The notes under the pieces were generated by a model. It had not been told where the DNA came from. It saw only the letters and a list, made by a program, of their open reading frames with translations, and ran no database searches. Shown piece after piece: positions 1-64,000 of a DNA stretch of 64,000 bases. Both the position numbers and the translations under genes were made by a program. The stretch is from Sphingomonas sp. TZW2008 (GTDB lineage: Bacteria; Pseudomonadota; Alphaproteobacteria; Sphingomonadales; Sphingomonadaceae), in contig NZ_BDJB01000005.1 in NCBI RefSeq assembly GCF_002117915.1, positions 372,001 through 436,000 of the forward strand, read 5' to 3'. Position 1 is the stretch's first letter; each line of letters opens with the position of its first letter.

Positions 1-18
1 ACCGTAGCGGGCGCGGCG

Positions 19-459
19 CTAGGCCGCCTGCTCCCAGCGGCCGGCATCGTTCTGCTTCCAATAGCGCCGCTCGACGCCATCGCGATCGGCAAGCGCCTTC
101 CAGGCGAGCCGGGCGGCGCGAATCGCTTCGTCGTCGAAGAAATGGAACGCACGCTGGAAGTCGAGCGCGTCGTCGCGCCACTCGCCATCGACGAGCGCGA
201 TATGCTGCGCGCCATTCGCCGCATTGACATCAGGCGCGATCAGCACCGGCTGCGCTCTGTCGTCGCCCGCCCCTAGCCGCGCATGCGGCAGGAAGCTTTC
301 GGGCGTATAATCCCACAATACTTTGTCGATCGCCGCCCGTTGCGCCTCGTCGCGCGACACGACGAGCAGTCGTTCGCCAGCCGCCAGCACGCGCTCCGCA
401 ATCCGCGGTAGCGCGCGCTCGAGCGGCATATGCGTCAGGTGGTAGAAGTCGACCTGCAT
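19..459 (-). CDS. holC: DNA polymerase III chi subunit
   Basis: This 146-residue protein matches the HolC family, the clamp-loader accessory subunit that links the replicase to SSB on the lagging strand. The N-terminus MQVDFYHLT and the stretch around GERLLVVS, followed by the late ALDFQRAFHFFD block, are typical of alphaproteobacterial chi. The ATG at 459 was chosen because it overlaps the pepA stop as TGATG, so the gene is translationally coupled behind pepA. That pepA-holC order is common in proteobacteria. An in-frame start further upstream would add only low-complexity residues lying inside pepA. Confidence 0.9.
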   Translation of the reverse strand: MQVDFYHLTHMPLERALPRIAERVLAAGERLLVVSRDEAQRAAIDKVLWDYTPESFLPHARLGAGDDRAQPVLIAPDVNAANGAQHIALVDGEWRDDALDFQRAFHFFDDEAIRAARLAWKALADRDGVERRYWKQNDAGRWEQAA

Positions 460-1928
460 CAGCCCTCGTGCTGATCGGCGATGAAGCGGTCGAGCAACCT
501 GACGCCGTAGCCGGTCGCACCCTTGCCCCACGTCGGGCCGTCCTTCTCCGACCAGACCATTCCGGCGATGTCGAGATGCGCCCAGGCGACGCCCTCGTCG
601 ACGAAGCGCGCGATGAACTGTGCAGCCGTGATCGAGCCGCCGCCGCGCGGGCCAACGTTCTTCATGTCGGCGATCGCGCTGTCGATCAGCTTGTCATAGG
701 CCTTGCCCATCGGGAACCGCCACAGCGTGTCGCCGCTTGCCGTGCCCGCAGCGAGCAGACCTTGCGCCAGCGCCTCGTCGTTCGCGAACAGGCCGCCGTG
801 CTCGTTGCCCAGGCTGATGATCATCGCGCCGGTCAGCGTCGCGAGATCGACGATCGTCTTCACCTTGTGCTCGCGCTGCACCCAGGTGATGCAGTCGCAG
901 AGCACCAGCCGGCCTTCCGCATCGGTGTTGATCACCTCGATCGTCTGGCCCGACATTGAAGTGACGACGTCGCCCGGCCGCTGCGCGTTACCGTCGGGCA
1001 TGTTCTCCACCAGGCCCATAACGCCGATGACGTTCGCCTTTGCCTTCCGCAGCGCGAGCGTCCTCATCGCGCCGGCCACCGCGCCTGCGCCGCCCATGTC
1101 CCACTTCATGTCTTCCATGCCGGCCGCGGGCTTGATCGAGATGCCACCGGTGTCGAACGTCACGCCCTTGCCGACCAGCGCCACCGGCGCTTCGTCGCCG
1201 CCGCCCTTCCAGTGCAGCGCCAGGATGCGCGCTTCGCGCCGCGAGCCCTGCGACACGCCGAGCAGCGCCCCCATGCCGAGTTCGCGCATCGCCGTTTCGT
1301 CGAGCACGGTGATCTCGAGCCCGAGGCCGTCGACCTCCTTCGTCACCAACTCGACGAAGCTTTCGGGATAGAGGATGTTAGGCGGCAGCGTGACGAGCGT
1401 CTTGGTGAGTGCCAGCCCTTGCGTCAGCGCGTCGCGCGCCTGCCACGCCGCGTCGGTGCCATCGGGCGCTCCGACGACGGTAATCTGCTCCAGCGTCGCG
1501 CGCGCTTCCTCGGCCAGCTTGGTGCGATACACGTCATAGCGCCACGCGCGCTGCGCCGCGCCGGCCGCGAGCCGCGCCGCCGCCTGCGGCTCGCCCGTTG
1601 CGCCCGAAAGGTCGACAGTCACCGCCTTGACGCCTGACGTCAGCAGCCGCGCGGTCAGTGCGCCGCCTGCCCGCTCGAAGTTCGCATCGTCGCCGCTGCC
1701 CACGCCGAGCAGCAACACCCGCTGCGCCACGCCATTGGCACTCACATAGGCCTCAGCCACCGTTCCTTCCGCCCCGGTGAACCGCTGGCCTGCCGCCGCC
1801 GCCGTCAGCGTGGCAAGCGCCGCCTCATCGAACCCGGCCGGTGCGAGCGCCGCAACGCCGTCCTTCGCCACAGGCAGCGCGAGAACGGCGGTATCGGCGG
1901 GACGGGAAGCGGCAAAGGTGACGTTCAT
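459..1928 (-). CDS. pepA: Leucyl aminopeptidase (M17 family)
   Basis: A 489-residue cytosolic M17 leucyl aminopeptidase, which removes N-terminal residues from peptides using two metal ions. The M17 signature NTDAEGRLVLCD is present. So is the metal and substrate block GKGVTFDTGGISIKP, and MKWDMGGAGAV follows. The length is normal for the family. The ATG at 1928 begins MNVTFAASRPAD. It is preceded by purine-rich sequence and faces lptD divergently. In some bacteria PepA also binds DNA; nothing here tests that role. Confidence 0.95.
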   Translation of the reverse strand: MNVTFAASRPADTAVLALPVAKDGVAALAPAGFDEAALATLTAAAAGQRFTGAEGTVAEAYVSANGVAQRVLLLGVGSGDDANFERAGGALTARLLTSGVKAVTVDLSGATGEPQAAARLAAGAAQRAWRYDVYRTKLAEEARATLEQITVVGAPDGTDAAWQARDALTQGLALTKTLVTLPPNILYPESFVELVTKEVDGLGLEITVLDETAMRELGMGALLGVSQGSRREARILALHWKGGGDEAPVALVGKGVTFDTGGISIKPAAGMEDMKWDMGGAGAVAGAMRTLALRKAKANVIGVMGLVENMPDGNAQRPGDVVTSMSGQTIEVINTDAEGRLVLCDCITWVQREHKVKTIVDLATLTGAMIISLGNEHGGLFANDEALAQGLLAAGTASGDTLWRFPMGKAYDKLIDSAIADMKNVGPRGGGSITAAQFIARFVDEGVAWAHLDIAGMVWSEKDGPTWGKGATGYGVRLLDRFIADQHEG

Positions 1929-2075
1929 GGGAGATCCTTCTGGTATGCGATCGCATGTAGGTGCTCGGTCGGCTGCTGGCAAAGCGTTGCAGGCTTGTGC
2001 GCACGATGCGATAGGGCCGGCTAGCGACGCGCCAATCCGGCTGCGAGGCGGGGGTATAGCTTTGCGGGTGACTGA
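1929..2075. promoter_or_regulatory. Divergent pepA/lptD intergenic region
   Basis: These 147 bases separate the divergent starts of pepA and lptD and must carry both promoters unless they lie inside the genes. I cannot identify a convincing -35/-10 pair. No hairpin or further coding sequence stands out. Confidence 0.4.
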
Positions 2076-4310
2076 GTGACGCGTCTCGACCTTTTGGCCG
2101 GTTGCGCGCTTCCGCTCGCCATGCTGCTCGCCCCTGAGGCCGCGGGACAGGTGCTGCAGGATCGTCCCGTCGCGCCGCCGCCCCCAGCCGCGACGCCGCC
2201 TGCGCCCGATCAGGTCGACTTCAGCGCCGGCTCGCTCGAATATGACTATGAGGCGGACGTCGTTACCGCGCTCAGCGACGTCAGGATGTTCCGCGCCGGC
2301 GAGCGGCTACGGGCCGACAAGGTCGTCTGGAACCGCAAGACCGGCAAGGTCGTCGCAACCGGCAACATCGCCGTCACCAACCCGCAGGGCGATACCGCCT
2401 ACGGTGATTCGATCGAACTCACCGACTCCCTTAAGGACGGGATCGTCGACAACATGCTCGTCGTGCTTGATCGCGGCGGTCGGCTCGCCGCGGATCGCGG
2501 GACGCGGCGGGAGGACGGCACGATCTCGCTCGATCGCGCCGCCTATACCGCCTGCTCGGTCACCGATTCGGAGGGCTGCCCCAAAGAGCCGACCTGGAAG
2601 GTCACGGCGGTGCAGGTGCTGTACCGTCCCGATCGCGAGCGGGTCTATTATACCGGCGCGCAGGTTCACCTGTTCGGCCTGCCCTCGATCCCGCTGCCCA
2701 AGTTTTCGCACTCGGTTGGCGAAGGAAATGCGAGCGGGCTGCTGCCCCCCGTCATCCGTTACGACCGCGTCAACGGCGCCGAGCTCGCGACGCCCTATTT
2801 CTTCCGGCTGGCGCCGAACCGAAGCGTCACCGTCACGCCGCATATCTACTCGGCCGTGCTGCCGATGATTCAGGCCAATTACCAAGAGCTGAGCGAGATC
2901 GGCGCGTTCAGCATCACCGGCTACGCCACGTCGAGCCGGCGCAGCGACGATCTGTCGAGCGGCTTCACCACCACCACCGAGCGCGCCTTCCGCGGCTATC
3001 TGGAGGGGGTCGGCCGCTTTCAACTCGATCCCAACTGGAGCCTGTCGGCCTCGCTGCGGATGGTGACCGACCGCACCTTCCTTCGCCGTTACGATATCTG
3101 GGGCGGCGATCGCCTGCGGACGACGTTGGCGCTCGAGCGGATCGATCGCGACAGCTATTTCTCGCTTGCCGGCTGGGCGGTGCAAACCCTGCGCGTCGGC
3201 GAGCGACAGGGCCAGCAACCGGTCGCGCTGCCCGAACTCGACTATCGCCGGCGCTTCACCGAAGGGCTGCTCGGCGGGACCGTGCAGTTCCAGCTCAACT
3301 CGCTCGCGCTCGGCCGCAAGGCGGGTCAGGACACGCAGCGCGCATTCGGCAGCGCACGCTGGGATCTGCGCCGCCTCACCAATTGGGGGCAGGAGGTGAC
3401 ATTCACCGCTTTCGCCCGCGCCGACGCGTATAATACCGACGATACCGCGGCGACCGCGGTGGTGAACTATCGCGGGCTCGACGGCTTCCAGACGCGGGCG
3501 ATCGGCGCCCTTGCCGTCGACGTTCGCTGGCCCTTCGTCGGCAGCTTCGCCGGCGGGACGCAGCGGTTGACGCCGCGGTTGCAGATCGTCGCCTCGCCCA
3601 AGGTCGCCAACCTGCGCGTGCCCAATGAGGACGCGCGCGCGATTGATCTGGAAGACTCGAACCTCTTCGCGCTGAACCGCTTCCCTGGATACGACCGCTG
3701 GGAGGATTCGAGCCGCGCGACCTACGGGCTCGAATGGGGCTTCGACCTCCCCGGCTTCACCGCCGCGACGGTGATCGGTCAGAGCTATCGCCTCGACGAT
3801 CGCCCGACGATCCTGCCGCCGGGCACGGGCCTCAGTGATCGCTTCTCCGACATCGTCGGGCGCACGACAGTGCGGTTCCGCGACTTCGTCTCGCTCGTCC
3901 ATCGCTACCGGCTCGACAAGGACGGGCTCGGCGTGCGTCGCAACGAGATCGATGCCACGATCGGCTCGCGTTCGTCCTACGTCCTGCTCGGCTATCTCCG
4001 TCTCAACCGCGACATCGACGAAGTCGAAGATCTGCAGGATCGCGAGGAAGTGCGCCTTGCTGGCCGTGTCCAGTTCAAGCGCTTCTGGTCGGCGTTCGCG
4101 TCGGGCGTGGTCGATCTCACCGACCGTAGCGAGGACATCTTCTCTCAGTCGGACGGTTTCGATCCGATCCGTCACCGTCTCGGCGTCCAGTACGAGGACG
4201 ATTGCCTGACGCTGGGCGTGACATGGCGGCGCGACTATCGCACCACGGGCGACGCGCGCCGCGGCGACAGCTATCTCTTGACGCTGGCGTTCAAGAACCT
4301 CGGGCGCTAA
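2076..4310 (+). CDS. lptD: LPS-assembly outer membrane protein LptD
   Basis: This 744-residue protein is LptD, the outer-membrane barrel that inserts lipopolysaccharide into the outer leaflet. It begins at a GTG with a hydrophobic signal peptide (about residues 1-24). An OstA/LptA-like beta-jellyroll follows (about 50-170), then the large C-terminal beta-barrel. Mature LptD of E. coli has two N-terminal and two C-terminal cysteines forming disulfides; here I count only C160, C168 and C710. It heads the classical lptD-surA-pdxA-rsmA cluster. SurA, the next gene, is the chaperone that delivers LptD to the outer membrane. Confidence 0.95.
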   Translation: MTRLDLLAGCALPLAMLLAPEAAGQVLQDRPVAPPPPAATPPAPDQVDFSAGSLEYDYEADVVTALSDVRMFRAGERLRADKVVWNRKTGKVVATGNIAVTNPQGDTAYGDSIELTDSLKDGIVDNMLVVLDRGGRLAADRGTRREDGTISLDRAAYTACSVTDSEGCPKEPTWKVTAVQVLYRPDRERVYYTGAQVHLFGLPSIPLPKFSHSVGEGNASGLLPPVIRYDRVNGAELATPYFFRLAPNRSVTVTPHIYSAVLPMIQANYQELSEIGAFSITGYATSSRRSDDLSSGFTTTTERAFRGYLEGVGRFQLDPNWSLSASLRMVTDRTFLRRYDIWGGDRLRTTLALERIDRDSYFSLAGWAVQTLRVGERQGQQPVALPELDYRRRFTEGLLGGTVQFQLNSLALGRKAGQDTQRAFGSARWDLRRLTNWGQEVTFTAFARADAYNTDDTAATAVVNYRGLDGFQTRAIGALAVDVRWPFVGSFAGGTQRLTPRLQIVASPKVANLRVPNEDARAIDLEDSNLFALNRFPGYDRWEDSSRATYGLEWGFDLPGFTAATVIGQSYRLDDRPTILPPGTGLSDRFSDIVGRTTVRFRDFVSLVHRYRLDKDGLGVRRNEIDATIGSRSSYVLLGYLRLNRDIDEVEDLQDREEVRLAGRVQFKRFWSAFASGVVDLTDRSEDIFSQSDGFDPIRHRLGVQYEDDCLTLGVTWRRDYRTTGDARRGDSYLLTLAFKNLGR

Positions 4311-4390
4311 GCCGCGGTTCAGCTAAATCGGGGCAGTGCCGTGCGGGGCGCGACGGCGCGCAAGATGGGATTCCGGAACACGTGAGCACG

Positions 4391-5758
4391 ATGGGTAAGA
4401 AGGCGGCGCGGATCGCCCGTCTGTCCGGTATGGCCTTGGCGCTGGCGGGCGCGACCGCTGCGATAGGCCAGCAGGTGCCGCCGGCGACGGTGGCGGACCA
4501 GTCAGTGCCCGACAACGCTGGGCTCAACATTCCGCAAAACCTGCAGATCTTCGGGAAGGTCGATCCGAACATCCGCAAGGCGACTGCGATCGTCAACGAT
4601 AACGTCCTCACCGGCACCGACGTCGACCAGCGGCTCGCGCTGATCGTAGCTGCCAACAACGCGAAGCTCACACCCGAGGAAGCCGATCGCCTGCGGCTCC
4701 AAGTGCTGCGCCAATTGATCGACGAAGTGCTGCAGATCCAGCAGGCGAAGAGCGCGGACGTCACCATCACGCCCGCGGAACTAACGCAGAGCTTCGATCG
4801 ACTGGCGAAGAATTTCAATCGCACGCCCGAGCAGTTCCGTGCCTTCCTCGCTTCGCAGGGCGCGTCCGAACGCTCGATGCTGCGGCAGATCGAGGCCGAG
4901 CTCGCCTGGCAGCGCTATCTGCGGCGTCGTGTCGAGCCGTTCGTCAACGTCAGCGAAGAGGAAGTAAAGGGCATCCTCGACCGGCTCGAGGCGGCAAAGG
5001 GCGCGGACGAGTTCAAGCTCAACGAGATCTATCTCGCCGCGACGCCCGATCGCGCCGAGCAGGTCTATGCCAATGCGCGGCAGCTGATCGCTGAGATCCA
5101 GAAGGGCCAGGCGCCGTTCGGCTATTACGCGCGCAACTTCTCCGAAGCGTCGACGCGCGGCGTCAACGGCGATCTCGGCTGGGTTCGCGCGGCGCAACTG
5201 CCCGCAGAATTGGCGAGCGCTGCCGCGCAGATGCAGGTCGGCCAAGTGGTCGGCCCGGTGCAGGTGCCCGGCGGCTTTTCGATCCTCTATCTCGAGGACA
5301 AGCGTCAGGTGCTCACCGCCAACGCGCGTGATGCCCGACTCAGCCTCAAGCAGATGACGATCAAGTTCCCGGCCGGAACGACGCAGGCACAGGCGTCGCA
5401 GCGCACTGCCGATTTCGCCACCACGATCCGCAAGCTGCAGGGCTGCGGCAGCGTGGAAACGGTCGCCGCCGGCATCAACGCCGAAGTCGTCCAGAACGAC
5501 GCGATCCGCGTGCGCGACCTGCCCGCGCCGCTGCAGGAGATCGTCCTCCAGCTCCAGGTCGGTCAGGCGACCCCGCCGTTCGGCAACCCGCAGGAGGGCG
5601 TGCGTACGCTCGTCATCTGCGGACGCGACGACGTGGCGACCGGGCAGCTGCCGGGCGCCGAGCAGATCCAGAACCAGCTCGAGCAGCAGCGCGTGAACCT
5701 GCGCGCGCAACAAGCGCTGCGCGATCTGCGGCGCGACGCGGTGATCGAGTATCGCTGA
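4391..5758 (+). CDS. surA: Periplasmic peptidyl-prolyl isomerase / chaperone SurA
   Basis: A 455-residue SurA-type chaperone. A signal peptide at about residues 1-27 is followed by a SurA N-terminal chaperone domain containing NDNVLTGTDVDQRL. A parvulin (PPIC) domain then shows GYYARNFSEAS and GDLGWVRAAQLPAEL, and a second, more degenerate rotamase-like segment follows. It folds outer-membrane proteins, including the LptD encoded just upstream. I chose the ATG at 4391 because the signal peptide begins there. A GTG at 4382 would add three residues. It lies 80 bases after lptD, so the two are probably co-transcribed. Confidence 0.92.
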   Translation: MGKKAARIARLSGMALALAGATAAIGQQVPPATVADQSVPDNAGLNIPQNLQIFGKVDPNIRKATAIVNDNVLTGTDVDQRLALIVAANNAKLTPEEADRLRLQVLRQLIDEVLQIQQAKSADVTITPAELTQSFDRLAKNFNRTPEQFRAFLASQGASERSMLRQIEAELAWQRYLRRRVEPFVNVSEEEVKGILDRLEAAKGADEFKLNEIYLAATPDRAEQVYANARQLIAEIQKGQAPFGYYARNFSEASTRGVNGDLGWVRAAQLPAELASAAAQMQVGQVVGPVQVPGGFSILYLEDKRQVLTANARDARLSLKQMTIKFPAGTTQAQASQRTADFATTIRKLQGCGSVETVAAGINAEVVQNDAIRVRDLPAPLQEIVLQLQVGQATPPFGNPQEGVRTLVICGRDDVATGQLPGAEQIQNQLEQQRVNLRAQQALRDLRRDAVIEYR

Positions 5759-5768
5759 GGCATCCGCC

Positions 5769-6770
5769 ATGCTGCCGCTCGCGGTCTCGATGGGCGATCC
5801 GGCGGGGATCGGTCCCGAAATCATCGCCAAATCGTGGGAGGCGCGCGGCGTTCGCGCGCTGCCCGCCTTCTTCGCGGTTGGCAATCCGGCGGCGATCCGC
5901 GCCGTGTGGCACGGCCCGGTCGCGGAGATCACCGACCTGGCGGACGTAGCCGGCGTCTTCGCCGACGCGCTGCCGGTGCTCGCCGTCGATTCGGGGGGCA
6001 CTGTCACGCCGGGCACGCCCGACGTGGATGGCGCACGCTGCGCGCTCCATGCGCTTGAACTGGCGTCGGGGCTCGCCCGCTCGGGCGCTGCGCGCGCACT
6101 CGTTACCGGTCCGGTGTCCAAGGCACAGCTCTACGGCATCGGTTTCAACTATCCAGGCCAGACAGAGTTTGTGGCGGAACGCTTCGGCGTCGCGCGCGAC
6201 AATGCCGTGATGATGCTCGCCGGTCCGTCGCTGCGCGTCGTGCCGATGACCACCCACGTGCCGCTCGCGCAGGTTTCCGCGCTGCTGACGGTGGATCTGA
6301 TCGTCGCCAAGGCGCACGCGACCGCGCGCGGGCTGCAACGCAATTTCGGCATCGCCGCGCCGCGGCTCGCCTTTGCGGGCTTCAATCCACACGCCGGAGA
6401 ATCGGGCGCGATTGGCCAGGAGGAGATCGACGTGATCGAACCCGCGGTCGCGCTGCTGCGCGATGCGGGGATCGATGCCACCGGCCCGTTTGCGGCGGAC
6501 ACGATGTTCCATTTGCGCGCACGCGAACGCTACGACGCGGCGATGTGCTGCTACCACGATCAGGCGCTCGTGCCGCTCAAGACGCTGCATTTCGACGAGG
6601 GCGTCAACATCACGCTCGGCCTACCCATCGTGCGCACCTCGCCCGATCACGGCACTGCCTTTGCGATCGCTGGGCAGGACCGGGCGGAGCCCGGCGCGAT
6701 GATCGCGGCGATCGCGATGGCGGGCGAGGCGGCGGAGCGTCGCGCGGCGGCGTGCCGCCTCACGCCGTGA
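5769..6770 (+). CDS. pdxA: 4-hydroxythreonine-4-phosphate dehydrogenase
   Basis: A 333-residue PdxA, which oxidises 4-phosphohydroxy-L-threonine with NAD in pyridoxal phosphate synthesis. The family start [10 protein letters not shown] is intact. The metal-binding histidines lie in MTTHVPL, FNPHAGE and the SPDHGTAF segment, and the [13 protein letters not shown] block is also present. The gene is 10 bases after surA, and its stop overlaps the rsmA start (GTGA), as in a coupled operon. The length is usual for the family. Confidence 0.95.
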
Positions 6771-7585
6771 CCGACCTGCCGCCGCTGCGCGAGGTCATCG
6801 CGCGGCACGGACTGACGGCGTCGAAAGCGCTGGGCCAGAATTTCCTATTCGACGCCGGCCTGCTCGCGCGGATAGCGCGCGTGCCTGGGCCGCTGGACGG
6901 CGCCGAGGTACTCGAAATCGGCCCGGGCCCAGGCGGCTTGACGCGCGCGCTGCTCGCCGCGGGGGCGCGGGTCTCGGCGATCGAGATGGACCGGCGCTGC
7001 ATCCCGGCGCTCGCCGAACTCGCTGCGGCTTATTCCGGCGCCTTGACGGTGATCGAGGGGGATGCGCTTCGTATCGACGCACACGCCCTGTTCACCGGCC
7101 AGCCGCACGTCGTCGCCAACCTGCCGTACAATGTCGGCACCGCGCTACTCGTCGCGTGGCTGTCGGCGGAATGGCATCCGTGGTGGCAATCGCTGACACT
7201 GATGTTCCAGCGCGAGGTTGCCGACCGCATAGTCGCGGCGCCGGGCAGCGACGCGTACGGCCGCCTGTCCGTCCTCGCGCAATGGCGATCGACCGCTAAG
7301 ATCGCGCTACCCGTCCACCGCTCGGCGTTCACGCCGCCGCCAAAGGTGATGTCCGCCGTGGTTCACATTGTCCCCGCTGCGCAGCCCGATGGGGTTCGGC
7401 TGGCGACGCTGGAGGCGGTAACGGCAGCCGCCTTCGGTCAGCGCCGCAAGATGCTACGACAAAGCCTGCGCAGCGTGCCCGGTGCGCTCGCAGCACTCGA
7501 TGCAGAGGGGATCGATCCGACGCGCCGGGCGGAGACGGTCAGCGTCGACGAATATGTCGCGATCGCGCGCCGCCTCGATCGCTAA
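6767..7585 (+). CDS. rsmA: 16S rRNA (adenine1518/1519-N6)-dimethyltransferase
   Basis: A 272-residue RsmA/KsgA, which dimethylates the two adjacent adenines near the 3' end of 16S rRNA late in small-subunit assembly. Recognisable elements are the [11 protein letters not shown]-terminus, the SAM-binding motif [10 protein letters not shown] and the catalytic motif NLPYNVGT. The C-terminal RNA-binding segment contains [10 protein letters not shown]. The GTG at 6767 overlaps the pdxA stop and gives the family's usual N-terminus ([15 protein letters not shown]); another GTG at 6752 is possible. It ends six bases from a convergent gene. Confidence 0.94.
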
Positions 7586-7591
7586 CCCGGT

Positions 7592-8095
7592 CTATTCCTT
7601 GGCGGTGGCGGCCTTGGGCGGCACCACCTGCGCCGTTGTGACGGGCGGCCCTTTCGCGATCACCGCTGCCAGCGCATTCGCCTGCGCGCAGCCGCCCTTG
7701 CACAGCACCTTGACCCGCGCAAGGTTCTGCCGCGCGCGCGCGACCGCGCCCTTGGCGACCAGCGCTTCGCCCTGCCCTTGCAGCGCATCGACGTCATTCG
7801 GTTCGAGCAGCAGCGCCTCGCGGTAGAGCCGGATCGCCTTGCCGGGCAGGCCGCGCGCCTCGGCCACTTCGGCCATGACGATGAACGCCTGGCGATTGCG
7901 CGGATCGACCACGACGGCGCTTTCGAGCAGATCGGTCGCGCCCTCCAGGTTGCCCGCCGCGCGCGCCGCCTTGCCCTGCTGCAACAGCGCGAGCGACTTC
8001 TCGTTGATCTGATCGTCGGGGCGCTGGCCGTGAAGCGATGTCGAGATCGACACCATCGTCAGGGCAGCGGCGACGGCGACGGACGTATAGCGCAT
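7592..8095 (-). CDS. Periplasmic TPR-repeat protein, function unknown
   Basis: A 167-residue protein with a clear signal peptide (residues 1-23, MRYTSVAVAAALTMVSISTS) and about three tetratricopeptide repeats (NLEGATDLLESAVVVDPRN, LPGKAIRLYREALLLEPND and a last weaker one). It ends in a short alanine/proline-rich tail. A CKGGC cysteine pair lies between the last repeat and the tail. TPRs mediate protein binding, but no partner can be named from sequence. It follows rsmB by 34 bases on the same strand and may share its transcript. Confidence 0.75.
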   Translation of the reverse strand: MRYTSVAVAAALTMVSISTSLHGQRPDDQINEKSLALLQQGKAARAAGNLEGATDLLESAVVVDPRNRQAFIVMAEVAEARGLPGKAIRLYREALLLEPNDVDALQGQGEALVAKGAVARARQNLARVKVLCKGGCAQANALAAVIAKGPPVTTAQVVPPKAATAKE

Positions 8096-8129
8096 CAGGG
8101 GCTCCAGCTTCGGCACGGCGTCTAAATCG

Positions 8130-9335
8130 CTAGCATGGCGCCAAAAGCCGCGCGACGAAAAAACCGTCGGTCTGGTCGCGTGCTGGGGTGAGGCGCCGGC
8201 CCGCCCCGTGCGGCTCGCCGAACGACGGTACGATCGTGTCGGCGTGCCACCCTGCGTGCCGCGCGAGGAAAGCGTCGACCTGTCCGCGCCCCTCCTTGTC
8301 GAGCAGCGAGCAGACGACATAGACCAGCGCGCCGCCCGGCCGCACGAGTGGCGCGGCGACGTCGAGGACGTGCGCCTGCGTCTGCGTCAGCCGTTCGAGC
8401 CGCGACGGCGTCAACCGCCAGCGCGCCTCCGGGTTGCGCCGCCACGTACCCGTTCCCGAACATGGCGCGTCGACGAAGACGATGTCGGCGGCGGCGCGCA
8501 GGTCGGCGAGACCCACCATCTCGCGACCCGGATCGAGCAATCGCGTCTCGACGGTCGACAGGCCCGCCTGCTGCGCGCGCGGCGCGAGCCGCGACAGTCG
8601 CGCGCGATCGACGTCGCAGGCGATGAGGCGCGACGGCGGTGCTGCCGTTGCTGCCTCGGCTGCCTCGGCTGCCGTGATCGCATCGCCGATGGCCAGCGAC
8701 TTGCCCCCCGCCCCGGCACACAAATCGACGATCGTCATGCCGGGCGCGGCCTGCGCGGCGAGCGCGACCATCTGACTGCCAGCGTCCTGGATCTCCGCCC
8801 GGCCGGCGAATGCTGCCATGTCGGTCCCGGGCGGCAGGCGCCAGCCGTGTTCGAGACCGGGGATGCGCGCCGCATCCGGCACCGCCGCGATCAGGTCGGC
8901 GGACGGCACATCGTGGCGCAGCCGAACGTCAAGCGGCGCACGCGAGACGAGGGCGGACCAAATCTCGTCGCCGATCCCCGCATCCCGAAGCAGCGCGCCG
9001 ATCCATGCGGGGACAGCGGCTTCGGTCGCCACCGGCTCATCCGCGACGATCGGCGCTGGGGCATGAGCCGAGCCGTCGAAGGTTGCTGTCAGCGCCGCAT
9101 CACGTCGCGCGAGCGCGACCATCGCGGTCCGCCCGCTCGGCGGCACCTCGCCGCACGCGCGGATCGCCGTGTAGACGAGGTCGCGCACCGCGCGCCGATC
9201 TTTCGATCCGGCGTAGCGGCGCGCGGCGAAATAACGCGCGATCAGCGTGTCCGCCGCTGCCCCGCCCTCGCGCGCCGCGGCGATGATCGCATCGAGCAGT
9301 TCGATCGCCGCCTGCGTGCGTGCCGCCGGCCTCAT
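8130..9335 (-). CDS. rsmB: RsmB/NOP-family rRNA cytosine-C5 methyltransferase
   Basis: A 401-residue SAM-dependent RNA m5C methyltransferase. The N-terminal NusB-like domain (about residues 1-130) is followed by a Rossmann methyltransferase domain. It carries VDLCAGAGGKSLAI for SAM binding, DAPCSGTGTWRRNP as motif IV with its cysteine, and VVCSLLDKEG as motif VI with the catalytic cysteine. This architecture indicates RsmB, which modifies 16S rRNA C967. Sphingomonads carry several paralogues, so the exact target is inferred. It follows guaB by six bases. Confidence 0.85.
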   Translation of the reverse strand: MRPAARTQAAIELLDAIIAAAREGGAAADTLIARYFAARRYAGSKDRRAVRDLVYTAIRACGEVPPSGRTAMVALARRDAALTATFDGSAHAPAPIVADEPVATEAAVPAWIGALLRDAGIGDEIWSALVSRAPLDVRLRHDVPSADLIAAVPDAARIPGLEHGWRLPPGTDMAAFAGRAEIQDAGSQMVALAAQAAPGMTIVDLCAGAGGKSLAIGDAITAAEAAEAATAAPPSRLIACDVDRARLSRLAPRAQQAGLSTVETRLLDPGREMVGLADLRAAADIVFVDAPCSGTGTWRRNPEARWRLTPSRLERLTQTQAHVLDVAAPLVRPGGALVYVVCSLLDKEGRGQVDAFLARHAGWHADTIVPSFGEPHGAGRRLTPARDQTDGFFVARLLAPC

Positions 9336-9341
9336 CGGTTG

Positions 9342-10862
<1,521 letters not shown>

Positions 10863-10922
10863 CTAGGCCCCCCGACGCACACCTGCTACGCTGGCGCCCT
10901 GCAACGAATTGGAAAGCCGCGC

Positions 10923-11906
10923 ATGATGCTTCTCTCGGCCGCCCTCGTCCTGCTGCTCGTGCTCGCCTATCTGATGGCCAGCATCAAGATCGTGCGACAG
11001 GGCTACAAATACACGATCGAGCATTTCGGCCGCTACACGACCACTGCGGCGCCCGGCTTCAACTTCTACCCCGCCTTCTTCTACCGCGTCGGCCGGCGGG
11101 TGAACATGATGGAGCAGGTGATCGATATCCCCGGGCAGGAGATCATCACCAAGGACAATGCAATGATCGCCACCGACGGCGTCGTTTTCTTCCAGGTGCT
11201 CGACGCGGCGAAGGCGGCCTACGAGGTGTCCGATCTGCAAGTCGCGCTGCTTCAGCTCACTACCACCAACCTGCGCACCGTGATGGGCTCGATGGATCTC
11301 GACGAGACGCTGTCGAAGCGCGACGAGATCAACGCGCGGCTGCTCAACGTCGTCGATCACGCGACGACGCCGTGGGGCGTGAAGATTACCCGCGTCGAGA
11401 TCAAAGACATCCGCCCGCCGGCCGACATCGTCAACGCGATGGGGCGGCAGATGAAGGCCGAGCGCGAGAAGCGCGCCAACATCCTGGAGGCGGAAGGTAT
11501 GCGCGCCTCCGAGATCCTGCGCGCCGAGGGGCAGAAGCAGGCGCGCATACTAGAGGCGGAGGGACGGCGCGAATCGGCCTTCCGCGACGCCGAAGCGCGC
11601 GAGCGCGGCGCGGAGGCCGAGGCGAAGGCGACGCAAGTTGTTTCGCAGGCGATCGAGACCGGCGGAACGCAAAGCCTCAACTATTTCATCGCGCAGAAAT
11701 ACGTCGAGGCGATCGGCAAGTTCGCGACCAGCCCCAACGCCAAGACGATCCTCTTCCCGGTCGAGGCGACGCAGCTGATCGGGTCGCTCGGCGGGATCGG
11801 CGAACTTGCGAAGGCCGCGCTCGGAGACGCCGCGGCGCCAGCGTCGCAGCCGGCGCAGACGCCCACGCCGCACGTTCCACGCGTCAAGGGCAGCGATCCG
11901 GCGTGA
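10923..11906 (+). CDS. SPFH/band-7 membrane protein (stomatin, QmcA-like)
   Basis: A 327-residue protein with one N-terminal transmembrane helix (about residues 3-22), an SPFH domain (about 25-190), and a charged, alanine/glutamate-rich coiled-coil region (about 185-250). This is the layout of stomatin/QmcA proteins that oligomerise in functional membrane microdomains. The next gene is an NfeD protein seven bases away, the classic partner of this class. The start was taken at the ATG pair at 10923 (MMLLSAALVLLLV); an ATG at 10926 is equally possible. Confidence 0.88.
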   Translation: MMLLSAALVLLLVLAYLMASIKIVRQGYKYTIEHFGRYTTTAAPGFNFYPAFFYRVGRRVNMMEQVIDIPGQEIITKDNAMIATDGVVFFQVLDAAKAAYEVSDLQVALLQLTTTNLRTVMGSMDLDETLSKRDEINARLLNVVDHATTPWGVKITRVEIKDIRPPADIVNAMGRQMKAEREKRANILEAEGMRASEILRAEGQKQARILEAEGRRESAFRDAEARERGAEAEAKATQVVSQAIETGGTQSLNYFIAQKYVEAIGKFATSPNAKTILFPVEATQLIGSLGGIGELAKAALGDAAAPASQPAQTPTPHVPRVKGSDPA

Positions 11907-11913
11907 GGCGCGC

Positions 11914-12342
11914 GTGACGGACGCCGCCTACTGGCTGATCGCGGCGGTCGCGCTTGGCATCGCCGAATTGCTCGCACCCGGCGTCTTCTTCGTCTTTCTC
12001 GCGATCGCCGCCGGCGTCGTCGCCGCCACGCTGCTCGCGCTGCCCGATCTGCCGCCGGTCGCGCAGCTCGGCGCGTTCGGCGCGTGGAGCGTCGTGACGG
12101 TGCTGATCGGCCGGCGCTGGTATCGAGACTATCCGATCGAATCGGGTGATCCGCTGCTCAACGACCGCGCGGGCCGGATGATCGGGGCGTCGGTGATCGT
12201 CACCGAGCCGATCGTCGGCGGGCGGGGCCGGGTGCGCGTCGGCGACGGCGAGTGGCCCGCGACCGGGCCCGATACCGCCGCCGGCACAGCCATGCGGATC
12301 ACCGCCATCGTCGATGGGATCGTGTCGGTCGAGGCGCTTTGA
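11914..12342 (+). CDS. NfeD-family membrane protein
   Basis: A 142-residue NfeD-type protein. Hydrophobic segments span about residues 6-75, with the motif GIAELLAPGVFFVFLAIAAG. A C-terminal OB-fold domain (about 85-142) contains RAGRMIGASVIVTEPIVGGRG. NfeD proteins pair with stomatins in membrane quality control, which matches the gene immediately upstream. The start is a GTG at 11914, seven bases after the previous stop. The stop lies seven bases from the convergent mscS-family gene. Confidence 0.85.
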   Translation: MTDAAYWLIAAVALGIAELLAPGVFFVFLAIAAGVVAATLLALPDLPPVAQLGAFGAWSVVTVLIGRRWYRDYPIESGDPLLNDRAGRMIGASVIVTEPIVGGRGRVRVGDGEWPATGPDTAAGTAMRITAIVDGIVSVEAL

Positions 12343-12349
12343 TCAGGCG

Positions 12350-13438
12350 TTAGGCGTCGGCGGTGCCGGCAGGAGCATCAACGGCCAGCAGGCGACGGCG
12401 CGGCAACGCCTCGGGCATCTCGTCGCGGATGAATGCCAGCATCGCCTCGCGCAGATCGCAGCGCAGATCGAACGCGGTGCCGGCGTCCCGTGCGGTTGCT
12501 AGGACGCGAACCTCGATCGCGTCGGGCTTGGTGTCGGTCACCTGCAACACGAACGATCGGCCGTCCCAGCGCGGATTGGCGCGCACTAACTCTTCATAGC
12601 GTGCACGAAGCCGCGGAATGTCTGCCGTCGGATCGAGCCAGAAGAACGCGCTGCCGAGCAGCTGGCTCGTGTTGCGCGTCCAGTTCTGGAACGGCATCTC
12701 GAGGAAGCGCGACACCGGCACCACCAGCCGTCGCTCGTCCCACAGCGCGATCACGACATAGGTCAGCCGGATCTCCTCGACGCGACCCCATTCGTTCTCG
12801 ATGATCAGCACGTCATCGATACGAATCGGCTCGGTGAAGGCGAGCTGGATCCCGGCGATGAGGTTCTTGAGCGCGGGCTGCGCTGCCGCGCCGACCGCGA
12901 GGCCCGCGAGCCCAGCGGACGCCATCAGCGTGATGCCGACGCTGCGGATGCTCGGGATCGAGAGCAGCATCAGCGCGACGGTGAGGACGCCGATCCCAAT
13001 CACCACCACGCGGCCGAGGATTGCCGCACGCGTGCGCCGCCGCCGCGCACGCAGGTTGTCCGACACCCCGATGTCGTAGCGCAGTTCGACGGCGCGAACG
13101 TAGACCCGCACCACCGTGATCAGCAGCCAGCCGATTAGCCCCGGTACGATGAATCCGGTGGCGAATTGCCACAGGTCGTTCGACCATTCGGACAGATCGA
13201 GGAAGCGCCGCGCCGCCGCGAGCGCGACGGCAACAGCCACCCAGCGCAGCGGCCGCGCCGACAGTTCAACCACCGCATCGTCAACCGAATCAGGCGTTCG
13301 CGCCGCGATGCGCCGGCCGATCGCGAGCGCGAGTGCATGTGCGGCAAGCGCAAGCACCACCGCCGCCACAACCACGATGAGGTTCATCAGCGCGACCGGG
13401 ACTTCCCAATCGCGCCACTCGGTCCAATCGAACGTCAT
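12350..13438 (-). CDS. MscS-family mechanosensitive ion channel
   Basis: A 362-residue small-conductance mechanosensitive channel homologue, expected to open on membrane tension and release osmolytes. It has about four predicted transmembrane helices in the first 185 residues. A glycine/alanine-rich pore helix contains MASAGLAGLAVGAAAQPALKNLIAG, and a soluble MscS beta domain then shows DDVLIIENEWGRVEEIRLTYVVI. A C-terminal cytosolic cage ends near residue 350. It is 50 bases downstream of pckA on the same strand, separated from it by a strong hairpin. Confidence 0.9.
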   Translation of the reverse strand: MTFDWTEWRDWEVPVALMNLIVVVAAVVLALAAHALALAIGRRIAARTPDSVDDAVVELSARPLRWVAVAVALAAARRFLDLSEWSNDLWQFATGFIVPGLIGWLLITVVRVYVRAVELRYDIGVSDNLRARRRRTRAAILGRVVVIGIGVLTVALMLLSIPSIRSVGITLMASAGLAGLAVGAAAQPALKNLIAGIQLAFTEPIRIDDVLIIENEWGRVEEIRLTYVVIALWDERRLVVPVSRFLEMPFQNWTRNTSQLLGSAFFWLDPTADIPRLRARYEELVRANPRWDGRSFVLQVTDTKPDAIEVRVLATARDAGTAFDLRCDLREAMLAFIRDEMPEALPRRRLLAVDAPAGTADA

Positions 13439-13453
13439 GCCGCCATAGCGGCT

Positions 13454-13482
13454 GGCCGGTGCGCGGGTTCCGCGCTCCGGCC
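13454..13482 (-). terminator. GC-rich hairpin after pckA
   Basis: Two six-base stems, GGCCGG/CCGGCC and GCGCGG/CCGCGC, stack around a single mismatch with a three-base loop, directly between the pckA stop and the mscS-family start. No U tract follows, so it may act as a transcript-end stabiliser or attenuating hairpin and not as a canonical intrinsic terminator. Confidence 0.45.
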
Positions 13483-13488
13483 GTGCCG

Positions 13489-15102
<1,614 letters not shown>

Positions 15103-15134
15103 TTCCCCTAATTCAATCTGCGTGCGTCCGCCCT

Positions 15135-15164
15135 GCATACGTATGCGGCTTTCCTGTCCGCATA
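15135..15164. promoter_or_regulatory. Nested palindromes between pckA and chvI
   Basis: A perfect 12-base palindrome (GCATACGTATGC, 15135-15146) overlaps a second perfect inverted repeat, TATGCGG at 15142-15148 and CCGCATA at 15158-15164 with a nine-base spacer. Both lie in the 133-base gap between the divergent starts. The symmetry and position fit an operator for a dimeric regulator such as ChvI. The binding protein is inferred; the repeats are seen directly. Confidence 0.5.
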
Positions 15165-15235
15165 TCGGCGAGGGATAAGCGCGTCAAACACCCGCGCCAT
15201 TGAGCGCGTCCCGCCTTTGCACTAACTGCGCCGTG

Positions 15236-15940
15236 ATGACGGCTACGATCGCGCTCGTCGATGATGATCGCAACATCCTCACCTCGGTTTCGATCGCGCT
15301 TCAGGCCGAGGGCTTCCTGACGCGCGTCTATTCGGACGGTGAGACCGCGCTGAAGGCGCTGGTCGATAATCCCGCCGATCTCGCGATCTTCGACATCAAG
15401 ATGCCGCGGATGGACGGGCTCGAACTGCTGCGTCGGCTGCGCGAGAAGAGTCGCATCCCGGTGATCTTCCTCACCAGCAAGGACGACGAGCTTGACGAGG
15501 CGCTTGGCCTTGCGATGGGGGCAGACGATTATATCGCCAAGCCGTTCAGCCAGCGGCTGCTGATCGCCCGTATCCGCGCGATTTTGCGCCGTACCGAATT
15601 GACGCAGACGGCCGATCCCGCCGCAGCCGATGCACAGCCGCCGCTCGAGCGCGGTCGCCTTTCGATGGATCCGGCGCGTCACCGCGTCACGTGGAACGGC
15701 GAAGCGGTGACGCTCACCGTTACCGAATTCCTCATTCTCGAAACGCTGGCCCAGCGCCCCGGCATCGTGAAGACGCGCAACCAGCTGATGGATGCCGCCT
15801 ATCAGGACGACATCTACGTCGACGATCGCACGATCGATTCGCACATCAAGCGCGTTCGGCGGAAATTCCGTGAGGTCGATCCCGGGTTCGATTCGATCGA
15901 GACATTATATGGTGCCGGATATCGCTTCTCCGAAGAGTGA
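15236..15940 (+). CDS. chvI: Two-component response regulator ChvI
   Basis: A 234-residue OmpR/PhoB-class regulator. The receiver domain (about residues 1-120) has the acidic cluster DDD at 10-12, the phospho-acceptor D53 in FDIKMP, a TSK switch segment and the KPF lysine. The winged-helix DNA-binding domain (about 135-234) ends with [16 protein letters not shown] and YGAGYRF. ChvI with ChvG controls acid, envelope and exopolysaccharide responses in alphaproteobacteria. The ATG at 15236 has an adjacent GTG at 15233. The 3' end overlaps chvG by 32 bases. Confidence 0.92.
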
Positions 15941-17477
15941 CGGCAGCGATCTGGCGCTGCGCTGGTCGGGGCGCGTCTCGCTCACGCGGCGGATCCTAGC
16001 GGTCAACATCTTCGCGCTGCTGATGCTCGCAGGCGGCTTCTTCTATCTCGATTCCTACCGCAGCCGGATCCTCGACAACCGCGTCGAGCAGGCGATGCGC
16101 GAGGCGCGACTGGTTGCCGAGGCGCTGAGCGCGGCGACGCCCGATCGGCGCGATCCGCTGATGCTCCGCCTCGCGCGCGACACCGGCGCCCGGCTGCGTC
16201 TCTACGCGCGCGATGGCACGATCATCGCAGATACGCGGGCAATGGGCGACCGCAGCTTCGTGCTGCGCGATCCAGACAAGGAGGGCTGGCGCAAACGCGT
16301 CGCTCGCTTCCTCGATGCCGGCATCGACACCGTGGTCGGCGCCGTCCGCGCGCCGCTCTATCGCGAGCGGCGCGGCGGCATGGCGTGGCCCGACGTGCGT
16401 ACTGCCACGGCCGGACGCGCGTCGGGCACCGTATGGCGCGCGCCCGATCGCACGCCGGTGATCACCGCCGCCGCCCCGCTGGTCAACCGCGCCGGATCGG
16501 CGATGACGACGACCAACGCGCGCGACGTGACGCAGACGGTACGTGTCGAGCGCCTTTGGCTGGGCGTCGTCCTCCTGATCGTCACGCTGGTTTCGATCCT
16601 GCTGTCGCTATTCCTCGCGCGCACCATCGTCCGCCCACTGCGCCGCCTCGCGCGGGCCGCGGTTCGCGTCCGGCTCGGCCGCGCGCGCGAGGTCGTGGTG
16701 CCGCGCCTGCCAGATCGCGGCGACGAGATCGGCATGCTCGCGCGCGCGCTGTCGGACATGAGCCAGGCGCTGCGCGCCCGCATCGACGCGACCGAGGCGT
16801 TCGCCGCCGACGTGACGCACGAGCTCAAGAACCCGCTGGCGTCGCTCCGGTCCGCGGTCGACGTGCTCGGCTCCGTCGACGACCCGGCGCTGCGGGAACG
16901 GCTGCTGACGATCGTGCGCGATGACGTTCACCGGCTCGATCGGCTGATCAGCGACATTTCCGACGCGTCGCGCCTGGACGCACAGCTCAGTCGCGCCAAG
17001 TTCGAGCCGCTCGACCTCGCCGCGCTGCTCGCCGCGCTGGTGCGCGCGCGAATTGACCGCGGCGTCGAGCGCGATGTCCGCCTGCGCCTGGATATTACCG
17101 ACGACCGCCCACTGACGGTCTTCGGCGACGGCGCGCGGCTGGAACGGGTTTTCGCCAACCTCGTCGACAACGCCATCTCCTTTTCGCCTGACGGCGGTAC
17201 GGTGGCGCTCTCCGCGCTCAACAGCGACGCGGCGCTCGACGTGCGGATCGAGGACGAGGGACCCGGCGTCCCCGAAGAGTCGCGCGAGGAAATCTTCCGC
17301 CGCTTCCACTCGGTGCGGCCTGACGTCGAGGCGTTCGGCCGGCACTCCGGGCTCGGGCTGGCGATTGCACGCACGATCGTCGAGGCGCATGGGGGCGGCA
17401 TTCACGTCGAATCGCGCGAAGATCGCCTGGGCGGCGCTCGCTTCGTCGTTCGGCTGCCGCTCGATGACCGGAGTTGA
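15909..17477 (+). CDS. chvG: Sensor histidine kinase ChvG
   Basis: A 522-residue inner-membrane sensor kinase, partner of ChvI. Transmembrane helix 1 spans about residues 29-47. A periplasmic sensor of about 170 residues follows, then transmembrane helix 2 (about 216-238) and a HAMP domain. H304 lies in VTHELKNPL and is the autophosphorylation site. The ATP-binding domain has the N box [10 protein letters not shown] and the G boxes EDEGPGVP and [10 protein letters not shown]. The start at 15909 lies inside chvI, and its stop overlaps hprK, so expression of the cassette is tightly coupled. Confidence 0.92.
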
Positions 17478-17898
17478 CGTGCCTCTACGCGAGACGATCC
17501 ATGCCTCGACGGTGGCGATCGGCGGCCGCGCCGTGCTGATCCGTGGCGCGTCGGGCAGCGGCAAATCGGATCTCGCGCTGCGCCTCATCGATCGCGGCGC
17601 GCAGCTCGTTTCGGACGATTATACCGTGATCGAGGCGCGCGATGGCCAGCTCGTCGCCAGCGCACCCGCGACGATCGCGGGACGGATCGAGGTGCGTGGA
17701 CTTGGCATCGTGCCCTGCCCGCCCGCGGACCCAGCGGTGGTGGCGCTTGCCGTCCGCGTCGACGCGCCGCCGCAGCGCATGCCGGAGCCGGAGCAAGACA
17801 TCATCGGCGGGATCGCCGTTCCCAGCCTCGCCCTTGATCCCCGCCCCGCCTCCGCCCCCCTGCTCGTCGAGCTCGCGCTGAAGCACCGCCTGCCATGA
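17464..17898 (+). CDS. hprK: Short HPr kinase/phosphorylase (HprK-like)
   Basis: A 144-residue protein equivalent to only the C-terminal catalytic domain of HprK, with the Walker A motif GASGSGKSDLAL (about residues 28-39). A LVSDDYTVIEA segment and a conserved GLGIVPCP strand are also present. The N-terminal domain found in Firmicutes HprK is absent, which is normal for alphaproteobacteria. The predicted role is reversible phosphorylation of HPr on its regulatory serine. The start overlaps the chvG stop and the stop overlaps rapZ. A GTG at 17479 is an alternative start. Confidence 0.88.
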   Translation: MTGVDVPLRETIHASTVAIGGRAVLIRGASGSGKSDLALRLIDRGAQLVSDDYTVIEARDGQLVASAPATIAGRIEVRGLGIVPCPPADPAVVALAVRVDAPPQRMPEPEQDIIGGIAVPSLALDPRPASAPLLVELALKHRLP

Positions 17899-18809
17899 AC
17901 GATTTGCCTGAGATCATGCTCGTCACTGGTTTGTCGGGCGCGGGCAAATCGACCGTCCTACGCACGCTGGAGGACATTGGCTGGGAGGTGGTCGACAATC
18001 TGCCGCTGTCGCTGCTCGACCGGATGCTCGGTACCGACAATCCCGCGATCGCTGGCGTCCCGGCGCGGCCGCTGGCGATCGGCATCGGGGCGGCGACGCG
18101 CGATTTCGACCCCGCGCGGATCATCGATCAGGTCGATCGCCTGCGCGACCGCGGTGATCTCGAGATCACCGCGCTGTTCCTCACCTGCGCGACAGACGAG
18201 CTCGCGCGTCGCTACGACGAAACACGCCGACGTCATCCCTCAGCGCGCGACCGCCCCGCACGCGAGGGTATCGAGTACGAGCGGACGCTGCTCGATCCGC
18301 TGTGTCGCTGGGCGACCTACCTGGTCGATACCAGCCGCCTCACCGGTGCCGATCTCGCGCACCGCATCCGACGTGATTTTACACGGCCGGGCTTGGGAGA
18401 GACCACGCTGTCGGTCACCTCGTTCGGGTTTTCACGCGGGTTGCCGCCAGATGCGGACCTCGTGTTCGACATGCGGTTCCTGCGCAATCCGCACTGGGAC
18501 CCGGCGTTGCGGCCGGGCACTGGGCGCGATCCCGCTGTCGCCGCCTATGTCGCCGCGGATCCGGCATATGAGCCGGCGGTTGCCGCAATCGAGGACCTGC
18601 TGCTCCTTCTCCTCCCCCGCTACCGGGTGGAGGGAAAGGCCTATGTGACTGTCGCGATCGGCTGTACCGGCGGGAGACACCGTTCGGTGCACGTGGCGGA
18701 GCGGATCGCCAAACGGTTGCGTGAAGCAGGATTTTCGCCCACGGTCACGCATCGCGATTTGGCGGCCGTGCCGCATGATACGCTCGAGGGACAGCCGGAC
18801 CGGCAATGA
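17895..18809 (+). CDS. rapZ: RNase adapter / nucleotide-binding protein RapZ
   Basis: A 304-residue RapZ (YvcJ) protein. The Walker A motif GLSGAGKST is at residues 12-20. The conserved C-terminal segment VAIGCTGGRHRSVHVAERIA marks the domain that in E. coli binds small RNA. RapZ in enterobacteria steers GlmZ decay and hexosamine synthesis; its role in alphaproteobacteria is less defined. It overlaps hprK and the EIIA gene by four bases (ATGA) on each side, which supports a single PTS-linked regulatory operon. Confidence 0.93.
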   Translation: MNDLPEIMLVTGLSGAGKSTVLRTLEDIGWEVVDNLPLSLLDRMLGTDNPAIAGVPARPLAIGIGAATRDFDPARIIDQVDRLRDRGDLEITALFLTCATDELARRYDETRRRHPSARDRPAREGIEYERTLLDPLCRWATYLVDTSRLTGADLAHRIRRDFTRPGLGETTLSVTSFGFSRGLPPDADLVFDMRFLRNPHWDPALRPGTGRDPAVAAYVAADPAYEPAVAAIEDLLLLLLPRYRVEGKAYVTVAIGCTGGRHRSVHVAERIAKRLREAGFSPTVTHRDLAAVPHDTLEGQPDRQ

Positions 18810-19240
18810 ATGAATTGACGACGCAGATGATCGGGCTGGTGCTCGTCACGCACGGCCGGCTGGCCGACGAGTTCGTGACGGCGATGGAGCATGTCGTTGG
18901 GCCGCAAACTCAGGTTCGCACAGTCGCGATCGGCCCCGATGACGACATGGAAGCGCGGCGTGCCGACATCCGCACGGCGATCGCGGACGTCGATGCCGGG
19001 CGCGGCGTGATCGTTCTCACCGATCTGTTCGGGGGCACGCCGTCCAACCTCGCGATCTCACTGATGGAGCGCGGCCGGATCGAGGTGATCGCTGGCATCA
19101 ACCTGCCGATGCTGATCCGGCTCGAATCGGCTCGGCGCAAGCTGGGTGTCGCGGCCGCGGTCGCCGCCGCGCGCGAAGCGGGACGCAAATACATCTCGGT
19201 CGCGTCCGAGGTGCTCGGCGTCGGCGAGGCGGCGGCGTGA
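18806..19240 (+). CDS. PTS system EIIA component, mannose (EIIA-Man) type
   Basis: A 144-residue EIIA-Man domain protein. The phospho-accepting histidine is H16 in LVLVTHGRLADEF. The family block VLTDLFGGTPSNLA is intact. No EIIB or EIIC gene is nearby, so it probably works as a regulatory phosphate sink and not in sugar uptake, as in other alphaproteobacterial incomplete PTS branches. It overlaps rapZ and HPr. The enzyme I that would phosphorylate HPr is not in the window. Confidence 0.92.
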   Translation: MNELTTQMIGLVLVTHGRLADEFVTAMEHVVGPQTQVRTVAIGPDDDMEARRADIRTAIADVDAGRGVIVLTDLFGGTPSNLAISLMERGRIEVIAGINLPMLIRLESARRKLGVAAAVAAAREAGRKYISVASEVLGVGEAAA

Positions 19241-19506
19241 GCGTCGTACGCGAGGTGCTTATCGCCAACCGGCGCGGGCTCCATGCGCGCGCCAGTGCGA
19301 AATTTGTGACGCTCGCGACGCAGCAGCCGATCCCGGTTCATGTCGCGAAGGGCGGATCGACCGTTACCGGCACGTCGATCATGGGCCTGATGATGCTCGG
19401 CGCGGCGAAGGGTGATACGATTACGATCAGTGCCGAGGGCGATGGCGCCGAGGCGGTGGTGGCGACGATGTGCGATCTCGTCGAGGCGAAGTTCGGCGAG
19501 GATTGA
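19237..19506 (+). CDS. Phosphocarrier protein HPr
   Basis: An 89-residue HPr. H16 in NRRGLHARAS is the enzyme I phosphorylation site. S47 in GTSIMGLMML corresponds to the serine modified by HprK. It starts at a GTG overlapping the EIIA stop and ends the cassette chvI-chvG-hprK-rapZ-EIIA-HPr. The presence of both phosphorylation sites with an HprK upstream supports dual control by enzyme I and HprK. Confidence 0.94.
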   Translation: MSVVREVLIANRRGLHARASAKFVTLATQQPIPVHVAKGGSTVTGTSIMGLMMLGAAKGDTITISAEGDGAEAVVATMCDLVEAKFGED

Positions 19507-19515
19507 TCGCAGCCA

Positions 19516-20334
19516 ATGCCGCGGTCGATCACTGCCTATTCCAATCCGTTGGTGAAGCGCGTCCAGGGACTGCGCGACAAGCGGCACCGCCGCGAAGAGG
19601 GACTGTTCCTCGCCGAGGGGCTCCGCATTTTGACCGAGGCGCGCGAGACGGGGCGTGTGCCGGAACTGATGTTCTACGCCGCCGCGAGTGCGCGGCATCC
19701 GCTGGTGATCGCGCTGATCGACGCCGTGGAGGCGGCCGGGGGTGAGGCGATCGAGACGACCGAGGCGATCCTCTCCAAACTGTCGGGCAAGGACAATCCG
19801 CAGTCGGTGGTCGGCGCCTTCGCCACACTCGACACGTCGCTCGATCGGATCGATCGCACCGATAGTCCCATTTGGCTCGTCGCCGAACGGCTGCGCGATC
19901 CCGGCAACCTCGGCACTATCCTGCGTACCGGTGACGCGGTGGGTGCGGGCGGGCTGATCCTGATCGGCGACAGCGTAGACCCCTTCTCAACCGAGGCGGT
20001 GCGCGCAAGCATGGGCGCATTGTTCACCATGCCGCTCGCGCGCACGACGTGGGATGCTTTCCTGCCGTGGCTGCGCGGCGGGCCGGGTCAGCTCGTCGGG
20101 CTCAGCCTGCGCACCGATACCGATTATCGCGCAGCGACCTATCAGGCGCCCACCTTCCTGCTCACAGGGAACGAGGCGCAGGGCCTGCCGCGCGAGGCGG
20201 AGGATGCGTGCGACCTGCTCGTCAAGCTGCCGATGCGCGGCAAGGCGGACAGCCTGAACGCCGCGGTGGCGACTGCCGTGATGGCCTATCAGGTATTGAG
20301 CCAGCACGTGCCGCTATCAGGAGCGATAAGATGA
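19516..20334 (+). CDS. SpoU/TrmH-family RNA 2'-O-ribose methyltransferase
   Basis: A 272-residue SPOUT methyltransferase. An N-terminal substrate-binding domain (about residues 1-95) is followed by the knotted catalytic domain. That domain has motif 1 RDPGNLGTILRTGDA, motif 2 LLTGNEAQGLP and motif 3 DSLNAAVATAVMAYQV. It is predicted to methylate a ribose in 23S rRNA or tRNA; the precise target cannot be read from sequence. It starts nine bases after HPr and overlaps rppH by four bases. Confidence 0.88.
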   Translation: MPRSITAYSNPLVKRVQGLRDKRHRREEGLFLAEGLRILTEARETGRVPELMFYAAASARHPLVIALIDAVEAAGGEAIETTEAILSKLSGKDNPQSVVGAFATLDTSLDRIDRTDSPIWLVAERLRDPGNLGTILRTGDAVGAGGLILIGDSVDPFSTEAVRASMGALFTMPLARTTWDAFLPWLRGGPGQLVGLSLRTDTDYRAATYQAPTFLLTGNEAQGLPREAEDACDLLVKLPMRGKADSLNAAVATAVMAYQVLSQHVPLSGAIR

Positions 20335-20810
20335 TCGAGCCGACCGACCTTCCTTATCGCCCGTGCGTCGGCATCATGTTGCTCAACCGCGAAGAGCAGG
20401 TGTTCGTCGGCCAGCGTCTCGATTCGACCCTTGAGGCTTGGCAGATGCCGCAGGGCGGGATTGATCCAGACGAGGATCCGCTCGCCACCGCAATCCGCGA
20501 ATTGGGCGAGGAGACAGGGATCGCGCCCGAGCTTGTCGAGCTGGTCGCCGAGGCACCCGGCGAGTTCCACTATGATCTGCCGTCCGAGCTGATCGGCAAG
20601 GTGTGGAAGGGCAAGTATCGCGGCCAGGTTCAGCGCTGGTTCCTGTTCCGCTTTACCGGGCGCGATGCCGATATAGACATTGCCACCGCGCATCCCGAGT
20701 TTCGCGCGTGGCGCTGGGCCGCGCCCGAGGATCTCACGACGATCATCGTCCCGTTCAAGCGCGACCTATATGCTCAAGTGCTCGCCGCCTTCTCGTCTCA
20801 CCTCGCCTAG
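20331..20810 (+). CDS. rppH: RNA pyrophosphohydrolase
   Basis: A 159-residue Nudix hydrolase of the RppH type, which removes pyrophosphate from the 5' end of mRNA and so starts decay. The full Nudix box, from GGIDPDEDP to RELGEETGI, is present. The N-terminus YRPCVGIMLLN and the WQMPQGGID segment are characteristic of RppH and not of other Nudix families. The ATG at 20331 overlaps the preceding stop (ATGA). Confidence 0.93.
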   Translation: MIEPTDLPYRPCVGIMLLNREEQVFVGQRLDSTLEAWQMPQGGIDPDEDPLATAIRELGEETGIAPELVELVAEAPGEFHYDLPSELIGKVWKGKYRGQVQRWFLFRFTGRDADIDIATAHPEFRAWRWAAPEDLTTIIVPFKRDLYAQVLAAFSSHLA

Positions 20811-20867
20811 GCCACGATCCGCCCCCGCCAGCTTCATCGCAACGCAGCGCTGGCGTAGCTTGCGGGC

Positions 20868-21776
20868 GTGCGCCTAGTCCTGCTCCTCGCCGCCCCCTTT
20901 CTGCCGTCCGACGAGGCGATGGTCGCCAGCGCGGAACCGGTCGAAGTACCCGCCGCGATCCGTGCCATGCTCGACGCCGCGCTCGCCTCAGGGAATGAGG
21001 GCGAGGTCGCAACGATTGTCAAATATGCGCGGACTGCCGATCCCGCGAGCGGCGACGCCGTCGCGCGGATCGCCGATGATTGGCGCGCGCGCCGCGCCCG
21101 CGAGCGCCAGACGCGGATCGAACGCGCCGGCCTGTTCGATCTGTGGACCGGCCGCGCTGAAGTCGGCGGCTTCGTCACCACCGGCAACACCGACAGCGCG
21201 GGCGTCACCGGCATTCTCGATCTGACGCGCGAGGGCCTCGAGTGGCGGCACAAGCTGCGCGCCCAAGCCGATTTCCAGCGCGCGTTCGGCATCACGACGC
21301 GCGAACATTATCTCGCGGCGTACGAACCCAACTGGAAGATCGACGCGCGCCAATATGTCTACGGCGCCGCGCAATATGAGAGCGATCGCTTCTTCGGCTA
21401 TACCGATCGCTACTCGGCTTCGGCCGGTGCCGGGCTAACTGCGATCCAGCAGCCGTCGATGACGCTCAATCTCGAGCTTGGCCCGGCGTTCCGCCACACT
21501 GAATTCACCGACAGCAATGTCGAGAGCAGCATCGCCGCGCGCGGCAGCATCGATTTCGACTGGAAGCTGTCTCCAGGCCTGACGCTGACGCAGGATACGT
21601 CGGCCTATCTTCAGCGCTTCAACTCGACGATCAGCGGTACGACCGCGATCGCCGCGCGGCTGATCGGGCCGCTGTCGGCGCAGGTCAGCTATACCGTGCA
21701 ATATGAGAGCATGCCGCCGATCGGCCGTGTCTCGACCGACACCACCAGCCGCGCATCGCTGGTCTATACCTTCTAG
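20868..21776 (+). CDS. DUF481 outer-membrane beta-barrel protein
   Basis: A 302-residue protein beginning at a GTG, with a short hydrophobic N-terminus and a helical region to about residue 85. A DUF481 domain follows, whose alternating amphipathic strands (GGFVTTGNTDSAG and later) end in a C-terminal phenylalanine, as in outer-membrane barrels. The family includes E. coli YdiY, which is acid-inducible, but the molecular role is unknown. It stands alone on the plus strand, converging on suhB. Confidence 0.8.
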   Translation: MRLVLLLAAPFLPSDEAMVASAEPVEVPAAIRAMLDAALASGNEGEVATIVKYARTADPASGDAVARIADDWRARRARERQTRIERAGLFDLWTGRAEVGGFVTTGNTDSAGVTGILDLTREGLEWRHKLRAQADFQRAFGITTREHYLAAYEPNWKIDARQYVYGAAQYESDRFFGYTDRYSASAGAGLTAIQQPSMTLNLELGPAFRHTEFTDSNVESSIAARGSIDFDWKLSPGLTLTQDTSAYLQRFNSTISGTTAIAARLIGPLSAQVSYTVQYESMPPIGRVSTDTTSRASLVYTF

Positions 21777-21782
21777 GCGGCA

Positions 21783-21804
21783 GCGCTGGCGCGGGCGTCA
21801 GCGC
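21783..21804. terminator. Hairpin between convergent DUF481 gene and suhB
   Basis: A perfect six-base inverted repeat GCGCTG/CAGCGC with a ten-base loop spans the 21-base gap and the suhB stop. It could end transcription from both sides, but there is no T tract. Confidence 0.35.
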
Positions 21805-22610
21805 AGCCCGCCGGCCAGCAGCTTGTGTAGCTTCGAGTGCAGCCCATCGTTCGCGGCGAGGAATTCGTTGCGCTCGATCGCCCGATCGCCGCCGCGGAAG
21901 TCGGTGACGAAGCCGCCGGCTTCCTTGACGAGCAGCATCCCCGCCGCGACGTCCCACAGCTTAAGGTCCGATTCCCAATAGCCGTCGAAACGGCCGGCGG
22001 CGACCCAGGCGAGGTCGAGCGCGGCCGATCCGAGCCGGCGGATGCCTGCCACCTGCGGCGCGATCGCGCCGAAGATCCGCGTCCACTGCGCGAAATCACC
22101 GTGACCCATGAACGGGATTCCCGTCGCGACCAACGATTCGGTCAGTTCGCGCCGCGACGAGACGCGCAGGCGCTGGTCCTGCAACCATGCGCCGCGGCCC
22201 TTCTCGGCCCAGAAGCTCTCGTCGGTCAGCGGCTGATAGACGAGCGCCGTCGTGATCTCGCGCTTGCCGCTCGGCATCGGTTCCTCGACCGCGATCGACA
22301 TCGCGAAGTGGGGAATGCCGTGGAGGAAGTTCGACGTACCATCGAGCGGATCGACGATGAAGCGCGGCTTGGACGGATCGCCAGCGATCTCGCCGCGCTC
22401 CTCCATCAGGAAGCCCCAGTCGGGCCGCGCCTTCGACAATTCCTCGTACAGCGTCTGCTCAGCGCGCTTGTCCGCCATCGACACGAAGTCCGCCGGCCCC
22501 TTTCGGCTGACCTGCAACTGCTGGACTTCGTTGAAGTCGCGGCGCAGCCGCGGCGCGGCCTTGCGCGCGGCGCGTTCGATGACGGAGAAGAGGCCGGAAT
22601 GGGCTGGCAT
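21798..22610 (-). CDS. suhB: Inositol monophosphatase family protein (SuhB-like)
   Basis: A 270-residue Mg-dependent, Li-sensitive phosphatase fold. The metal ligands lie in MEERGE and in motif A, DPLDGTSNFLHG. Motif B, WDVAAGMLLVKEAGG, is intact. SuhB dephosphorylates inositol phosphates and in E. coli also joins the rRNA antitermination complex. Which role applies here is not shown by sequence. It follows efp by 82 bases, with a hairpin between them. Confidence 0.88.
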   Translation of the reverse strand: MPAHSGLFSVIERAARKAAPRLRRDFNEVQQLQVSRKGPADFVSMADKRAEQTLYEELSKARPDWGFLMEERGEIAGDPSKPRFIVDPLDGTSNFLHGIPHFAMSIAVEEPMPSGKREITTALVYQPLTDESFWAEKGRGAWLQDQRLRVSSRRELTESLVATGIPFMGHGDFAQWTRIFGAIAPQVAGIRRLGSAALDLAWVAAGRFDGYWESDLKLWDVAAGMLLVKEAGGFVTDFRGGDRAIERNEFLAANDGLHSKLHKLLAGGLR

Positions 22611-22649
22611 GGTGCTTACCTTCTGCCCGCCCGGTCAAAAGGCGGGGCG

Positions 22650-22678
22650 GGAAGCGGCGTCAATCGGCAGCCGCTTCC
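22650..22678 (-). terminator. Hairpin between efp and suhB
   Basis: A perfect nine-base inverted repeat (GGAAGCGGC/GCCGCTTCC) with an 11-base loop starts 15 bases after the efp stop. A TTTT run follows several bases further on. It is a plausible terminator or processing hairpin. Confidence 0.45.
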
Positions 22679-22692
22679 ATAACAAGTCGAAA

Positions 22693-23256
22693 TCAGTCCG
22701 CGCGACGGACGTAGGTCTGCTCGTACACGTCGACGACGATACGCGTGCCGCTGGCGATGTGCGGCGGCACCATTACGCGCACGCCATTGTCGAGCACCGC
22801 CGGCTTGTAGCTCGACGAGGCGGTCTGCCCCTTCACCACCGCGTCGGCTTCGACGATCGTCGCCTCGATCGTGTCGGGCAGCTGCACGCTGATGGCTTCC
22901 TCCTCGTAGAGTTCCATCACGACGTCCATCCCGTCCTGCAGGAAGGCGGCGGCATCGCCGAGCAGATCGCGCGGCAGCGTCACCTGATCGTAGGTTTCCT
23001 TGTCCATGAAGACGAGCCCGTCGCCGTCGGCGAACAGGAACTGGAAGTCCTTGGTGTCGAGCCGCACGCGCTCCACAGTTTCGGCCGAGCGGAAGCGGAC
23101 GTTGTTCTTGCGACCGTCGCGCAGGTTCTTGAGCTCGACCTGCATGTACGCGCCGCCCTTGCCGGGCTGCGTGTGCTGGATCTTCACCGCGCGCCAGATG
23201 CCGCCTTCGTACTCGATAATGTTGCCGGGACGGATGTCCACGCCGCTGATCTTCAT
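22693..23256 (-). CDS. efp: Translation elongation factor P
   Basis: A 187-residue EF-P, which rescues ribosomes stalled at polyproline. It has the N-terminal KOW-like domain and two OB domains ending in [18 protein letters not shown]. The tip loop reads TQPGKGGAY and so keeps the lysine that is post-translationally modified in many bacteria; the modifying enzymes are not in this window. The start is the ATG of [12 protein letters not shown]. It lies 35 bases after the M23 peptidase stop-proximal region on the same strand order. Confidence 0.96.
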
Positions 23257-23291
23257 GGATCTATACCTGCTGGAAAGAGCGATCCGCGCCT

Positions 23292-23888
23292 CTAGCGGCG
23301 CGGCGCCAATCCGGCAAGCAGGGGGTAGGGATTGCGCGGCTCGCCCTGATACCAGCGGTCGCCCGTGCGCATCCGGCTGACACCGAAATGGAGGTGCGTA
23401 TTCCCCGCCCCGGCGTTGCCGGTATCGCCGACGAAGCCGAGCAGCGTGCCCCGCTTGACGCGCAGCCCCTCGCGCACGCCCGGCGCATAGCCAGCGAGAT
23501 GCGCATAGTAATAGCTCCACGCGCGATCGGGCGATCGGACGTAGAGTGTCGTCCCGCCGGTGACGCTGCCGAACAACTTTTCGACCGTTCCCGGCGCGGC
23601 GGCGACGACCGGCGTGCCGCCTGGCGCCGGGATGTCGATCGCCTGATGCGAGCGCAGCCCCCCTGCCCTGCTCTGCCCCCAAGTATCGACCAGCCCCTTG
23701 GCTCCGACGCCGGCCACCGGCACGGCGAGCGGGGCACCCTGGGTCGGCAAGGCCGGCGGCGATGCCGGTGCGACGCGCGCCTGATCGGCCTCACGCGACG
23801 CGGTACCGCCGCCGAACGACACCATCGAGGCGAAGCCGGCGAGGACCAGCACGATCAGCCCGAGGATCGTCGCACCGAGCCTGGTCAC
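23292..23888 (-). CDS. M23-family peptidoglycan metallopeptidase
   Basis: A 198-residue membrane-anchored or secreted protein with one N-terminal hydrophobic segment (about residues 6-26) and an M23 (LytM-type) domain. Zinc-binding motifs are [12 protein letters not shown] (H and D) and NTHLHFGVS (HxH). It is predicted to cut peptidoglycan cross-bridges or to serve as an amidase activator. It starts only four bases after the L,D-transpeptidase stop, so the two peptidoglycan genes form an operon running towards efp. Confidence 0.88.
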
Positions 23889-23892
23889 GGCA

Positions 23893-24918
23893 TCACGCCT
23901 GGAAGATCACCGGCGTTCCGGATTTGACCATCAGCGCGACGCGCGCCGCATCCCAATTCGTCAGCCGCACGCATCCATTGCTCTCGGTGCGGCCGATCTT
24001 CTCCGGATCGGGCGTACCATGAATGCCGTAATGCTCGCGGCTGAGATCGATCCACACCACGCCGACCGGGTTGTTAGGCCCTGGCGGGATGATCTGCGCC
24101 TGCTTGCTGTCGCTGACGCGCTTCAAGATCTTGGGGTTCATCTTCCAGTCGGGATTGGGCGAGACGTGCAGCACTTTCCAGTTGCCGATCGGCAGCGGGT
24201 CGCTCGCCGACCCGATCGTCGCGCTATACTGCCCGATCAACCGGCCTTGCGCATCATAGGCCCGCAGCAGCTTGTCGGACTTGTCGACGACGATCTTCGC
24301 GGCCTTGGGCGCGGCGGCATCGACGTTAAGCTGCGCCAGCGTCTGGCGCCACTGCGGCGTGGCGTCGTCGGGATAGGCGCGCGACGTCGGCAGCGCATTG
24401 GGGAACACCATCTTCTGCCCCGCGGCCAGCCTGGTGCCCGGGTTGAGCGCGGCGAGTACCGCCGGCGTTGTGTGGAACATCTCGGCCAATTTCTCGACCG
24501 GCGCCGAATAGAACATGCCGTCGAGCTTGGCCTGCTCGGCATAATCCTTCGGAATCGTCTGGACGAACGGCCCCGCCAGCGCGCGCTGATCGATCGTCAG
24601 CGTCACCGTCGGCCGGACCGAGCGATACGGATAAAGCGCGCGTAGCGTCGCCTGATCCGCCTTCCCCGTTACCGGCAGCCCGCGAGACTGCTGGAAGCCC
24701 TTGAGTGCATTGACGAGCGACATGCCCCCACGCCCGTCAAGTACACCCGGTCCAAAGCCAAGCTTGTCGAGGATCACCTGAACATGAAGGATCGAGCGAT
24801 CGATCGGCGGCGCCGGCGTCGCCTGCGGTGTAGGCGCTGCCGCATTGCGCTGCTCCTGCGCGGTCGCAACGCCGGCCACCAAGCCGCTCGCCGCCAACGC
24901 GATGACGAATTTCCTCAT
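23893..24918 (-). CDS. L,D-transpeptidase with peptidoglycan-binding domain
   Basis: A 341-residue secreted YkuD-domain protein with a signal peptide at residues 1-20. A PG_binding_1 domain (about 45-95) is followed by a LysM-like segment (about 150-185). The catalytic YkuD domain has the HGTP and SNGCVRL motifs, with the nucleophilic cysteine near residue 316. It is expected to form 3-3 cross-links in peptidoglycan or attach proteins to it. An AAGGA ribosome site lies six bases before the ATG at 24918. Confidence 0.92.
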   Translation of the reverse strand: MRKFVIALAASGLVAGVATAQEQRNAAAPTPQATPAPPIDRSILHVQVILDKLGFGPGVLDGRGGMSLVNALKGFQQSRGLPVTGKADQATLRALYPYRSVRPTVTLTIDQRALAGPFVQTIPKDYAEQAKLDGMFYSAPVEKLAEMFHTTPAVLAALNPGTRLAAGQKMVFPNALPTSRAYPDDATPQWRQTLAQLNVDAAAPKAAKIVVDKSDKLLRAYDAQGRLIGQYSATIGSASDPLPIGNWKVLHVSPNPDWKMNPKILKRVSDSKQAQIIPPGPNNPVGVVWIDLSREHYGIHGTPDPEKIGRTESNGCVRLTNWDAARVALMVKSGTPVIFQA

Positions 24919-25000
24919 GCTCGATCCTTCACTGATACGCTGCGTCTCCAACGGCTTGCGCCGCAAGTGGTTTCGATGGCGTAGCGAATGACGGGCGCTT

Positions 25001-25678
25001 TCAGCCGAGCACCGCCCCGAAGGAACGGATCGCGGCCGCTTCGTCGCCCCCCCATACGGCGTTCGATACGGCGATGAAGTCCGCGCCCGCCGCCACAAGC
25101 GGCGCGGCATTGTCGGGCGTGATGCCGCCGATCGCGACACACGGGAGCTCGAACAGCGCCGACCACCACGAAAGGATCACGGGCTCGGGCCGGTGCTTAA
25201 CCGTCTTGGTCACCGTGGGATAGAAGCTGCCAAAGGCGACGTAATCGGCGCCAGCGTCGCCCGCTTCCATCGCAAGGTGGCGGCTGTCGTGGCACGTCAC
25301 GCCGATCTGCACGTTTGGCCCAAGCAGCGCCCGCGCCTCGCGCGGGTCACCGTCGTCCTGCCCCAGATGCACGCCATCCGCGCCGATCCGCTTCGCGAGG
25401 CTGGCGCTATCGTTGACGATGAAGGCGACGTCGCGATCGGCGCAGATGCGCATCAGCGGCTCGGCCAACCGCGCGGCATCGTGTTGGTTGACGTCCTTAA
25501 CGCGAAACTGGAACGCCGCGACCGGCCCCGCGTCGAGCGCGCGAGCGAGCCGGTCTGCGAAGGTGCCGGTCACGTCGAGCGGTGAGACGAGATAGAGCTG
25601 GCACGGCGGGCGGCGATCATCGCGCCGGAACGAAGCGGCGAAATCAGGATCGAGCGGGCCGAGAGGATCGTCTGTCAT
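25001..25678 (-). CDS. thiE: Thiamine phosphate synthase
   Basis: A 225-residue ThiE-like TIM barrel, which joins the thiazole and pyrimidine moieties of thiamine. Family features are FRVKDVN near the N-terminus, NDSASLAKRIGADGVHLGQDD, the GVTCHDSRH strand and the phosphate-binding GGITPDN. It is alone, without thiC, thiG or a recognisable TPP riboswitch upstream. Some sphingomonad ThiE-like proteins are annotated only as thiamine phosphate synthase family, so its enzymatic role is likely but not certain. Confidence 0.88.
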   Translation of the reverse strand: MTDDPLGPLDPDFAASFRRDDRRPPCQLYLVSPLDVTGTFADRLARALDAGPVAAFQFRVKDVNQHDAARLAEPLMRICADRDVAFIVNDSASLAKRIGADGVHLGQDDGDPREARALLGPNVQIGVTCHDSRHLAMEAGDAGADYVAFGSFYPTVTKTVKHRPEPVILSWWSALFELPCVAIGGITPDNAAPLVAAGADFIAVSNAVWGGDEAAAIRSFGAVLG

Positions 25679-25777
25679 CCCCTGCCGGTAGCCCCCCTGC
25701 GCGCCGTACGGAAGTCGCCACTTCGGGAGGCCGGCGGGTTCATCGCGCCGTCAGCCTTGGCCGGCATAACTGCCTTG

Positions 25778-26185
25778 ATGCACGCGCGCCTTCTTATCGC
25801 AGTCCATTTGTCGGCTCTTGCGTTAGCTGCACCGGCCTCTGCCTTCGCGCGAGCAAGCTCTGCGTGGCCGGCATTGGGGCAAACGCGCCATGTCGGCGAA
25901 CTCCGGGTAACCCCGCTTCGCGTGATTGAGGATAGCCGCTGCCCACCTCGAGTCGTTTGCGTTTGGGCTGGCCGGCTGATCGTCCGCACGCGCATCGAAC
26001 GGCGCGGCGCGCGCATCGAAGGCGACCTGACGCTCGGCGCGCCGGACACGAACGCGCTCGGCGTCGTCCTAGACGAAGTCATTGGCGAAAGAGTTGGGAA
26101 GGGCAAGCAGCGGCCTCGCTATCGCTTTCACTTCGCTGCGAGCTCCCCGGCAGGGATAACCGGCACCGGATCAGCGACGGGGTGA
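25778..26185 (+). CDS. Secreted protein with RCP/CVWAG motif, function unknown
   Basis: A 135-residue protein with a signal peptide (about residues 1-24, ending in PASAFA). A compact domain then carries EDSRCPPRVVCVWAGRLIVRTRI. The two cysteines flanking VV probably form a disulfide in the periplasm. Short extracytoplasmic proteins with this RCP...CVWAG pattern occur widely, but I know no assigned function. I preferred the ATG at 25778 to a TTG at 25757. It is 55 bases before the fasciclin lipoprotein and may be co-transcribed with it. Confidence 0.65.
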   Translation: MHARLLIAVHLSALALAAPASAFARASSAWPALGQTRHVGELRVTPLRVIEDSRCPPRVVCVWAGRLIVRTRIERRGARIEGDLTLGAPDTNALGVVLDEVIGERVGKGKQRPRYRFHFAASSPAGITGTGSATG

Positions 26186-26239
26186 GCAACTACACCGCTT
26201 CACCGGACGTACTACCGTCACACGATTGTTGGATGCGTC

Positions 26240-26899
26240 ATGAACACCATTACCCGTAGCGCCACGTTCGGCCTCGCCCTCGTTCTGGCAGGCTGCGCGG
26301 CGGCGCCGTCCAGGCTGGCAACCCCTGCCGCGCCCGCCTTCATCCCGCCGGTCACGGCGCCTGCTCCGCTAAATGCTGCGGCTTCACTCGCCGCGGCGGC
26401 CGCGACCGTCACCAATCCGCGGGTTGGCGGCGCGGCGATGCTCGGCACGCGTACCATCGCCGACAATTGTGCCGCGGCCCCCAATCTGCGTACGCTAACG
26501 CGCGCGATCGCACCGACGGAGACGCGTGCGGCACTTGCCGCCACTGGGCCGATTACCGTCTTCGCGCCGACCGATCAGGCGTTCGACCGCCTGGCGGCAA
26601 ACGTGGTCGAGCAACTGATGGCGCCCGCCAATCGCGCGACGTTGAACCGGCTGGTTGCCTATCATGTCGTTCCCGGCGCGATCACGCTTGATCAGCTTCG
26701 CGCGCGTGTCGCGGCGAGCGGCGGCGCGGCACGACTGACGACGGTCGAGGGCGACCCGCTCACCGTCACGCGCGACGGCGAGGCGGTGGTGCTCACCGAC
26801 GTCAACGGCAACAAGAGCTTCGTCGAGACGCCCGATGTGCAGCAGACCAACGGCATCGTACACGTCGTGAACGGCGTACTGGTGCCGCGGCTCGGCTGA
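26240..26899 (+). CDS. Fasciclin (FAS1) domain lipoprotein
   Basis: A 219-residue lipoprotein. The signal peptide ends in the lipobox LAGC (C19), followed by an alanine/proline-rich linker to about residue 75. One FAS1 domain then shows ITVFAPTDQAFDRL, AYHVVPGAIT and the final GIVHVVNGVLVP. FAS1 domains mediate adhesion to surfaces or polysaccharide. The stop codon abuts the stop of the convergent moaE directly. Confidence 0.9.
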   Translation: MNTITRSATFGLALVLAGCAAAPSRLATPAAPAFIPPVTAPAPLNAAASLAAAAATVTNPRVGGAAMLGTRTIADNCAAAPNLRTLTRAIAPTETRAALAATGPITVFAPTDQAFDRLAANVVEQLMAPANRATLNRLVAYHVVPGAITLDQLRARVAASGGAARLTTVEGDPLTVTRDGEAVVLTDVNGNKSFVETPDVQQTNGIVHVVNGVLVPRLG

Positions 26900-26906
26900 T
26901 CAGCCG
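26893..26906. repeat. 14-base palindrome at abutting stop codons
   Basis: CGGCTGATCAGCCG is a perfect palindrome containing the fasciclin TGA (26897-26899) and, immediately next, the moaE stop read from the other strand. It could form a short hairpin in both transcripts, or it may be a by-product of dense packing. Confidence 0.5.
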
Positions 26907-27334
26907 GCCCAGCGCGCGGCGGCGTCCGCGTCCGTCGCGCGCGGCTCGACCCAGCGGTCGGCGGTGCCCACAGTCTCGCGCTTCCAGAACGGCGCATCGG
27001 TCTTCAGCCGATCGATGAGATAGGCGCACGCCTCGAGCGCCGCGCCGCGATGCGCCGCAGCGGCCGCGACGAAGACGATGCGGTCGCCGGGCACCATCGG
27101 ACCGACGCGGTGGATGAGGGTCACCGCGGCAAGCGACCAGCGCGTCATAGCCGCCTGCGCCAGCGTCTCCAGCGCCGCCTCGGTCGCGCCCGGATAGTGT
27201 TCCAGCGTCAGCACGCGGACGCCGTCGTCGGTGCGCACCAAGCCGGTAAAGGTCGCGACGGCGCCGCCTTGCTCGGCCAGCGCCATCTCGGCAGCGACAT
27301 CGATCGGCGCCGGATCCACGCGAATGCGGATCAT
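26900..27334 (-). CDS. moaE: Molybdopterin synthase catalytic subunit
   Basis: A 144-residue MoaE, the large subunit of molybdopterin synthase, which transfers sulfur to precursor Z. Recognisable parts are GAVATFTGLVR, LTLEHYPGATEAAL, the RVGPMVPGD strand and the C-terminal APFWKRE block with its catalytic lysine. It overlaps moaD by four bases, so the two subunits are coupled. No other molybdenum-cofactor gene is in the window. Confidence 0.95.
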   Translation of the reverse strand: MIRIRVDPAPIDVAAEMALAEQGGAVATFTGLVRTDDGVRVLTLEHYPGATEAALETLAQAAMTRWSLAAVTLIHRVGPMVPGDRIVFVAAAAAHRGAALEACAYLIDRLKTDAPFWKRETVGTADRWVEPRATDADAAARWAG

Positions 27335-27585
27335 CCGCCCGTCACCGGTGGAAAGATAGCGATCTCGCGCGCACCGGCGATCGGCGTGTCCAGCGCGACG
27401 AACGCCTGATCGCGCGCCGCGCGCAGTCGCGCCCGGTCGGCGAACGCCGCGGCATGGCCTGCGCTGCGATCGGCCAGCCAGTCGATCAGCTGAGCTATCG
27501 TCGTAACGTTGGCGGGCGGCGATACGTCCTCCTCGCCCGTGCCGATCCGCTCGCGTACCCAGGCGAAATAGACCATCCGCATCAT
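27331..27585 (-). CDS. moaD: Molybdopterin synthase sulfur carrier subunit
   Basis: An 84-residue ubiquitin-fold MoaD ending in PPVTGG, whose terminal glycine is thiocarboxylated and inserts into MoaE. The N-terminus MVYFAWVRERIG is typical of alphaproteobacterial MoaD. Three starts are close together (27585, 27582, 27576). I use the first, which overlaps the pgsA stop. It sits between pgsA and moaE in a fully overlapping three-gene operon. Confidence 0.92.
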   Translation of the reverse strand: MMRMVYFAWVRERIGTGEEDVSPPANVTTIAQLIDWLADRSAGHAAAFADRARLRAARDQAFVALDTPIAGAREIAIFPPVTGG

Positions 27586-28169
27586 CAATCCATGTGCTTC
27601 AGGCCGACGCGCAGGTAATCCCACCCGGTCACCATCGTCAGCGCGGCGGCGCTCCACAGCGATACGAGCCCCGCGAGCTTGATCCATTCGAGTGCCGGCA
27701 GCGCGCCCGCCAGGATCAGGGCGCCGAAAGCGACGAGCTGCAGCGTCGTCTTCCACTTGGCAAGCTGCGACACCGGCAGCGACACCTGCAGCCCGGCTAG
27801 AAATTCGCGCAACCCCGATACCGCGATCTCGCGCAGCAGAATGACGAGCGCTGGGATGATGTGGATGCCCGTGATCGCCGCGACGTCGTCGTGCCGCGTC
27901 CCCACCAGCATCAGGATCACCGCCGCCACCATGATCTTGTCGGCGATCGGATCGAGAAACACGCCGAGCCGCGACACCGCGCCCTGCGCACGTGCCAGAT
28001 AGCCGTCGAAATAGTCGGTGATGCCCATCAGGCAGTAGAGCGCGAAGGCGAGCGCGAATCCAGCCTCCCACGTCGGCCACCACAATAACGCCACCAAGGC
28101 CGGCACCGCGACGATGCGCGACAAGGTGAGCAGGTTGGGCAGCGTGAGCACGATCCGTGACTTAGCCAC
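27585..28169 (-). CDS. pgsA: CDP-diacylglycerol-glycerol-3-phosphate 3-phosphatidyltransferase
   Basis: A 194-residue integral membrane enzyme making phosphatidylglycerol phosphate. It has the CDP-alcohol phosphatidyltransferase signature DYFDGYLAR with a downstream FLDPIADK, four or more transmembrane helices, and the N-terminal NLLTLSRI segment characteristic of PgsA. I chose the GTG at 28169 (VAKSRIVLTLPN). An upstream start would add about 27 residues rich in arginine and cysteine that do not resemble the family. Confidence 0.9.
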   Translation of the reverse strand: MAKSRIVLTLPNLLTLSRIVAVPALVALLWWPTWEAGFALAFALYCLMGITDYFDGYLARAQGAVSRLGVFLDPIADKIMVAAVILMLVGTRHDDVAAITGIHIIPALVILLREIAVSGLREFLAGLQVSLPVSQLAKWKTTLQLVAFGALILAGALPALEWIKLAGLVSLWSAAALTMVTGWDYLRVGLKHMD

Positions 28170-28267
28170 CCCGGCGATACGCGCAACCCCGGCCGCGCGG
28201 GGTTGGCAGTGCCGGCGGCGGCACGCTATGCCGCCCCGATACAGCCACAACCGGGCACATTTCCGTC

Positions 28268-29563
28268 ATGATCAATGCCCTTGGGCTTCTTAAACGACGA
28301 CATTTCCTGCCGCTTTTCGTCACCCAGTTTCTGGGCGCCTTCAACGACAATCTGTTCAAGACCTCGATGGTCCTGTTCGCGACCTATCAGATCTTTGCCG
28401 ACGAGGCGCAGGAGAGCTTCTTCAACGCGCTCGCCGCCGCGCTTTTCATCCTTCCTTTCTTCCTACTCTCTGCGCTGTCCGGGCAGCTCGCCGACAGCAC
28501 CGACAAGGCGAGAATAATCCGGATGGTGAAGATCGCCGAGTTCGGCATCATGGCGCTTGGCTGCGGCGGGCTGCTGCTCGCGCGGACCGGCCAAGTGACG
28601 CTACCGGTGGTGATGATGCTCGGCGCGGTCGTTGGTCTCGGTATCCACTCGACCTTCTTCGGCCCGATCAAATACGCCATCCTGCCGCAGCACCTCGGCG
28701 AGGACGACGTGCTGGGCGGCACCGGACTGGTAGAAGCGGGCACCTATCTGTCGATCCTGCTCGGCACGATCCTGGCAGGGTTCATCTACCATTCGATCGC
28801 CACCGTCGCCGCCGTGACCTTCCTCGTCGCGCTGCTGGGGTACATCACCGCGCGCATGGTGCCCCCCGCCCCGCGCCTCGGCCCGCCGCTGACGCTCGAT
28901 CTTAATCCGTTTCGCGCCTCGTGGAACCTCATCGCCGCGACGATGCACATCCCGCGGCTGTTCCTCGCGATCTGCGCGATCAGTTTCTTCTGGACGATCG
29001 GATCGGTGCTGGTGGTGATCTTCCCGCCGCTGGTGAAGAACGTCCTCACCGCCGACGCCAGCGTCGCCAGTCTTGTGCTCGCGATCTTCTCGGTCGGCGT
29101 CGCGATCGGCTCGGTCGTCATCAACCTGATGCTGCGCGGCCACATCTCGGCGCGCTTCTCGCCCGCCTCGGTGATCGCGATGGGTGGTGCGGTGATTGCC
29201 TTCTGGTTCGTCGTCAACGGCTGGGAAGCGGCGCCTTCGGGCACGCTGTACGACATTCCGGCGTTCGTCGCGCACCCGGGCGCGCCGCTGGTGCTGCTCG
29301 CGCTGCTCTTCGTGGCGATCTTCGGCGGCATGTTCGTGGTGCCGCTCTACGCGTTCCTCACCACCACCGTCGCGAAGGATCAGACCGCGCGCACCGTGGC
29401 GGCGAACAACGTGGTCAACGCGGGCGCGATGACGATTGGATCGGCCGCGGTCGCTGGCGTCACCGCGATGGGCGCGACGGCGAGCCAGTTGCTGTTGCTC
29501 GTCGCTGGCATGTGCGTCGTTTCGGCATGGATTGCGCAACGCCTGCACCGCGCCTGCGACTGA
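28268..29563 (+). CDS. Major facilitator superfamily transporter (LplT-like)
   Basis: A 431-residue, roughly 12-helix MFS carrier. The first helix segment FLPLFVTQFLGAFNDNLFKTS and the loop FGPIKYAILPQHL are characteristic of the LplT branch, which moves lysophospholipids, and of the transporter half of fused acyltransferase proteins. No acyltransferase gene follows, so the substrate is uncertain. It is divergent from pgsA with 98 bases between them and ends three bases from a convergent small gene. Confidence 0.85.
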   Translation: MINALGLLKRRHFLPLFVTQFLGAFNDNLFKTSMVLFATYQIFADEAQESFFNALAAALFILPFFLLSALSGQLADSTDKARIIRMVKIAEFGIMALGCGGLLLARTGQVTLPVVMMLGAVVGLGIHSTFFGPIKYAILPQHLGEDDVLGGTGLVEAGTYLSILLGTILAGFIYHSIATVAAVTFLVALLGYITARMVPPAPRLGPPLTLDLNPFRASWNLIAATMHIPRLFLAICAISFFWTIGSVLVVIFPPLVKNVLTADASVASLVLAIFSVGVAIGSVVINLMLRGHISARFSPASVIAMGGAVIAFWFVVNGWEAAPSGTLYDIPAFVAHPGAPLVLLALLFVAIFGGMFVVPLYAFLTTTVAKDQTARTVAANNVVNAGAMTIGSAAVAGVTAMGATASQLLLLVAGMCVVSAWIAQRLHRACD

Positions 29564-29566
29564 GCG

Positions 29567-29734
29567 TCACATGATGAGCGTATAGAAGCAGACGAAGAAG
29601 GCGGTGAAGCTCAGAACGAACAGCTTCAGGTCCTGATCGTCGTTGCGCGCGACGGCGGGGGCCGGCGGTGGCGGCAAGGTGCGGCGAAGCGGGTGGCGGG
29701 CGGCGCCTTTGGCGGGAATCATCGAGTGCTTCAT
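29567..29734 (-). CDS. 55-residue membrane microprotein, function unknown
   Basis: A short minus-strand reading frame of 55 residues starts MKHSMIPAKG. It continues with a proline/arginine-rich segment and an acidic patch NDDQDLK, and ends in one hydrophobic helix (LFVLSFTAFFVCFYTLIM). Its single C-terminal helix resembles the tail-anchored layout of small respiratory-chain or stress proteins. It fits exactly between the MFS stop and the divergent carbonic-anhydrase start, leaving no other gene for that gap. It is below usual gene-calling length, and no homologue is recognised. Confidence 0.55.
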   Translation of the reverse strand: MKHSMIPAKGAARHPLRRTLPPPPAPAVARNDDQDLKLFVLSFTAFFVCFYTLIM

Positions 29735-29743
29735 GATTTCGCG

Positions 29744-29759
29744 TTAACGACTTGTTTAC
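29744..29759. promoter_or_regulatory. CtrA-box-like sequence
   Basis: TTAA, seven bases, then TTTAC differs at one base from the CtrA consensus TTAA-N7-TTAAC. It lies between the divergent starts of the 55-residue gene and the carbonic anhydrase. A chance match is possible, but A/T-rich sequence is rare in this genome. Confidence 0.25.
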
Positions 29760-29822
29760 GATTTCGCCCAGTGGATTTCTGCCCCAATCTGCCGCTGTCC
29801 GAAGATGGCACAGGAGATGACG

Positions 29823-30347
29823 ATGCCCTTGTACGAACTCCGCGGTCAGCGACCGACCTGTCACGATACCGCCTGGGTCGCGCCGAGCGCCGACATCGTC
29901 GGTGACGTCCGCCTCGCGGAGGACACCAGCGTGTGGTTCGGGGCGGTGATCCGTGGCGACAATACGACGATCCCGATCGGTGCGCGCAGCAACATCCAGG
30001 AAGGCGCGATGCTCCATTCGGATCCCGGATCGCCGCTGACCGTGGGCGAGGATTGCACGGTCGGCCACCACGCGATCCTGCACGGCTGCACGATCGGCGA
30101 TCGCGTGCTGATCGGCATGGGCGCGACCGTGCTCAATCGCGCGGTCATCGCCGACGATTGTATCGTTGGCGCCAATGCGCTGGTGACGGAGGGCAAGACC
30201 TTCCCGCCCGGGAGCCTGATCGTCGGCAGCCCGGCGCGTGCCGTGAAGCAGCTCGACGAGCGCGCGATCGCAAGCCTCAAGGTCTCTGCCGCGCATTATG
30301 TCGAGAATTCCCGCGCCGCTGCGAGCGGGCTGAAGCGGGTCGACTGA
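29823..30347 (+). CDS. Gamma-class carbonic anhydrase-like protein
   Basis: A 174-residue left-handed beta-helix (hexapeptide-repeat) protein of the gamma-carbonic anhydrase/YrdA family. Conserved pieces are VWFGAVIRGDNTTIPIG, the LHSD histidine and the zinc histidines in GHHAILHGC, followed by GMGATVLNRAVI. It may hydrate CO2 or serve a structural role. Three ATGs lie in frame. The one at 29823 sits six bases after an AGGAG ribosome site (29812-29816), so it was chosen over 29805 and 29817. Confidence 0.88.
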   Translation: MPLYELRGQRPTCHDTAWVAPSADIVGDVRLAEDTSVWFGAVIRGDNTTIPIGARSNIQEGAMLHSDPGSPLTVGEDCTVGHHAILHGCTIGDRVLIGMGATVLNRAVIADDCIVGANALVTEGKTFPPGSLIVGSPARAVKQLDERAIASLKVSAAHYVENSRAAASGLKRVD

Positions 30348-30422
30348 CGCGGCTTTAACGATCGTTCAAATCATCGCCGAACCCGCTGGACAGGTCGGAT
30401 CGCAGGCGACATAACCTTGATT

Positions 30423-31391
30423 ATGTCCGTTCCCGCGATCCTCTCCCGCCTGCGTCTGCCGATCATCGGCTCGCCGCTGTTCATCATTTCCGGTCCCGAT
30501 CTGGTGATCGCACAGTGCAAGGCGGGAATCGTCGGATCCTTCCCGGCGCTCAATGCGCGGCCGCAGGGGCTGCTCGACGAGTGGTTGCATCGCATCACCG
30601 AGGAACTGGCCGCGCATAACCGCGCCAATCCCGATCGCCCCGCCGCACCGTTCGCGGTCAACCAGATCGTCCACAAATCGAACGATCGTCTCGACGCGGA
30701 TCTCGCGACTTGCGAGAAATGGCAGGTGCCGATCACGATTACCTCGCTCGGCGCACGCGAGGAACTTAATCAGGCGGTGCACGGCTGGGGCGGCATCACC
30801 TTTCACGACGTGATCGACGATCGGTTCGCGCGCAAGGCGATCGAGAAGGGCGCCGACGGGCTGATCCCGGTGGCGAGCGGCGCCGGCGGGCATGCGGGGC
30901 GGCTTTCGCCGTTCGCGATCGTCAGCGAGATCCGCCAGTGGTTCGACGGCCCCGTCGCGCTGTCGGGCTCGATCGCGACGGGCGATGCGGTGCTCGCGGC
31001 GCAGGCGATGGGTGCCGACTTCGCCTATATCGGATCGCCCTTTATCGCGACCGAGGAAGCAAATGCCGACGAAGGCTATAAGCAGGGCATCGTCGAGGGT
31101 CGCGCGTCGGACATCGTCTATTCGAACCTCTTCACCGGCGTGCACGGGAATTATCTGCGCGGCTCGATCAAGCGCGCCGGGCTCGATCCCGACAATCTAC
31201 CCGAGGGCGACTATAAAACGATGAACTTCGGCCAGGGCGACAATGCGCCGAAGGCCAAAGCGTGGCGCGACATCTGGGGCTCGGGCCAGGGTATCGGCGC
31301 GGTCGAGAAGGTCGAGACGGTCGCCGACCGGATCGACCGGATGGAGCGCCAGTACAATGCCGCCAAAGCGCGGATCGGGCTCGCCGCCTGA
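30423..31391 (+). CDS. Nitronate monooxygenase-like FMN enzyme
   Basis: A 322-residue TIM-barrel flavoprotein of the nitronate monooxygenase/2-nitropropane dioxygenase family. The start LRLPIIGSPLFIISGPDLVIA is typical. FMN-binding features include the SGAGGHAG loop, the VALSGSIATGD strand and GADFAYIGSPFIATEEA. Such enzymes detoxify propionate-3-nitronate or act as enoyl reductases; the substrate is not readable here. The ATG at 30423 was preferred to a TTG at 30417. Confidence 0.88.
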   Translation: MSVPAILSRLRLPIIGSPLFIISGPDLVIAQCKAGIVGSFPALNARPQGLLDEWLHRITEELAAHNRANPDRPAAPFAVNQIVHKSNDRLDADLATCEKWQVPITITSLGAREELNQAVHGWGGITFHDVIDDRFARKAIEKGADGLIPVASGAGGHAGRLSPFAIVSEIRQWFDGPVALSGSIATGDAVLAAQAMGADFAYIGSPFIATEEANADEGYKQGIVEGRASDIVYSNLFTGVHGNYLRGSIKRAGLDPDNLPEGDYKTMNFGQGDNAPKAKAWRDIWGSGQGIGAVEKVETVADRIDRMERQYNAAKARIGLAA

Positions 31392-31401
31392 TCCGAGCCG
31401 A

Positions 31402-31707
31402 TTATCGCGGCAGGTCGGCGCTCAGCGTGTCGACCAGCCGGGCGGCATCGTCCCCGTCCTGAACGATCAGCCACTGCCCCGGCCGCCGCGTATCAATCAC
31501 CGCCACGCCGTGCTTCGGACATAGCCCGAGACACTTCGTCTCGAGCACACCGATATCCGCCTTGCGGCCCTTGCCGAAGCCCGGCTCGGCGCGCAGCACG
31601 GCCGCAAGCCGGTCGCGGCCCCTGTCGCCGAACCCGCCGCCCATCTTCTTCGAACATTTGCCGCATACCAGCAGCGCAGCGCGCCAGTGCGATCGCGCGT
31701 GCTTCAC
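31402..31707 (-). CDS. Thioredoxin-like [2Fe-2S] ferredoxin-type protein
   Basis: A 101-residue protein with CGKCSK (C15, C18) and KCLGLCPK (C59, C63). This CxxC plus CxxxC pattern is that of small thioredoxin-fold [2Fe-2S] proteins related to the NuoE C-terminal domain. Its redox partner is unknown. It starts at a GTG overlapping the stop of the J-domain gene (coupled), which suggests that the two proteins act together. Ten bases separate its stop from the convergent flavoenzyme. Confidence 0.72.
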   Translation of the reverse strand: MKHARSHWRAALLVCGKCSKKMGGGFGDRGRDRLAAVLRAEPGFGKGRKADIGVLETKCLGLCPKHGVAVIDTRRPGQWLIVQDGDDAARLVDTLSADLPR

Positions 31708-32240
31708 GCCGGCTTCCAGCTCCGTCGCTCTTCGGCGGTTCGCAGGACGTCATAGGCAGCCTGGATCGCCTGGAACCGCGTTGCGGCCTCGGCGTCGCCC
31801 GGTCGCACATCGGGGTGGTTCGACTTGGCGAGGCGCCGCCACGCCGTGCGGATATCCTCGAAGCTCGCATCGCTTTCGAGATCGAGTACCTCCAACGCGC
31901 GCATCTCGTCACGCGATCGCGTGCCGTCGCCCGCCCCGCCCCAGCCATAATGCCGCGCCTGTTCGAAGCCCGACGCATCGCGTCGCTCGTTCTGCTCGCG
32001 CGCGGCCGCCTCCTCGGCGTTCAGCCCCTCGAAGTAATTGTAGCCGCGATTGTACTCACCGGCGTGCTGCTGGCAGAAATACCAGCGTTCCGGGCTGTTG
32101 GGCGATTTGGGCGCCGGGCAATTGCCCGGTTCCTCGCAGCCATGCCGGTCGCACAGACGCACCGTCGTCGCCTCACGCTCCGCGCCATAAGGCCGCCAGC
32201 GAGGGAAACCCCAGTCGTTCGAACGGGAAGAACGCGTCAT
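31704..32240 (-). CDS. DnaJ (J-domain) protein with N-terminal cysteine/histidine region
   Basis: A 178-residue protein. The J domain is at the C-terminal end (about residues 115-175), with ALEVLDLESDASFEDIRTAW and the essential HPD in SNHPDVRPGD. It would stimulate a DnaK-type chaperone. The N-terminal half holds CDRHGCEEPGNC and YFCQQHAG, a cysteine/histidine set that could bind zinc. The unusual C-terminal J domain and the coupled ferredoxin suggest a specialised co-chaperone, perhaps in iron-sulfur handling; that is inference. Confidence 0.85.
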   Translation of the reverse strand: MTRSSRSNDWGFPRWRPYGAEREATTVRLCDRHGCEEPGNCPAPKSPNSPERWYFCQQHAGEYNRGYNYFEGLNAEEAAAREQNERRDASGFEQARHYGWGGAGDGTRSRDEMRALEVLDLESDASFEDIRTAWRRLAKSNHPDVRPGDAEAATRFQAIQAAYDVLRTAEERRSWKPA

Positions 32241-32297
32241 CGCGCTGTATCTAGCGATTGCGATGCTAAGGTTAAAGCGGCGCGCGGCCGGACGATG

Positions 32298-32692
32298 ACA
32301 CCAGAGGGCCTGTAAGCCGGGTTCTGTCCACCCTTTGCGGGGTTGGGCGACCATTCCTCTAGGCGCGCCGTTGCCGACGCGCTCAAGCAACCAACCCGGG
32401 CAACGGGCGGGAACACGCCCCGGAGCATGAAGCCCCATGTCGCCCCTATTCGGTCTTGCTCCCGGTGGGGTTTGCCATGCCGCCGCCGTTACCGGAAGCG
32501 CGGTGCGCTCTTGCCGCACCCTTTCACCCTTGCCCGGCCGAAGCCTTCATCCGAAGATTGGGCGGTCTACTCTCTGTGGCACTTTCCCTAGGGTCACCCC
32601 CGGCGGGTGTTACCCGCCACCGTCGTTCCGCGGAGCCCGGACTTTCCTCGGCGTGCGTTGCGGCACGACGCGGTCGCCCGGCCCTCTGGTGT
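32298..32692 (-). ncRNA. rnpB: RNase P RNA (bacterial type A)
   Basis: The minus strand shows the conserved RNase P RNA elements in order. These are a P1 5' strand ACCAGAGGGCC, GAGGAAAGTCCGGGCT (P4/CR-I), ACAGAGAGTAGACCGCC, GGCAAACCCCACCGG (the CCA-interacting P15 region), and the 3' segment AGAACCCGGCTTACAGG followed by GGCCCTCTGGT, which closes P1. This is the catalytic RNA that matures tRNA 5' ends. The ends are set by the P1 complement and may be off by a few bases. It follows ampD on the same strand by about 31 bases. Confidence 0.95.
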
Positions 32693-32723
32693 CGGCGTCG
32701 CTGTAGCGCCCGGTTCGCTGCGG

Positions 32724-33413
32724 TCAATCGTCGCCCTGCGGCTTGGGCAGCAGCAGCGCGAGTAGGATCATGCGGCATTCCGCATCAATCTCGCCGTCGA
32801 TCAGTTCGGGCCGGAAGCGACGCTGGAACGCGACGATCGCCGCCATCTTGTCCGTCACATCGTAGCCGAACCGCTCGAGTGCGAGCAGGAAGCCCGCCTC
32901 CGACCACATCGGGTCCATCAGGTTCTTCGTCGGACGCGGCAGCGCGAGCCGCAGCCGTGCGAGCTTGCCCCACGGAAACAGCTCGCCGGGATCGCGCTTG
33001 CGCGCCGGCGCAATGTCGGAATGGCCGACGATGTTGCCGCGGGTGATCTCGTAGCGGTCCTTCAGATCGTGGACGAGGCGGATCACCGCGTCGATCTGTT
33101 CGTCGGGGAAGGGGCGGTAGCCGAATTCATGCCCGGGATTGACGATCTCAATCCCGATCGACGCGGAATTGACGTCGGTGACGTCGCGCCAGTGCGATCG
33201 GCCCGCGTGCCACGCGCGCTTGTCGTCGGGCACCAGCCGCAGCACGGTGCCGTCCTCGGCCACGACGTAGTGTGACGATACCTTTGCCTCCGGATCGCGC
33301 AGGCGAGCGATCGCCGATTCGGCATCGACCATCCCGGTATAATGCAGCACGATCATCGTGATCGGCAGCGCGCGATCGTCGAAATTGGGCGACGGCGCCT
33401 CGATCGGCGTCAT
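32724..33413 (-). CDS. N-acetylmuramoyl-L-alanine amidase (AmpD-like)
   Basis: A 229-residue amidase_2 (zinc) protein. Zinc and catalytic features are IVLHYTGM near the N-terminus, SHYVVAEDG, AWHAG, IGIEIVNPG and the late VGHSDIAPARKRDPGELFPW. A C-terminal segment (about residues 165-229, with AIVAFQRRFRPELIDGEID) resembles a peptidoglycan-binding domain. It has no signal peptide and so would act in the cytoplasm on recycled anhydromuropeptides. It overlaps the EamA gene by four bases. Confidence 0.88.
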   Translation of the reverse strand: MTPIEAPSPNFDDRALPITMIVLHYTGMVDAESAIARLRDPEAKVSSHYVVAEDGTVLRLVPDDKRAWHAGRSHWRDVTDVNSASIGIEIVNPGHEFGYRPFPDEQIDAVIRLVHDLKDRYEITRGNIVGHSDIAPARKRDPGELFPWGKLARLRLALPRPTKNLMDPMWSEAGFLLALERFGYDVTDKMAAIVAFQRRFRPELIDGEIDAECRMILLALLLPKPQGDD

Positions 33414-34300
33414 TGATGTTCCTTGGCGCGGGCGGTGCGGATGGTCACGATCGCCACCCCTAGCATCGCCACCCCGCCCCCGGCCAGCATGACCATCCCG
33501 AGCGGCGTGCCGAACCAGTAACTCGCCGCGAAGACCGACACGACAGGCGCGGCAAGCGTCAACGGCGTGACGGTGGAGACTGGGTGGCGCTGCAGCAGCC
33601 ACACCATTGCCCCTTGCCCGAGCACGGTCGATCCGATCGCCGAGAAGGCGACCCAACCCAGTGTCGCGAGGCGGAGCTGCGGGATCGCGTGCATCGCGGC
33701 CGGCTCGGCCCATGCCGCCAGCCCGCCGAGTACCAGCGCGCCGATCAGCCCGACCCAGGCGTAGATCGTCAGGATCGGCACGCCGCGCAGCTGGCGCTGG
33801 ATCAGCGAGCAGATCGCCCAGATGAAGCTGCCGATCGCGGTCAGCGCAATGCCCGGCCCCTCGCGCGCCGCGGCGGGATCGAAGACCAACAGGCCGACGC
33901 CGGCGAACGACAGCACGATGCCAATGATACGCGGACCATGGATCCGCTCCTTGAAGACAATGATCGCGAGCAGCATGGAGAAAGGCACGCCGAGCTGCCC
34001 GGCGATCGCCAGCGCGCCGACATTGTCGGCGACAACCAGCGACAGGTTGATGGCGACGTAAAACAGCCCGCCCGAAAGGAAGCCGAGCCCGAGCAACGCA
34101 CGCATCCGACCTGGCACGATGCGCAGCGACCCTGCGCAGACGAGCAGCACGATCGCCTGGCGCAAAAATCCCGCTGTTAGCGGCGCGATCTCGCCCACCG
34201 CCATCTTCACCGCAACAATGTTGAAGCCCCACAACAGGTTCATGGCGACGACGACCAACAGGTCGCGCGGGCCGAAATGCGTGGGCGGGGCGGACGTCAT
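33410..34300 (-). CDS. EamA/DMT-superfamily transporter
   Basis: A 296-residue exporter-like protein with ten predicted helices formed by two EamA repeats, with the AMNLLWGFNIVAVK start and the second-repeat GWVAFSAIGSTVLGQGAMVWLL. DMT carriers export metabolites such as amino acids; the substrate is not determined. It is 19 bases after cheR on the same strand and overlaps ampD, so it may be read from the che transcript, although no chemotaxis role is suggested. Confidence 0.85.
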   Translation of the reverse strand: MTSAPPTHFGPRDLLVVVAMNLLWGFNIVAVKMAVGEIAPLTAGFLRQAIVLLVCAGSLRIVPGRMRALLGLGFLSGGLFYVAINLSLVVADNVGALAIAGQLGVPFSMLLAIIVFKERIHGPRIIGIVLSFAGVGLLVFDPAAAREGPGIALTAIGSFIWAICSLIQRQLRGVPILTIYAWVGLIGALVLGGLAAWAEPAAMHAIPQLRLATLGWVAFSAIGSTVLGQGAMVWLLQRHPVSTVTPLTLAAPVVSVFAASYWFGTPLGMVMLAGGGVAMLGVAIVTIRTARAKEHQ

Positions 34301-34319
34301 CGCTGCCCCGGTGCGGCGC

Positions 34320-35162
34320 TCAGCCAGCCTTGTAAACCACGTTTGGGTCAGCAGGGGCGATTTCGTAGAGGCCGCGGAAGCGCCGACTGGGCACGAACGC
34401 GTCCGACTGGCCGATCACCGTTTCGCCCGCGCCGAGGATCAGCACGCCGTTCGGCCGCAGCGCTTGGGCGATCGCGTCGAGCACCTGCGCGCGCAGTCCC
34501 GGCGCAAGGTAGAACAGCACGTTGCGGCAGAAAATGGCATCGAATCGGCCGGGCGGCGGCAGGTCGGCCACCAGGTTCTGGCGTCGCCACGCGATGCGCT
34601 GGAGCAGGTCTGGGCGGACGATCCAATCGTTGTCGCGCTGCTCGAACCAGCGGATCAGGCGCCTGATCGGCAAGCCGCGCTGCACCTCGAATTGCGTGAA
34701 GCGCCCCACTCGCGCGCGCGCGATAGCGGCCTTCGATACGTCGGTTGCGACGATCTCGGGAACGACGCCGCCGCGTTCGACGAACTCCATCGCCAACGAC
34801 AGCGGCTCCTGCCCGGTCGAGCAACCCGCGCACCAGATGCGCGGCGCCGGTGCGTCGAGAGCGGCGATCGCGTTGGCGGCGGCTTCGATCACGCCGGCAT
34901 CGCGGAAGAAGGAGGTTTCCTGGTTGAGCATCGCGTCGATCACGCGATCGGCGAGCGCGGCGTCGCTGCCGTCGAGCAGCCGCGTCACCAGCGCGTCGAC
35001 GTTGGGAAGCCCGCGTTCGAGCGCGATTGGGCGCAGCGCCGTATCAATGCGCCAAGTGCGATTGGCTGCGATCTGCTGGCCGGTACGCGCCTCGAGCAAG
35101 GCCGCAAGCACGTTGACGGTGCCTGGGCTCGCCTCGCCCGCATTGTCGCGCCGTGCGGTCAT
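34320..35162 (-). CDS. cheR: Chemotaxis protein methyltransferase CheR
   Basis: A 280-residue SAM-dependent methyltransferase that methylates glutamates on chemoreceptors. An N-terminal helical domain is followed by the Rossmann domain with NQETSFFRD, CAGCSTGQEPLSLAM for SAM binding, and FCRNVLFYLAPGLRAQVLDAIAQAL. It has no C-terminal TPR or receptor-docking extension. It overlaps cheB by four bases. No chemoreceptor gene is in the window, so its target must be encoded elsewhere. Confidence 0.93.
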   Translation of the reverse strand: MTARRDNAGEASPGTVNVLAALLEARTGQQIAANRTWRIDTALRPIALERGLPNVDALVTRLLDGSDAALADRVIDAMLNQETSFFRDAGVIEAAANAIAALDAPAPRIWCAGCSTGQEPLSLAMEFVERGGVVPEIVATDVSKAAIARARVGRFTQFEVQRGLPIRRLIRWFEQRDNDWIVRPDLLQRIAWRRQNLVADLPPPGRFDAIFCRNVLFYLAPGLRAQVLDAIAQALRPNGVLILGAGETVIGQSDAFVPSRRFRGLYEIAPADPNVVYKAG

Positions 35163-36217
35163 GCGACGCTTTCCGGCGGCGCGATGAGGCGGGCGATCGC
35201 GTCAGGGGGCAGTACGGCGTCGGCGAGCCCGGCGCGGACCACTGCGCCGGGCATGCCCCAAACGACGGAGGTCGCGGCGTCCTGCGCGACGATCGTGCCG
35301 CCGCAGGCCCGCACGCGCATCGCACCGTCAATGCCGTCGCGTCCCATCCCGCTGAGGATGACCGCGAGGAGGCGGGCGCCGTAACAATCGGCGAGCGAGG
35401 CGAACATCGGATCCACCGATGGTAGATTGCCGTTGGGAACTGGCTCGCGGCTCAGCCTGATCGTGGCGCGACCCCGCGGTAGCGGAACCGCGACAATATG
35501 CGCATCGCCCGGCGCAACGATGATCGCGCCGTCGATCGGCGCCATGCGATCGGTGGCAACATGGCACGGCCGGCCGGTTATGACGTGGAGCTGATCGGCA
35601 AAATAGGGGATGAAGGCGCGCGGCAGATGCTGCGTCACGACGATCGGCGCGTTGAACGTCCGCGGCAGCGCGCGCAACAGGCTGCCGATCGCATGAATGC
35701 CGCCAGTGGAGGCGCCGATCGCTACGAGATCGAAGCCACGCCGCTGCAACGGAAGGGCGCGCAGCGGTCGGGGCGCGCACTGGTCGGTCTCGGTCAAGCG
35801 AACGAGCTTGTCGATCAGCGCCCGTGCGAAGGCAGCGGGGCTGCGCCCCTGCCCTGGTTTCTCCAGCGTATCGGCCGCACCCAGCGCGAGCGCCTGGACG
35901 GTCGACGCGGCACCGTCTCCAGCAAGCGAAGACACGATCAGCACCTTCGCCCCCTGCCCTGCGGCAAGCAGCTCGGGCAGACCAGCAAGCCCGCCCACAC
36001 CGGGCAGTTCGAGGTCGAGCAGGATCACGTCGACCCGCTCGGCGGCAAGGAATTCCAGAGCCCGGGCGACGGTCGACACGGCGCCGACAACCACGAACGA
36101 AGCATCCGCCGAGACCGCTCGCGCCAGCACGGCGCGCGCGACGGTCGAATCGTCGACGATCAGCAGGCGCTGCGGCGCGGGGCCGCGAACGGCCCGATTG
36201 ATCGACGAGATCGCCAC
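35159..36217 (-). CDS. cheB: Chemotaxis methylesterase CheB
   Basis: A 352-residue two-domain protein. The receiver has DDS at 22-24 and phospho-acceptor D68 in LLDLELPG. The methylesterase domain has the serine in GASTGG (about 170), the histidine in TQHLP (about 197) and the aspartate in GMGRDG (about 295). It removes methyl groups placed by CheR. It is nine bases downstream of cheY and overlaps cheR, in one che operon. Confidence 0.94.
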   Translation of the reverse strand: MAISSINRAVRGPAPQRLLIVDDSTVARAVLARAVSADASFVVVGAVSTVARALEFLAAERVDVILLDLELPGVGGLAGLPELLAAGQGAKVLIVSSLAGDGAASTVQALALGAADTLEKPGQGRSPAAFARALIDKLVRLTETDQCAPRPLRALPLQRRGFDLVAIGASTGGIHAIGSLLRALPRTFNAPIVVTQHLPRAFIPYFADQLHVITGRPCHVATDRMAPIDGAIIVAPGDAHIVAVPLPRGRATIRLSREPVPNGNLPSVDPMFASLADCYGARLLAVILSGMGRDGIDGAMRVRACGGTIVAQDAATSVVWGMPGAVVRAGLADAVLPPDAIARLIAPPESVA

Positions 36218-36225
36218 GACAGCGG

Positions 36226-36591
36226 TCAGGCGACGCCGACGATCTGCAGCTTGCTCTCGAGCGTCTCGCGATCGAACGGCTTCATGACATATTCGTCGGC
36301 CCCGGCCTCAATCGCGGCGCGAATATGCGCCATGCCGTTTTCGGTCGTGCAGAAGACGACCTTGGGCCGGCTGGGCAGCGCCGATTCGCGCAGGGCACGC
36401 AGGAAGTCCATGCCGCTCATCACGGGCATGTTCCAGTCGAGCAGCACGACGTCGGGCGGGCTGGCGACGCACGCTTCGAGCGCTTCGCGCCCATCAGCCG
36501 CTTCGGAGACGGCGAAATCAAGACCTTCCAGGATGTGTCGCGCCACTTTGCGGATCACCTTGGAGTCGTCGACGACGAGACACGATTTCAT
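36226..36591 (-). CDS. cheY: CheY-like single-domain response regulator
   Basis: A 121-residue stand-alone receiver domain. It has the acid pair D8/D9, phospho-acceptor D52 in LLDWNMP, the CTTE switch and the KPF lysine. As the only CheY-like protein in the operon, it is the likely output of CheA. It starts 61 bases after cheW, and a TTAC/GTTAA-containing stretch there may hold a secondary promoter. A GTG immediately upstream is a possible alternative start. Confidence 0.92.
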   Translation of the reverse strand: MKSCLVVDDSKVIRKVARHILEGLDFAVSEAADGREALEACVASPPDVVLLDWNMPVMSGMDFLRALRESALPSRPKVVFCTTENGMAHIRAAIEAGADEYVMKPFDRETLESKLQIVGVA

Positions 36592-36652
36592 CACCCAACT
36601 CCGCAATTTCCTTACAGACCCGTCTCTTGCCGGATCAACGGTAAGCACGGCG

Positions 36653-37084
36653 TTAATCAGCGTGACTCATCGTTCGTACCAGCGCCGCGAGATCGACGAT
36701 CAGGAGCGGTTCACCGTCGTGCTCTGCCGCGCCCGTCACCACAGCAGCCCATCGGGCTCCGAGCGGCACGCCCGCCGGAATGGGTTCAACGTCAAGGGCA
36801 AGGACGTCATGTAGCGCATCGACCTGGATCGCGTGATGGTGGCCATCGACGACCGTCAGGATTGCCCGTTCTGCATCAGCGGGTGCCTTCCCCAGACCGA
36901 GCAGATACCAGCTATCGACCACCGTTACGACGCGGCTTCGCAGCGCCGCTAGGCCCATGACCGCGGGATGCGCGCGCGGCGCCGGAACGATCGCGGTCAC
37001 ATCTACGACGGAATCGACCAGGTCGGCCGGAATGGCGATGGAACGGCCGCCGACACGCGCAAGCAGATGAAGCGCCTGTGTCAC
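36653..37084 (-). CDS. cheW: Chemotaxis coupling protein CheW
   Basis: A 143-residue CheW domain that would link receptors to CheA. It has the usual beta-barrel pattern: IAIPADLVDSVVDV, AVMGLAALRSRVVTVVD and ERAILTVVDGHHHAIQVDAL. It starts at a GTG overlapping the cheA stop by four bases (GTGA), so CheA and CheW are made together. The sequence is somewhat short of charged residues in the first strand but otherwise complete. Confidence 0.9.
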   Translation of the reverse strand: MTQALHLLARVGGRSIAIPADLVDSVVDVTAIVPAPRAHPAVMGLAALRSRVVTVVDSWYLLGLGKAPADAERAILTVVDGHHHAIQVDALHDVLALDVEPIPAGVPLGARWAAVVTGAAEHDGEPLLIVDLAALVRTMSHAD

Positions 37085-39258
37085 CGCGATCCTCCCGCTG
37101 CCGCATTCTTAGCCGGGCCGGCTGCCCCGCCTAATGCTGGCGCGGCGGCATCGACCCGATATCCAGCCGCCTCAATCGTCCGCCGCACAATGCTGTATTG
37201 CGCATCAGCCGCTTCGCCCTCGATCAGGCAAATCGGACGGTCTGTCGATGGTCGAACGGCCGTAGGTAAGAGCAAGCGCGGATCGACGATCTCGATCGGC
37301 TTTCCTTCGATCACCGCGACCCCAATCATCGCGCCGGGCGCGTCGATCGGGACAATCTCGCCCGCCACGTTGACGATGTCGCTCGCGGCACGGATCAGGT
37401 ATCCCGTCGGCGCGGCCCTCTCATGAAGGGGATGCAGCAATAGCATCGACAGCGCTTCGGCCGGCGGTGGCGTGTCAACGATCAGCGGAATCGTCGCCGA
37501 TTGATCGCTCGCCCACCAACGATCGCCGGCGTAACTCAGTCGTGAGACCGGAACCGGCTCGATCCGATCGACCGCGTCGAGCGCGATCAACCTGCGTTCG
37601 CCATCAAGCGCGACGAACATCAACGCCGACAGGCCCTGCGCGACGGCCTCTTCTTCCGGCTCGTCAGCGGTCACGACCGCATCGAACGCCACGCCGGCGA
37701 CACTCGCCACACCGCTGCAATCGACGAGTAGCAGTGGCTCGCCGGTTTCGAGCAACATCTGTCCGGCATAGATGCCCGCCGCCATCACCGCCGGCGCCGC
37801 CGGCTTCACAACCAGCTCCTGTGCGTCGATCACCGCGTCGACGGCCAGTGCGAAGCTACCGCTCGGCAAATTGACGATCATCAGACGCGTGCCGAGCGCT
37901 GCCCCGACACCAATCACGGAATTGAATGAGACGAGCGGCAGACGCCGATCACGCACCGTCGCAAGCGAGCCATCGCCAAGCTGATCGATCCGTACCGTCG
38001 ACGAGCCCACGGCGACGATCTCCTCGATCATCTGGCGCGGCACTGCGTATCGGCCGCCCCCAGCCTCGATCACGATCGCGGACAGGATTGAAAGCGTCAG
38101 CGGCACCGCGATCGTCGCGATCAATCCGCGGCCGACCGTGTTGGACAGCCGGATCGACCCGCCGATCTGCTCGACGTTGGTGCGCACCACATCCATGCCG
38201 ACGCCGCGACCCGACAGCGCGGTCACCTCGTCGCGCGTCGAAAGACCGGGCTCGAAGACGAGCTCGAGCCGCTCGCGCTCGCCGAGCGCGTTCAGCGCCG
38301 CGGCGCGCGCCGGCTCCTGCACCATCCGCTTCGCCACCAGCCGCTCGGTATCGATGCCGCGACCGTCATCGGTGATCTCGACGATGATCTGGTTGCCACT
38401 CTGGCGCGCTGCGATGGTCAGGCGGCCCGCCTCGGGCTTGCCGCTGCGACGCCGCTCCTCGGGCGTTTCGATCCCGTGATCGATCGCATTGCGCACCATG
38501 TGGACAAGCGGATCGCGCAGCAGCTCGATCATCTCGCGATCGAGCTCGACGTCACCTCCGTTGACTGTGAGCGTCACCTTCTTGCCTAGCTGTGCGGCGG
38601 TGTCGCGCACCAGCCGCGGCAGCGGCGAGAACAGCGCGTCGATCGCCTGCATCCGCGTCCGCGTCACCGTGTCGCGCAACTCGGCCACCGTCAGCGACAG
38701 GCGATCGACCGCCGCCTCGAGCGCCGGATCACCGGTCTCGCGCAGGCGCCGCGCGAGGTCGTTGCGCGCCAGCACCATTTCCGACATGCCGCTCATCATG
38801 CGGTCAAGCAGGTCGACCGAGAGACGAATGCTGCGCACGGGCGCGCGCGGTGCAGCGCTCGGCGCTCTCTTCGCCTCGATCGGGGCGGTGGGTTCGCCAG
38901 CGAGCGCCGCGAGCAGCAGGTCCTCGGACGAATCGTCGAGCGCGACGCCCGCGTCGATCGCTTCGACGATCTCGCCGATCCGGTCGATAATTGCGAGGAC
39001 GGCGTTGACGAGCTGCGTATCTGGCGCGCGATCGCCCGATCGCACCGATTGCAGCACGTCCTCCGCCGCGTGGCTCAACCGTGCGAGCCGCGGAAGGTCG
39101 AGGAAGCCGCAGCTGCCTTTCACCGTGTGAACGAAGCGGAAGATCGAATCGAGCCGCGAGCGGTCGGCGGGATCGGCCTCCCACGCGACGATTTCGCCCG
39201 AGATCGCAGCCAGCGTCTCGCGCGTCTCGGCGATGAATTCCTGCAGCAGATCGTCCAT
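37081..39258 (-). CDS. cheA: Chemotaxis histidine kinase CheA with truncated receiver tail
   Basis: A 725-residue CheA, numbered from MDDLLQEF. The Hpt domain (about 1-105) has H44 in FVHTVKGSCGF. A short linker without a P2 CheY-binding domain leads to dimerisation helices (about 140-200). The ATPase has HMVRNAIDHG, DDGRGID and GRGVGMDVV. A CheW-like domain follows, then a second CheW-like segment (about 565-670). The last 51 residues begin like a receiver (PICLIEGE... TIEAAGYRV) but stop before any phospho-acceptor. Starts at 39270 (ATG) and 39276 (GTG) are alternatives. Confidence 0.92.
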   Translation of the reverse strand: MDDLLQEFIAETRETLAAISGEIVAWEADPADRSRLDSIFRFVHTVKGSCGFLDLPRLARLSHAAEDVLQSVRSGDRAPDTQLVNAVLAIIDRIGEIVEAIDAGVALDDSSEDLLLAALAGEPTAPIEAKRAPSAAPRAPVRSIRLSVDLLDRMMSGMSEMVLARNDLARRLRETGDPALEAAVDRLSLTVAELRDTVTRTRMQAIDALFSPLPRLVRDTAAQLGKKVTLTVNGGDVELDREMIELLRDPLVHMVRNAIDHGIETPEERRRSGKPEAGRLTIAARQSGNQIIVEITDDGRGIDTERLVAKRMVQEPARAAALNALGERERLELVFEPGLSTRDEVTALSGRGVGMDVVRTNVEQIGGSIRLSNTVGRGLIATIAVPLTLSILSAIVIEAGGGRYAVPRQMIEEIVAVGSSTVRIDQLGDGSLATVRDRRLPLVSFNSVIGVGAALGTRLMIVNLPSGSFALAVDAVIDAQELVVKPAAPAVMAAGIYAGQMLLETGEPLLLVDCSGVASVAGVAFDAVVTADEPEEEAVAQGLSALMFVALDGERRLIALDAVDRIEPVPVSRLSYAGDRWWASDQSATIPLIVDTPPPAEALSMLLLHPLHERAAPTGYLIRAASDIVNVAGEIVPIDAPGAMIGVAVIEGKPIEIVDPRLLLPTAVRPSTDRPICLIEGEAADAQYSIVRRTIEAAGYRVDAAAPALGGAAGPAKNAAAGGSR

Positions 39259-39283
39259 GGCCGCCGGCATCTGCACCGTCAGC

Positions 39284-39302
39284 GGTAAATACCACGTTTA
39301 CC
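39284..39302. promoter_or_regulatory. Inverted repeat upstream of cheA
   Basis: GGTAAA, seven bases, TTTACC: a perfect six-base inverted repeat 26 bases before the cheA start and after the chpT stop. The half-site resembles the TTAAC/GTTTAC core of CtrA-type sites, but the symmetric arrangement is more like a repressor operator. Which protein binds is unknown. Confidence 0.4.
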
Positions 39303-39326
39303 CGACGAACGGCAGGACGCGCAGAG

Positions 39327-39971
39327 TTACCGAGCGCGCATTGCGGCGCCAAACAGTAGCACGTTCTCTCCGGGCGCGCTGACCAGCACTTTGCCATCCG
39401 CGCCGGCGACCATCTCATGCACCAGGAACGCCGCTGCGGCGCGCGCCGTCACCGTCTCGCCCGCCGCGCCGTTGACCAGCGTTGCGCGCAACTCGTCGTC
39501 GAGCGTGATACGCGGCCCTTCTGCCTTCAGCACTATTTCGATCGCGCCATCGTTCGCCTCGCCGCCGATGTCGAGCGTGCCGCCGCGCACCAGCGCGTCG
39601 CCCGCGATCATCGCGAGGTTGAGCAGGACCTTGATCGCCGTCTTCGGCAGGAACTGCTCGTCGACCATCCAGTTGACCGTCAGCCGCTTCGTCTCGCCGA
39701 ACAGCCCCTCGATCGCCTGCTGCGCCTCGCGCGTGTCGACCATTTCGCCGAACCCGCCGGCCGCGCCGAACGCGAGGCGGAAGAACTTGAGTTTCGCCGC
39801 CGAGGTTCGCGCGCTTTCCGCCAACAGCTCCATGCACCGCTCGCGCATCGCCGGATCGGTCTCGTCGGCGAGCAGCTCAAGCCCGTTGTTGAGCGCGCCG
39901 ATCGGCGACAGCAGGTCGTGGCACAGGCGCGAGCAGAGCAAGCTGGCGAAATCAACGGGATCGATCGTCAT
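39327..39971 (-). CDS. chpT: Histidine phosphotransferase ChpT
   Basis: A 214-residue ChpT, the alphaproteobacterial phosphotransferase that passes phosphate from CckA to CtrA and CpdR. The four-helix dimerisation segment SRLCHDLLSPIGALNNGLELL carries the phosphorylated histidine (H18). The C-terminal half is a degenerate HATPase-like fold with no ATP-binding motif. It lies 24 bases after the JAMM gene and 68 bases before cheA, linking the cell-cycle phosphorelay to the che block by position. Confidence 0.93.
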   Translation of the reverse strand: MTIDPVDFASLLCSRLCHDLLSPIGALNNGLELLADETDPAMRERCMELLAESARTSAAKLKFFRLAFGAAGGFGEMVDTREAQQAIEGLFGETKRLTVNWMVDEQFLPKTAIKVLLNLAMIAGDALVRGGTLDIGGEANDGAIEIVLKAEGPRITLDDELRATLVNGAAGETVTARAAAAFLVHEMVAGADGKVLVSAPGENVLLFGAAMRAR

Positions 39972-39995
39972 GTCCGGTCCATGACGCAGCCGAGT

Positions 39996-40406
39996 CTAGC
40001 GTGCAATGGCAAGCGCCACCGGATCGAAGCGGCCGTGCACCGTCCCGTCGCGCACCGCGCGCCATGCCGCCAGAGCGCTACCCGCCGCGATGAGCCAGAA
40101 GGCGCCGTCGTCGGCGGCGGCCGCGGCATCGGTCCACGACGGCACGGTGCTGCCGGTTGGATGCGAGTGGTAATAGCCGATCACCGCCGGTCCGCCTTCC
40201 CGCGCCGCACGCAGCGCGCGGAACAGCGCCGACGGATCGACTTCGAAGTGAGTCGCCGGGGTTGGGTGCACGTTCGCGCAGGCGATCGCGTCGTGCACCG
40301 TGTCGTCGTCACCAAGCAGCAGGCCGCAGATCTCGGTGCGCGAACCCTTCGCCTCGGCAACGATCCGCTCCCGCAACGATCTTGAAATCTGCAGCCTGGT
40401 CTCCAT
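39996..40406 (-). CDS. JAMM/MPN-domain metalloprotease-like protein
   Basis: A 136-residue stand-alone JAMM (Mov34/PAD-1) domain. The catalytic glutamate is E25 in TEICGLLLG, and the zinc motif H80-S-H82-P...S90..D93 is complete. Bacterial JAMM proteins cleave ubiquitin-like sulfur carriers or deconjugate small modifiers; the substrate here is unknown. It is the first gene of the minus-strand block leading to chpT and the che genes, divergent from rluD with 11 bases between the starts. Confidence 0.85.
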   Translation of the reverse strand: METRLQISRSLRERIVAEAKGSRTEICGLLLGDDDTVHDAIACANVHPTPATHFEVDPSALFRALRAAREGGPAVIGYYHSHPTGSTVPSWTDAAAAADDGAFWLIAAGSALAAWRAVRDGTVHGRFDPVALAIAR

Positions 40407-40417
40407 CTAGGACCTAC

Positions 40418-41365
40418 ATGGACCGGGGGGTTTCCATCATTCAAGCGACGATCGCGGCGGCGGCCGATGGCTGGCGCCTCGATCGCGCGCTGGCCGACGT
40501 CGTGCCGACGCTGTCGCGCGAACGATTGAAGGTGCTGATCAACGCGGGTCAGGTAACGCGCGACGGCGTGGCGGTGCGCGATCCCGCGAAGCGGGCAAGC
40601 GCCGGCGAGCAATTCTCGGTTACCGTTCCCGCGCCTGCGCCGGCGCACAACGAGGCACAAGACATACCGCTCGTCGTCGCGTTCGAGGACGAGCATCTCA
40701 TTGTCGTCGACAAGCCCGCGGGACTGGTCGTGCACCCCGCCGCAGGCAATCTCGACGGCACGCTGGTGAACGCACTGCTGCACCATTGCGGCGGCTCGCT
40801 TTCCGGCATCGGCGGCGTCGCGCGGCCCGGAATCGTTCACCGCATCGACAAGGACACGTCGGGGCTGATGGTTGCCGCGAAGACCGATCGCACGCACGTC
40901 GGGCTCGCGAAGCAGTTCGCCGACCATTCGATCGATCGCCGCTACAAGGCTATCGTCGCCGGGCGGCCGATGCCACCTGACGGGAAGGTCGATGCGCCGC
41001 TCGCACGGTCGCCGCACAACCGGAAGAAGGTGGCGATCGTCGCCAACGGCAAGCGCGCCGTCACCCATTTCCGCACTGAGCATCGGCTGCGCGAGGCCGC
41101 GCTAGTCGAATGCCGGCTCGAAACCGGGCGAACACATCAGGTGCGCGTGCACATGGCGTCGATCGGCCACGCCTTGCTGGGAGACCCGGCCTATGGTAGA
41201 ACGAAACAAGTTCATAAGCGTACACTTGATGAACTGGCGTTCCACCGCCAGGCACTGCACGCGGCGCGGCTCGGGTTCGTTCACCCGATAACGAACGAAA
41301 TGCTGACCTTCGACAGCGTCATGCCTGCCGACATGCAGGAACTGTTCAGTCAACTCGACGTATAG
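40418..41365 (+). CDS. rluD: Ribosomal large subunit pseudouridine synthase, RluD type
   Basis: A 315-residue RluA/RluD-family pseudouridine synthase. An S4 RNA-binding domain (about residues 20-75, RLKVLINAGQVTRDG) precedes the catalytic domain with D144 in HRIDKDTSG and the late RTHQVRVHMASIGHALLGDPAYG. RluD modifies helix 69 of 23S rRNA. Its start is 11 bases from the divergent JAMM gene. It precedes rpoH by 59 bases, separated by an inverted repeat. Confidence 0.92.
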   Translation: MDRGVSIIQATIAAAADGWRLDRALADVVPTLSRERLKVLINAGQVTRDGVAVRDPAKRASAGEQFSVTVPAPAPAHNEAQDIPLVVAFEDEHLIVVDKPAGLVVHPAAGNLDGTLVNALLHHCGGSLSGIGGVARPGIVHRIDKDTSGLMVAAKTDRTHVGLAKQFADHSIDRRYKAIVAGRPMPPDGKVDAPLARSPHNRKKVAIVANGKRAVTHFRTEHRLREAALVECRLETGRTHQVRVHMASIGHALLGDPAYGRTKQVHKRTLDELAFHRQALHAARLGFVHPITNEMLTFDSVMPADMQELFSQLDV

Positions 41366-41370
41366 GACCA

Positions 41371-41400
41371 AAGCGTTTCGCTGCGACGCGGCAAACGCTT
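41371..41400 (+). promoter_or_regulatory. Inverted repeat in the rpoH leader
   Basis: AAGCGTTT (41371-41378) and AAACGCTT (41393-41400) form a perfect eight-base inverted repeat with a 14-base spacer, located between the rluD stop and the rpoH ribosome site (AAAGGGAG at 41407-41414). It could be an rluD terminator-like hairpin, an operator, or a leader structure affecting rpoH translation. Confidence 0.5.
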
Positions 41401-41424
41401 CTCCGGAAAGGGAGACGACGTACC

Positions 41425-42324
41425 ATGGCAAGCGGAAACGTCCCAGCGACGATCCCCGCACTCGGCGGCGAGCAGAGCCTCAACCGCTATCTCGCCGAGA
41501 TCAAGAAGTTCCCGATCCTGGCGCCCGAGCAGGAGTACATGCTCGCCAAGCGGTTCCAGGAACATGGCGATCCGGAGGCGGCGGCGCAACTCGTCACCAG
41601 CCACCTGCGCCTCGTCGCGAAGATCGCGATGGGCTATCGAGGCTATGGCCTGCCCGTGTCCGAGCTGATCAGCGAGGGCAACATCGGGCTGATGCAGGGT
41701 GTGAAGAAGTTCGAGCCGGATCGCGGCTTCCGTCTCGCGACTTACGCGATGTGGTGGATTCGCGCCTCGATTCAGGAATTCATCCTGCGCTCGTGGAGCC
41801 TCGTGAAGATGGGCACCACCGCGGCGCAGAAGAAGCTGTTCTTCAACCTGCGGCGGATGAAGGCGCGGCTCGACGCGTTCGAGGACGGCGATCTGTCGCC
41901 GGAGAACCTGCAGAAGATCGCGACCGACCTCGGCGTCAGCGAGGCGGACGTCGTCAGCATGAATCGCCGCATGGCGATGGGTGGCGACACGTCGCTCAAC
42001 GTTTCGATGCGTGAGGACGGCGAGGGTCAGTGGCAGGATTGGCTGCAGGACGACGCGCCATTGCAGGATCAGGTCGTTGCCGAGGCGCAGGAAGCCGACG
42101 TGCGCCACGGCATGCTCGTCAACGCGATGGACAGCCTCAACGATCGCGAGAAGCATATCCTTACCGAGCGGCGTCTCACCGACGATCCCAAGACGCTCGA
42201 GGAGCTGAGCCAGGTTTACGGCGTCAGCCGGGAGCGCGTTCGCCAGATCGAGGTCCGCGCGTTCGAGAAGCTGCAAAAGGCGATGATGAAGCTCGCCGGT
42301 GACAAGCGCTTGTTAACTGCCTGA
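41425..42324 (+). CDS. rpoH: RNA polymerase heat-shock sigma factor sigma-32
   Basis: A 299-residue RpoH, the sigma factor for heat-shock genes. It has the family start NRYLAEIKKFPILAPEQE and region 2 helices with ATYAMWWIRASIQEFILRSW. The RpoH box TTAAQKKLFFNLRR lies at about 131-144, and region 4 has the helix-turn-helix VYGVSRERVRQIEVRAFEKL. An AAAGGGAG ribosome site lies ten bases upstream. An inverted repeat precedes the gene and a good intrinsic terminator follows it. Confidence 0.96.
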   Translation: MASGNVPATIPALGGEQSLNRYLAEIKKFPILAPEQEYMLAKRFQEHGDPEAAAQLVTSHLRLVAKIAMGYRGYGLPVSELISEGNIGLMQGVKKFEPDRGFRLATYAMWWIRASIQEFILRSWSLVKMGTTAAQKKLFFNLRRMKARLDAFEDGDLSPENLQKIATDLGVSEADVVSMNRRMAMGGDTSLNVSMREDGEGQWQDWLQDDAPLQDQVVAEAQEADVRHGMLVNAMDSLNDREKHILTERRLTDDPKTLEELSQVYGVSRERVRQIEVRAFEKLQKAMMKLAGDKRLLTA

Positions 42325-42367
42325 TTTTCGGCGCCCGCGCTTGCCAGCCCCGCCCCGCCCGGCCATT

Positions 42368-42391
42368 CCCGCCGCGCAAGGCGGGGCTTTT
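42368..42391 (+). terminator. Intrinsic terminator after rpoH
   Basis: CCCGCC (42368-42373), loop GCGCAA, GGCGGG (42380-42385), then GCTTTT gives a compact hairpin with a short T run. A longer nine-base pairing of AGCCCCGCC at 42346-42354 with GGCGGGGCT at 42380-42388 is also possible. The hairpin ends one base before the next gene's ATG. Confidence 0.75.
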
Positions 42392-42392
42392 C

Positions 42393-43148
42393 ATGTGGGC
42401 TGATATCAGGCGTCTCTATCGCGATAGCGCGGCTTTCGCTCTGGCGCTGCCGATCCTCTTCTCGATCCCCGTCATCCTCGAATTCGCACAGCACGTGGTT
42501 GAAATCGATCTCGGGCTCTTCGACGGCAATCGCGTGGCAGCCTCGCTCGACCAGCGCCGCTTGACGCTCGGCTTCGCCAAGACACTCGCGTTGATCCTTC
42601 CGGGCTATTGGTTCGTGCGATATATGGCGTGGAACCGCGATGAGGCGCGCGCGAAGCGTGTCGCTTGGCCGGCGGTCGGACTGTTCGCCTTCCAGTTCCT
42701 GATACAAGCATCATTTCAATGGTATGCGCTGTTTGGTCCGTCGATCGCGACGCTGATGTCGATCGAAGGGTCTGCTGCGAACTATTTGTCGGTAGGGACA
42801 GTCGCGTTGGCGACAATCGGCGGCGTCTATCTGACCGCCCTGTTCGTCGCTTGGCCGCTGGGAAACTCGAGCATCGGTCCGCTCCGCTCGATTGCAATTA
42901 TGACGGGCAGCTTCTGGCGCACGATCGGGTATACGATCGGCGGCGCAGTGCCGTTGATGGCAGTGCATTATGCGCTCAATTACGGCGCCATGGGCCAGCC
43001 GCGTGCCATCGTATGGGCAATATTGGGGCTCGATGCGCTCGTGGTTGGCTTTCTCGCACTGACGATGGTCGGCGCGCACTATCTCGCCGCGCGCTATGCC
43101 GCCGCACGCACGGGCGTCGCGTTGCTGCCGGCTGCTGAAAGCGATTGA
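42393..43148 (+). CDS. Multi-pass membrane protein, function unknown
   Basis: A 251-residue protein with about six predicted transmembrane helices. The N-terminus RRLYRDSAAFALALPILFSI and the segment LALILPGYWFVRYMAWNRDEARAKR resemble uncharacterised sphingomonad membrane proteins, but I recognise no domain. Its ATG follows the rpoH terminator by a single base, and the terminator's AAGGCGGGG arm would have to act as its ribosome site. It may instead start from its own message inside the hairpin. It precedes the sulfotransferase by 15 bases. Confidence 0.7.
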   Translation: MWADIRRLYRDSAAFALALPILFSIPVILEFAQHVVEIDLGLFDGNRVAASLDQRRLTLGFAKTLALILPGYWFVRYMAWNRDEARAKRVAWPAVGLFAFQFLIQASFQWYALFGPSIATLMSIEGSAANYLSVGTVALATIGGVYLTALFVAWPLGNSSIGPLRSIAIMTGSFWRTIGYTIGGAVPLMAVHYALNYGAMGQPRAIVWAILGLDALVVGFLALTMVGAHYLAARYAAARTGVALLPAAESD

Positions 43149-43163
43149 GCGGCTGCGGCACGC

Positions 43164-44003
43164 GTGGCATCGACGCGCGCAGTCGGAGAGCAGGCAAACG
43201 TGGCATTCGGTGATCTTGGTAGCAGCGGATTGGCCGACTTCCTCGCCGCCGGCCGTTTCGTCGACGAGTTATGCGTTTTCATTCACATACCGAAGACCGC
43301 CGGCTCATCGCTGTCAGCGGAACTCGCGCGCCTGCGACCGCCGTATCACAATATCCACCGCCGCTATTTTGACGGTGAAACGGTCACCTTCACCTCGATG
43401 GAAGAGGAGATTGCAACGTTCGTCGCGGAGCCTGAATTAGCCGACGCGCGATCCTGCTCAGGGCATTTTACCTGGGAACAGGCGGCGCCGATCCGAGCAG
43501 CGCGCCCTGATGCGCGATTCTTCACCTTTCTGCGCGATCCGGTGCAACGCGTGATCTCGGACTATCGCTATTCCCGGACGCCGACGCACCCCACGTATCG
43601 CGAGACCATTGCACGCTTTCCGACGATCGAGACGTATGTTGAAGCGCGCGAAACGCAGGACAAGATGGCGCGCTTTCTACTGCCTGACGATGTTCGCACC
43701 CGTGATGCGATCGCAGCATTTCTGAATCAAAACTATGCGTTCGTCGGGCTGCTCGAGATGTATCCGCTTTCGTTCAACATCCTCTCGCGACTGCTCGGCG
43801 ATAACCTGTTACCCTCAGAGCACCGGCGAAAAACGGAAAACACTCAGGACAACGAAGTAGCCGATACTCCCGCGCTACGCAGTTATATACTGGATCATAA
43901 CCAGCGCGATCGCGATCTGTACGATATCGCCCATCAGCGGCTACTTGCAATTCGTGATGCATGGCGCACGCTGCGGGTCAGCGAAGTGGCGAACGAGCGA
44001 TGA
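43164..44003 (+). CDS. Sulfotransferase family protein
   Basis: A 279-residue PAPS-dependent sulfotransferase-fold protein. The 5'-phosphosulfate loop IHIPKTAGSSLSAEL (about residues 40-54) and the 3'-phosphate strand FTFLRDPVQRVISDYRYS (about 115-133) are both present. Such enzymes sulfate carbohydrates or other small acceptors. Next to a capsule locus, a sulfated glycan is a reasonable inference, not proven. The start is a GTG at 43164; a GTG at 43200 is also possible. Base composition looks lower in GC than the core genes. Confidence 0.82.
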   Translation: MASTRAVGEQANVAFGDLGSSGLADFLAAGRFVDELCVFIHIPKTAGSSLSAELARLRPPYHNIHRRYFDGETVTFTSMEEEIATFVAEPELADARSCSGHFTWEQAAPIRAARPDARFFTFLRDPVQRVISDYRYSRTPTHPTYRETIARFPTIETYVEARETQDKMARFLLPDDVRTRDAIAAFLNQNYAFVGLLEMYPLSFNILSRLLGDNLLPSEHRRKTENTQDNEVADTPALRSYILDHNQRDRDLYDIAHQRLLAIRDAWRTLRVSEVANER

Positions 44004-44028
44004 TAACGATCGCTCGCTACTCCTCGAG

Positions 44029-44217
44029 ATGGGAATGGAAACGCAGGTGAGGTTCGCGAATATAGATTGGGGATCGGATACGATCGTCTTTTTCGGCGCG
44101 ATGCTCTTCGTCGTCCTGTTGGTTGCTGTTGCGCTGGAACGCCATTCACCGCGCCGCCAATCGCGACGACGCGTGCGGCGCGACGATCAGGACCAGGCGG
44201 GCGAACTGATCGACTGA
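44029..44217 (+). CDS. Small single-helix membrane protein, function unknown
   Basis: A 62-residue protein with one hydrophobic helix (about residues 19-37, IVFFGAMLFVVLLVAVAL) and a basic C-terminal tail rich in arginine (RQSRRRVRRDD), suggesting that the tail is cytoplasmic. I recognise no family. An ATG at 44035 is an alternative start. It is 25 bases after the sulfotransferase and ends five bases from the convergent giant glycosyltransferase. Confidence 0.5.
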   Translation: MGMETQVRFANIDWGSDTIVFFGAMLFVVLLVAVALERHSPRRQSRRRVRRDDQDQAGELID

Positions 44218-44222
44218 CGCAA

Positions 44223-47200
44223 TCAGACGAACCAGCTGCCCGGACCAGCGGCGGGCGCTAGATCAAGCATGTCGCGTCGGATCCGCGGCGGAAGCGCCGG
44301 ATCGTCTGACAACCACTCCTGCCAGCGGCTCAGGAACAGCGCGAGCTGTTCACCCGGTGGCGCCACCTCGCCGCGAGACTTCTTTTCGGAGTGAATCAGT
44401 TCGGCCACGGGATTGTATACGATGCGAAGCCCGAGCTGACGGATCTTGAGACATAGATCGACGTCGTTGAACTCGAGATTGAAGCGCTCGTCGAAGCCGC
44501 CCACCGCTTCAAGGACGCTGCGCCGGGTGGCGATCATCGCCCCCGTCACCATCGACAGTTCGCGCTGCGTCACCGCCCAGTCCATGTAGGTAGCCGCGCC
44601 GGCACGCCGGCCGAGCCACGCATGGACGCTCGTCCCCATCACCCCGCCATACACGCCGGCGTGCTGGATCGTGCCGTCGTCGAACAACAGCCGCGCACCG
44701 ACCGCGCCCACGTCTCGATCGAGCGCGAACCCAACGAGTGCGCGCAGCCAACCGGATCCTGTCGCCACGATATCGTCGTTGACGAGCAGGACGATCTCGG
44801 TGTCGGCAGCCCTCCACAGTTGATTCATCTTGGCTGAGAAGTTGAACGGCTCTTCTGGCGCTCGCAGCGTCTCGATCCGCCGTACGGTGAACGGCCATGC
44901 CGCCCGCTCCCAATCCGGCTGACCGGCGACATCATCGCCGATCAGCACGGTCAGCCGATCGAGCGGCCAGTCTACAGCAACAAGGCTTTGCAGCAGCCGC
45001 TCGACATAGCTTCCGGTGCCAGTGCTCCCCTCGATTGCCGATCGGCGGGTCGGCACGCACAGCGTTACCGCTGGCAGCGTTCCGGTGAGGCGGGGCTCGA
45101 GCTGCAGGCTCTCGCCCGTCGGTCCATCGGCGACTTGGAAGCCCGCATAAAGCGGCGATTGCCCGATCAACTGCCGTCGCGCATCGCGCGGCGCCACCAC
45201 CCGGTCGCCGCTGCTGACGACCACCACTTCGGCGATGCGATCAATCGATCGGCCCTGCTCCGCCGCGCGCAGCACGAGAGCGTACAGCGCCGCATCACCT
45301 AGGGTTGGGTCCCACCCGCCCAAATCGTGCAGCACCGAGGCGCGGACGAAGAGCGGCACGCCGATATAATCCTGCGCGGCGAACATCGTCTGATCGAAGT
45401 GTGGTTTAAGACGAACCTGCTCGATCAGGGTCGCCGCACCGAAAGCAGCATCGTCGGCGTAGAAGATCGCGACGTCAGGGCGTGCCGCGGCTCGGCGCAT
45501 CAACAGGCGCTGCGTCAGCGGATGAAGGCCGCAGTCCTCAGGCGCGAACAAGATCCATTCATCCGCCGCGTCGGACAGCTTGCCCGGCCATTCCACCGCC
45601 GGCTGCAGCGTGCCCTTCTTAAGCGGGACGATCGATAGGCCTTCCTCGGGCTCAAACGCCGCGAGCGGAACGCCAGCCGCCCCCTCATCGATGCGCGGCG
45701 GCATACGCCGGATGTCGCGCGATTGCTGCACCACGGCATCAAGGCTACGCGCCACGGCGGCCCCGACCGTCTGCACTGACAGCGTCTCGGCGATGCGGGC
45801 GCGGCCGGCTTCACCGATCGACGTGTCGCCTGCATCGATCTTTTCTGCCGCGCGGATCAAGGCTTCGGCAAGAGCATCCTCGTCGACCCGGGCCCAGGTG
45901 CCGCCTTTGGTGTAATGGCCGAAGTCTCGGTCCAGCGTCCATGCGTCCGCCTTGACGGGATAGCCGCACGTATCGTCGAGGAACTGCGTTGTCCCGCTAT
46001 AGTCTGTTGCCACCACCGCGCGCCCGGCTGCCATCGCCTCCGCCACGGTCAGGCCGAATCCTTCGGCGCAATGCGGCGAGGCGTAGATGTCGCCCGCCGT
46101 GACAAGGTCGGCGAGCTCGTGGTTATTGAGCGAGCGGTCGAGTAGGATCACCGCGTCGGTTGCCCCCGCCTGTTTCACCAGCGCCTCGCCGTCGCCAGGG
46201 CGATCCATGAGGTGCTTCGTCTTGAGCACGAGCGACCAACCCCGTTCGGCAAGCCCGCTCGCGGCAAAGGCGCGAAGCAGTGCGGCAGGGTTCTTCCGCA
46301 CGAGGTAGCTCGCCCCGTCGAACACGTAGAGGATGAGGCGTCGGTCGGTGGGCAGACCAAGCGCCTGTCGAATTGCGGCGCCGCTATGGTTCGCGTCCGG
46401 CGTCACCGGCACGACGTGCGGCACAACGTCCACCGGCGCTTCGTCCTGCGCCCCGAACAGCGCGGCGTTGTACGCACTCGGCGCCCAGATACGATCGACG
46501 GAGGAGAAGTCACGCCGCCAGGCTGCCGGCAGATGCTCCATTTCCCACACCCAATAACCGATCCGCCTTCCGGCGCACGCGATCGCGCCGCGCTGGTCGT
46601 CGGTCAGCAAATGCCATGAATCCGGGTTGAGGTGCACGATCGCGATGTCGGCCGGGCCATCGAAGTCGATCACGTCGAGTGGCGGGGTAAGCGGCTTGTG
46701 CACATGAAACGGCTTATGGATCGGATGAAGGTTCAACCGCACGCCTGCCTGGCGAATAGCCGCGATGATCCCGCGGCTCGCCGAACCTAGACCGTTGTCG
46801 TAATTCCACGGCCCGTAGAACGCGACCTTGTACGGTTTGACGGGCAACGGATCGTCGTCGCCGCTGGACGGGCGGACCCGGGCGAGCAACGGAAACTCCC
46901 CGCCCGGCAACGGTTCGTCGGTTCCATAATCGAGTGTTGCCTCAAGCAGCTGGCGATCGAAGCCGGCACGCGCCAACGCTTTCTCCAGCCCCCGCGTCGA
47001 GATATGTGGGAACCGGCCACGCACCAGCAGCAGCTTGATGAAGGGGAAGCCAGCGTCGAGCAGCCGCCGCCACGCGAACAGTGTCGGATTACGCGCTTCG
47101 TCGACCTTGAACACTGCGTCCGCGGTGAACCCGGCGTCGCAGATGCGGGTCGTCAACGGCACCTCGAAGGCGTTGATGACCTCGTCCTTGTCGAGCACGA

Positions 47201-48488
47201 CGTGCACCGAATTGACGAAGAGTTGAAACGCGTAAGACGATAGCAGCCGGGCGTTCACGCGCAGGAAGTAGCTTTGGATGTGCCAGCCCCGCTCCAACGT
47301 TTCGGTCAGGCCTGCGAGGTCCGCCGTGTTCGCGCGCAGCGCAGCGATCGCCTCGCTGAACGATGCATCGGTGGTTGGGCCGAAAATGCTGTCATTGACG
47401 ATGTAGAGGGCGTCTGCGCCGTAGAGCTGCGGCGCCACGCGCAGCATGTGTGCCCACGCACCGAAATCATAGCCGCGATTTTCGCGGACCATCGCGCTCG
47501 CCACGCTGGCAAGCAGATCGTCGTCGAGCAATACCGGTCGGTCGGCGTTGACGACCAGCGATACTGCAATGCCTTGGTCTGCCAGTAAGCGAAGAAATCG
47601 GCGAACAAACGGCTGAAGGACCCCGGTTGGCGCGTAGGCGACGAAGATCGCATGCTCCCCGGCGATCGCTTCGAGCGGCTTGGCAAAGATGTAGCGCGCG
47701 CTGGTGATCCGCCGTGCGGCGATCTGCTCGCCCAGCGGCGGCAGCATGATCGTCAGTGGCGATCCCTCGAGTGGCTCGCCGGTCGACGCCAGCCGTGCTT
47801 CGACGGTGATCGTCTCGCCTGCCAGATCCTCCGCATCGAGCATCATCGTGAAACCGGCTGGCCCCTCCGTGATACCCGCGGCCACAATATCGGGTCGCTG
47901 CTGCGTCGCGATCGCGCGCCCAATCACCCGTCCCCCGGCAAGGCTCATCACGATGCGCGCGGGCTCACCGCTAGCGTCGGGCTCCACGGCCCAGCCACGA
48001 ACCTCGTAACCATCGACACGGTCGATCACGCCGACCGGCGCGCCGCCTGATCGCTGCGCGACAACGGCAACATCGCGCGTCGGAGTGATGCCCAACGATT
48101 GTAGCTCCGCACGTGCGGCGTCGTTTCCATCCAAATCGAAGCTGCGACGATAGTAACGCTCGGCCTCTTCGCGGCGTTGTGAGGACTTCAGCAGGTGACC
48201 AAGATTGAGCGCAAGATCGGCATTGTCGGGTTCAAGCGCCTCCGCCCGTCGATAGGCTTGTTCGGCGCCGTCGAGATCGCCAGCCTCCTTCGTCGCATGC
48301 CCCAGTTGGACCCAGATCGGAAAAACAGACGGATCAGCCTCGAGAAAACGACGATAATGATCGATCGCGCCACGCCAGTCGCCTCGATCGCGCGCTTCAT
48401 CGCCGAGGCGGCGATGCTTTGCGGGATCAACCTGTCCGGTCCCCACGCCGAACATGGCCGCCGCCTGCCTGATGAGATTGTTCGCCAT
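44223..48488 (-). CDS. Multi-domain glycosyltransferase (TPR / RgpF-like / GT4 / GT2)
   Basis: A 1,421-residue fusion. TPR repeats occupy about residues 20-130. A beta-sandwich with GYEVRGWAVEPDASGEP follows (about 140-255), then an RgpF-like rhamnan synthesis domain (about 265-560; GYDFGAWAHML, YIVNDSIFGP). The GT4 domain (about 590-930) has CAEGFGLTVAEAMAAGRAV. The C-terminal GT2 region (about 980-1400) has LLVNDDI and FNDVDLCLKIRQLG. The first part of that GT2 region looks decayed. It probably assembles several sugar linkages of one glycan. Starts further upstream are possible because the frame stays open into the neighbouring gene. Confidence 0.85.
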   Translation of the reverse strand: MANNLIRQAAAMFGVGTGQVDPAKHRRLGDEARDRGDWRGAIDHYRRFLEADPSVFPIWVQLGHATKEAGDLDGAEQAYRRAEALEPDNADLALNLGHLLKSSQRREEAERYYRRSFDLDGNDAARAELQSLGITPTRDVAVVAQRSGGAPVGVIDRVDGYEVRGWAVEPDASGEPARIVMSLAGGRVIGRAIATQQRPDIVAAGITEGPAGFTMMLDAEDLAGETITVEARLASTGEPLEGSPLTIMLPPLGEQIAARRITSARYIFAKPLEAIAGEHAIFVAYAPTGVLQPFVRRFLRLLADQGIAVSLVVNADRPVLLDDDLLASVASAMVRENRGYDFGAWAHMLRVAPQLYGADALYIVNDSIFGPTTDASFSEAIAALRANTADLAGLTETLERGWHIQSYFLRVNARLLSSYAFQLFVNSVHVVLDKDEVINAFEVPLTTRICDAGFTADAVFKVDEARNPTLFAWRRLLDAGFPFIKLLLVRGRFPHISTRGLEKALARAGFDRQLLEATLDYGTDEPLPGGEFPLLARVRPSSGDDDPLPVKPYKVAFYGPWNYDNGLGSASRGIIAAIRQAGVRLNLHPIHKPFHVHKPLTPPLDVIDFDGPADIAIVHLNPDSWHLLTDDQRGAIACAGRRIGYWVWEMEHLPAAWRRDFSSVDRIWAPSAYNAALFGAQDEAPVDVVPHVVPVTPDANHSGAAIRQALGLPTDRRLILYVFDGASYLVRKNPAALLRAFAASGLAERGWSLVLKTKHLMDRPGDGEALVKQAGATDAVILLDRSLNNHELADLVTAGDIYASPHCAEGFGLTVAEAMAAGRAVVATDYSGTTQFLDDTCGYPVKADAWTLDRDFGHYTKGGTWARVDEDALAEALIRAAEKIDAGDTSIGEAGRARIAETLSVQTVGAAVARSLDAVVQQSRDIRRMPPRIDEGAAGVPLAAFEPEEGLSIVPLKKGTLQPAVEWPGKLSDAADEWILFAPEDCGLHPLTQRLLMRRAAARPDVAIFYADDAAFGAATLIEQVRLKPHFDQTMFAAQDYIGVPLFVRASVLHDLGGWDPTLGDAALYALVLRAAEQGRSIDRIAEVVVVSSGDRVVAPRDARRQLIGQSPLYAGFQVADGPTGESLQLEPRLTGTLPAVTLCVPTRRSAIEGSTGTGSYVERLLQSLVAVDWPLDRLTVLIGDDVAGQPDWERAAWPFTVRRIETLRAPEEPFNFSAKMNQLWRAADTEIVLLVNDDIVATGSGWLRALVGFALDRDVGAVGARLLFDDGTIQHAGVYGGVMGTSVHAWLGRRAGAATYMDWAVTQRELSMVTGAMIATRRSVLEAVGGFDERFNLEFNDVDLCLKIRQLGLRIVYNPVAELIHSEKKSRGEVAPPGEQLALFLSRWQEWLSDDPALPPRIRRDMLDLAPAAGPGSWFV

Positions 48489-48537
48489 GCCGATCAATTC
48501 CAGTCCGGAAATATCAGAAAGTTCGTTGTCGAGGGGC

Positions 48538-50439
48538 TCATGCGACGTGGATCTCGTCGGCATCGATGCCGAGCGGCCGCCACGGCATCGGCTGGACGCT
48601 GCGGTCGATGTGAGCGAGGATCTCGCGCATACTAGGCTCACGCAGCATTGCGAACGGAGCGACGCTGCGCTGCCAATACGGGCTCACACCGGGATCTTCA
48701 CGCAGCGCCTCACCCCAGCGTTCGATCAAATCGCCGCGCTCGCCCTCGTCCCAAGCAATCGCGCTTTGGGTTCGGTTGACACCGCGCGTGGCACCTTCGG
48801 CATGGATCGCCTCGATCGCGGGGCAGTAGCGGACGACGAGACCACGTTGCCGTACCTTGAGACACAGATCGACGTCGCTGTGCGCAACCATCAGTCGGGC
48901 GGCATCGAATCCGCCGATGTCGTCGAAAGTCTCCCGTCGGACGGCGAGAAACGCTCCAGTGACCGCGGAAACGTCGTGCGCTTCGACGTAGCGTCCGCCG
49001 GGCCCGCGTTCATCGACTTTGGCGCCCCGCCCTTCGTGTTCGACGCCTGTCGGACCAAAGCCGAACACCATGCCGGCATGCTGTACCGTTGCATTCGGGT
49101 ACAGCAGCCGGGCGCCTAGCGCGCCGACGGCAGTATCGCTCAGGGTCGCTGCGAGGGCATCGTCCCACCCAGCGGACAGCATTTCGATGTCGTCGTTGAC
49201 GAAGGCCAGCAGCGGTGTTGTTCCTGCTGCTGCCCCCAAGTTGCACGCCAGAGACCAGTTGAAAGGCGCGTCGAGCGGAGTGACGCGAGCGACGCCGCTG
49301 CGGACCAAGTCGGTGAAGAGCGCCATCGACTCGTCAGCACGACTGCGATTGTCGATGACGATGAATTCCAGCCGTTCGGGCGCGCGCGCAGTGGACCGTA
49401 GCGAAGTGATCGCGCGCGACAAAAGTGCTGGCGAGTCCCGCGTGGGTATGACGACTGTTATCGCCGTATCGTCGCGCGCTGGGATCGCATCGGATGACGC
49501 TGTGTCAGCCGCCGTAGCGCTATCCTCCACCGCGCCCGCACGCGCGATCAGCGGCAGCTCCAGCCGCGTGGCAAGTACGCGCGGAACCGCGGCGATTGTG
49601 CCGGCCATTCCCGCCGTGGCGACCAACGCAGAGCGAAGCGTTGCACCGTCCGTCACTTCGCCGATCGCGCCGTAGATTGGCTGCATTGTAGCAACCAGTG
49701 GTGGGGAACCGTTTACCCTCAAAGTGGGATCGAAAATCCCGTGCAAGCCGGGATCGGCACGAAGGATGCGATGCACCGGATCGGTGACACCGCGATCATG
49801 ATCGGCGATCGCGGCCGCGGCGCCGGTTCGCTGCAACGCAAAGGTCAGCCAGGCGAGCGCCTCGGGATCAATCGTCGTTCCGGCGTCAATCACGACAACA
49901 TAGTCTGGCTGGTCTTCACGCGCAGATGGCGTGAGGCACTCGACGAACGACATCCGCCGATCGGTCGTCGCGAAAGCTCCAACTGGATGATCGCGGACTG
50001 TCGCGGGCGCTGCGACGATCGCCTGCCAATCGTGATGCGATTGATCCTGCAGGCTGCGCAACGTCTCCCGCAGCAGATAGGGCTGGGCCGTCAACGCATC
50101 GACGACCACCAATACCGATGCTCTGGAGACGGTGGTCTGCGGAGGCGGCGGCCGCACCGGAATATCGCGGCGAAAAAGGTCGTAGGCGGCAATTGGATAA
50201 CCTGACGGCGCGGACGGGCGCCTGTCCGAGTCGCGCGCATCGGCGTGGGCTGCCGCCATCGTTGCGATTTGATGCCAACGATCCGTCGCATCTGATCGCG
50301 TTTCCCAATCGTCAGTCCATGGCGACGATTCAATCCGCGAACTACGCGGGGCTGGCCGCGGCAGTGCGGCAAGCGGCCTCAATGGCGGCATGGATGGTGT
50401 CGGCGCGGCGCGACGCGCGCGTCTACCCCAACCGATCAT
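48538..50439 (-). CDS. GT2-family glycosyltransferase, two-part
   Basis: A 633-residue protein. After a basic N-terminal tail, a first GT2-like half (about residues 105-320) contains VLVVVDALTAQPYLLRETL and DYVVVIDAGTTIDPEAL. A second, better conserved GT2 domain (about 325-580) has ITVVIPTRDSPALLSRAI, the nucleotide-sugar DDI in LLAFVNDDIEM, and HSDVDLCLKVRQRG. Such double GT2 proteins are common in O-antigen and capsule loci. The gene ends 49 bases before the start assigned to the giant transferase and is co-directional with it. Confidence 0.85.
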   Translation of the reverse strand: MIGWGRRARRAAPTPSMPPLRPLAALPRPAPRSSRIESSPWTDDWETRSDATDRWHQIATMAAAHADARDSDRRPSAPSGYPIAAYDLFRRDIPVRPPPPQTTVSRASVLVVVDALTAQPYLLRETLRSLQDQSHHDWQAIVAAPATVRDHPVGAFATTDRRMSFVECLTPSAREDQPDYVVVIDAGTTIDPEALAWLTFALQRTGAAAAIADHDRGVTDPVHRILRADPGLHGIFDPTLRVNGSPPLVATMQPIYGAIGEVTDGATLRSALVATAGMAGTIAAVPRVLATRLELPLIARAGAVEDSATAADTASSDAIPARDDTAITVVIPTRDSPALLSRAITSLRSTARAPERLEFIVIDNRSRADESMALFTDLVRSGVARVTPLDAPFNWSLACNLGAAAGTTPLLAFVNDDIEMLSAGWDDALAATLSDTAVGALGARLLYPNATVQHAGMVFGFGPTGVEHEGRGAKVDERGPGGRYVEAHDVSAVTGAFLAVRRETFDDIGGFDAARLMVAHSDVDLCLKVRQRGLVVRYCPAIEAIHAEGATRGVNRTQSAIAWDEGERGDLIERWGEALREDPGVSPYWQRSVAPFAMLREPSMREILAHIDRSVQPMPWRPLGIDADEIHVA

Positions 50440-50581
50440 GCCGCCCCCAACATCGCGGCTGCATGGCGTAGCGCCTGCGCCGTGACAAGCCGTGTCGGCA
50501 CGATTGCCAGCGGCGGCGGCGCTCGATTAGGGACAATTGTGATGGCTGTTATCCCGCCCCCCGAATCTTGGAACGCCGGCG
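50440..50581. promoter_or_regulatory. Divergent region between GT2 gene and methyltransferase-like gene
   Basis: This 142-base region between divergent starts should contain promoters for the minus-strand glycosyltransferases and the plus-strand pair. It has an A/T-richer stretch around ATTAGGGACAATTGTGATGG, but I cannot fix a promoter. No further gene is seen. Confidence 0.35.
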
Positions 50582-51673
50582 ATGAACGCACAGCGTCTTG
50601 ATCCCTTCGGCTACTGGCCTGCGCAGCGTAGCCGCATCAGAGGATTGGGTGGGCCCCAGCGGTCCGCAGACGGCAATTATGTCTTCCATACACGCTATGT
50701 CACGCTGCCCGACGGCCCGTCCGTTGCGACAATCTCGTTCGAAGGTCTCTCCGCCGACAGCGGAATGATCGTGGTACGTATCTTCCAGCATCTGGAGGGC
50801 GGAACGCCGGCCGTCACGGAACAGGGGAAGCTTACCGCCCTCCTCCCCTCGATCGCAAAAACGGGCCGACCGCTTAGGATCCCCTTTCGCGCGCTCGCAG
50901 GTGCGCAGTACGCCGTCACCGGTTACGTCTTCGGCGAATGCGTCGCGACGGCGAGCGCGATCGCGATAGACATCAGCCCGCGCGCCGACGAGGGCGAAAT
51001 CGCCTCATCAAGGCGTAGCGTGTTCGGACGGCTCCGCGCCCGACGCGTCGCGGCATTGGCCTCTGGCGATGCGCCGACGCTGTCCTGGCCGGTATCGCAG
51101 GCTTTCACACAAGAGCAGATTGAGGAAGCCGAGTTCCGGCAATTGATGGCTGGCGCACCTTCTGCCGATTTGCCCACTGATCAATGGGAAACCGCCTATA
51201 TCTTTCGCGTTCTCGAGGTCTACGGGCGACTTGTCGAAGGGGCGCGCGGCCTCTCGATCGCGACCGCAAGCGATAGCGCAGCGATGTTGGTGCGTCAGGC
51301 GGGCTGCGATGTTACGTCTCTAAGCGTCTCCTCCGCGGCCGATGACGAAGCCGGCCTCTCAGCCGATCAACTCGGCCCGACTGATCAACTCTTCGACTTT
51401 GTCTGGGTACGCAGCGGCGTGCTGGTAAATGGGGGATCGTCGGGAGTGATCGGCGCGATCGAGGGGTTGCTCGATCGGCTGCGTCCGGGGGGACTGGCGA
51501 TACAGATGGTGCGGCTGTCCGACGCGTTCGATCGCCACGCGATAAACCGCGTCTCGCTCGGCGTCGCTGCGCTCGGCCATATCGTCGCCCAGGTACGCCA
51601 TGGCGAGATCACGGAACACGGCACACCGTTCGGCATCATCGTGCGCAAGTCGACCGACGACGACGGCGCGTGA
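50582..51673 (+). CDS. Methyltransferase-like protein of unknown function
   Basis: A 363-residue protein I cannot assign. The first 135 residues form a beta-rich domain (VATISFEGLSADSGMIVVRIFQ). The second half (about 195-360) has the shape of a class I methyltransferase: GLSIATASDSAAMLVRQAGC, FDFVWVRSGVL, and LLDRLRPGGLAIQMVRL. The glycine-rich SAM loop is not conserved, so it may be inactive or use another ligand. It is followed by an FkbM methyltransferase 51 bases later on the same strand, inside the polysaccharide cluster. Confidence 0.6.
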   Translation: MNAQRLDPFGYWPAQRSRIRGLGGPQRSADGNYVFHTRYVTLPDGPSVATISFEGLSADSGMIVVRIFQHLEGGTPAVTEQGKLTALLPSIAKTGRPLRIPFRALAGAQYAVTGYVFGECVATASAIAIDISPRADEGEIASSRRSVFGRLRARRVAALASGDAPTLSWPVSQAFTQEQIEEAEFRQLMAGAPSADLPTDQWETAYIFRVLEVYGRLVEGARGLSIATASDSAAMLVRQAGCDVTSLSVSSAADDEAGLSADQLGPTDQLFDFVWVRSGVLVNGGSSGVIGAIEGLLDRLRPGGLAIQMVRLSDAFDRHAINRVSLGVAALGHIVAQVRHGEITEHGTPFGIIVRKSTDDDGA

Positions 51674-51724
51674 AGGTGGTAGCGCGGGGCTTTGGGTGGC
51701 CGAGAACCGGGCCTGCGAGGTAGA

Positions 51725-52615
51725 ATGATGCGCTTCCTGGATCAGCAGGCCACCCCAGCCGATGTCCGACGCCATAGCGAGGCGCAGGGCGCGATCTTTG
51801 ACATCTGGTCGTTGCGCAGCGGTGAGCGGTGGCGCCACGAGGCGGTGATCCGCGGATTGTGCCACTCTGCCTATCTTGGGGAAGGTCGCGCGCTCTGCCG
51901 CGTGCTCGGCCGCTACAAGATGTACGTCGATACGAACGATGTGGGCATCGCAAGCCACCTGATGCTCGACGGCTATTGGGAGATGTGGAACACGGAGGCG
52001 ATCATCTCGCTCGTCAAGCCCGGCATGACGGTGCTCGATATCGGCGCACACTGCGGATATTTCTCCGTCCTGATGGCTGATCTTGTCGGTGCAAGCGGCC
52101 ATGTCCACGCCTTTGAGCCCAATCCACCGATTGCTGACCTATTGCGCTGGTCGGTTGCGGTGAACGGGTTCGGCGACCGCACGACGGTGCATGAGGTTGC
52201 GCTTGGCGACACGACCGGCGTAGCGGCGCTGGACGTACCGGCGAACGAGCCGAAGAACGCGCATCTCGTGCCCGGCGGCAGTGGTGGCTCGCTGCTTCAG
52301 GTGCCCCTCGCGCGTCCCGACGGTATTCCCGGGGCGCTTGCCGCCGACTTCATCAAGATCGATGCCGAAGGTGCAGAGGAAGCGATTTGGCGGGGGCTAC
52401 GCGATATCCTGGCCACCGACCGCCCGCTCACCATTCTGCTCGAATTTACCTCGGGTCGATATGCCGATCCCGCCAAGTTCCTCGACGAGATTCTGTCGCA
52501 CGGCTTCTCGCTAGGGATCATCGATCTCGAACGCGGGGTTGAGATGCGGACTGCGCATCAGGTGCTCGCGCACTCGCCTGTCGACGATCAGATGCTGCTG
52601 CTGACCCGCGACTGA
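51725..52615 (+). CDS. FkbM-family methyltransferase
   Basis: A 296-residue FkbM (Methyltransf_21) protein, predicted to O-methylate a sugar of the surface glycan. It has the SAM motif VLDIGAHCGYFSVLMADLVG, AFEPNPP and the family block FIKIDAEGAEEAIWRG. The ATG pair at 51725 follows GAGG closely. Its stop abuts the stop of the convergent GT4 gene exactly (TGA against TCA). About 75 residues precede the SAM domain and have no recognised fold. Confidence 0.88.
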   Translation: MMRFLDQQATPADVRRHSEAQGAIFDIWSLRSGERWRHEAVIRGLCHSAYLGEGRALCRVLGRYKMYVDTNDVGIASHLMLDGYWEMWNTEAIISLVKPGMTVLDIGAHCGYFSVLMADLVGASGHVHAFEPNPPIADLLRWSVAVNGFGDRTTVHEVALGDTTGVAALDVPANEPKNAHLVPGGSGGSLLQVPLARPDGIPGALAADFIKIDAEGAEEAIWRGLRDILATDRPLTILLEFTSGRYADPAKFLDEILSHGFSLGIIDLERGVEMRTAHQVLAHSPVDDQMLLLTRD

Positions 52616-53902
52616 TCAACCGCGCCGGTCAGCAAGTTCGTCGACGACCTGAAGGACGGTGTCGATGTGATCACCCCAGCCGACCGGCGACCAACTGAGC
52701 AGGCGATCATATTGTGCGGCGCGACGGACCGAGTCAGGCGCGGCGTAATCGAGGATCATGTCGAGCCAGCCTAGACCGTCGAGTGGATCGAGATATTCGG
52801 GAGCATCCCCGCCAACCTCGCGAAGCGCCGGAATGTCGCTGGCGATCACCGGCACCCCTGCGGCGAGCGCCTCCGCCACCGGCATGCCATATCCCTCGGC
52901 GAACGATGGTAGCAGCACGGCGCGCGCCCCGGCCATCATCTCTCCGAGCCGTCGGTCATCGAGATCGGCGTGCTCGACCACGTGCCCCCGCAGTAGGGCG
53001 GAACGCTCGAGAACGTCGATGACGTTTTCGTTCTCCCACCCCCGTCTGCCGATCAGGACGAGCTGTGGCGCCGCCTCCCCCATCCGTTCCACCATGCGCC
53101 GCCAAACGTTGAGGAGCAGGAGATGGTTCTTGCGCGGCTCGATGGTGCTGATGCACAGGAAGTAGGGTCGCTCGTCGCTGCGTCCTTGTGGCAAAACCGG
53201 GCCATCGCCCCACTCGCAGCCCAGATGCGCGACACGCAGAATCCGGTTGCGGCGGGGGGTAAGGTGTGTCGCCAAGGCGTCCAGCGTCGATTGCGAGTTC
53301 GCGATGATCCCATCGGCAAAAGTGTCGATCGATCGTATGCGCCGGGCATGTTCTGCCGCCCCGTTGGGACGGGCGAACTCGGGATGGGTCAGCGGGATCA
53401 CGTCGTGCACCAGCGCCACCATGCGCGCCCGCTCGGTCCGCAGGATGTTGCGCACCAGCTGCGTATCCTCGAGGTGATGCGGCGATGCCTGAAGATAAAT
53501 GCGCGGCCCAAGGGCGACCGGTACGGCGCGGGGACGCAGCGCGAACAGGTGCCGGATCGCCTGGGCGCGAACATCGGCCGCAGCGTCACCGCGTGTCTGC
53601 CAGCGTGCTTGAGTGAACGCCAGAAACTGCCGCACCGCGCCGATCGGCAGGCGACCGTAATAGCCACCTGCCGGATGGACCGCGGCGAAGCGCAGGCGTT
53701 CGGGCACGCGCTTCAGCAGTTCCACGGCATAGGCGTATTCGACGCGATCTATTCCCGTCGGCGTCGTGAAATACGCACGACTCAATAGGCGCGATAAATC
53801 AAATACGATCGGCCGACGTGACCGCCGGTCGTGCCGCCCCGTACCTGGCAGACCCTTGCTGAACAGCATTTTCGCCGGGGCGCGAAACGGCCTTAGCGCC
53901 AA
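52616..53902 (-). CDS. GT4-family glycosyltransferase
   Basis: A 428-residue retaining glycosyltransferase with a GT-B fold. The C-terminal nucleotide-sugar domain has STIEPRKNHLLLLNVW and the characteristic SFAEGYGMPVAEALAAGVPVIASD with its glutamate. The N-terminal acceptor domain includes LVHDVIPLTHPEF and NSQSTLDAL, as in mannosyl- or rhamnosyltransferases of this class. It overlaps kpsS by ten bases and so belongs to the kps transcript. The specific sugar is not predictable. Confidence 0.88.
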   Translation of the reverse strand: MALRPFRAPAKMLFSKGLPGTGRHDRRSRRPIVFDLSRLLSRAYFTTPTGIDRVEYAYAVELLKRVPERLRFAAVHPAGGYYGRLPIGAVRQFLAFTQARWQTRGDAAADVRAQAIRHLFALRPRAVPVALGPRIYLQASPHHLEDTQLVRNILRTERARMVALVHDVIPLTHPEFARPNGAAEHARRIRSIDTFADGIIANSQSTLDALATHLTPRRNRILRVAHLGCEWGDGPVLPQGRSDERPYFLCISTIEPRKNHLLLLNVWRRMVERMGEAAPQLVLIGRRGWENENVIDVLERSALLRGHVVEHADLDDRRLGEMMAGARAVLLPSFAEGYGMPVAEALAAGVPVIASDIPALREVGGDAPEYLDPLDGLGWLDMILDYAAPDSVRRAAQYDRLLSWSPVGWGDHIDTVLQVVDELADRRG

Positions 53903-55149
53903 CGGACGATCCGCGTCACATTGTCGGCGATCGAACGGACGGGGGCCGTTAGCCGCGGAATGGCGTTTTCGACCAGCATCGCCAGTCCCTCCTCGCTGAG
54001 GAAGCCGCCACGTATCAGGGATCGGTCGACGAAGACCCGCCGAACCGACGACCAGAGCGTCTCATCCGGGCGTGCCGGGGCCGGCCAGAAATCCTCCAGC
54101 GCGCCGCGGTGCACGACGCCGTCGACATCATAGACCGCGTGACCGATCACCGCGACAGGAATGCCGAGATTGAGCGCCAATGTGCCGACCGTGCTGTTTA
54201 CCATCACAGCCCCTGCGCTGTGGGGGAGGATGGCATTCAGATCTCCGTCGCCGATATAGAAGACCCGATCAACGACCCCGTGACGGCGGGCAAGACGATT
54301 GGTGATCGTGCGCCACGGGATCAGACCGTTGTCCAGCGGATGCCGCTTTACCAACAGGCGCGCGTCACGCGGCGCTGCCTCGGCGAAGTTCTTGATGATG
54401 AAGCGCAGCGCCGCACGCATGTCGTTGAACGGCGAATGGACGCGCAACTGATAGTCGGAGTTGAGCTGTAGCGGTACGAGGAAGATAGGATGGTCGGCGC
54501 GCGCCTGCAGCACGCGATCCAACGTTCGCCGCGACCACCGTCGCTCGACCCCGCTATTCAGCGCCCATAGCATCCAGCCGATCGCCTCGATCAAGGGGCT
54601 GTACGGCCGATGCGTCCGGTAGAAGGGATAAAGGGGCATCAGGAACATCGTCGCCAGGAGATGGCGGATCGTTTCAATCGCGCGGCGGCGAAAGCTTGCG
54701 GGGATAGCCGGCGCCGGCGGCTCGGGCGGCAGGCGCTGTGCCTCCGCCCGGAACCATGCAGGGTCGCGCGGCAACCGCGAGTGGCCGTTGACCCCGCCCT
54801 CCTCCAACGTCACGTAATCCGGGCGGATGTACCCTTCTTCAAGGACATGGACCCGCAAATTGCGCACCTTCGCCATGCCGTGCGCGCTGGCGTGATGCGG
54901 GCGGCAGTCACCGAACAGCACGAGATCGGTGATTGCGTGCTTGACGATGAAATCATCGACGAAGACCGGCCATGAACGCAGCGTGCCACGATAATCGGTT
55001 GCCGGGCCGGGCCAGTCGAGCCGATCACCGCCGCACAGGTTGATACGATGCACCGTATGGCCGCGTGACGCCAAAGCGCCCGCAAGACGGGCGAAATAGG
55101 AACCATGGGGCCCCTGCAGGAAGAGAAAGACGCGCCGCTCAGTCTCCAT
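53893..55149 (-). CDS. kpsS: Capsule Kdo transferase KpsS-like
   Basis: A 418-residue protein of the KpsS family, which in E. coli group 2 capsules adds the first Kdo to the phosphatidylglycerol anchor. Family marks are FLFLQGPHGSYFARLAGAL at the start, VLEEGYIRPDYVTLE, PLQLNSDYQL, VKRHPLDNG and the late MVNSTVGTLALNLGIPVAV. The start overlaps the kpsC stop (TGATG), so the two Kdo enzymes are coupled. With kpsC, kpsE and kpsM on the same strand, this defines a Kps-type locus. Confidence 0.88.
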   Translation of the reverse strand: METERRVFLFLQGPHGSYFARLAGALASRGHTVHRINLCGGDRLDWPGPATDYRGTLRSWPVFVDDFIVKHAITDLVLFGDCRPHHASAHGMAKVRNLRVHVLEEGYIRPDYVTLEEGGVNGHSRLPRDPAWFRAEAQRLPPEPPAPAIPASFRRRAIETIRHLLATMFLMPLYPFYRTHRPYSPLIEAIGWMLWALNSGVERRWSRRTLDRVLQARADHPIFLVPLQLNSDYQLRVHSPFNDMRAALRFIIKNFAEAAPRDARLLVKRHPLDNGLIPWRTITNRLARRHGVVDRVFYIGDGDLNAILPHSAGAVMVNSTVGTLALNLGIPVAVIGHAVYDVDGVVHRGALEDFWPAPARPDETLWSSVRRVFVDRSLIRGGFLSEEGLAMLVENAIPRLTAPVRSIADNVTRIVRWR

Positions 55150-56552
55150 CAGCCGCGGCCCTTGACCCGCTGCAGCACCCGCCGCGTCGCGCCGAGCGTC
55201 CGGCGAAAGCCGGTCAGCAGCGTGCTCGAGCGGCCGGCATCAGCCGCGAGCCGCTCGACCAATACCTCGACCGGACACGGCAGGAGCGTGACTGGATCGC
55301 GGTAGCGCGGCGCCAGGATCAGGCTGGCGGCAACTAGCTCGTCTATCGTCAAGCGGCGCGTCCGGCGCGGCGGTATCGGACCAAGGTCGTTCGTCAGTCC
55401 CCACCCGGCGTAGAATGGCGCGCCATGGACCGTCACCGGCACATCACGCAGCAGCGCCTCAAACCCGGTCAACGAGGAAACGACATGCACCGCATCGGCG
55501 CGATCGATCAATGACAACAGTGATCCCGTCGCAAGCGTCAGGTCGACGTGACGATCGCCAGACAAGGTACCGGCGCGCAGGCCGACGCTTACGTCAGGGT
55601 GCGGCCGATAAACGATGAACGCGTCCGGCTCGCACGCTCGCACACGCGCCATGAAATCGATCATGCCGTGCGATCCGCCGGCGTGCCTGACCGAAAGATC
55701 GTCCGTCACCTGCCCCACCGCCAGCACGATCCGCCGGCCCGTGGGCAACGATGGTCGTGGGCCTCCACGATCGATGCCGTATTTTCCAATACCCGCCGCA
55801 ACGATGCGGCGGCGCAGCCGTGCCGCCCGATCGAGCAACGTGTCGTCGAACACGTGGTTCTGCAACAGTCGCTCAAGCGCGCTCTCGCGTGCCGGATCGA
55901 AGTGGATCCCGCCCGTGGTATCGACGATCACCGACATCGGCGGCCGACACTCGGCACCGAGGCCCGACGATCGGATGAAGCCATCCTCGACCTGCCACGC
56001 GCTTGCATCGGCTTGCCCGACCCGCTCGGCAAAGCCCGGCGGCACTCGGGACGGCCAGTAGGCGACGGCAGCACCGGGCGCGATCGCATCGGCTACCGCC
56101 CCCGGCGCGACGAATGCAGGCGAGCCGCGACCATGCCACAGGAACTGTCGCATCGCGTCGCGCTTCCATGGCGCCATGCCCACCGCGGCACCGATCCTGC
56201 GGTTCGTGTCGATCATTTGCCGCCAACCGGCCAGGATGCCGATCGCGGCGTCGACGTCGATCAACGCGCCGGTGAAGGGATCGCGATAGGCCGCCCCTTC
56301 CAGCGCAGCGACCGCCACGACCTCGTCACCCTCGCGGATAGCCTGCACGATCCGAGCGTCGGCGCCGTTGCTCGTACTTCGCCATGGATCATCGTCGGCC
56401 CAGAAGGCGCCACCGACCTGCGCCGTTCGAAGCAGCGCCAGCGTCCGGCCGGCGTTGTCGACACGCGAGTGTCCCGGGAAAGATACCGCGGCGGTCTGGC
56501 GCGGCACCCATGGGAACGGCGGTGACCGCAGGAAAAAAGATGGTGACGCCAC
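55149..56552 (-). CDS. kpsC: Capsule Kdo transferase KpsC, single-module form
   Basis: A 467-residue KpsC-like protein. Residues from about 115 onward match the C-terminal half of E. coli KpsC: VEDGFIRSSGLGAECRPP, AGIGKYGI, VGQVTDDLSV, VYRPHPDV, SSLTGFEALLRDVPVTVHG, and PFYAGWGLT. E. coli KpsC is about 675 residues with two Kdo-transferase modules. Here only about 110 residues precede the second module, and the first is missing apart from its last helices (DPFTGALIDV...). The remaining enzyme should add one type of Kdo linkage. The frame is intact, and the stop couples to kpsS. Confidence 0.85.
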   Translation of the reverse strand: MASPSFFLRSPPFPWVPRQTAAVSFPGHSRVDNAGRTLALLRTAQVGGAFWADDDPWRSTSNGADARIVQAIREGDEVVAVAALEGAAYRDPFTGALIDVDAAIGILAGWRQMIDTNRRIGAAVGMAPWKRDAMRQFLWHGRGSPAFVAPGAVADAIAPGAAVAYWPSRVPPGFAERVGQADASAWQVEDGFIRSSGLGAECRPPMSVIVDTTGGIHFDPARESALERLLQNHVFDDTLLDRAARLRRRIVAAGIGKYGIDRGGPRPSLPTGRRIVLAVGQVTDDLSVRHAGGSHGMIDFMARVRACEPDAFIVYRPHPDVSVGLRAGTLSGDRHVDLTLATGSLLSLIDRADAVHVVSSLTGFEALLRDVPVTVHGAPFYAGWGLTNDLGPIPPRRTRRLTIDELVAASLILAPRYRDPVTLLPCPVEVLVERLAADAGRSSTLLTGFRRTLGATRRVLQRVKGRG

Positions 56553-56576
56553 CCGGCCAGCCTCGCTCGCCGTCGG

Positions 56577-57746
56577 TTACGCCGCGTGCTCGCGCACGCC
56601 AGCCGCGATGAGCCAGCCGATCGCGTAGATGACGAGCAGCGCGCAGAACACCGTAAGGACTGTCAGCGCACGTTTTGGGTAGAGCGACTTCACCGGCATG
56701 TTGGGCTCGACGATCCGCGCGACATAGAGCTGCTGGCGTACCGCGTTCTGCCGCGCCGCCTCGTAACTCGCACTGGCGGCTTCGTACCTTTTGGCAAGCA
56801 GTTCCTGCTGTATACGCAGTCGCTCGTAACCGCCGAGCCCTGCAGCGATCGTGCTCGATCCGCCCGTCAGCCTGCTGTTCTGCGCCGCGAGCTGACTTTC
56901 GAGGCTTCGGATCTGCTGCTGCAGCGCCTCGACCTGCGGGCTGTTACCGCCGATCAAGGCCTGTGTCGTCGCGAGCTGCGCGCGCGCTGCCGAAAGCTCC
57001 TGCGACAAGCGCGACACCAGCGCGATCTGCGCCTGCGCGGTGCCCGCCGGATCAACGTCGCGCTCCGATTGACGGAAACGCGTCATCTGCGTCTGCACTT
57101 GGCCAAGCGCGCGCTCGGCCTCGTCGAGCTGACGTCGCGACAGCGCGACCGCATCCGCAAAGCCGCGGATGTTGATTTCATTCACCCGCTGCTCGCCCAG
57201 CGTCAGCAGCGTACTGGTAAGGCGATACGCGTCGTCCGGGCGGAAAGCGCGCGCCTTCAGCGTCGTGATACCGGTATCGGTGTCATAGTGAACGTCGACC
57301 TGCTTCTGGTAGTAGCGCAGCAGATATTCGGGTGTGGGCGCCTCCACCGGCAGCCGGCTTCCGATATCCGCCTCGGGTCGCCGGAACAGCTTCACCAGAT
57401 CGAGCCGCTTCTGCAACGTCTCGACCACATCGTGCGATGTCAGATAGTCCGACACGCTCTGCGCCTCTCCCGATGCGGCGCCGCCGGCCGCGCCGCCCAG
57501 TCCGAGAGCCGCGCTGATGCCGGTCGCCGGTGCCGCCGCGGTGCCGCCTTGCGTGCGCACCAGAAAATGCGCTTCCGATACATATTGGTTCGACGCCATC
57601 GCGTAGAGATAGGTCGCTAGCACCAGCGTCGGCGCCACCACGACGATAAGGAACCATTTGTTGCGACGAACGAAGCGCATCAGTCGCTCTGCCGGAGATA
57701 CCGGCGGCGTGACCTGAACTTCCGCCGGCGTCATGAAACCGTGCAC
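56577..57746 (-). CDS. kpsE: Capsule export inner-membrane protein KpsE
   Basis: A 389-residue polysaccharide co-polymerase-like protein bridging the inner and outer membrane exporters. It has two terminal transmembrane helices (about residues 30-50 and 362-382). The periplasmic region has SNQYVSEAHFLVRT and a long coiled coil (about 195-300), then KSLYPKRALTVLTVF before the last helix. I chose the GTG at 57746 because GGGGA lies seven bases upstream. An ATG at 57734 would drop four residues. Confidence 0.9.
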   Translation of the reverse strand: MHGFMTPAEVQVTPPVSPAERLMRFVRRNKWFLIVVVAPTLVLATYLYAMASNQYVSEAHFLVRTQGGTAAAPATGISAALGLGGAAGGAASGEAQSVSDYLTSHDVVETLQKRLDLVKLFRRPEADIGSRLPVEAPTPEYLLRYYQKQVDVHYDTDTGITTLKARAFRPDDAYRLTSTLLTLGEQRVNEINIRGFADAVALSRRQLDEAERALGQVQTQMTRFRQSERDVDPAGTAQAQIALVSRLSQELSAARAQLATTQALIGGNSPQVEALQQQIRSLESQLAAQNSRLTGGSSTIAAGLGGYERLRIQQELLAKRYEAASASYEAARQNAVRQQLYVARIVEPNMPVKSLYPKRALTVLTVFCALLVIYAIGWLIAAGVREHAA

Positions 57747-57792
57747 GTTGTTTTCCCCTCGTCCGCCCGCTCGTCGCCGCCGACGACGTGCC

Positions 57793-58608
57793 CTACGGCA
57801 TATGAATACGCTGACGCACCGTCGAAATCAAAAGAAGTCCGATAAGCAGCGTGCCTAGGATCCAGCCCCCAAGATAAAGGCCGTCAATATATTCGGAACG
57901 TGCCGATTTGAACCAACCGTAGCGCATGATCTCGTAAATATGGGCAAGCGGTATCTTGAGAAAGAAGTCGCGCAACCCGCCCGGAAGAGCATTCATCACA
58001 AAAAAGGCGCCCGATAGGGGCATCATGATATAGACCATCGGGTGGATCAGTCGCCCGATCGCTGGTCGCTCATGCGTCAGCCCGCACACGATCAGCGATA
58101 GCGCAAACGACTGCAGGAACATCAACGCGACACCGACCAGGTAGATAAGCGGGCGCTCGGGCGGATTGGCGATCCCGGTGGCGACCGCCAACCCCATGAG
58201 GATCGCGAACGCCGTGAATGTCCCCGCCTGTTCGAGCAGGGAGCGCGACACCAGGATATCGATCGGTTTGATGATCCGATGGTAGAACAAGGAAAGGCTG
58301 CTCTCGAGCGCTCCGTCCGACCGGCTAACCATCGAGCGGAACGTCATGAAGTTGCAATAGCCGATCAGCGCCATCGGCACGGGCTTGATGTCGCCCGAGA
58401 AGTGGTTGGGCGAACGCGAATGGAGCAGGCCGATCGCGCTGGCCAACAGCAGCGGTTCGAGGATGAGCCAGAGGTAACCAATATTCTGCCGGCCATAGCG
58501 CGTGTGCAGATCGCGCATGATCAGCGCGCCGATAACACGGCGCTGCACACGGAAGCCCTGACGAAGCATGCTTGCGGTTCGCGGCGGATCGCCGATCACG
58601 CTCGCCAT
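57793..58608 (-). CDS. kpsM: Capsule ABC transporter permease KpsM
   Basis: A 271-residue ABC-2 permease with six predicted helices. The N-terminal cytoplasmic segment ALIMRDLHTRYGRQNIGYLWLILEPLL and the C-terminal LPGGLRDFFLKIPLAHIYEIMRYG are hallmarks of KpsM. It exports the finished polysaccharide with KpsT. Unusually, kpsT is not adjacent but lies beyond two glycosyltransferase genes on the opposite strand. It is 46 bases before kpsE. Confidence 0.92.
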   Translation of the reverse strand: MASVIGDPPRTASMLRQGFRVQRRVIGALIMRDLHTRYGRQNIGYLWLILEPLLLASAIGLLHSRSPNHFSGDIKPVPMALIGYCNFMTFRSMVSRSDGALESSLSLFYHRIIKPIDILVSRSLLEQAGTFTAFAILMGLAVATGIANPPERPLIYLVGVALMFLQSFALSLIVCGLTHERPAIGRLIHPMVYIMMPLSGAFFVMNALPGGLRDFFLKIPLAHIYEIMRYGWFKSARSEYIDGLYLGGWILGTLLIGLLLISTVRQRIHMP

Positions 58609-58657
58609 GATATCAAATTCCTCCCCGACGGTGGTGGGACGCTAGCCCATCGCGAGA

Positions 58658-59995
58658 TCATCCGGAAGTGTCGTGCCGCGGCGGCGACGCGAGAACGCGA
58701 GAGTAAAGCGCGTGTAGCCGCCGGCGATGGGCATCGAAGTCAAATCGCTCAGCCTGGTCATAGCTGGCCGCGGAAAGGCGTGACCGCAGCGCCGCAGACG
58801 CGTCGATCCGCCGTACCGCCGCCGCAAGCGCGCCGACGTCATACGGATCAACCATGATTGCCGCATCACCGGCAACTTCGGGAAGCGAAGCCTTGTTGCT
58901 CGTGATCACCGGCACGCCGCGCTGCATCGCCTCAAGCACAGGAAGGCCGAACCCTTCGTATAGCGACGGAAAAAGCACTGCACGCGCATTCGCGACAAGA
59001 TGCATCAACAGTCGTCGTGGCAGGTAATCGAGCTGGACGATCCGGGCACCGCGGGCCCCGCCGCGCTTCGCGATCGCCTCCGCCAAGCGCAGTTCGTCCG
59101 CCTGTTGCCATCCGCGCGCGCCGACGATGACGAGCGGCGCTGCGCTGTCGACCGACAGATATGCCTCGATCAGCCGCGCAATGTTCTTTTTCGGCTCGAC
59201 TGCGCCGAAATACAGGAAGTAACCGCCGGGCGGTAAGCCGAACACGGCGGACACGTCGACGATGTCGTCGGCACCGTTCTGTGGCACCGGCGCATGCTGA
59301 TACGTATTGGTGATCCGATCGGGATCGACGCCGAACAAATCGATTATATCACGCCGGCTCGACTCGGAGACTGTCACGACATGATCGCCCACCGCGATGC
59401 ACTGATTGATCAGCCGATAATAGAGGCGTTTGCGATCAAGTGTCGCAAACGGCAATTTCAGCGGCACCAGATCGTGCAGCGTATAGATGTTGCGCGCACC
59501 TGCAATTCGCACCGGTACCGGATAGGTCCAATGCATGATCGTCGGAGGATCGGGCAGCTCAACTTCGAGTAGCCGATGGGTGCGACGAAAATAGCTTTCG
59601 GCGCGCTCGAACAGGAAGCCAGCGCTATAAAGCCGATCGAAGATGGGCAGCCGATCGGCAAAGCTCTGTCGCTCGATCGTACCGCTCTGTGCAATCTCGG
59701 CTAGAGGCAGTCCGCGCCTCGTTGTCCCACGATCGATCAGACCGCGGGCCCAGGCAGGTCCACGCCGCGACGGCAGGCCGCGACCGAGCGCCTCATAAAA
59801 GAGGATCTCACGAAGCTTCGGGTCACGCCCGACCGGAATGCCGAACACGCCGTATAGCGGCAGGTCGAGCGACCGAACTGCCTCCGCCACCGCCAAGCCA
59901 TAGGTGGCGACCCCGGTGCCATTCGGCAGGATCAGATTATAACCGTCGATGCCGATCGACGGCACGTCGGCCGCACTGTCCCCCATGAATGCCAC
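58658..59995 (-). CDS. GT4-family glycosyltransferase
   Basis: A 445-residue GT-B glycosyltransferase. The N-terminal half has [32 protein letters not shown] and [12 protein letters not shown]. The C-terminal half has [17 protein letters not shown] and [24 protein letters not shown]. It resembles the neighbouring transferase at 59998, with the same HDL/HDV...PL...VTVS order, so the two are likely duplicates that add successive sugars. It lies 49 bases upstream of kpsM. Confidence 0.88.
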
Positions 59996-59997
59996 GC

Positions 59998-61128
59998 CTA
60001 GAGCGCCAAACGGGAATCGCCAGCGAATTCGCGGTGCAGTGCGCGCACGCGAGCACCGAAGGCCGCGGGCGTGAATCGAGCAGCGTTACGCGCACCAAGG
60101 TCGCTGAGTGAACGGCGCAAGTGCTGGTCACGGCTCAGGGCGCGCAGCCCGCCAGCGATGGCATCGATATGGAGCGGATCGACGAGCAGCGCCGAATCAC
60201 CAGCAACCTCCGCCAGCGCGCCGCGATCCGATGCGAGCACCGGCGTACCGAGCGCCATTGCTTCGATTACCGGCAACCCGAACCCTTCTGCGAGCGAAGG
60301 CATCAGAAGCGCGCGAGCCTGCCGGATCAGGGTCACCAGCATCGCGCGTGGCTGATAAGGCAAAACGATCACGTCCGCCGGTATCGGCAAGCCCGCGAAC
60401 GATGGCCCGACGAGCACGAGCCTTTCGGCGACGCCGCTCGCCCGCCACGCCGCCACCAGTCGCGGCAAATTCTTGCGCGCCTCCGCAAGACCGCAGAACA
60501 GGAAATATCGGCCCGCAACGAGTGGTGCCGGCAGTGGCTGTAGCTGATGCTCGAGATCACTCGCCGCAGCGCCCATGGCAACCACGCGATCGGCGCCGAC
60601 GGCAAGTGCATCAATGATCGCGTCGCGTGCGTGTCCAGATACGGTAACGATGCGATCAGCAATGGCGGCGATCGCGTCCAAACGCTGTCGGAGCGCCGTC
60701 GCGTCGATCGGCGACAAGGCAGGATCGGTCAGCGGGATCACGTCGTGAACGGTGTAGAGATTGATCCATCCCGTGATGCGAGCGGGTATCGGATAGGTCC
60801 AATGGATGATGCCAGGGCGCCCCGACGCATGAAGCTCCAACAATTTGCCGGTCGCCGCGAAGCGCGCATGGGCGAGCCTGAACACGTCGCCCGCGAAAAG
60901 CATCTCGCCCTCGCGCCACAGGCGAACCTTGAGCGGCAGGTGAGCACGCAGCCGGCGCCAGACGATCTGCGGTAATGGGTTAGCTGCATCCAGCACCCCG
61001 CCCCGCGCATCACCGAGAACCATCGCCGCACGACCGGTCGCGGCGAGCGCCGCGCGCAAACCATGCGCGTAGCTTGCGACCCCGGTTGCCTTGGTCGCCG
61101 CGAGACGCCCGTCGACACAAACCGGCAC
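59998..61128 (-). CDS. GT4-family glycosyltransferase
   Basis: About 376 residues of a GT-B glycosyltransferase, with GVASYAHGLRAAL, IIHWTYPIPARITGWINLYTVHDVIPL, VTVSGHARDAIID, and SLAEGFGLPVIEAMALGTPVLASD with the catalytic glutamate. It ends two bases before its paralogue starts. The N-terminus is uncertain: TTG at 61170, GTG at 61152 and GTG at 61128 are all in frame. I used 61128 because an earlier start would leave almost no space before the divergent kpsT. Confidence 0.85.
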   Translation of the reverse strand: MPVCVDGRLAATKATGVASYAHGLRAALAATGRAAMVLGDARGGVLDAANPLPQIVWRRLRAHLPLKVRLWREGEMLFAGDVFRLAHARFAATGKLLELHASGRPGIIHWTYPIPARITGWINLYTVHDVIPLTDPALSPIDATALRQRLDAIAAIADRIVTVSGHARDAIIDALAVGADRVVAMGAAASDLEHQLQPLPAPLVAGRYFLFCGLAEARKNLPRLVAAWRASGVAERLVLVGPSFAGLPIPADVIVLPYQPRAMLVTLIRQARALLMPSLAEGFGLPVIEAMALGTPVLASDRGALAEVAGDSALLVDPLHIDAIAGGLRALSRDQHLRRSLSDLGARNAARFTPAAFGARVRALHREFAGDSRLAL

Positions 61129-61184
61129 CTTTTGCAGCTCGTCGCAATCCACTATCGTCGGCCGGCACAATCGACAGGCTCGCG

Positions 61185-61883
61185 ATGATCGTCCTCGACA
61201 GCGTTTCCAAGGTATATCACGGGCACAACGTCGACAACGAAGTGCTGCGCGATGTCAACCTCGTCATTCGACCCGGCGATTCGTTCGGGGTGTTCGGCGC
61301 AAACGGCGCGGGCAAATCTACGCTGATGAAGCTGCTGGCTGGGGTAGAACGGCCGACGACGGGCCGGATCGCGCGAACAATGTCGGTGTCCTGGCCAATC
61401 GGCTACGCCACCGCCTTCCACCCAAGCCTGACGGGCGCAGACAACGCCAAATTCATCGCCCGGATCTACGGCGTCGACGAGCGCGAGCTCCTCGATTTCG
61501 TCAGCGATTTCGCGCAGCTTGGTTCGTACATGCATGAGCCGATCCGCACCTATTCAGCCGGCATGTCGGCGCGCCTTGCCTTCGGCGTGTCATTGGCGAT
61601 CAAGTTCGATTGCTACCTCGTCGACGAGGTGACCGGCGCGGGAGACGAGCGCTTCAAGCTGAAGTCCGAGGAGGCATTGCACGAGCGGCGCGAGCGCGGA
61701 ACGCTTGTCATGGTGTCGCACGATACCAGCACGTTGTTCCGCTACTGCCAGCGCGGTGCCGTGGTCTATGGTGGCAGCGTCACGCTTTACGACACGATTG
61801 AAGAGGCGGCGGACGTCCATCACCGTCTGCAAAGCCTGGGCGCGCGTGCCCGCCGCGGCGAGCGGGCAGCGGCGGCAGCCTAG
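61185..61883 (+). CDS. kpsT: Capsule ABC transporter ATPase KpsT
   Basis: A 232-residue ABC ATPase. Walker A is GANGAGKST (about residues 38-46). The signature helix is the KpsT-type YSAGMSARLAFGVSLAIKF in place of LSGGQ, and Walker B is CYLVDEVTGAGD. The switch histidine is in MVSHD. It powers polysaccharide export through KpsM, which lies on the other strand. It starts a plus-strand operon with the exporter lipoprotein and kpsF, divergent from the GT4 gene. Confidence 0.92.
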   Translation: MIVLDSVSKVYHGHNVDNEVLRDVNLVIRPGDSFGVFGANGAGKSTLMKLLAGVERPTTGRIARTMSVSWPIGYATAFHPSLTGADNAKFIARIYGVDERELLDFVSDFAQLGSYMHEPIRTYSAGMSARLAFGVSLAIKFDCYLVDEVTGAGDERFKLKSEEALHERRERGTLVMVSHDTSTLFRYCQRGAVVYGGSVTLYDTIEEAADVHHRLQSLGARARRGERAAAAA

Positions 61884-61982
61884 TCGCCGCGCGCGAGGCG
61901 GATTGTCTTAGCCGCACCTACGCGATACTTGCGCAAACCAGCGGGATATTGGGTCGAGCAGACCCAGGGGTGGGGATTGTTT

Positions 61983-63131
61983 ATGCGAATGGCCGAACTT
62001 TTCAGGTCGTCGCGCGCGGTGCTTGCCGCGCTCGCCGCCGGGCCGCTGCTGGCAAGCTGCTCGACGCTACCTAGCGCCGGGCCGACCGCGGCACAGATCA
62101 ACCAAGCGCTGGTCGCGCATAACCAGACCGGCTTCACGATCGTCGATATCGACGCTCAGTCCGCGCCGGCGCTCGCCTTCGCTCCGCCCGCTCCTGGCGC
62201 GCTTGCGCGGCTCGCGCGGGAGGGGCGGATCGACACCATCGGTCCGGGTGACGTGCTCGACGTCAACCTCTTTGAAGTCGGCGTCACGCTGTTCACGGCG
62301 CAGACGACCGGCCCAGCGCAGGGCGGTACCTTCAATCCTTCGGCACGCGGCACGCCGCTTGGCCCGGTTCGCGTCGATGCCGCCGGCAATATCCAGCTGC
62401 CGTACATCGGCCGCCTCGCTGTCGGCGGCAAGACGCCCGGCGAGGTCGAAGGGATGATCGAGCGTGGCTTGCGCGGACTGTCGCAGCGGCCGCAGGCCCT
62501 GGTGTCGATCCGCACCAATGCGTTCAACGTGTTCTACGTTTCGGGCGATGTGCGCACCCCCGGAAGGTACGAGCTCGGCCTTCCGCGCGAGCGGCTGCTC
62601 GATGCACTCGCGCGCGCGGGCGGCACCGTCAACCAGCCGGACGATATGGTCGTGCGTATCACCCGCGACGGTGTATCGGCGGAAACGCGTCTGTCTGCAG
62701 TCGATGCGTCCGGTCCGCAGAACATTGCGCTTCTACCCGGCGACCGGGTCGAATTGTTCAACCGGCCACGCACCTTTCTTGTCTTCGGTGCGAGTGAAAA
62801 GGTCAGCCAAGTCGCCTTCGGTGCAAATCAGCTGTCACTTGCAGAGGCACTTGCGCGCGTCGGCGGCCCGAGCGAGCGGATCGCCGACGCCTCCGCCGTC
62901 TATCTCTTCCGCTACACGCCGGCGGGCACCGGAACGGAAGGCACAACCCCCGTCATCTATCGCCTCAACATGATCCGACCCGACAGCTATTTTCTGTCGC
63001 AGCGTGTCGGCATGCACGACAAGGACGTAATCTACATCGCTACGGCCCGTGCGAACGCGCCAGCGAAGCTCGCGCAGATCCTGGGGCAGCTCTTCTCGCC
63101 GATCCTTGCGGTCCGGGCCGTCACCAACTGA
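61983..63131 (+). CDS. Outer-membrane polysaccharide export lipoprotein (KpsD/Wza-like)
   Basis: A 382-residue lipoprotein with the lipobox LASC (C26). A Poly_export domain (about residues 95-190) has GPGDVLDVNLFEV and PYIGRLAVGGKTPGEVEGMI. SLBB-type segments follow (about 195-345), with VSGDVRTPGRYELG. It would form or gate the outer-membrane channel for the capsule. The ATG at 61983 follows a G-rich stretch. A small hairpin (TGGGTC/GACCCA, 61950-61966) lies 16 bases before it and may affect translation. Confidence 0.88.
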   Translation: MRMAELFRSSRAVLAALAAGPLLASCSTLPSAGPTAAQINQALVAHNQTGFTIVDIDAQSAPALAFAPPAPGALARLAREGRIDTIGPGDVLDVNLFEVGVTLFTAQTTGPAQGGTFNPSARGTPLGPVRVDAAGNIQLPYIGRLAVGGKTPGEVEGMIERGLRGLSQRPQALVSIRTNAFNVFYVSGDVRTPGRYELGLPRERLLDALARAGGTVNQPDDMVVRITRDGVSAETRLSAVDASGPQNIALLPGDRVELFNRPRTFLVFGASEKVSQVAFGANQLSLAEALARVGGPSERIADASAVYLFRYTPAGTGTEGTTPVIYRLNMIRPDSYFLSQRVGMHDKDVIYIATARANAPAKLAQILGQLFSPILAVRAVTN

Positions 63132-63236
63132 TCGGGCCCGTTGCCGTGATTACCGGTTCGACATTTGGCTGCGTTGCGTGATGGAGCGGGTTTCACGAGC
63201 CTGGCATTTCTCGACCGCGGCGGGGCACGTTCGCTG

Positions 63237-64000
63237 ATGGCGACGGTCAAGGATCCCGTCCGCCCCTCGCGGGCAAGAGGCAGCCGCCGCTCGGTCGCCT
63301 CCCGTACGGTGGCACTCGCGGTCGACGGGCTCGTCGCACTGGAGGCGGCCTTTGCCGACGCCGATTTCCTTGACCGGTTCGAGCAGCTCGTCAGCACGAT
63401 CATTGAGGCGCCCGGGCGGGTCATCCTGGCTGGAATGGGCAAGAGCGGTATCATCGCGCGCAAGATCACCGCGACCCTCACATCGACCGGTATGCCCGCG
63501 ATGTTCCTGCACCCGGCAGAAGCGGGACACGGTGACCTTGGCATGGTGACGGAGGGTGACGTCGTCGTCATCCTGACCCGCTCGGGCGAGACCAGTGAGC
63601 TCGCGGCGATCTTCGCTTATTGCAAGCGCTTCGCGATCAAGACGGTGACGATCACCGCCCGCCTCAATTCCACTGCGGCGCGTGCGGCCAACCTCGCTAT
63701 CCGCCTGCCCGCGGTTCGTGAGGCATGCCCGATCGAATTAAGCCCGACGACTTCCACCACGCTCCAGCTCGTCTTCGGCGATGCACTGGCGATGACCTTG
63801 ATGGCGCGGCGCGGTTTCTCGACCGACGATTTTCACAACTTCCATCCTGCCGGCCGGCTCGGTGCCCGTCTGTTGCGGGTGCGCGACGTTATGGCGCGCG
63901 GTAGCGACGTACCGCGGGTGGCGCCCGATGCGTCGCTGCTCGACGCAACGATTGAAATGACCCGGACGCGGCACGGCGCCACGGCCGTCGTCGACGGCGA
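63237..64000 (+). CDS. kpsF: Arabinose-5-phosphate isomerase KpsF/KdsD (runs off window)
   Basis: The first 254 codons of a sugar isomerase that converts ribulose-5-phosphate to arabinose-5-phosphate for Kdo synthesis. The SIS domain (about residues 45-190) shows GMGKSGIIARKI, FLHPAEAGHGDLGMVTEGD, TRSGETSEL and LSPTTSTTLQLVFGDALA. The first CBS motif begins at about 210 with VRDVMARGSDVPRV. The gene is cut by the window end. Its place behind kpsT and the exporter supports the capsule-linked kpsF copy and not the LPS copy. Confidence 0.9.
   Translation, partial: MATVKDPVRPSRARGSRRSVASRTVALAVDGLVALEAAFADADFLDRFEQLVSTIIEAPGRVILAGMGKSGIIARKITATLTSTGMPAMFLHPAEAGHGDLGMVTEGDVVVILTRSGETSELAAIFAYCKRFAIKTVTITARLNSTAARAANLAIRLPAVREACPIELSPTTSTTLQLVFGDALAMTLMARRGFSTDDFHNFHPAGRLGARLLRVRDVMARGSDVPRVAPDASLLDATIEMTRTRHGATAVVDG

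Follow-up and report, generated by a model that had tools for sequence, protein, structure and literature searches.

The kpsC gene of Sphingomonas sp. TZW2008 encodes a protein with one complete Kdo-transferase module, of the C-terminal type, and only the end of the other. We found it in a stretch of 64,000 nucleotides that we analysed as a whole (the window). This form is not peculiar to one genome: it is the more common form of KpsC in the family. The explanation that in our view best accounts for all observations, and to which we lean with slightly more belief than doubt, is that a KpsC reduced to its C module builds a capsule linker of only two Kdo residues.

The kpsC gene and its retained module

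The gene lies on the minus strand at positions 55149–56552, starts with GTG at 56552 and encodes 467 amino acids that match PF05159 (E 9.5e-29) and the KpsC structures in the PDB. In the Pfam search there is one PF05159 stretch, residues 162–411. Upstream of the GTG the frame stays open for at most 8 extra codons (475 amino acids from stop to stop), and kpsE ends at position 56577, 24 bases from the kpsC start. Hence, there is no room for a hidden upstream module. At the other end, the stop of kpsC overlaps the start of kpsS (TGATG, 55147–55151), which agrees with the initial annotation of an intact frame coupled to kpsS. A sequencing error or a wrongly chosen start could also produce a short kpsC. 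Both are ruled out by the few spare codons, by the adjoining kpsE and by the 55 further genomes of the family in which KpsC also has a single module; a form found that often is not a sequencing accident.

In an AlphaFold2 model built from 51 aligned sequences (mean pLDDT 82.5), residues 114–442 (55227–56213, minus strand) form a complete GT107 module. They superpose on the solved KpsC modules 6mgb, 6mgc, 8fux, 6mgd and 8fuw with Z scores of 32.2–33.4 and an rmsd of 1.9–2.5 over 288–314 residues (VIA-align; Foldseek). Similarity to the GT99 and GT140 folds is weaker, with Z scores of about 15 and 10 compared with 32–33 for GT107. The protein thus has one catalytic module where KpsC is defined by two in one chain, and this module carries the ED(GF), KY, QXXXD and HP motifs of GT107.

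The catalytic residues of the module are intact. The EDGF motif (Glu189-Asp190, 55983–55988, minus strand) is invariant in a 51-row alignment (A1); in the N module of E. coli KpsC this Glu-Asp pair provides the general base and acceptor contact. The nucleophile motif QXXXD (Gln281 to Asp285, 55698–55712, minus strand) and the HP motif (His318-Pro319, 55596–55601, minus strand) were identified in the same alignment and in a further alignment of 46 single modules. Trp166, Glu189, Asp190, Lys257, Tyr258, Gln281, Asp285, His318 and Pro319 are kept in all 46 of these modules. The acceptor side has diverged: single modules mostly read W-A-G-K, whereas the C modules of dual-module proteins read W-P-S-R. 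Moreover, the Asn that follows the catalytic Lys-Tyr is retained in 34 of 34 dual-module C modules and lost in 61 of 65 single-module sequences. We had initially considered this loss to be universal among single modules, an idea we dropped given the four sequences that retain the Asn (L102, L145, L153 and L154). Together, the acceptor-side divergence and the loss of the Asn mean that acceptor choice may have changed.

The chain ends in a helix of basic and nonpolar residues in the model (residues 445–466; 55155–55220, minus strand). This helix is likely a membrane anchor, the role that such a helix has in the available text of PMC10148158.

Module type and phylogeny

The structural comparison has no power to separate N from C modules, since the best Z scores for the two types tie (33.4 and 32.4). 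The assignment of the module to the C type therefore rests on sequence scores against the PDB and on trees. The best PDB match by sequence is the β-2,7 transferase of Thermosulfurimonas dismutans (6mgd, 157 bits), compared with 124.9 bits for the N module of E. coli (6mgc) and 120.2 bits for that of T. dismutans (6mgb). In three trees, all read as unrooted, N and C modules are split with a support of 0.996 (114 modules, 46 of them single), 1.0 (92 modules, 65 single) and UFBoot 100 (86 modules, 46 single). Every single module, up to 65 of them, falls on the C side, the type that in E. coli is the β-2,7 transferase. The dual-module loci L040–L112 were thinned to one third in both trees with 46 single modules, and the UFBoot tree holds 6 N modules. 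For the tree with 65 single modules the C modules were thinned further, to even-numbered loci, and 5 N modules were included. One locus with a split gene (L127) was left out of the trees, one that ends at a contig end (L103) out of the classification, and L122, L123 and L131 were omitted because they are duplicates.

Single modules from sphingomonads and acetic acid bacteria form one clade to the exclusion of Hansschlegelia (0.99, 0.983 and UFBoot 98). The Hansschlegelia module groups instead with the dual-module proteins of Skermanella and Pinisolibacter (0.876, 0.757 and UFBoot 91) and therefore represents an independent loss of module 1. A separation of the sphingomonad single modules from those of acetic acid bacteria is not stable across the three trees (0.516, absent, and UFBoot 89). 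The placement of the window gene is unstable as well: in two trees it groups with L004, L012, L022, L030 and L068 (0.863 and UFBoot 76) and in the larger one with L153 and L154, genes that consist of the module only (0.963).

What remains of module 1

In front of the retained module, the first 110 residues of the protein do not form a module of their own in the model. Residues 1–61 (56370–56552, minus strand), which align with relatives, have a pLDDT below 50 and no confident fold, and a sequence search of residues 1–111 against the PDB gave no significant match (best E 0.059). The initial annotation had proposed a protein made of the C-terminal module plus no more than the tail of the first one, and the PF05159 match, the AlphaFold2 model and a profile comparison all bear this out. 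In the profile comparison, an alignment of residues 83–126 (56175–56306, minus strand; with a helix at 100–117 in the model) and their counterparts in two short relatives hits dual-module KpsC at its tail and linker (hhalign 91.2%, E 1e-6, calculated, like all our hhalign E-values, for a single template). This segment is the end of module 1 together with the linker helix. The first 60 or so residues carry motifs that are common to many relatives (LRxPPFPG and RVGGxFW; LRSPPFPW and VGGAFW in the window protein).

Relatives with longer leaders retain more. Taken as a whole, the N-terminal region of relatives gives a profile that aligns to the end of module 1 (hhalign 98.2%, E 5.6e-14; 0.8% for the best of 30 column shuffles). 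If only the sequence upstream of the YRDPFTG motif is used, module-1 positions 127–276 are still matched (90.4%, E 1.4e-6; the best of 30 shuffles reached 1.0%, where one shuffle value may duplicate an earlier one). Six long forms show a second, partial match to the module HMM at its tail, with 6.7–32.2 bits in L014, L015, L019, L026 and L032 and 34.9 bits in L136, and the leader of L026 retains a recognisable GLFAGWGLTED. In a model of a Gluconacetobacter KpsC the leader consists of alternating strands and helices, mostly with a pLDDT of 70–90, a predicted pattern as expected of one α/β domain. We had also considered that the N-terminal region is an unrelated new domain. For the long forms this is ruled out, as their leaders align to module 1. 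In none of the single-module leaders did we see the acceptor domain of module 1 or its QXXXD and HP motifs.

What is left of module 1 thus ranges from half a module to nothing, with the catalytic motifs gone. The length before the retained module, where measured, varies from 15 to 240 residues: it is 126 residues in the window protein, 52–62 in L124, L125 and L144, and 15–23 in L126, L153, L154, Bombella and Saccharibacter. The last two have no remnant at all. These lengths are approximate, since the starts of the relatives were set by script or by eye, and L038, L102 and L147–L149 were left out. Short leaders are scattered over the tree. L124 and L125 group with L128 (1.0), L144 with L006 (0.948), Bombella and Saccharibacter with Gluconacetobacter (0.988), and L153 and L154 with the window gene (0.963); L126 is placed weakly (0.3). 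Hence, the remnant was probably lost several times, and judging by these sequences it seems to be dispensable.

Distribution of the single-module form

With the KpsC query P0001, matches at E 0.001 occur in 67 of the 298 genomes of the family, strong in 65 and weak in two (G008 and G166). Counted with the module HMM, 9 of the 65 strong genomes carry two modules (L113–L121) and 56 carry one; the latter are made up of 30 genomes including that of the window, 7 more (L124–L130) and another 19. The expectation that the reduction is stable is in line with these counts. The interpretation in the initial annotation is supported in part: the reduction is real, but it is the commoner form in the family rather than special to this genome. 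In one of the 56 genomes (G244) kpsC is split between two frames, and in G110 the leader is interrupted by a stop after its first part. We dropped G255 as a further broken copy, since its one stop is at the 5' edge of the match and outside the reading frame. In G075 (L119:17473–19499) a dual-module KpsC is accompanied by another GT107-like module that occupies two overlapping frames.

Among genome contigs we also classified 80 named loci. They are the best matches to the window protein among 519 candidates and not a census. Sixty-nine of them encode two modules and 10 encode one; the remaining locus is truncated at a contig end. The 10 belong to five Gluconacetobacter, Sphingomonas gei, a Sphingomonadales MAG, Bombella mellum, Saccharibacter floricola and Hansschlegelia beijingensis. 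The single-module form is a variant of known KpsC that belongs to a clade. Within the genus of the window the locus is patchy, as KpsC was found in none of the 5 other genomes sampled; a recent gain or loss of the capsule locus is possible there.

The capsule locus and its Kdo supply

The partner gene kpsS and the ABC export genes lie in the same locus as kpsC, several of them with matches below equivalog cut-offs. On the minus strand these are kpsS (53893–55149; PF05159 E 3.6e-71, NF050054 E 2.8e-69, below cut-off), a kpsE-like gene (56577–57746; TIGR01010 BexC/CtrB/KpsE E 2.5e-71, below cut-off) and a kpsM-like ABC permease (57793–58608; NF050053 E 1e-25, below cut-off). On the plus strand follow a kpsT-like ABC ATPase (61074–61883; PF00005 E 3.2e-15), whose true start may be downstream, a kpsD-like polysaccharide export protein (61929–63131; NF011658 E 4.1e-29, below cut-off) and kdsD/kpsF (63165–64000; TIGR00393, over cut-off), which continues past the end of the window. 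Beyond it lie kdsB (NF003952, over cut-off), a histidine phosphatase gene and, on the opposite strand, kdsA (TIGR01362, over cut-off). The locus also holds several glycosyltransferases. A 1472-amino-acid protein (44223–48641, minus strand) combines TPR, RgpF, GT4-type and GT2-type parts in one chain. In Komagataeibacter medellinensis, according to the available text of PMC6559206, kpsC and kpsS are cotranscribed with the bcs2 cellulose cluster.

The organism probably makes Kdo for its capsule alone. The LPS Kdo transferase gene waaA was not found in the window genome and is missing in 297 of the 298 family genomes (it is present in G219 only); lpxC is absent from the window genome as well. A kdsB-like gene occurs in 78 of the 298 genomes, including all 65 with KpsC, if kdsB-like means an E-value of 1.3e-33 or better; the curated cut-off of TIGR00466 is passed by only 9 of the 298. 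Capsule-only Kdo is suggested by the absence of waaA, by the kdsB-like gene in every KpsC genome and by the kds genes beside the locus. In 13 of the 298 genomes, all of them without waaA, a strong kdsB-like gene occurs in the absence of a strong KpsC; one of them (G254) has a KpsS-like PF05159 match.

The gene between kdsB and kdsA (G000:C5:437069–437635; L133:13069–13635) belongs to the histidine phosphatase superfamily. KdsC (TIGR01670) is absent from the window genome and over cut-off in 3 of the 298 family genomes. L129 has a similar gene next to kdsB, and L137, L138, L141 and L151 have one next to kpsC; it is not found at six other kdsB loci (L068, L119, L120, L127, L128 and L131). In some lineages this phosphatase may fill the role of the missing Kdo-8-phosphate phosphatase.

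The missing module could also be encoded elsewhere, as in T. dismutans, where the KpsC modules are separate proteins. Across the whole genome, 23 contigs with a listed completeness of 100%, a PF05159 search hit two places, kpsS and kpsC, and hence neither a second KpsC module nor a separate N-module gene. The search picks up module 1 of dual-module KpsC (e.g., E 7.9e-45 in G142). Because it detects both modules of dual-module relatives, it should also detect a separate N module, although Kdo transferases that belong to other families would escape it. Only two PF05159 genes are likewise present in the genomes of Bombella and Saccharibacter.

Discussion

In E. coli, as far as the available text of PMC10148158 goes, KpsS starts the linker with one Kdo; the C module of KpsC is the first to act on this product and attaches a (2→7)-linked Kdo, the N module follows with a (2→4)-linked one, and the two modules repeat their steps in turn. 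Each module rejects the acceptor of the other, acceptor choice maps to the ~70 residues at the start of each module, and KpsC adds a single Kdo when its N module is inactivated (PMC10148158). From the same biochemistry, the best inference for the proteins described here is a linker that is shorter or has a single linkage type. We propose that an ancestor of the clade of sphingomonads and acetic acid bacteria lost the acceptor domain and the active site of module 1, the β-(2→4) transferase. The module would later have eroded to differing extents, and in the window gene only its end would remain, as a leader. What is left of KpsC would be the C-terminal module, by ancestry a β-(2→7)-Kdo transferase. 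KpsS would place the first β-Kdo on (lyso)phosphatidylglycerol, and the single-module KpsC would add one β-(2→7)-Kdo by the usual Asp-Kdo double displacement. Elongation would then stop at two Kdo because the C module extends chains that end in a (2→4) but not in a (2→7) linkage. The capsule polymer would be begun on, and anchored by, a fixed linker of two Kdo with one linkage type. One point against this proposal is that the E. coli linker ends mainly in (2→4) Kdo, and downstream enzymes may need such a terminal residue. We found neither biochemistry nor a glycolipid structure for any single-module KpsC. Among the literature matches listed there is also no description of such a protein, although Doyle 2019 and Willis 2013 may contain one.

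There are other ways to read the reduction. A transferase of another family could have replaced module 1, for example a GT99-like or GT140-like β-(2→4)-Kdo transferase or one of the several glycosyltransferases of the locus, and the linker would then be normal. Kdo transferases with negligible similarity to KpsC do exist (KrkA, GT140; available text of PMC12887879), and PF05159 would miss them. However, the locus glycosyltransferases that we tested match ordinary GT2/GT4-type models, and there is no second PF05159 gene in the window genome, Bombella or Saccharibacter, so that we consider a replacement unlikely. We regard it as similarly improbable that the single module has relaxed its specificity and polymerises Kdo alone, to poly-(2→7) Kdo or to alternating links made by one site. 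This would fit the acceptor-side and active-site residues that differ from dual-module C modules, given that acceptor choice has been located in that acceptor domain (available text of PMC10148158), yet the catalytic residues are unchanged and an E. coli KpsC in which only the C module works adds one residue (PMC10148158).

It is very doubtful that the locus is decaying, that no capsule is made and that kpsC is a relic. Such decay could be read into the one frame-split kpsC among 56 single-module genomes and into the lack of KpsC in the five other genomes searched in the genus. In the window genome, on the other hand, the frame is intact, the catalytic residues are retained and the kps export and kds genes are present, and 56 genomes have kept the single-module form.

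It is instructive to compare the protein with known systems. Like the dual GT107 enzyme of E. coli, it has the homologous module with its catalytic residues, a kpsS partner, kps-type export genes and, as predicted by the model, a C-terminal helix with basic residues. It differs in length (467 amino acids versus 675) and in that module 1 (β-2,4) is cut to its terminal stretch. The C module of T. dismutans (6mgd) is, like the window protein, a C-type module in a protein of its own, but there the N module exists as a second protein (available text of PMC10148158), whereas none was found in the window genome. The Vi capsule of Salmonella Typhi (VexE) is another ABC-exported capsule without the standard poly-Kdo linker. 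Vi does without KpsS and KpsC altogether and uses another glycolipid (available text of PMC12220298). WbbB (GT99) adds a single β-Kdo and is related in fold (Z 14.7–15.6), but it is distant in sequence and caps O-antigen instead of starting a capsule (available text of PMC12887879).

Bacteria with a single-module KpsC probably have a capsule anchor far shorter than that of the textbook. For this clade, which seemingly makes Kdo only for its capsule, we see the chances as evenly balanced that the linker is fixed at two Kdo with one (2→7) bond and that the polymer starts on a different terminal Kdo. In the available text of PMC10148158, almost all ABC-transporter capsules are said to share the oligo-Kdo glycolipid as a conserved feature, and KpsC is presented as a dual-module enzyme. 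If our proposal is true, then the supposedly conserved alternating poly-Kdo chain would be dispensable. Because 297 of the 298 family genomes lack waaA, the Kdo content of such cells should be an almost direct readout of linker length, and the linker question is therefore testable. The single-module bacteria would then provide a minimal system for asking what role the length of the linker and its terminal linkage play.
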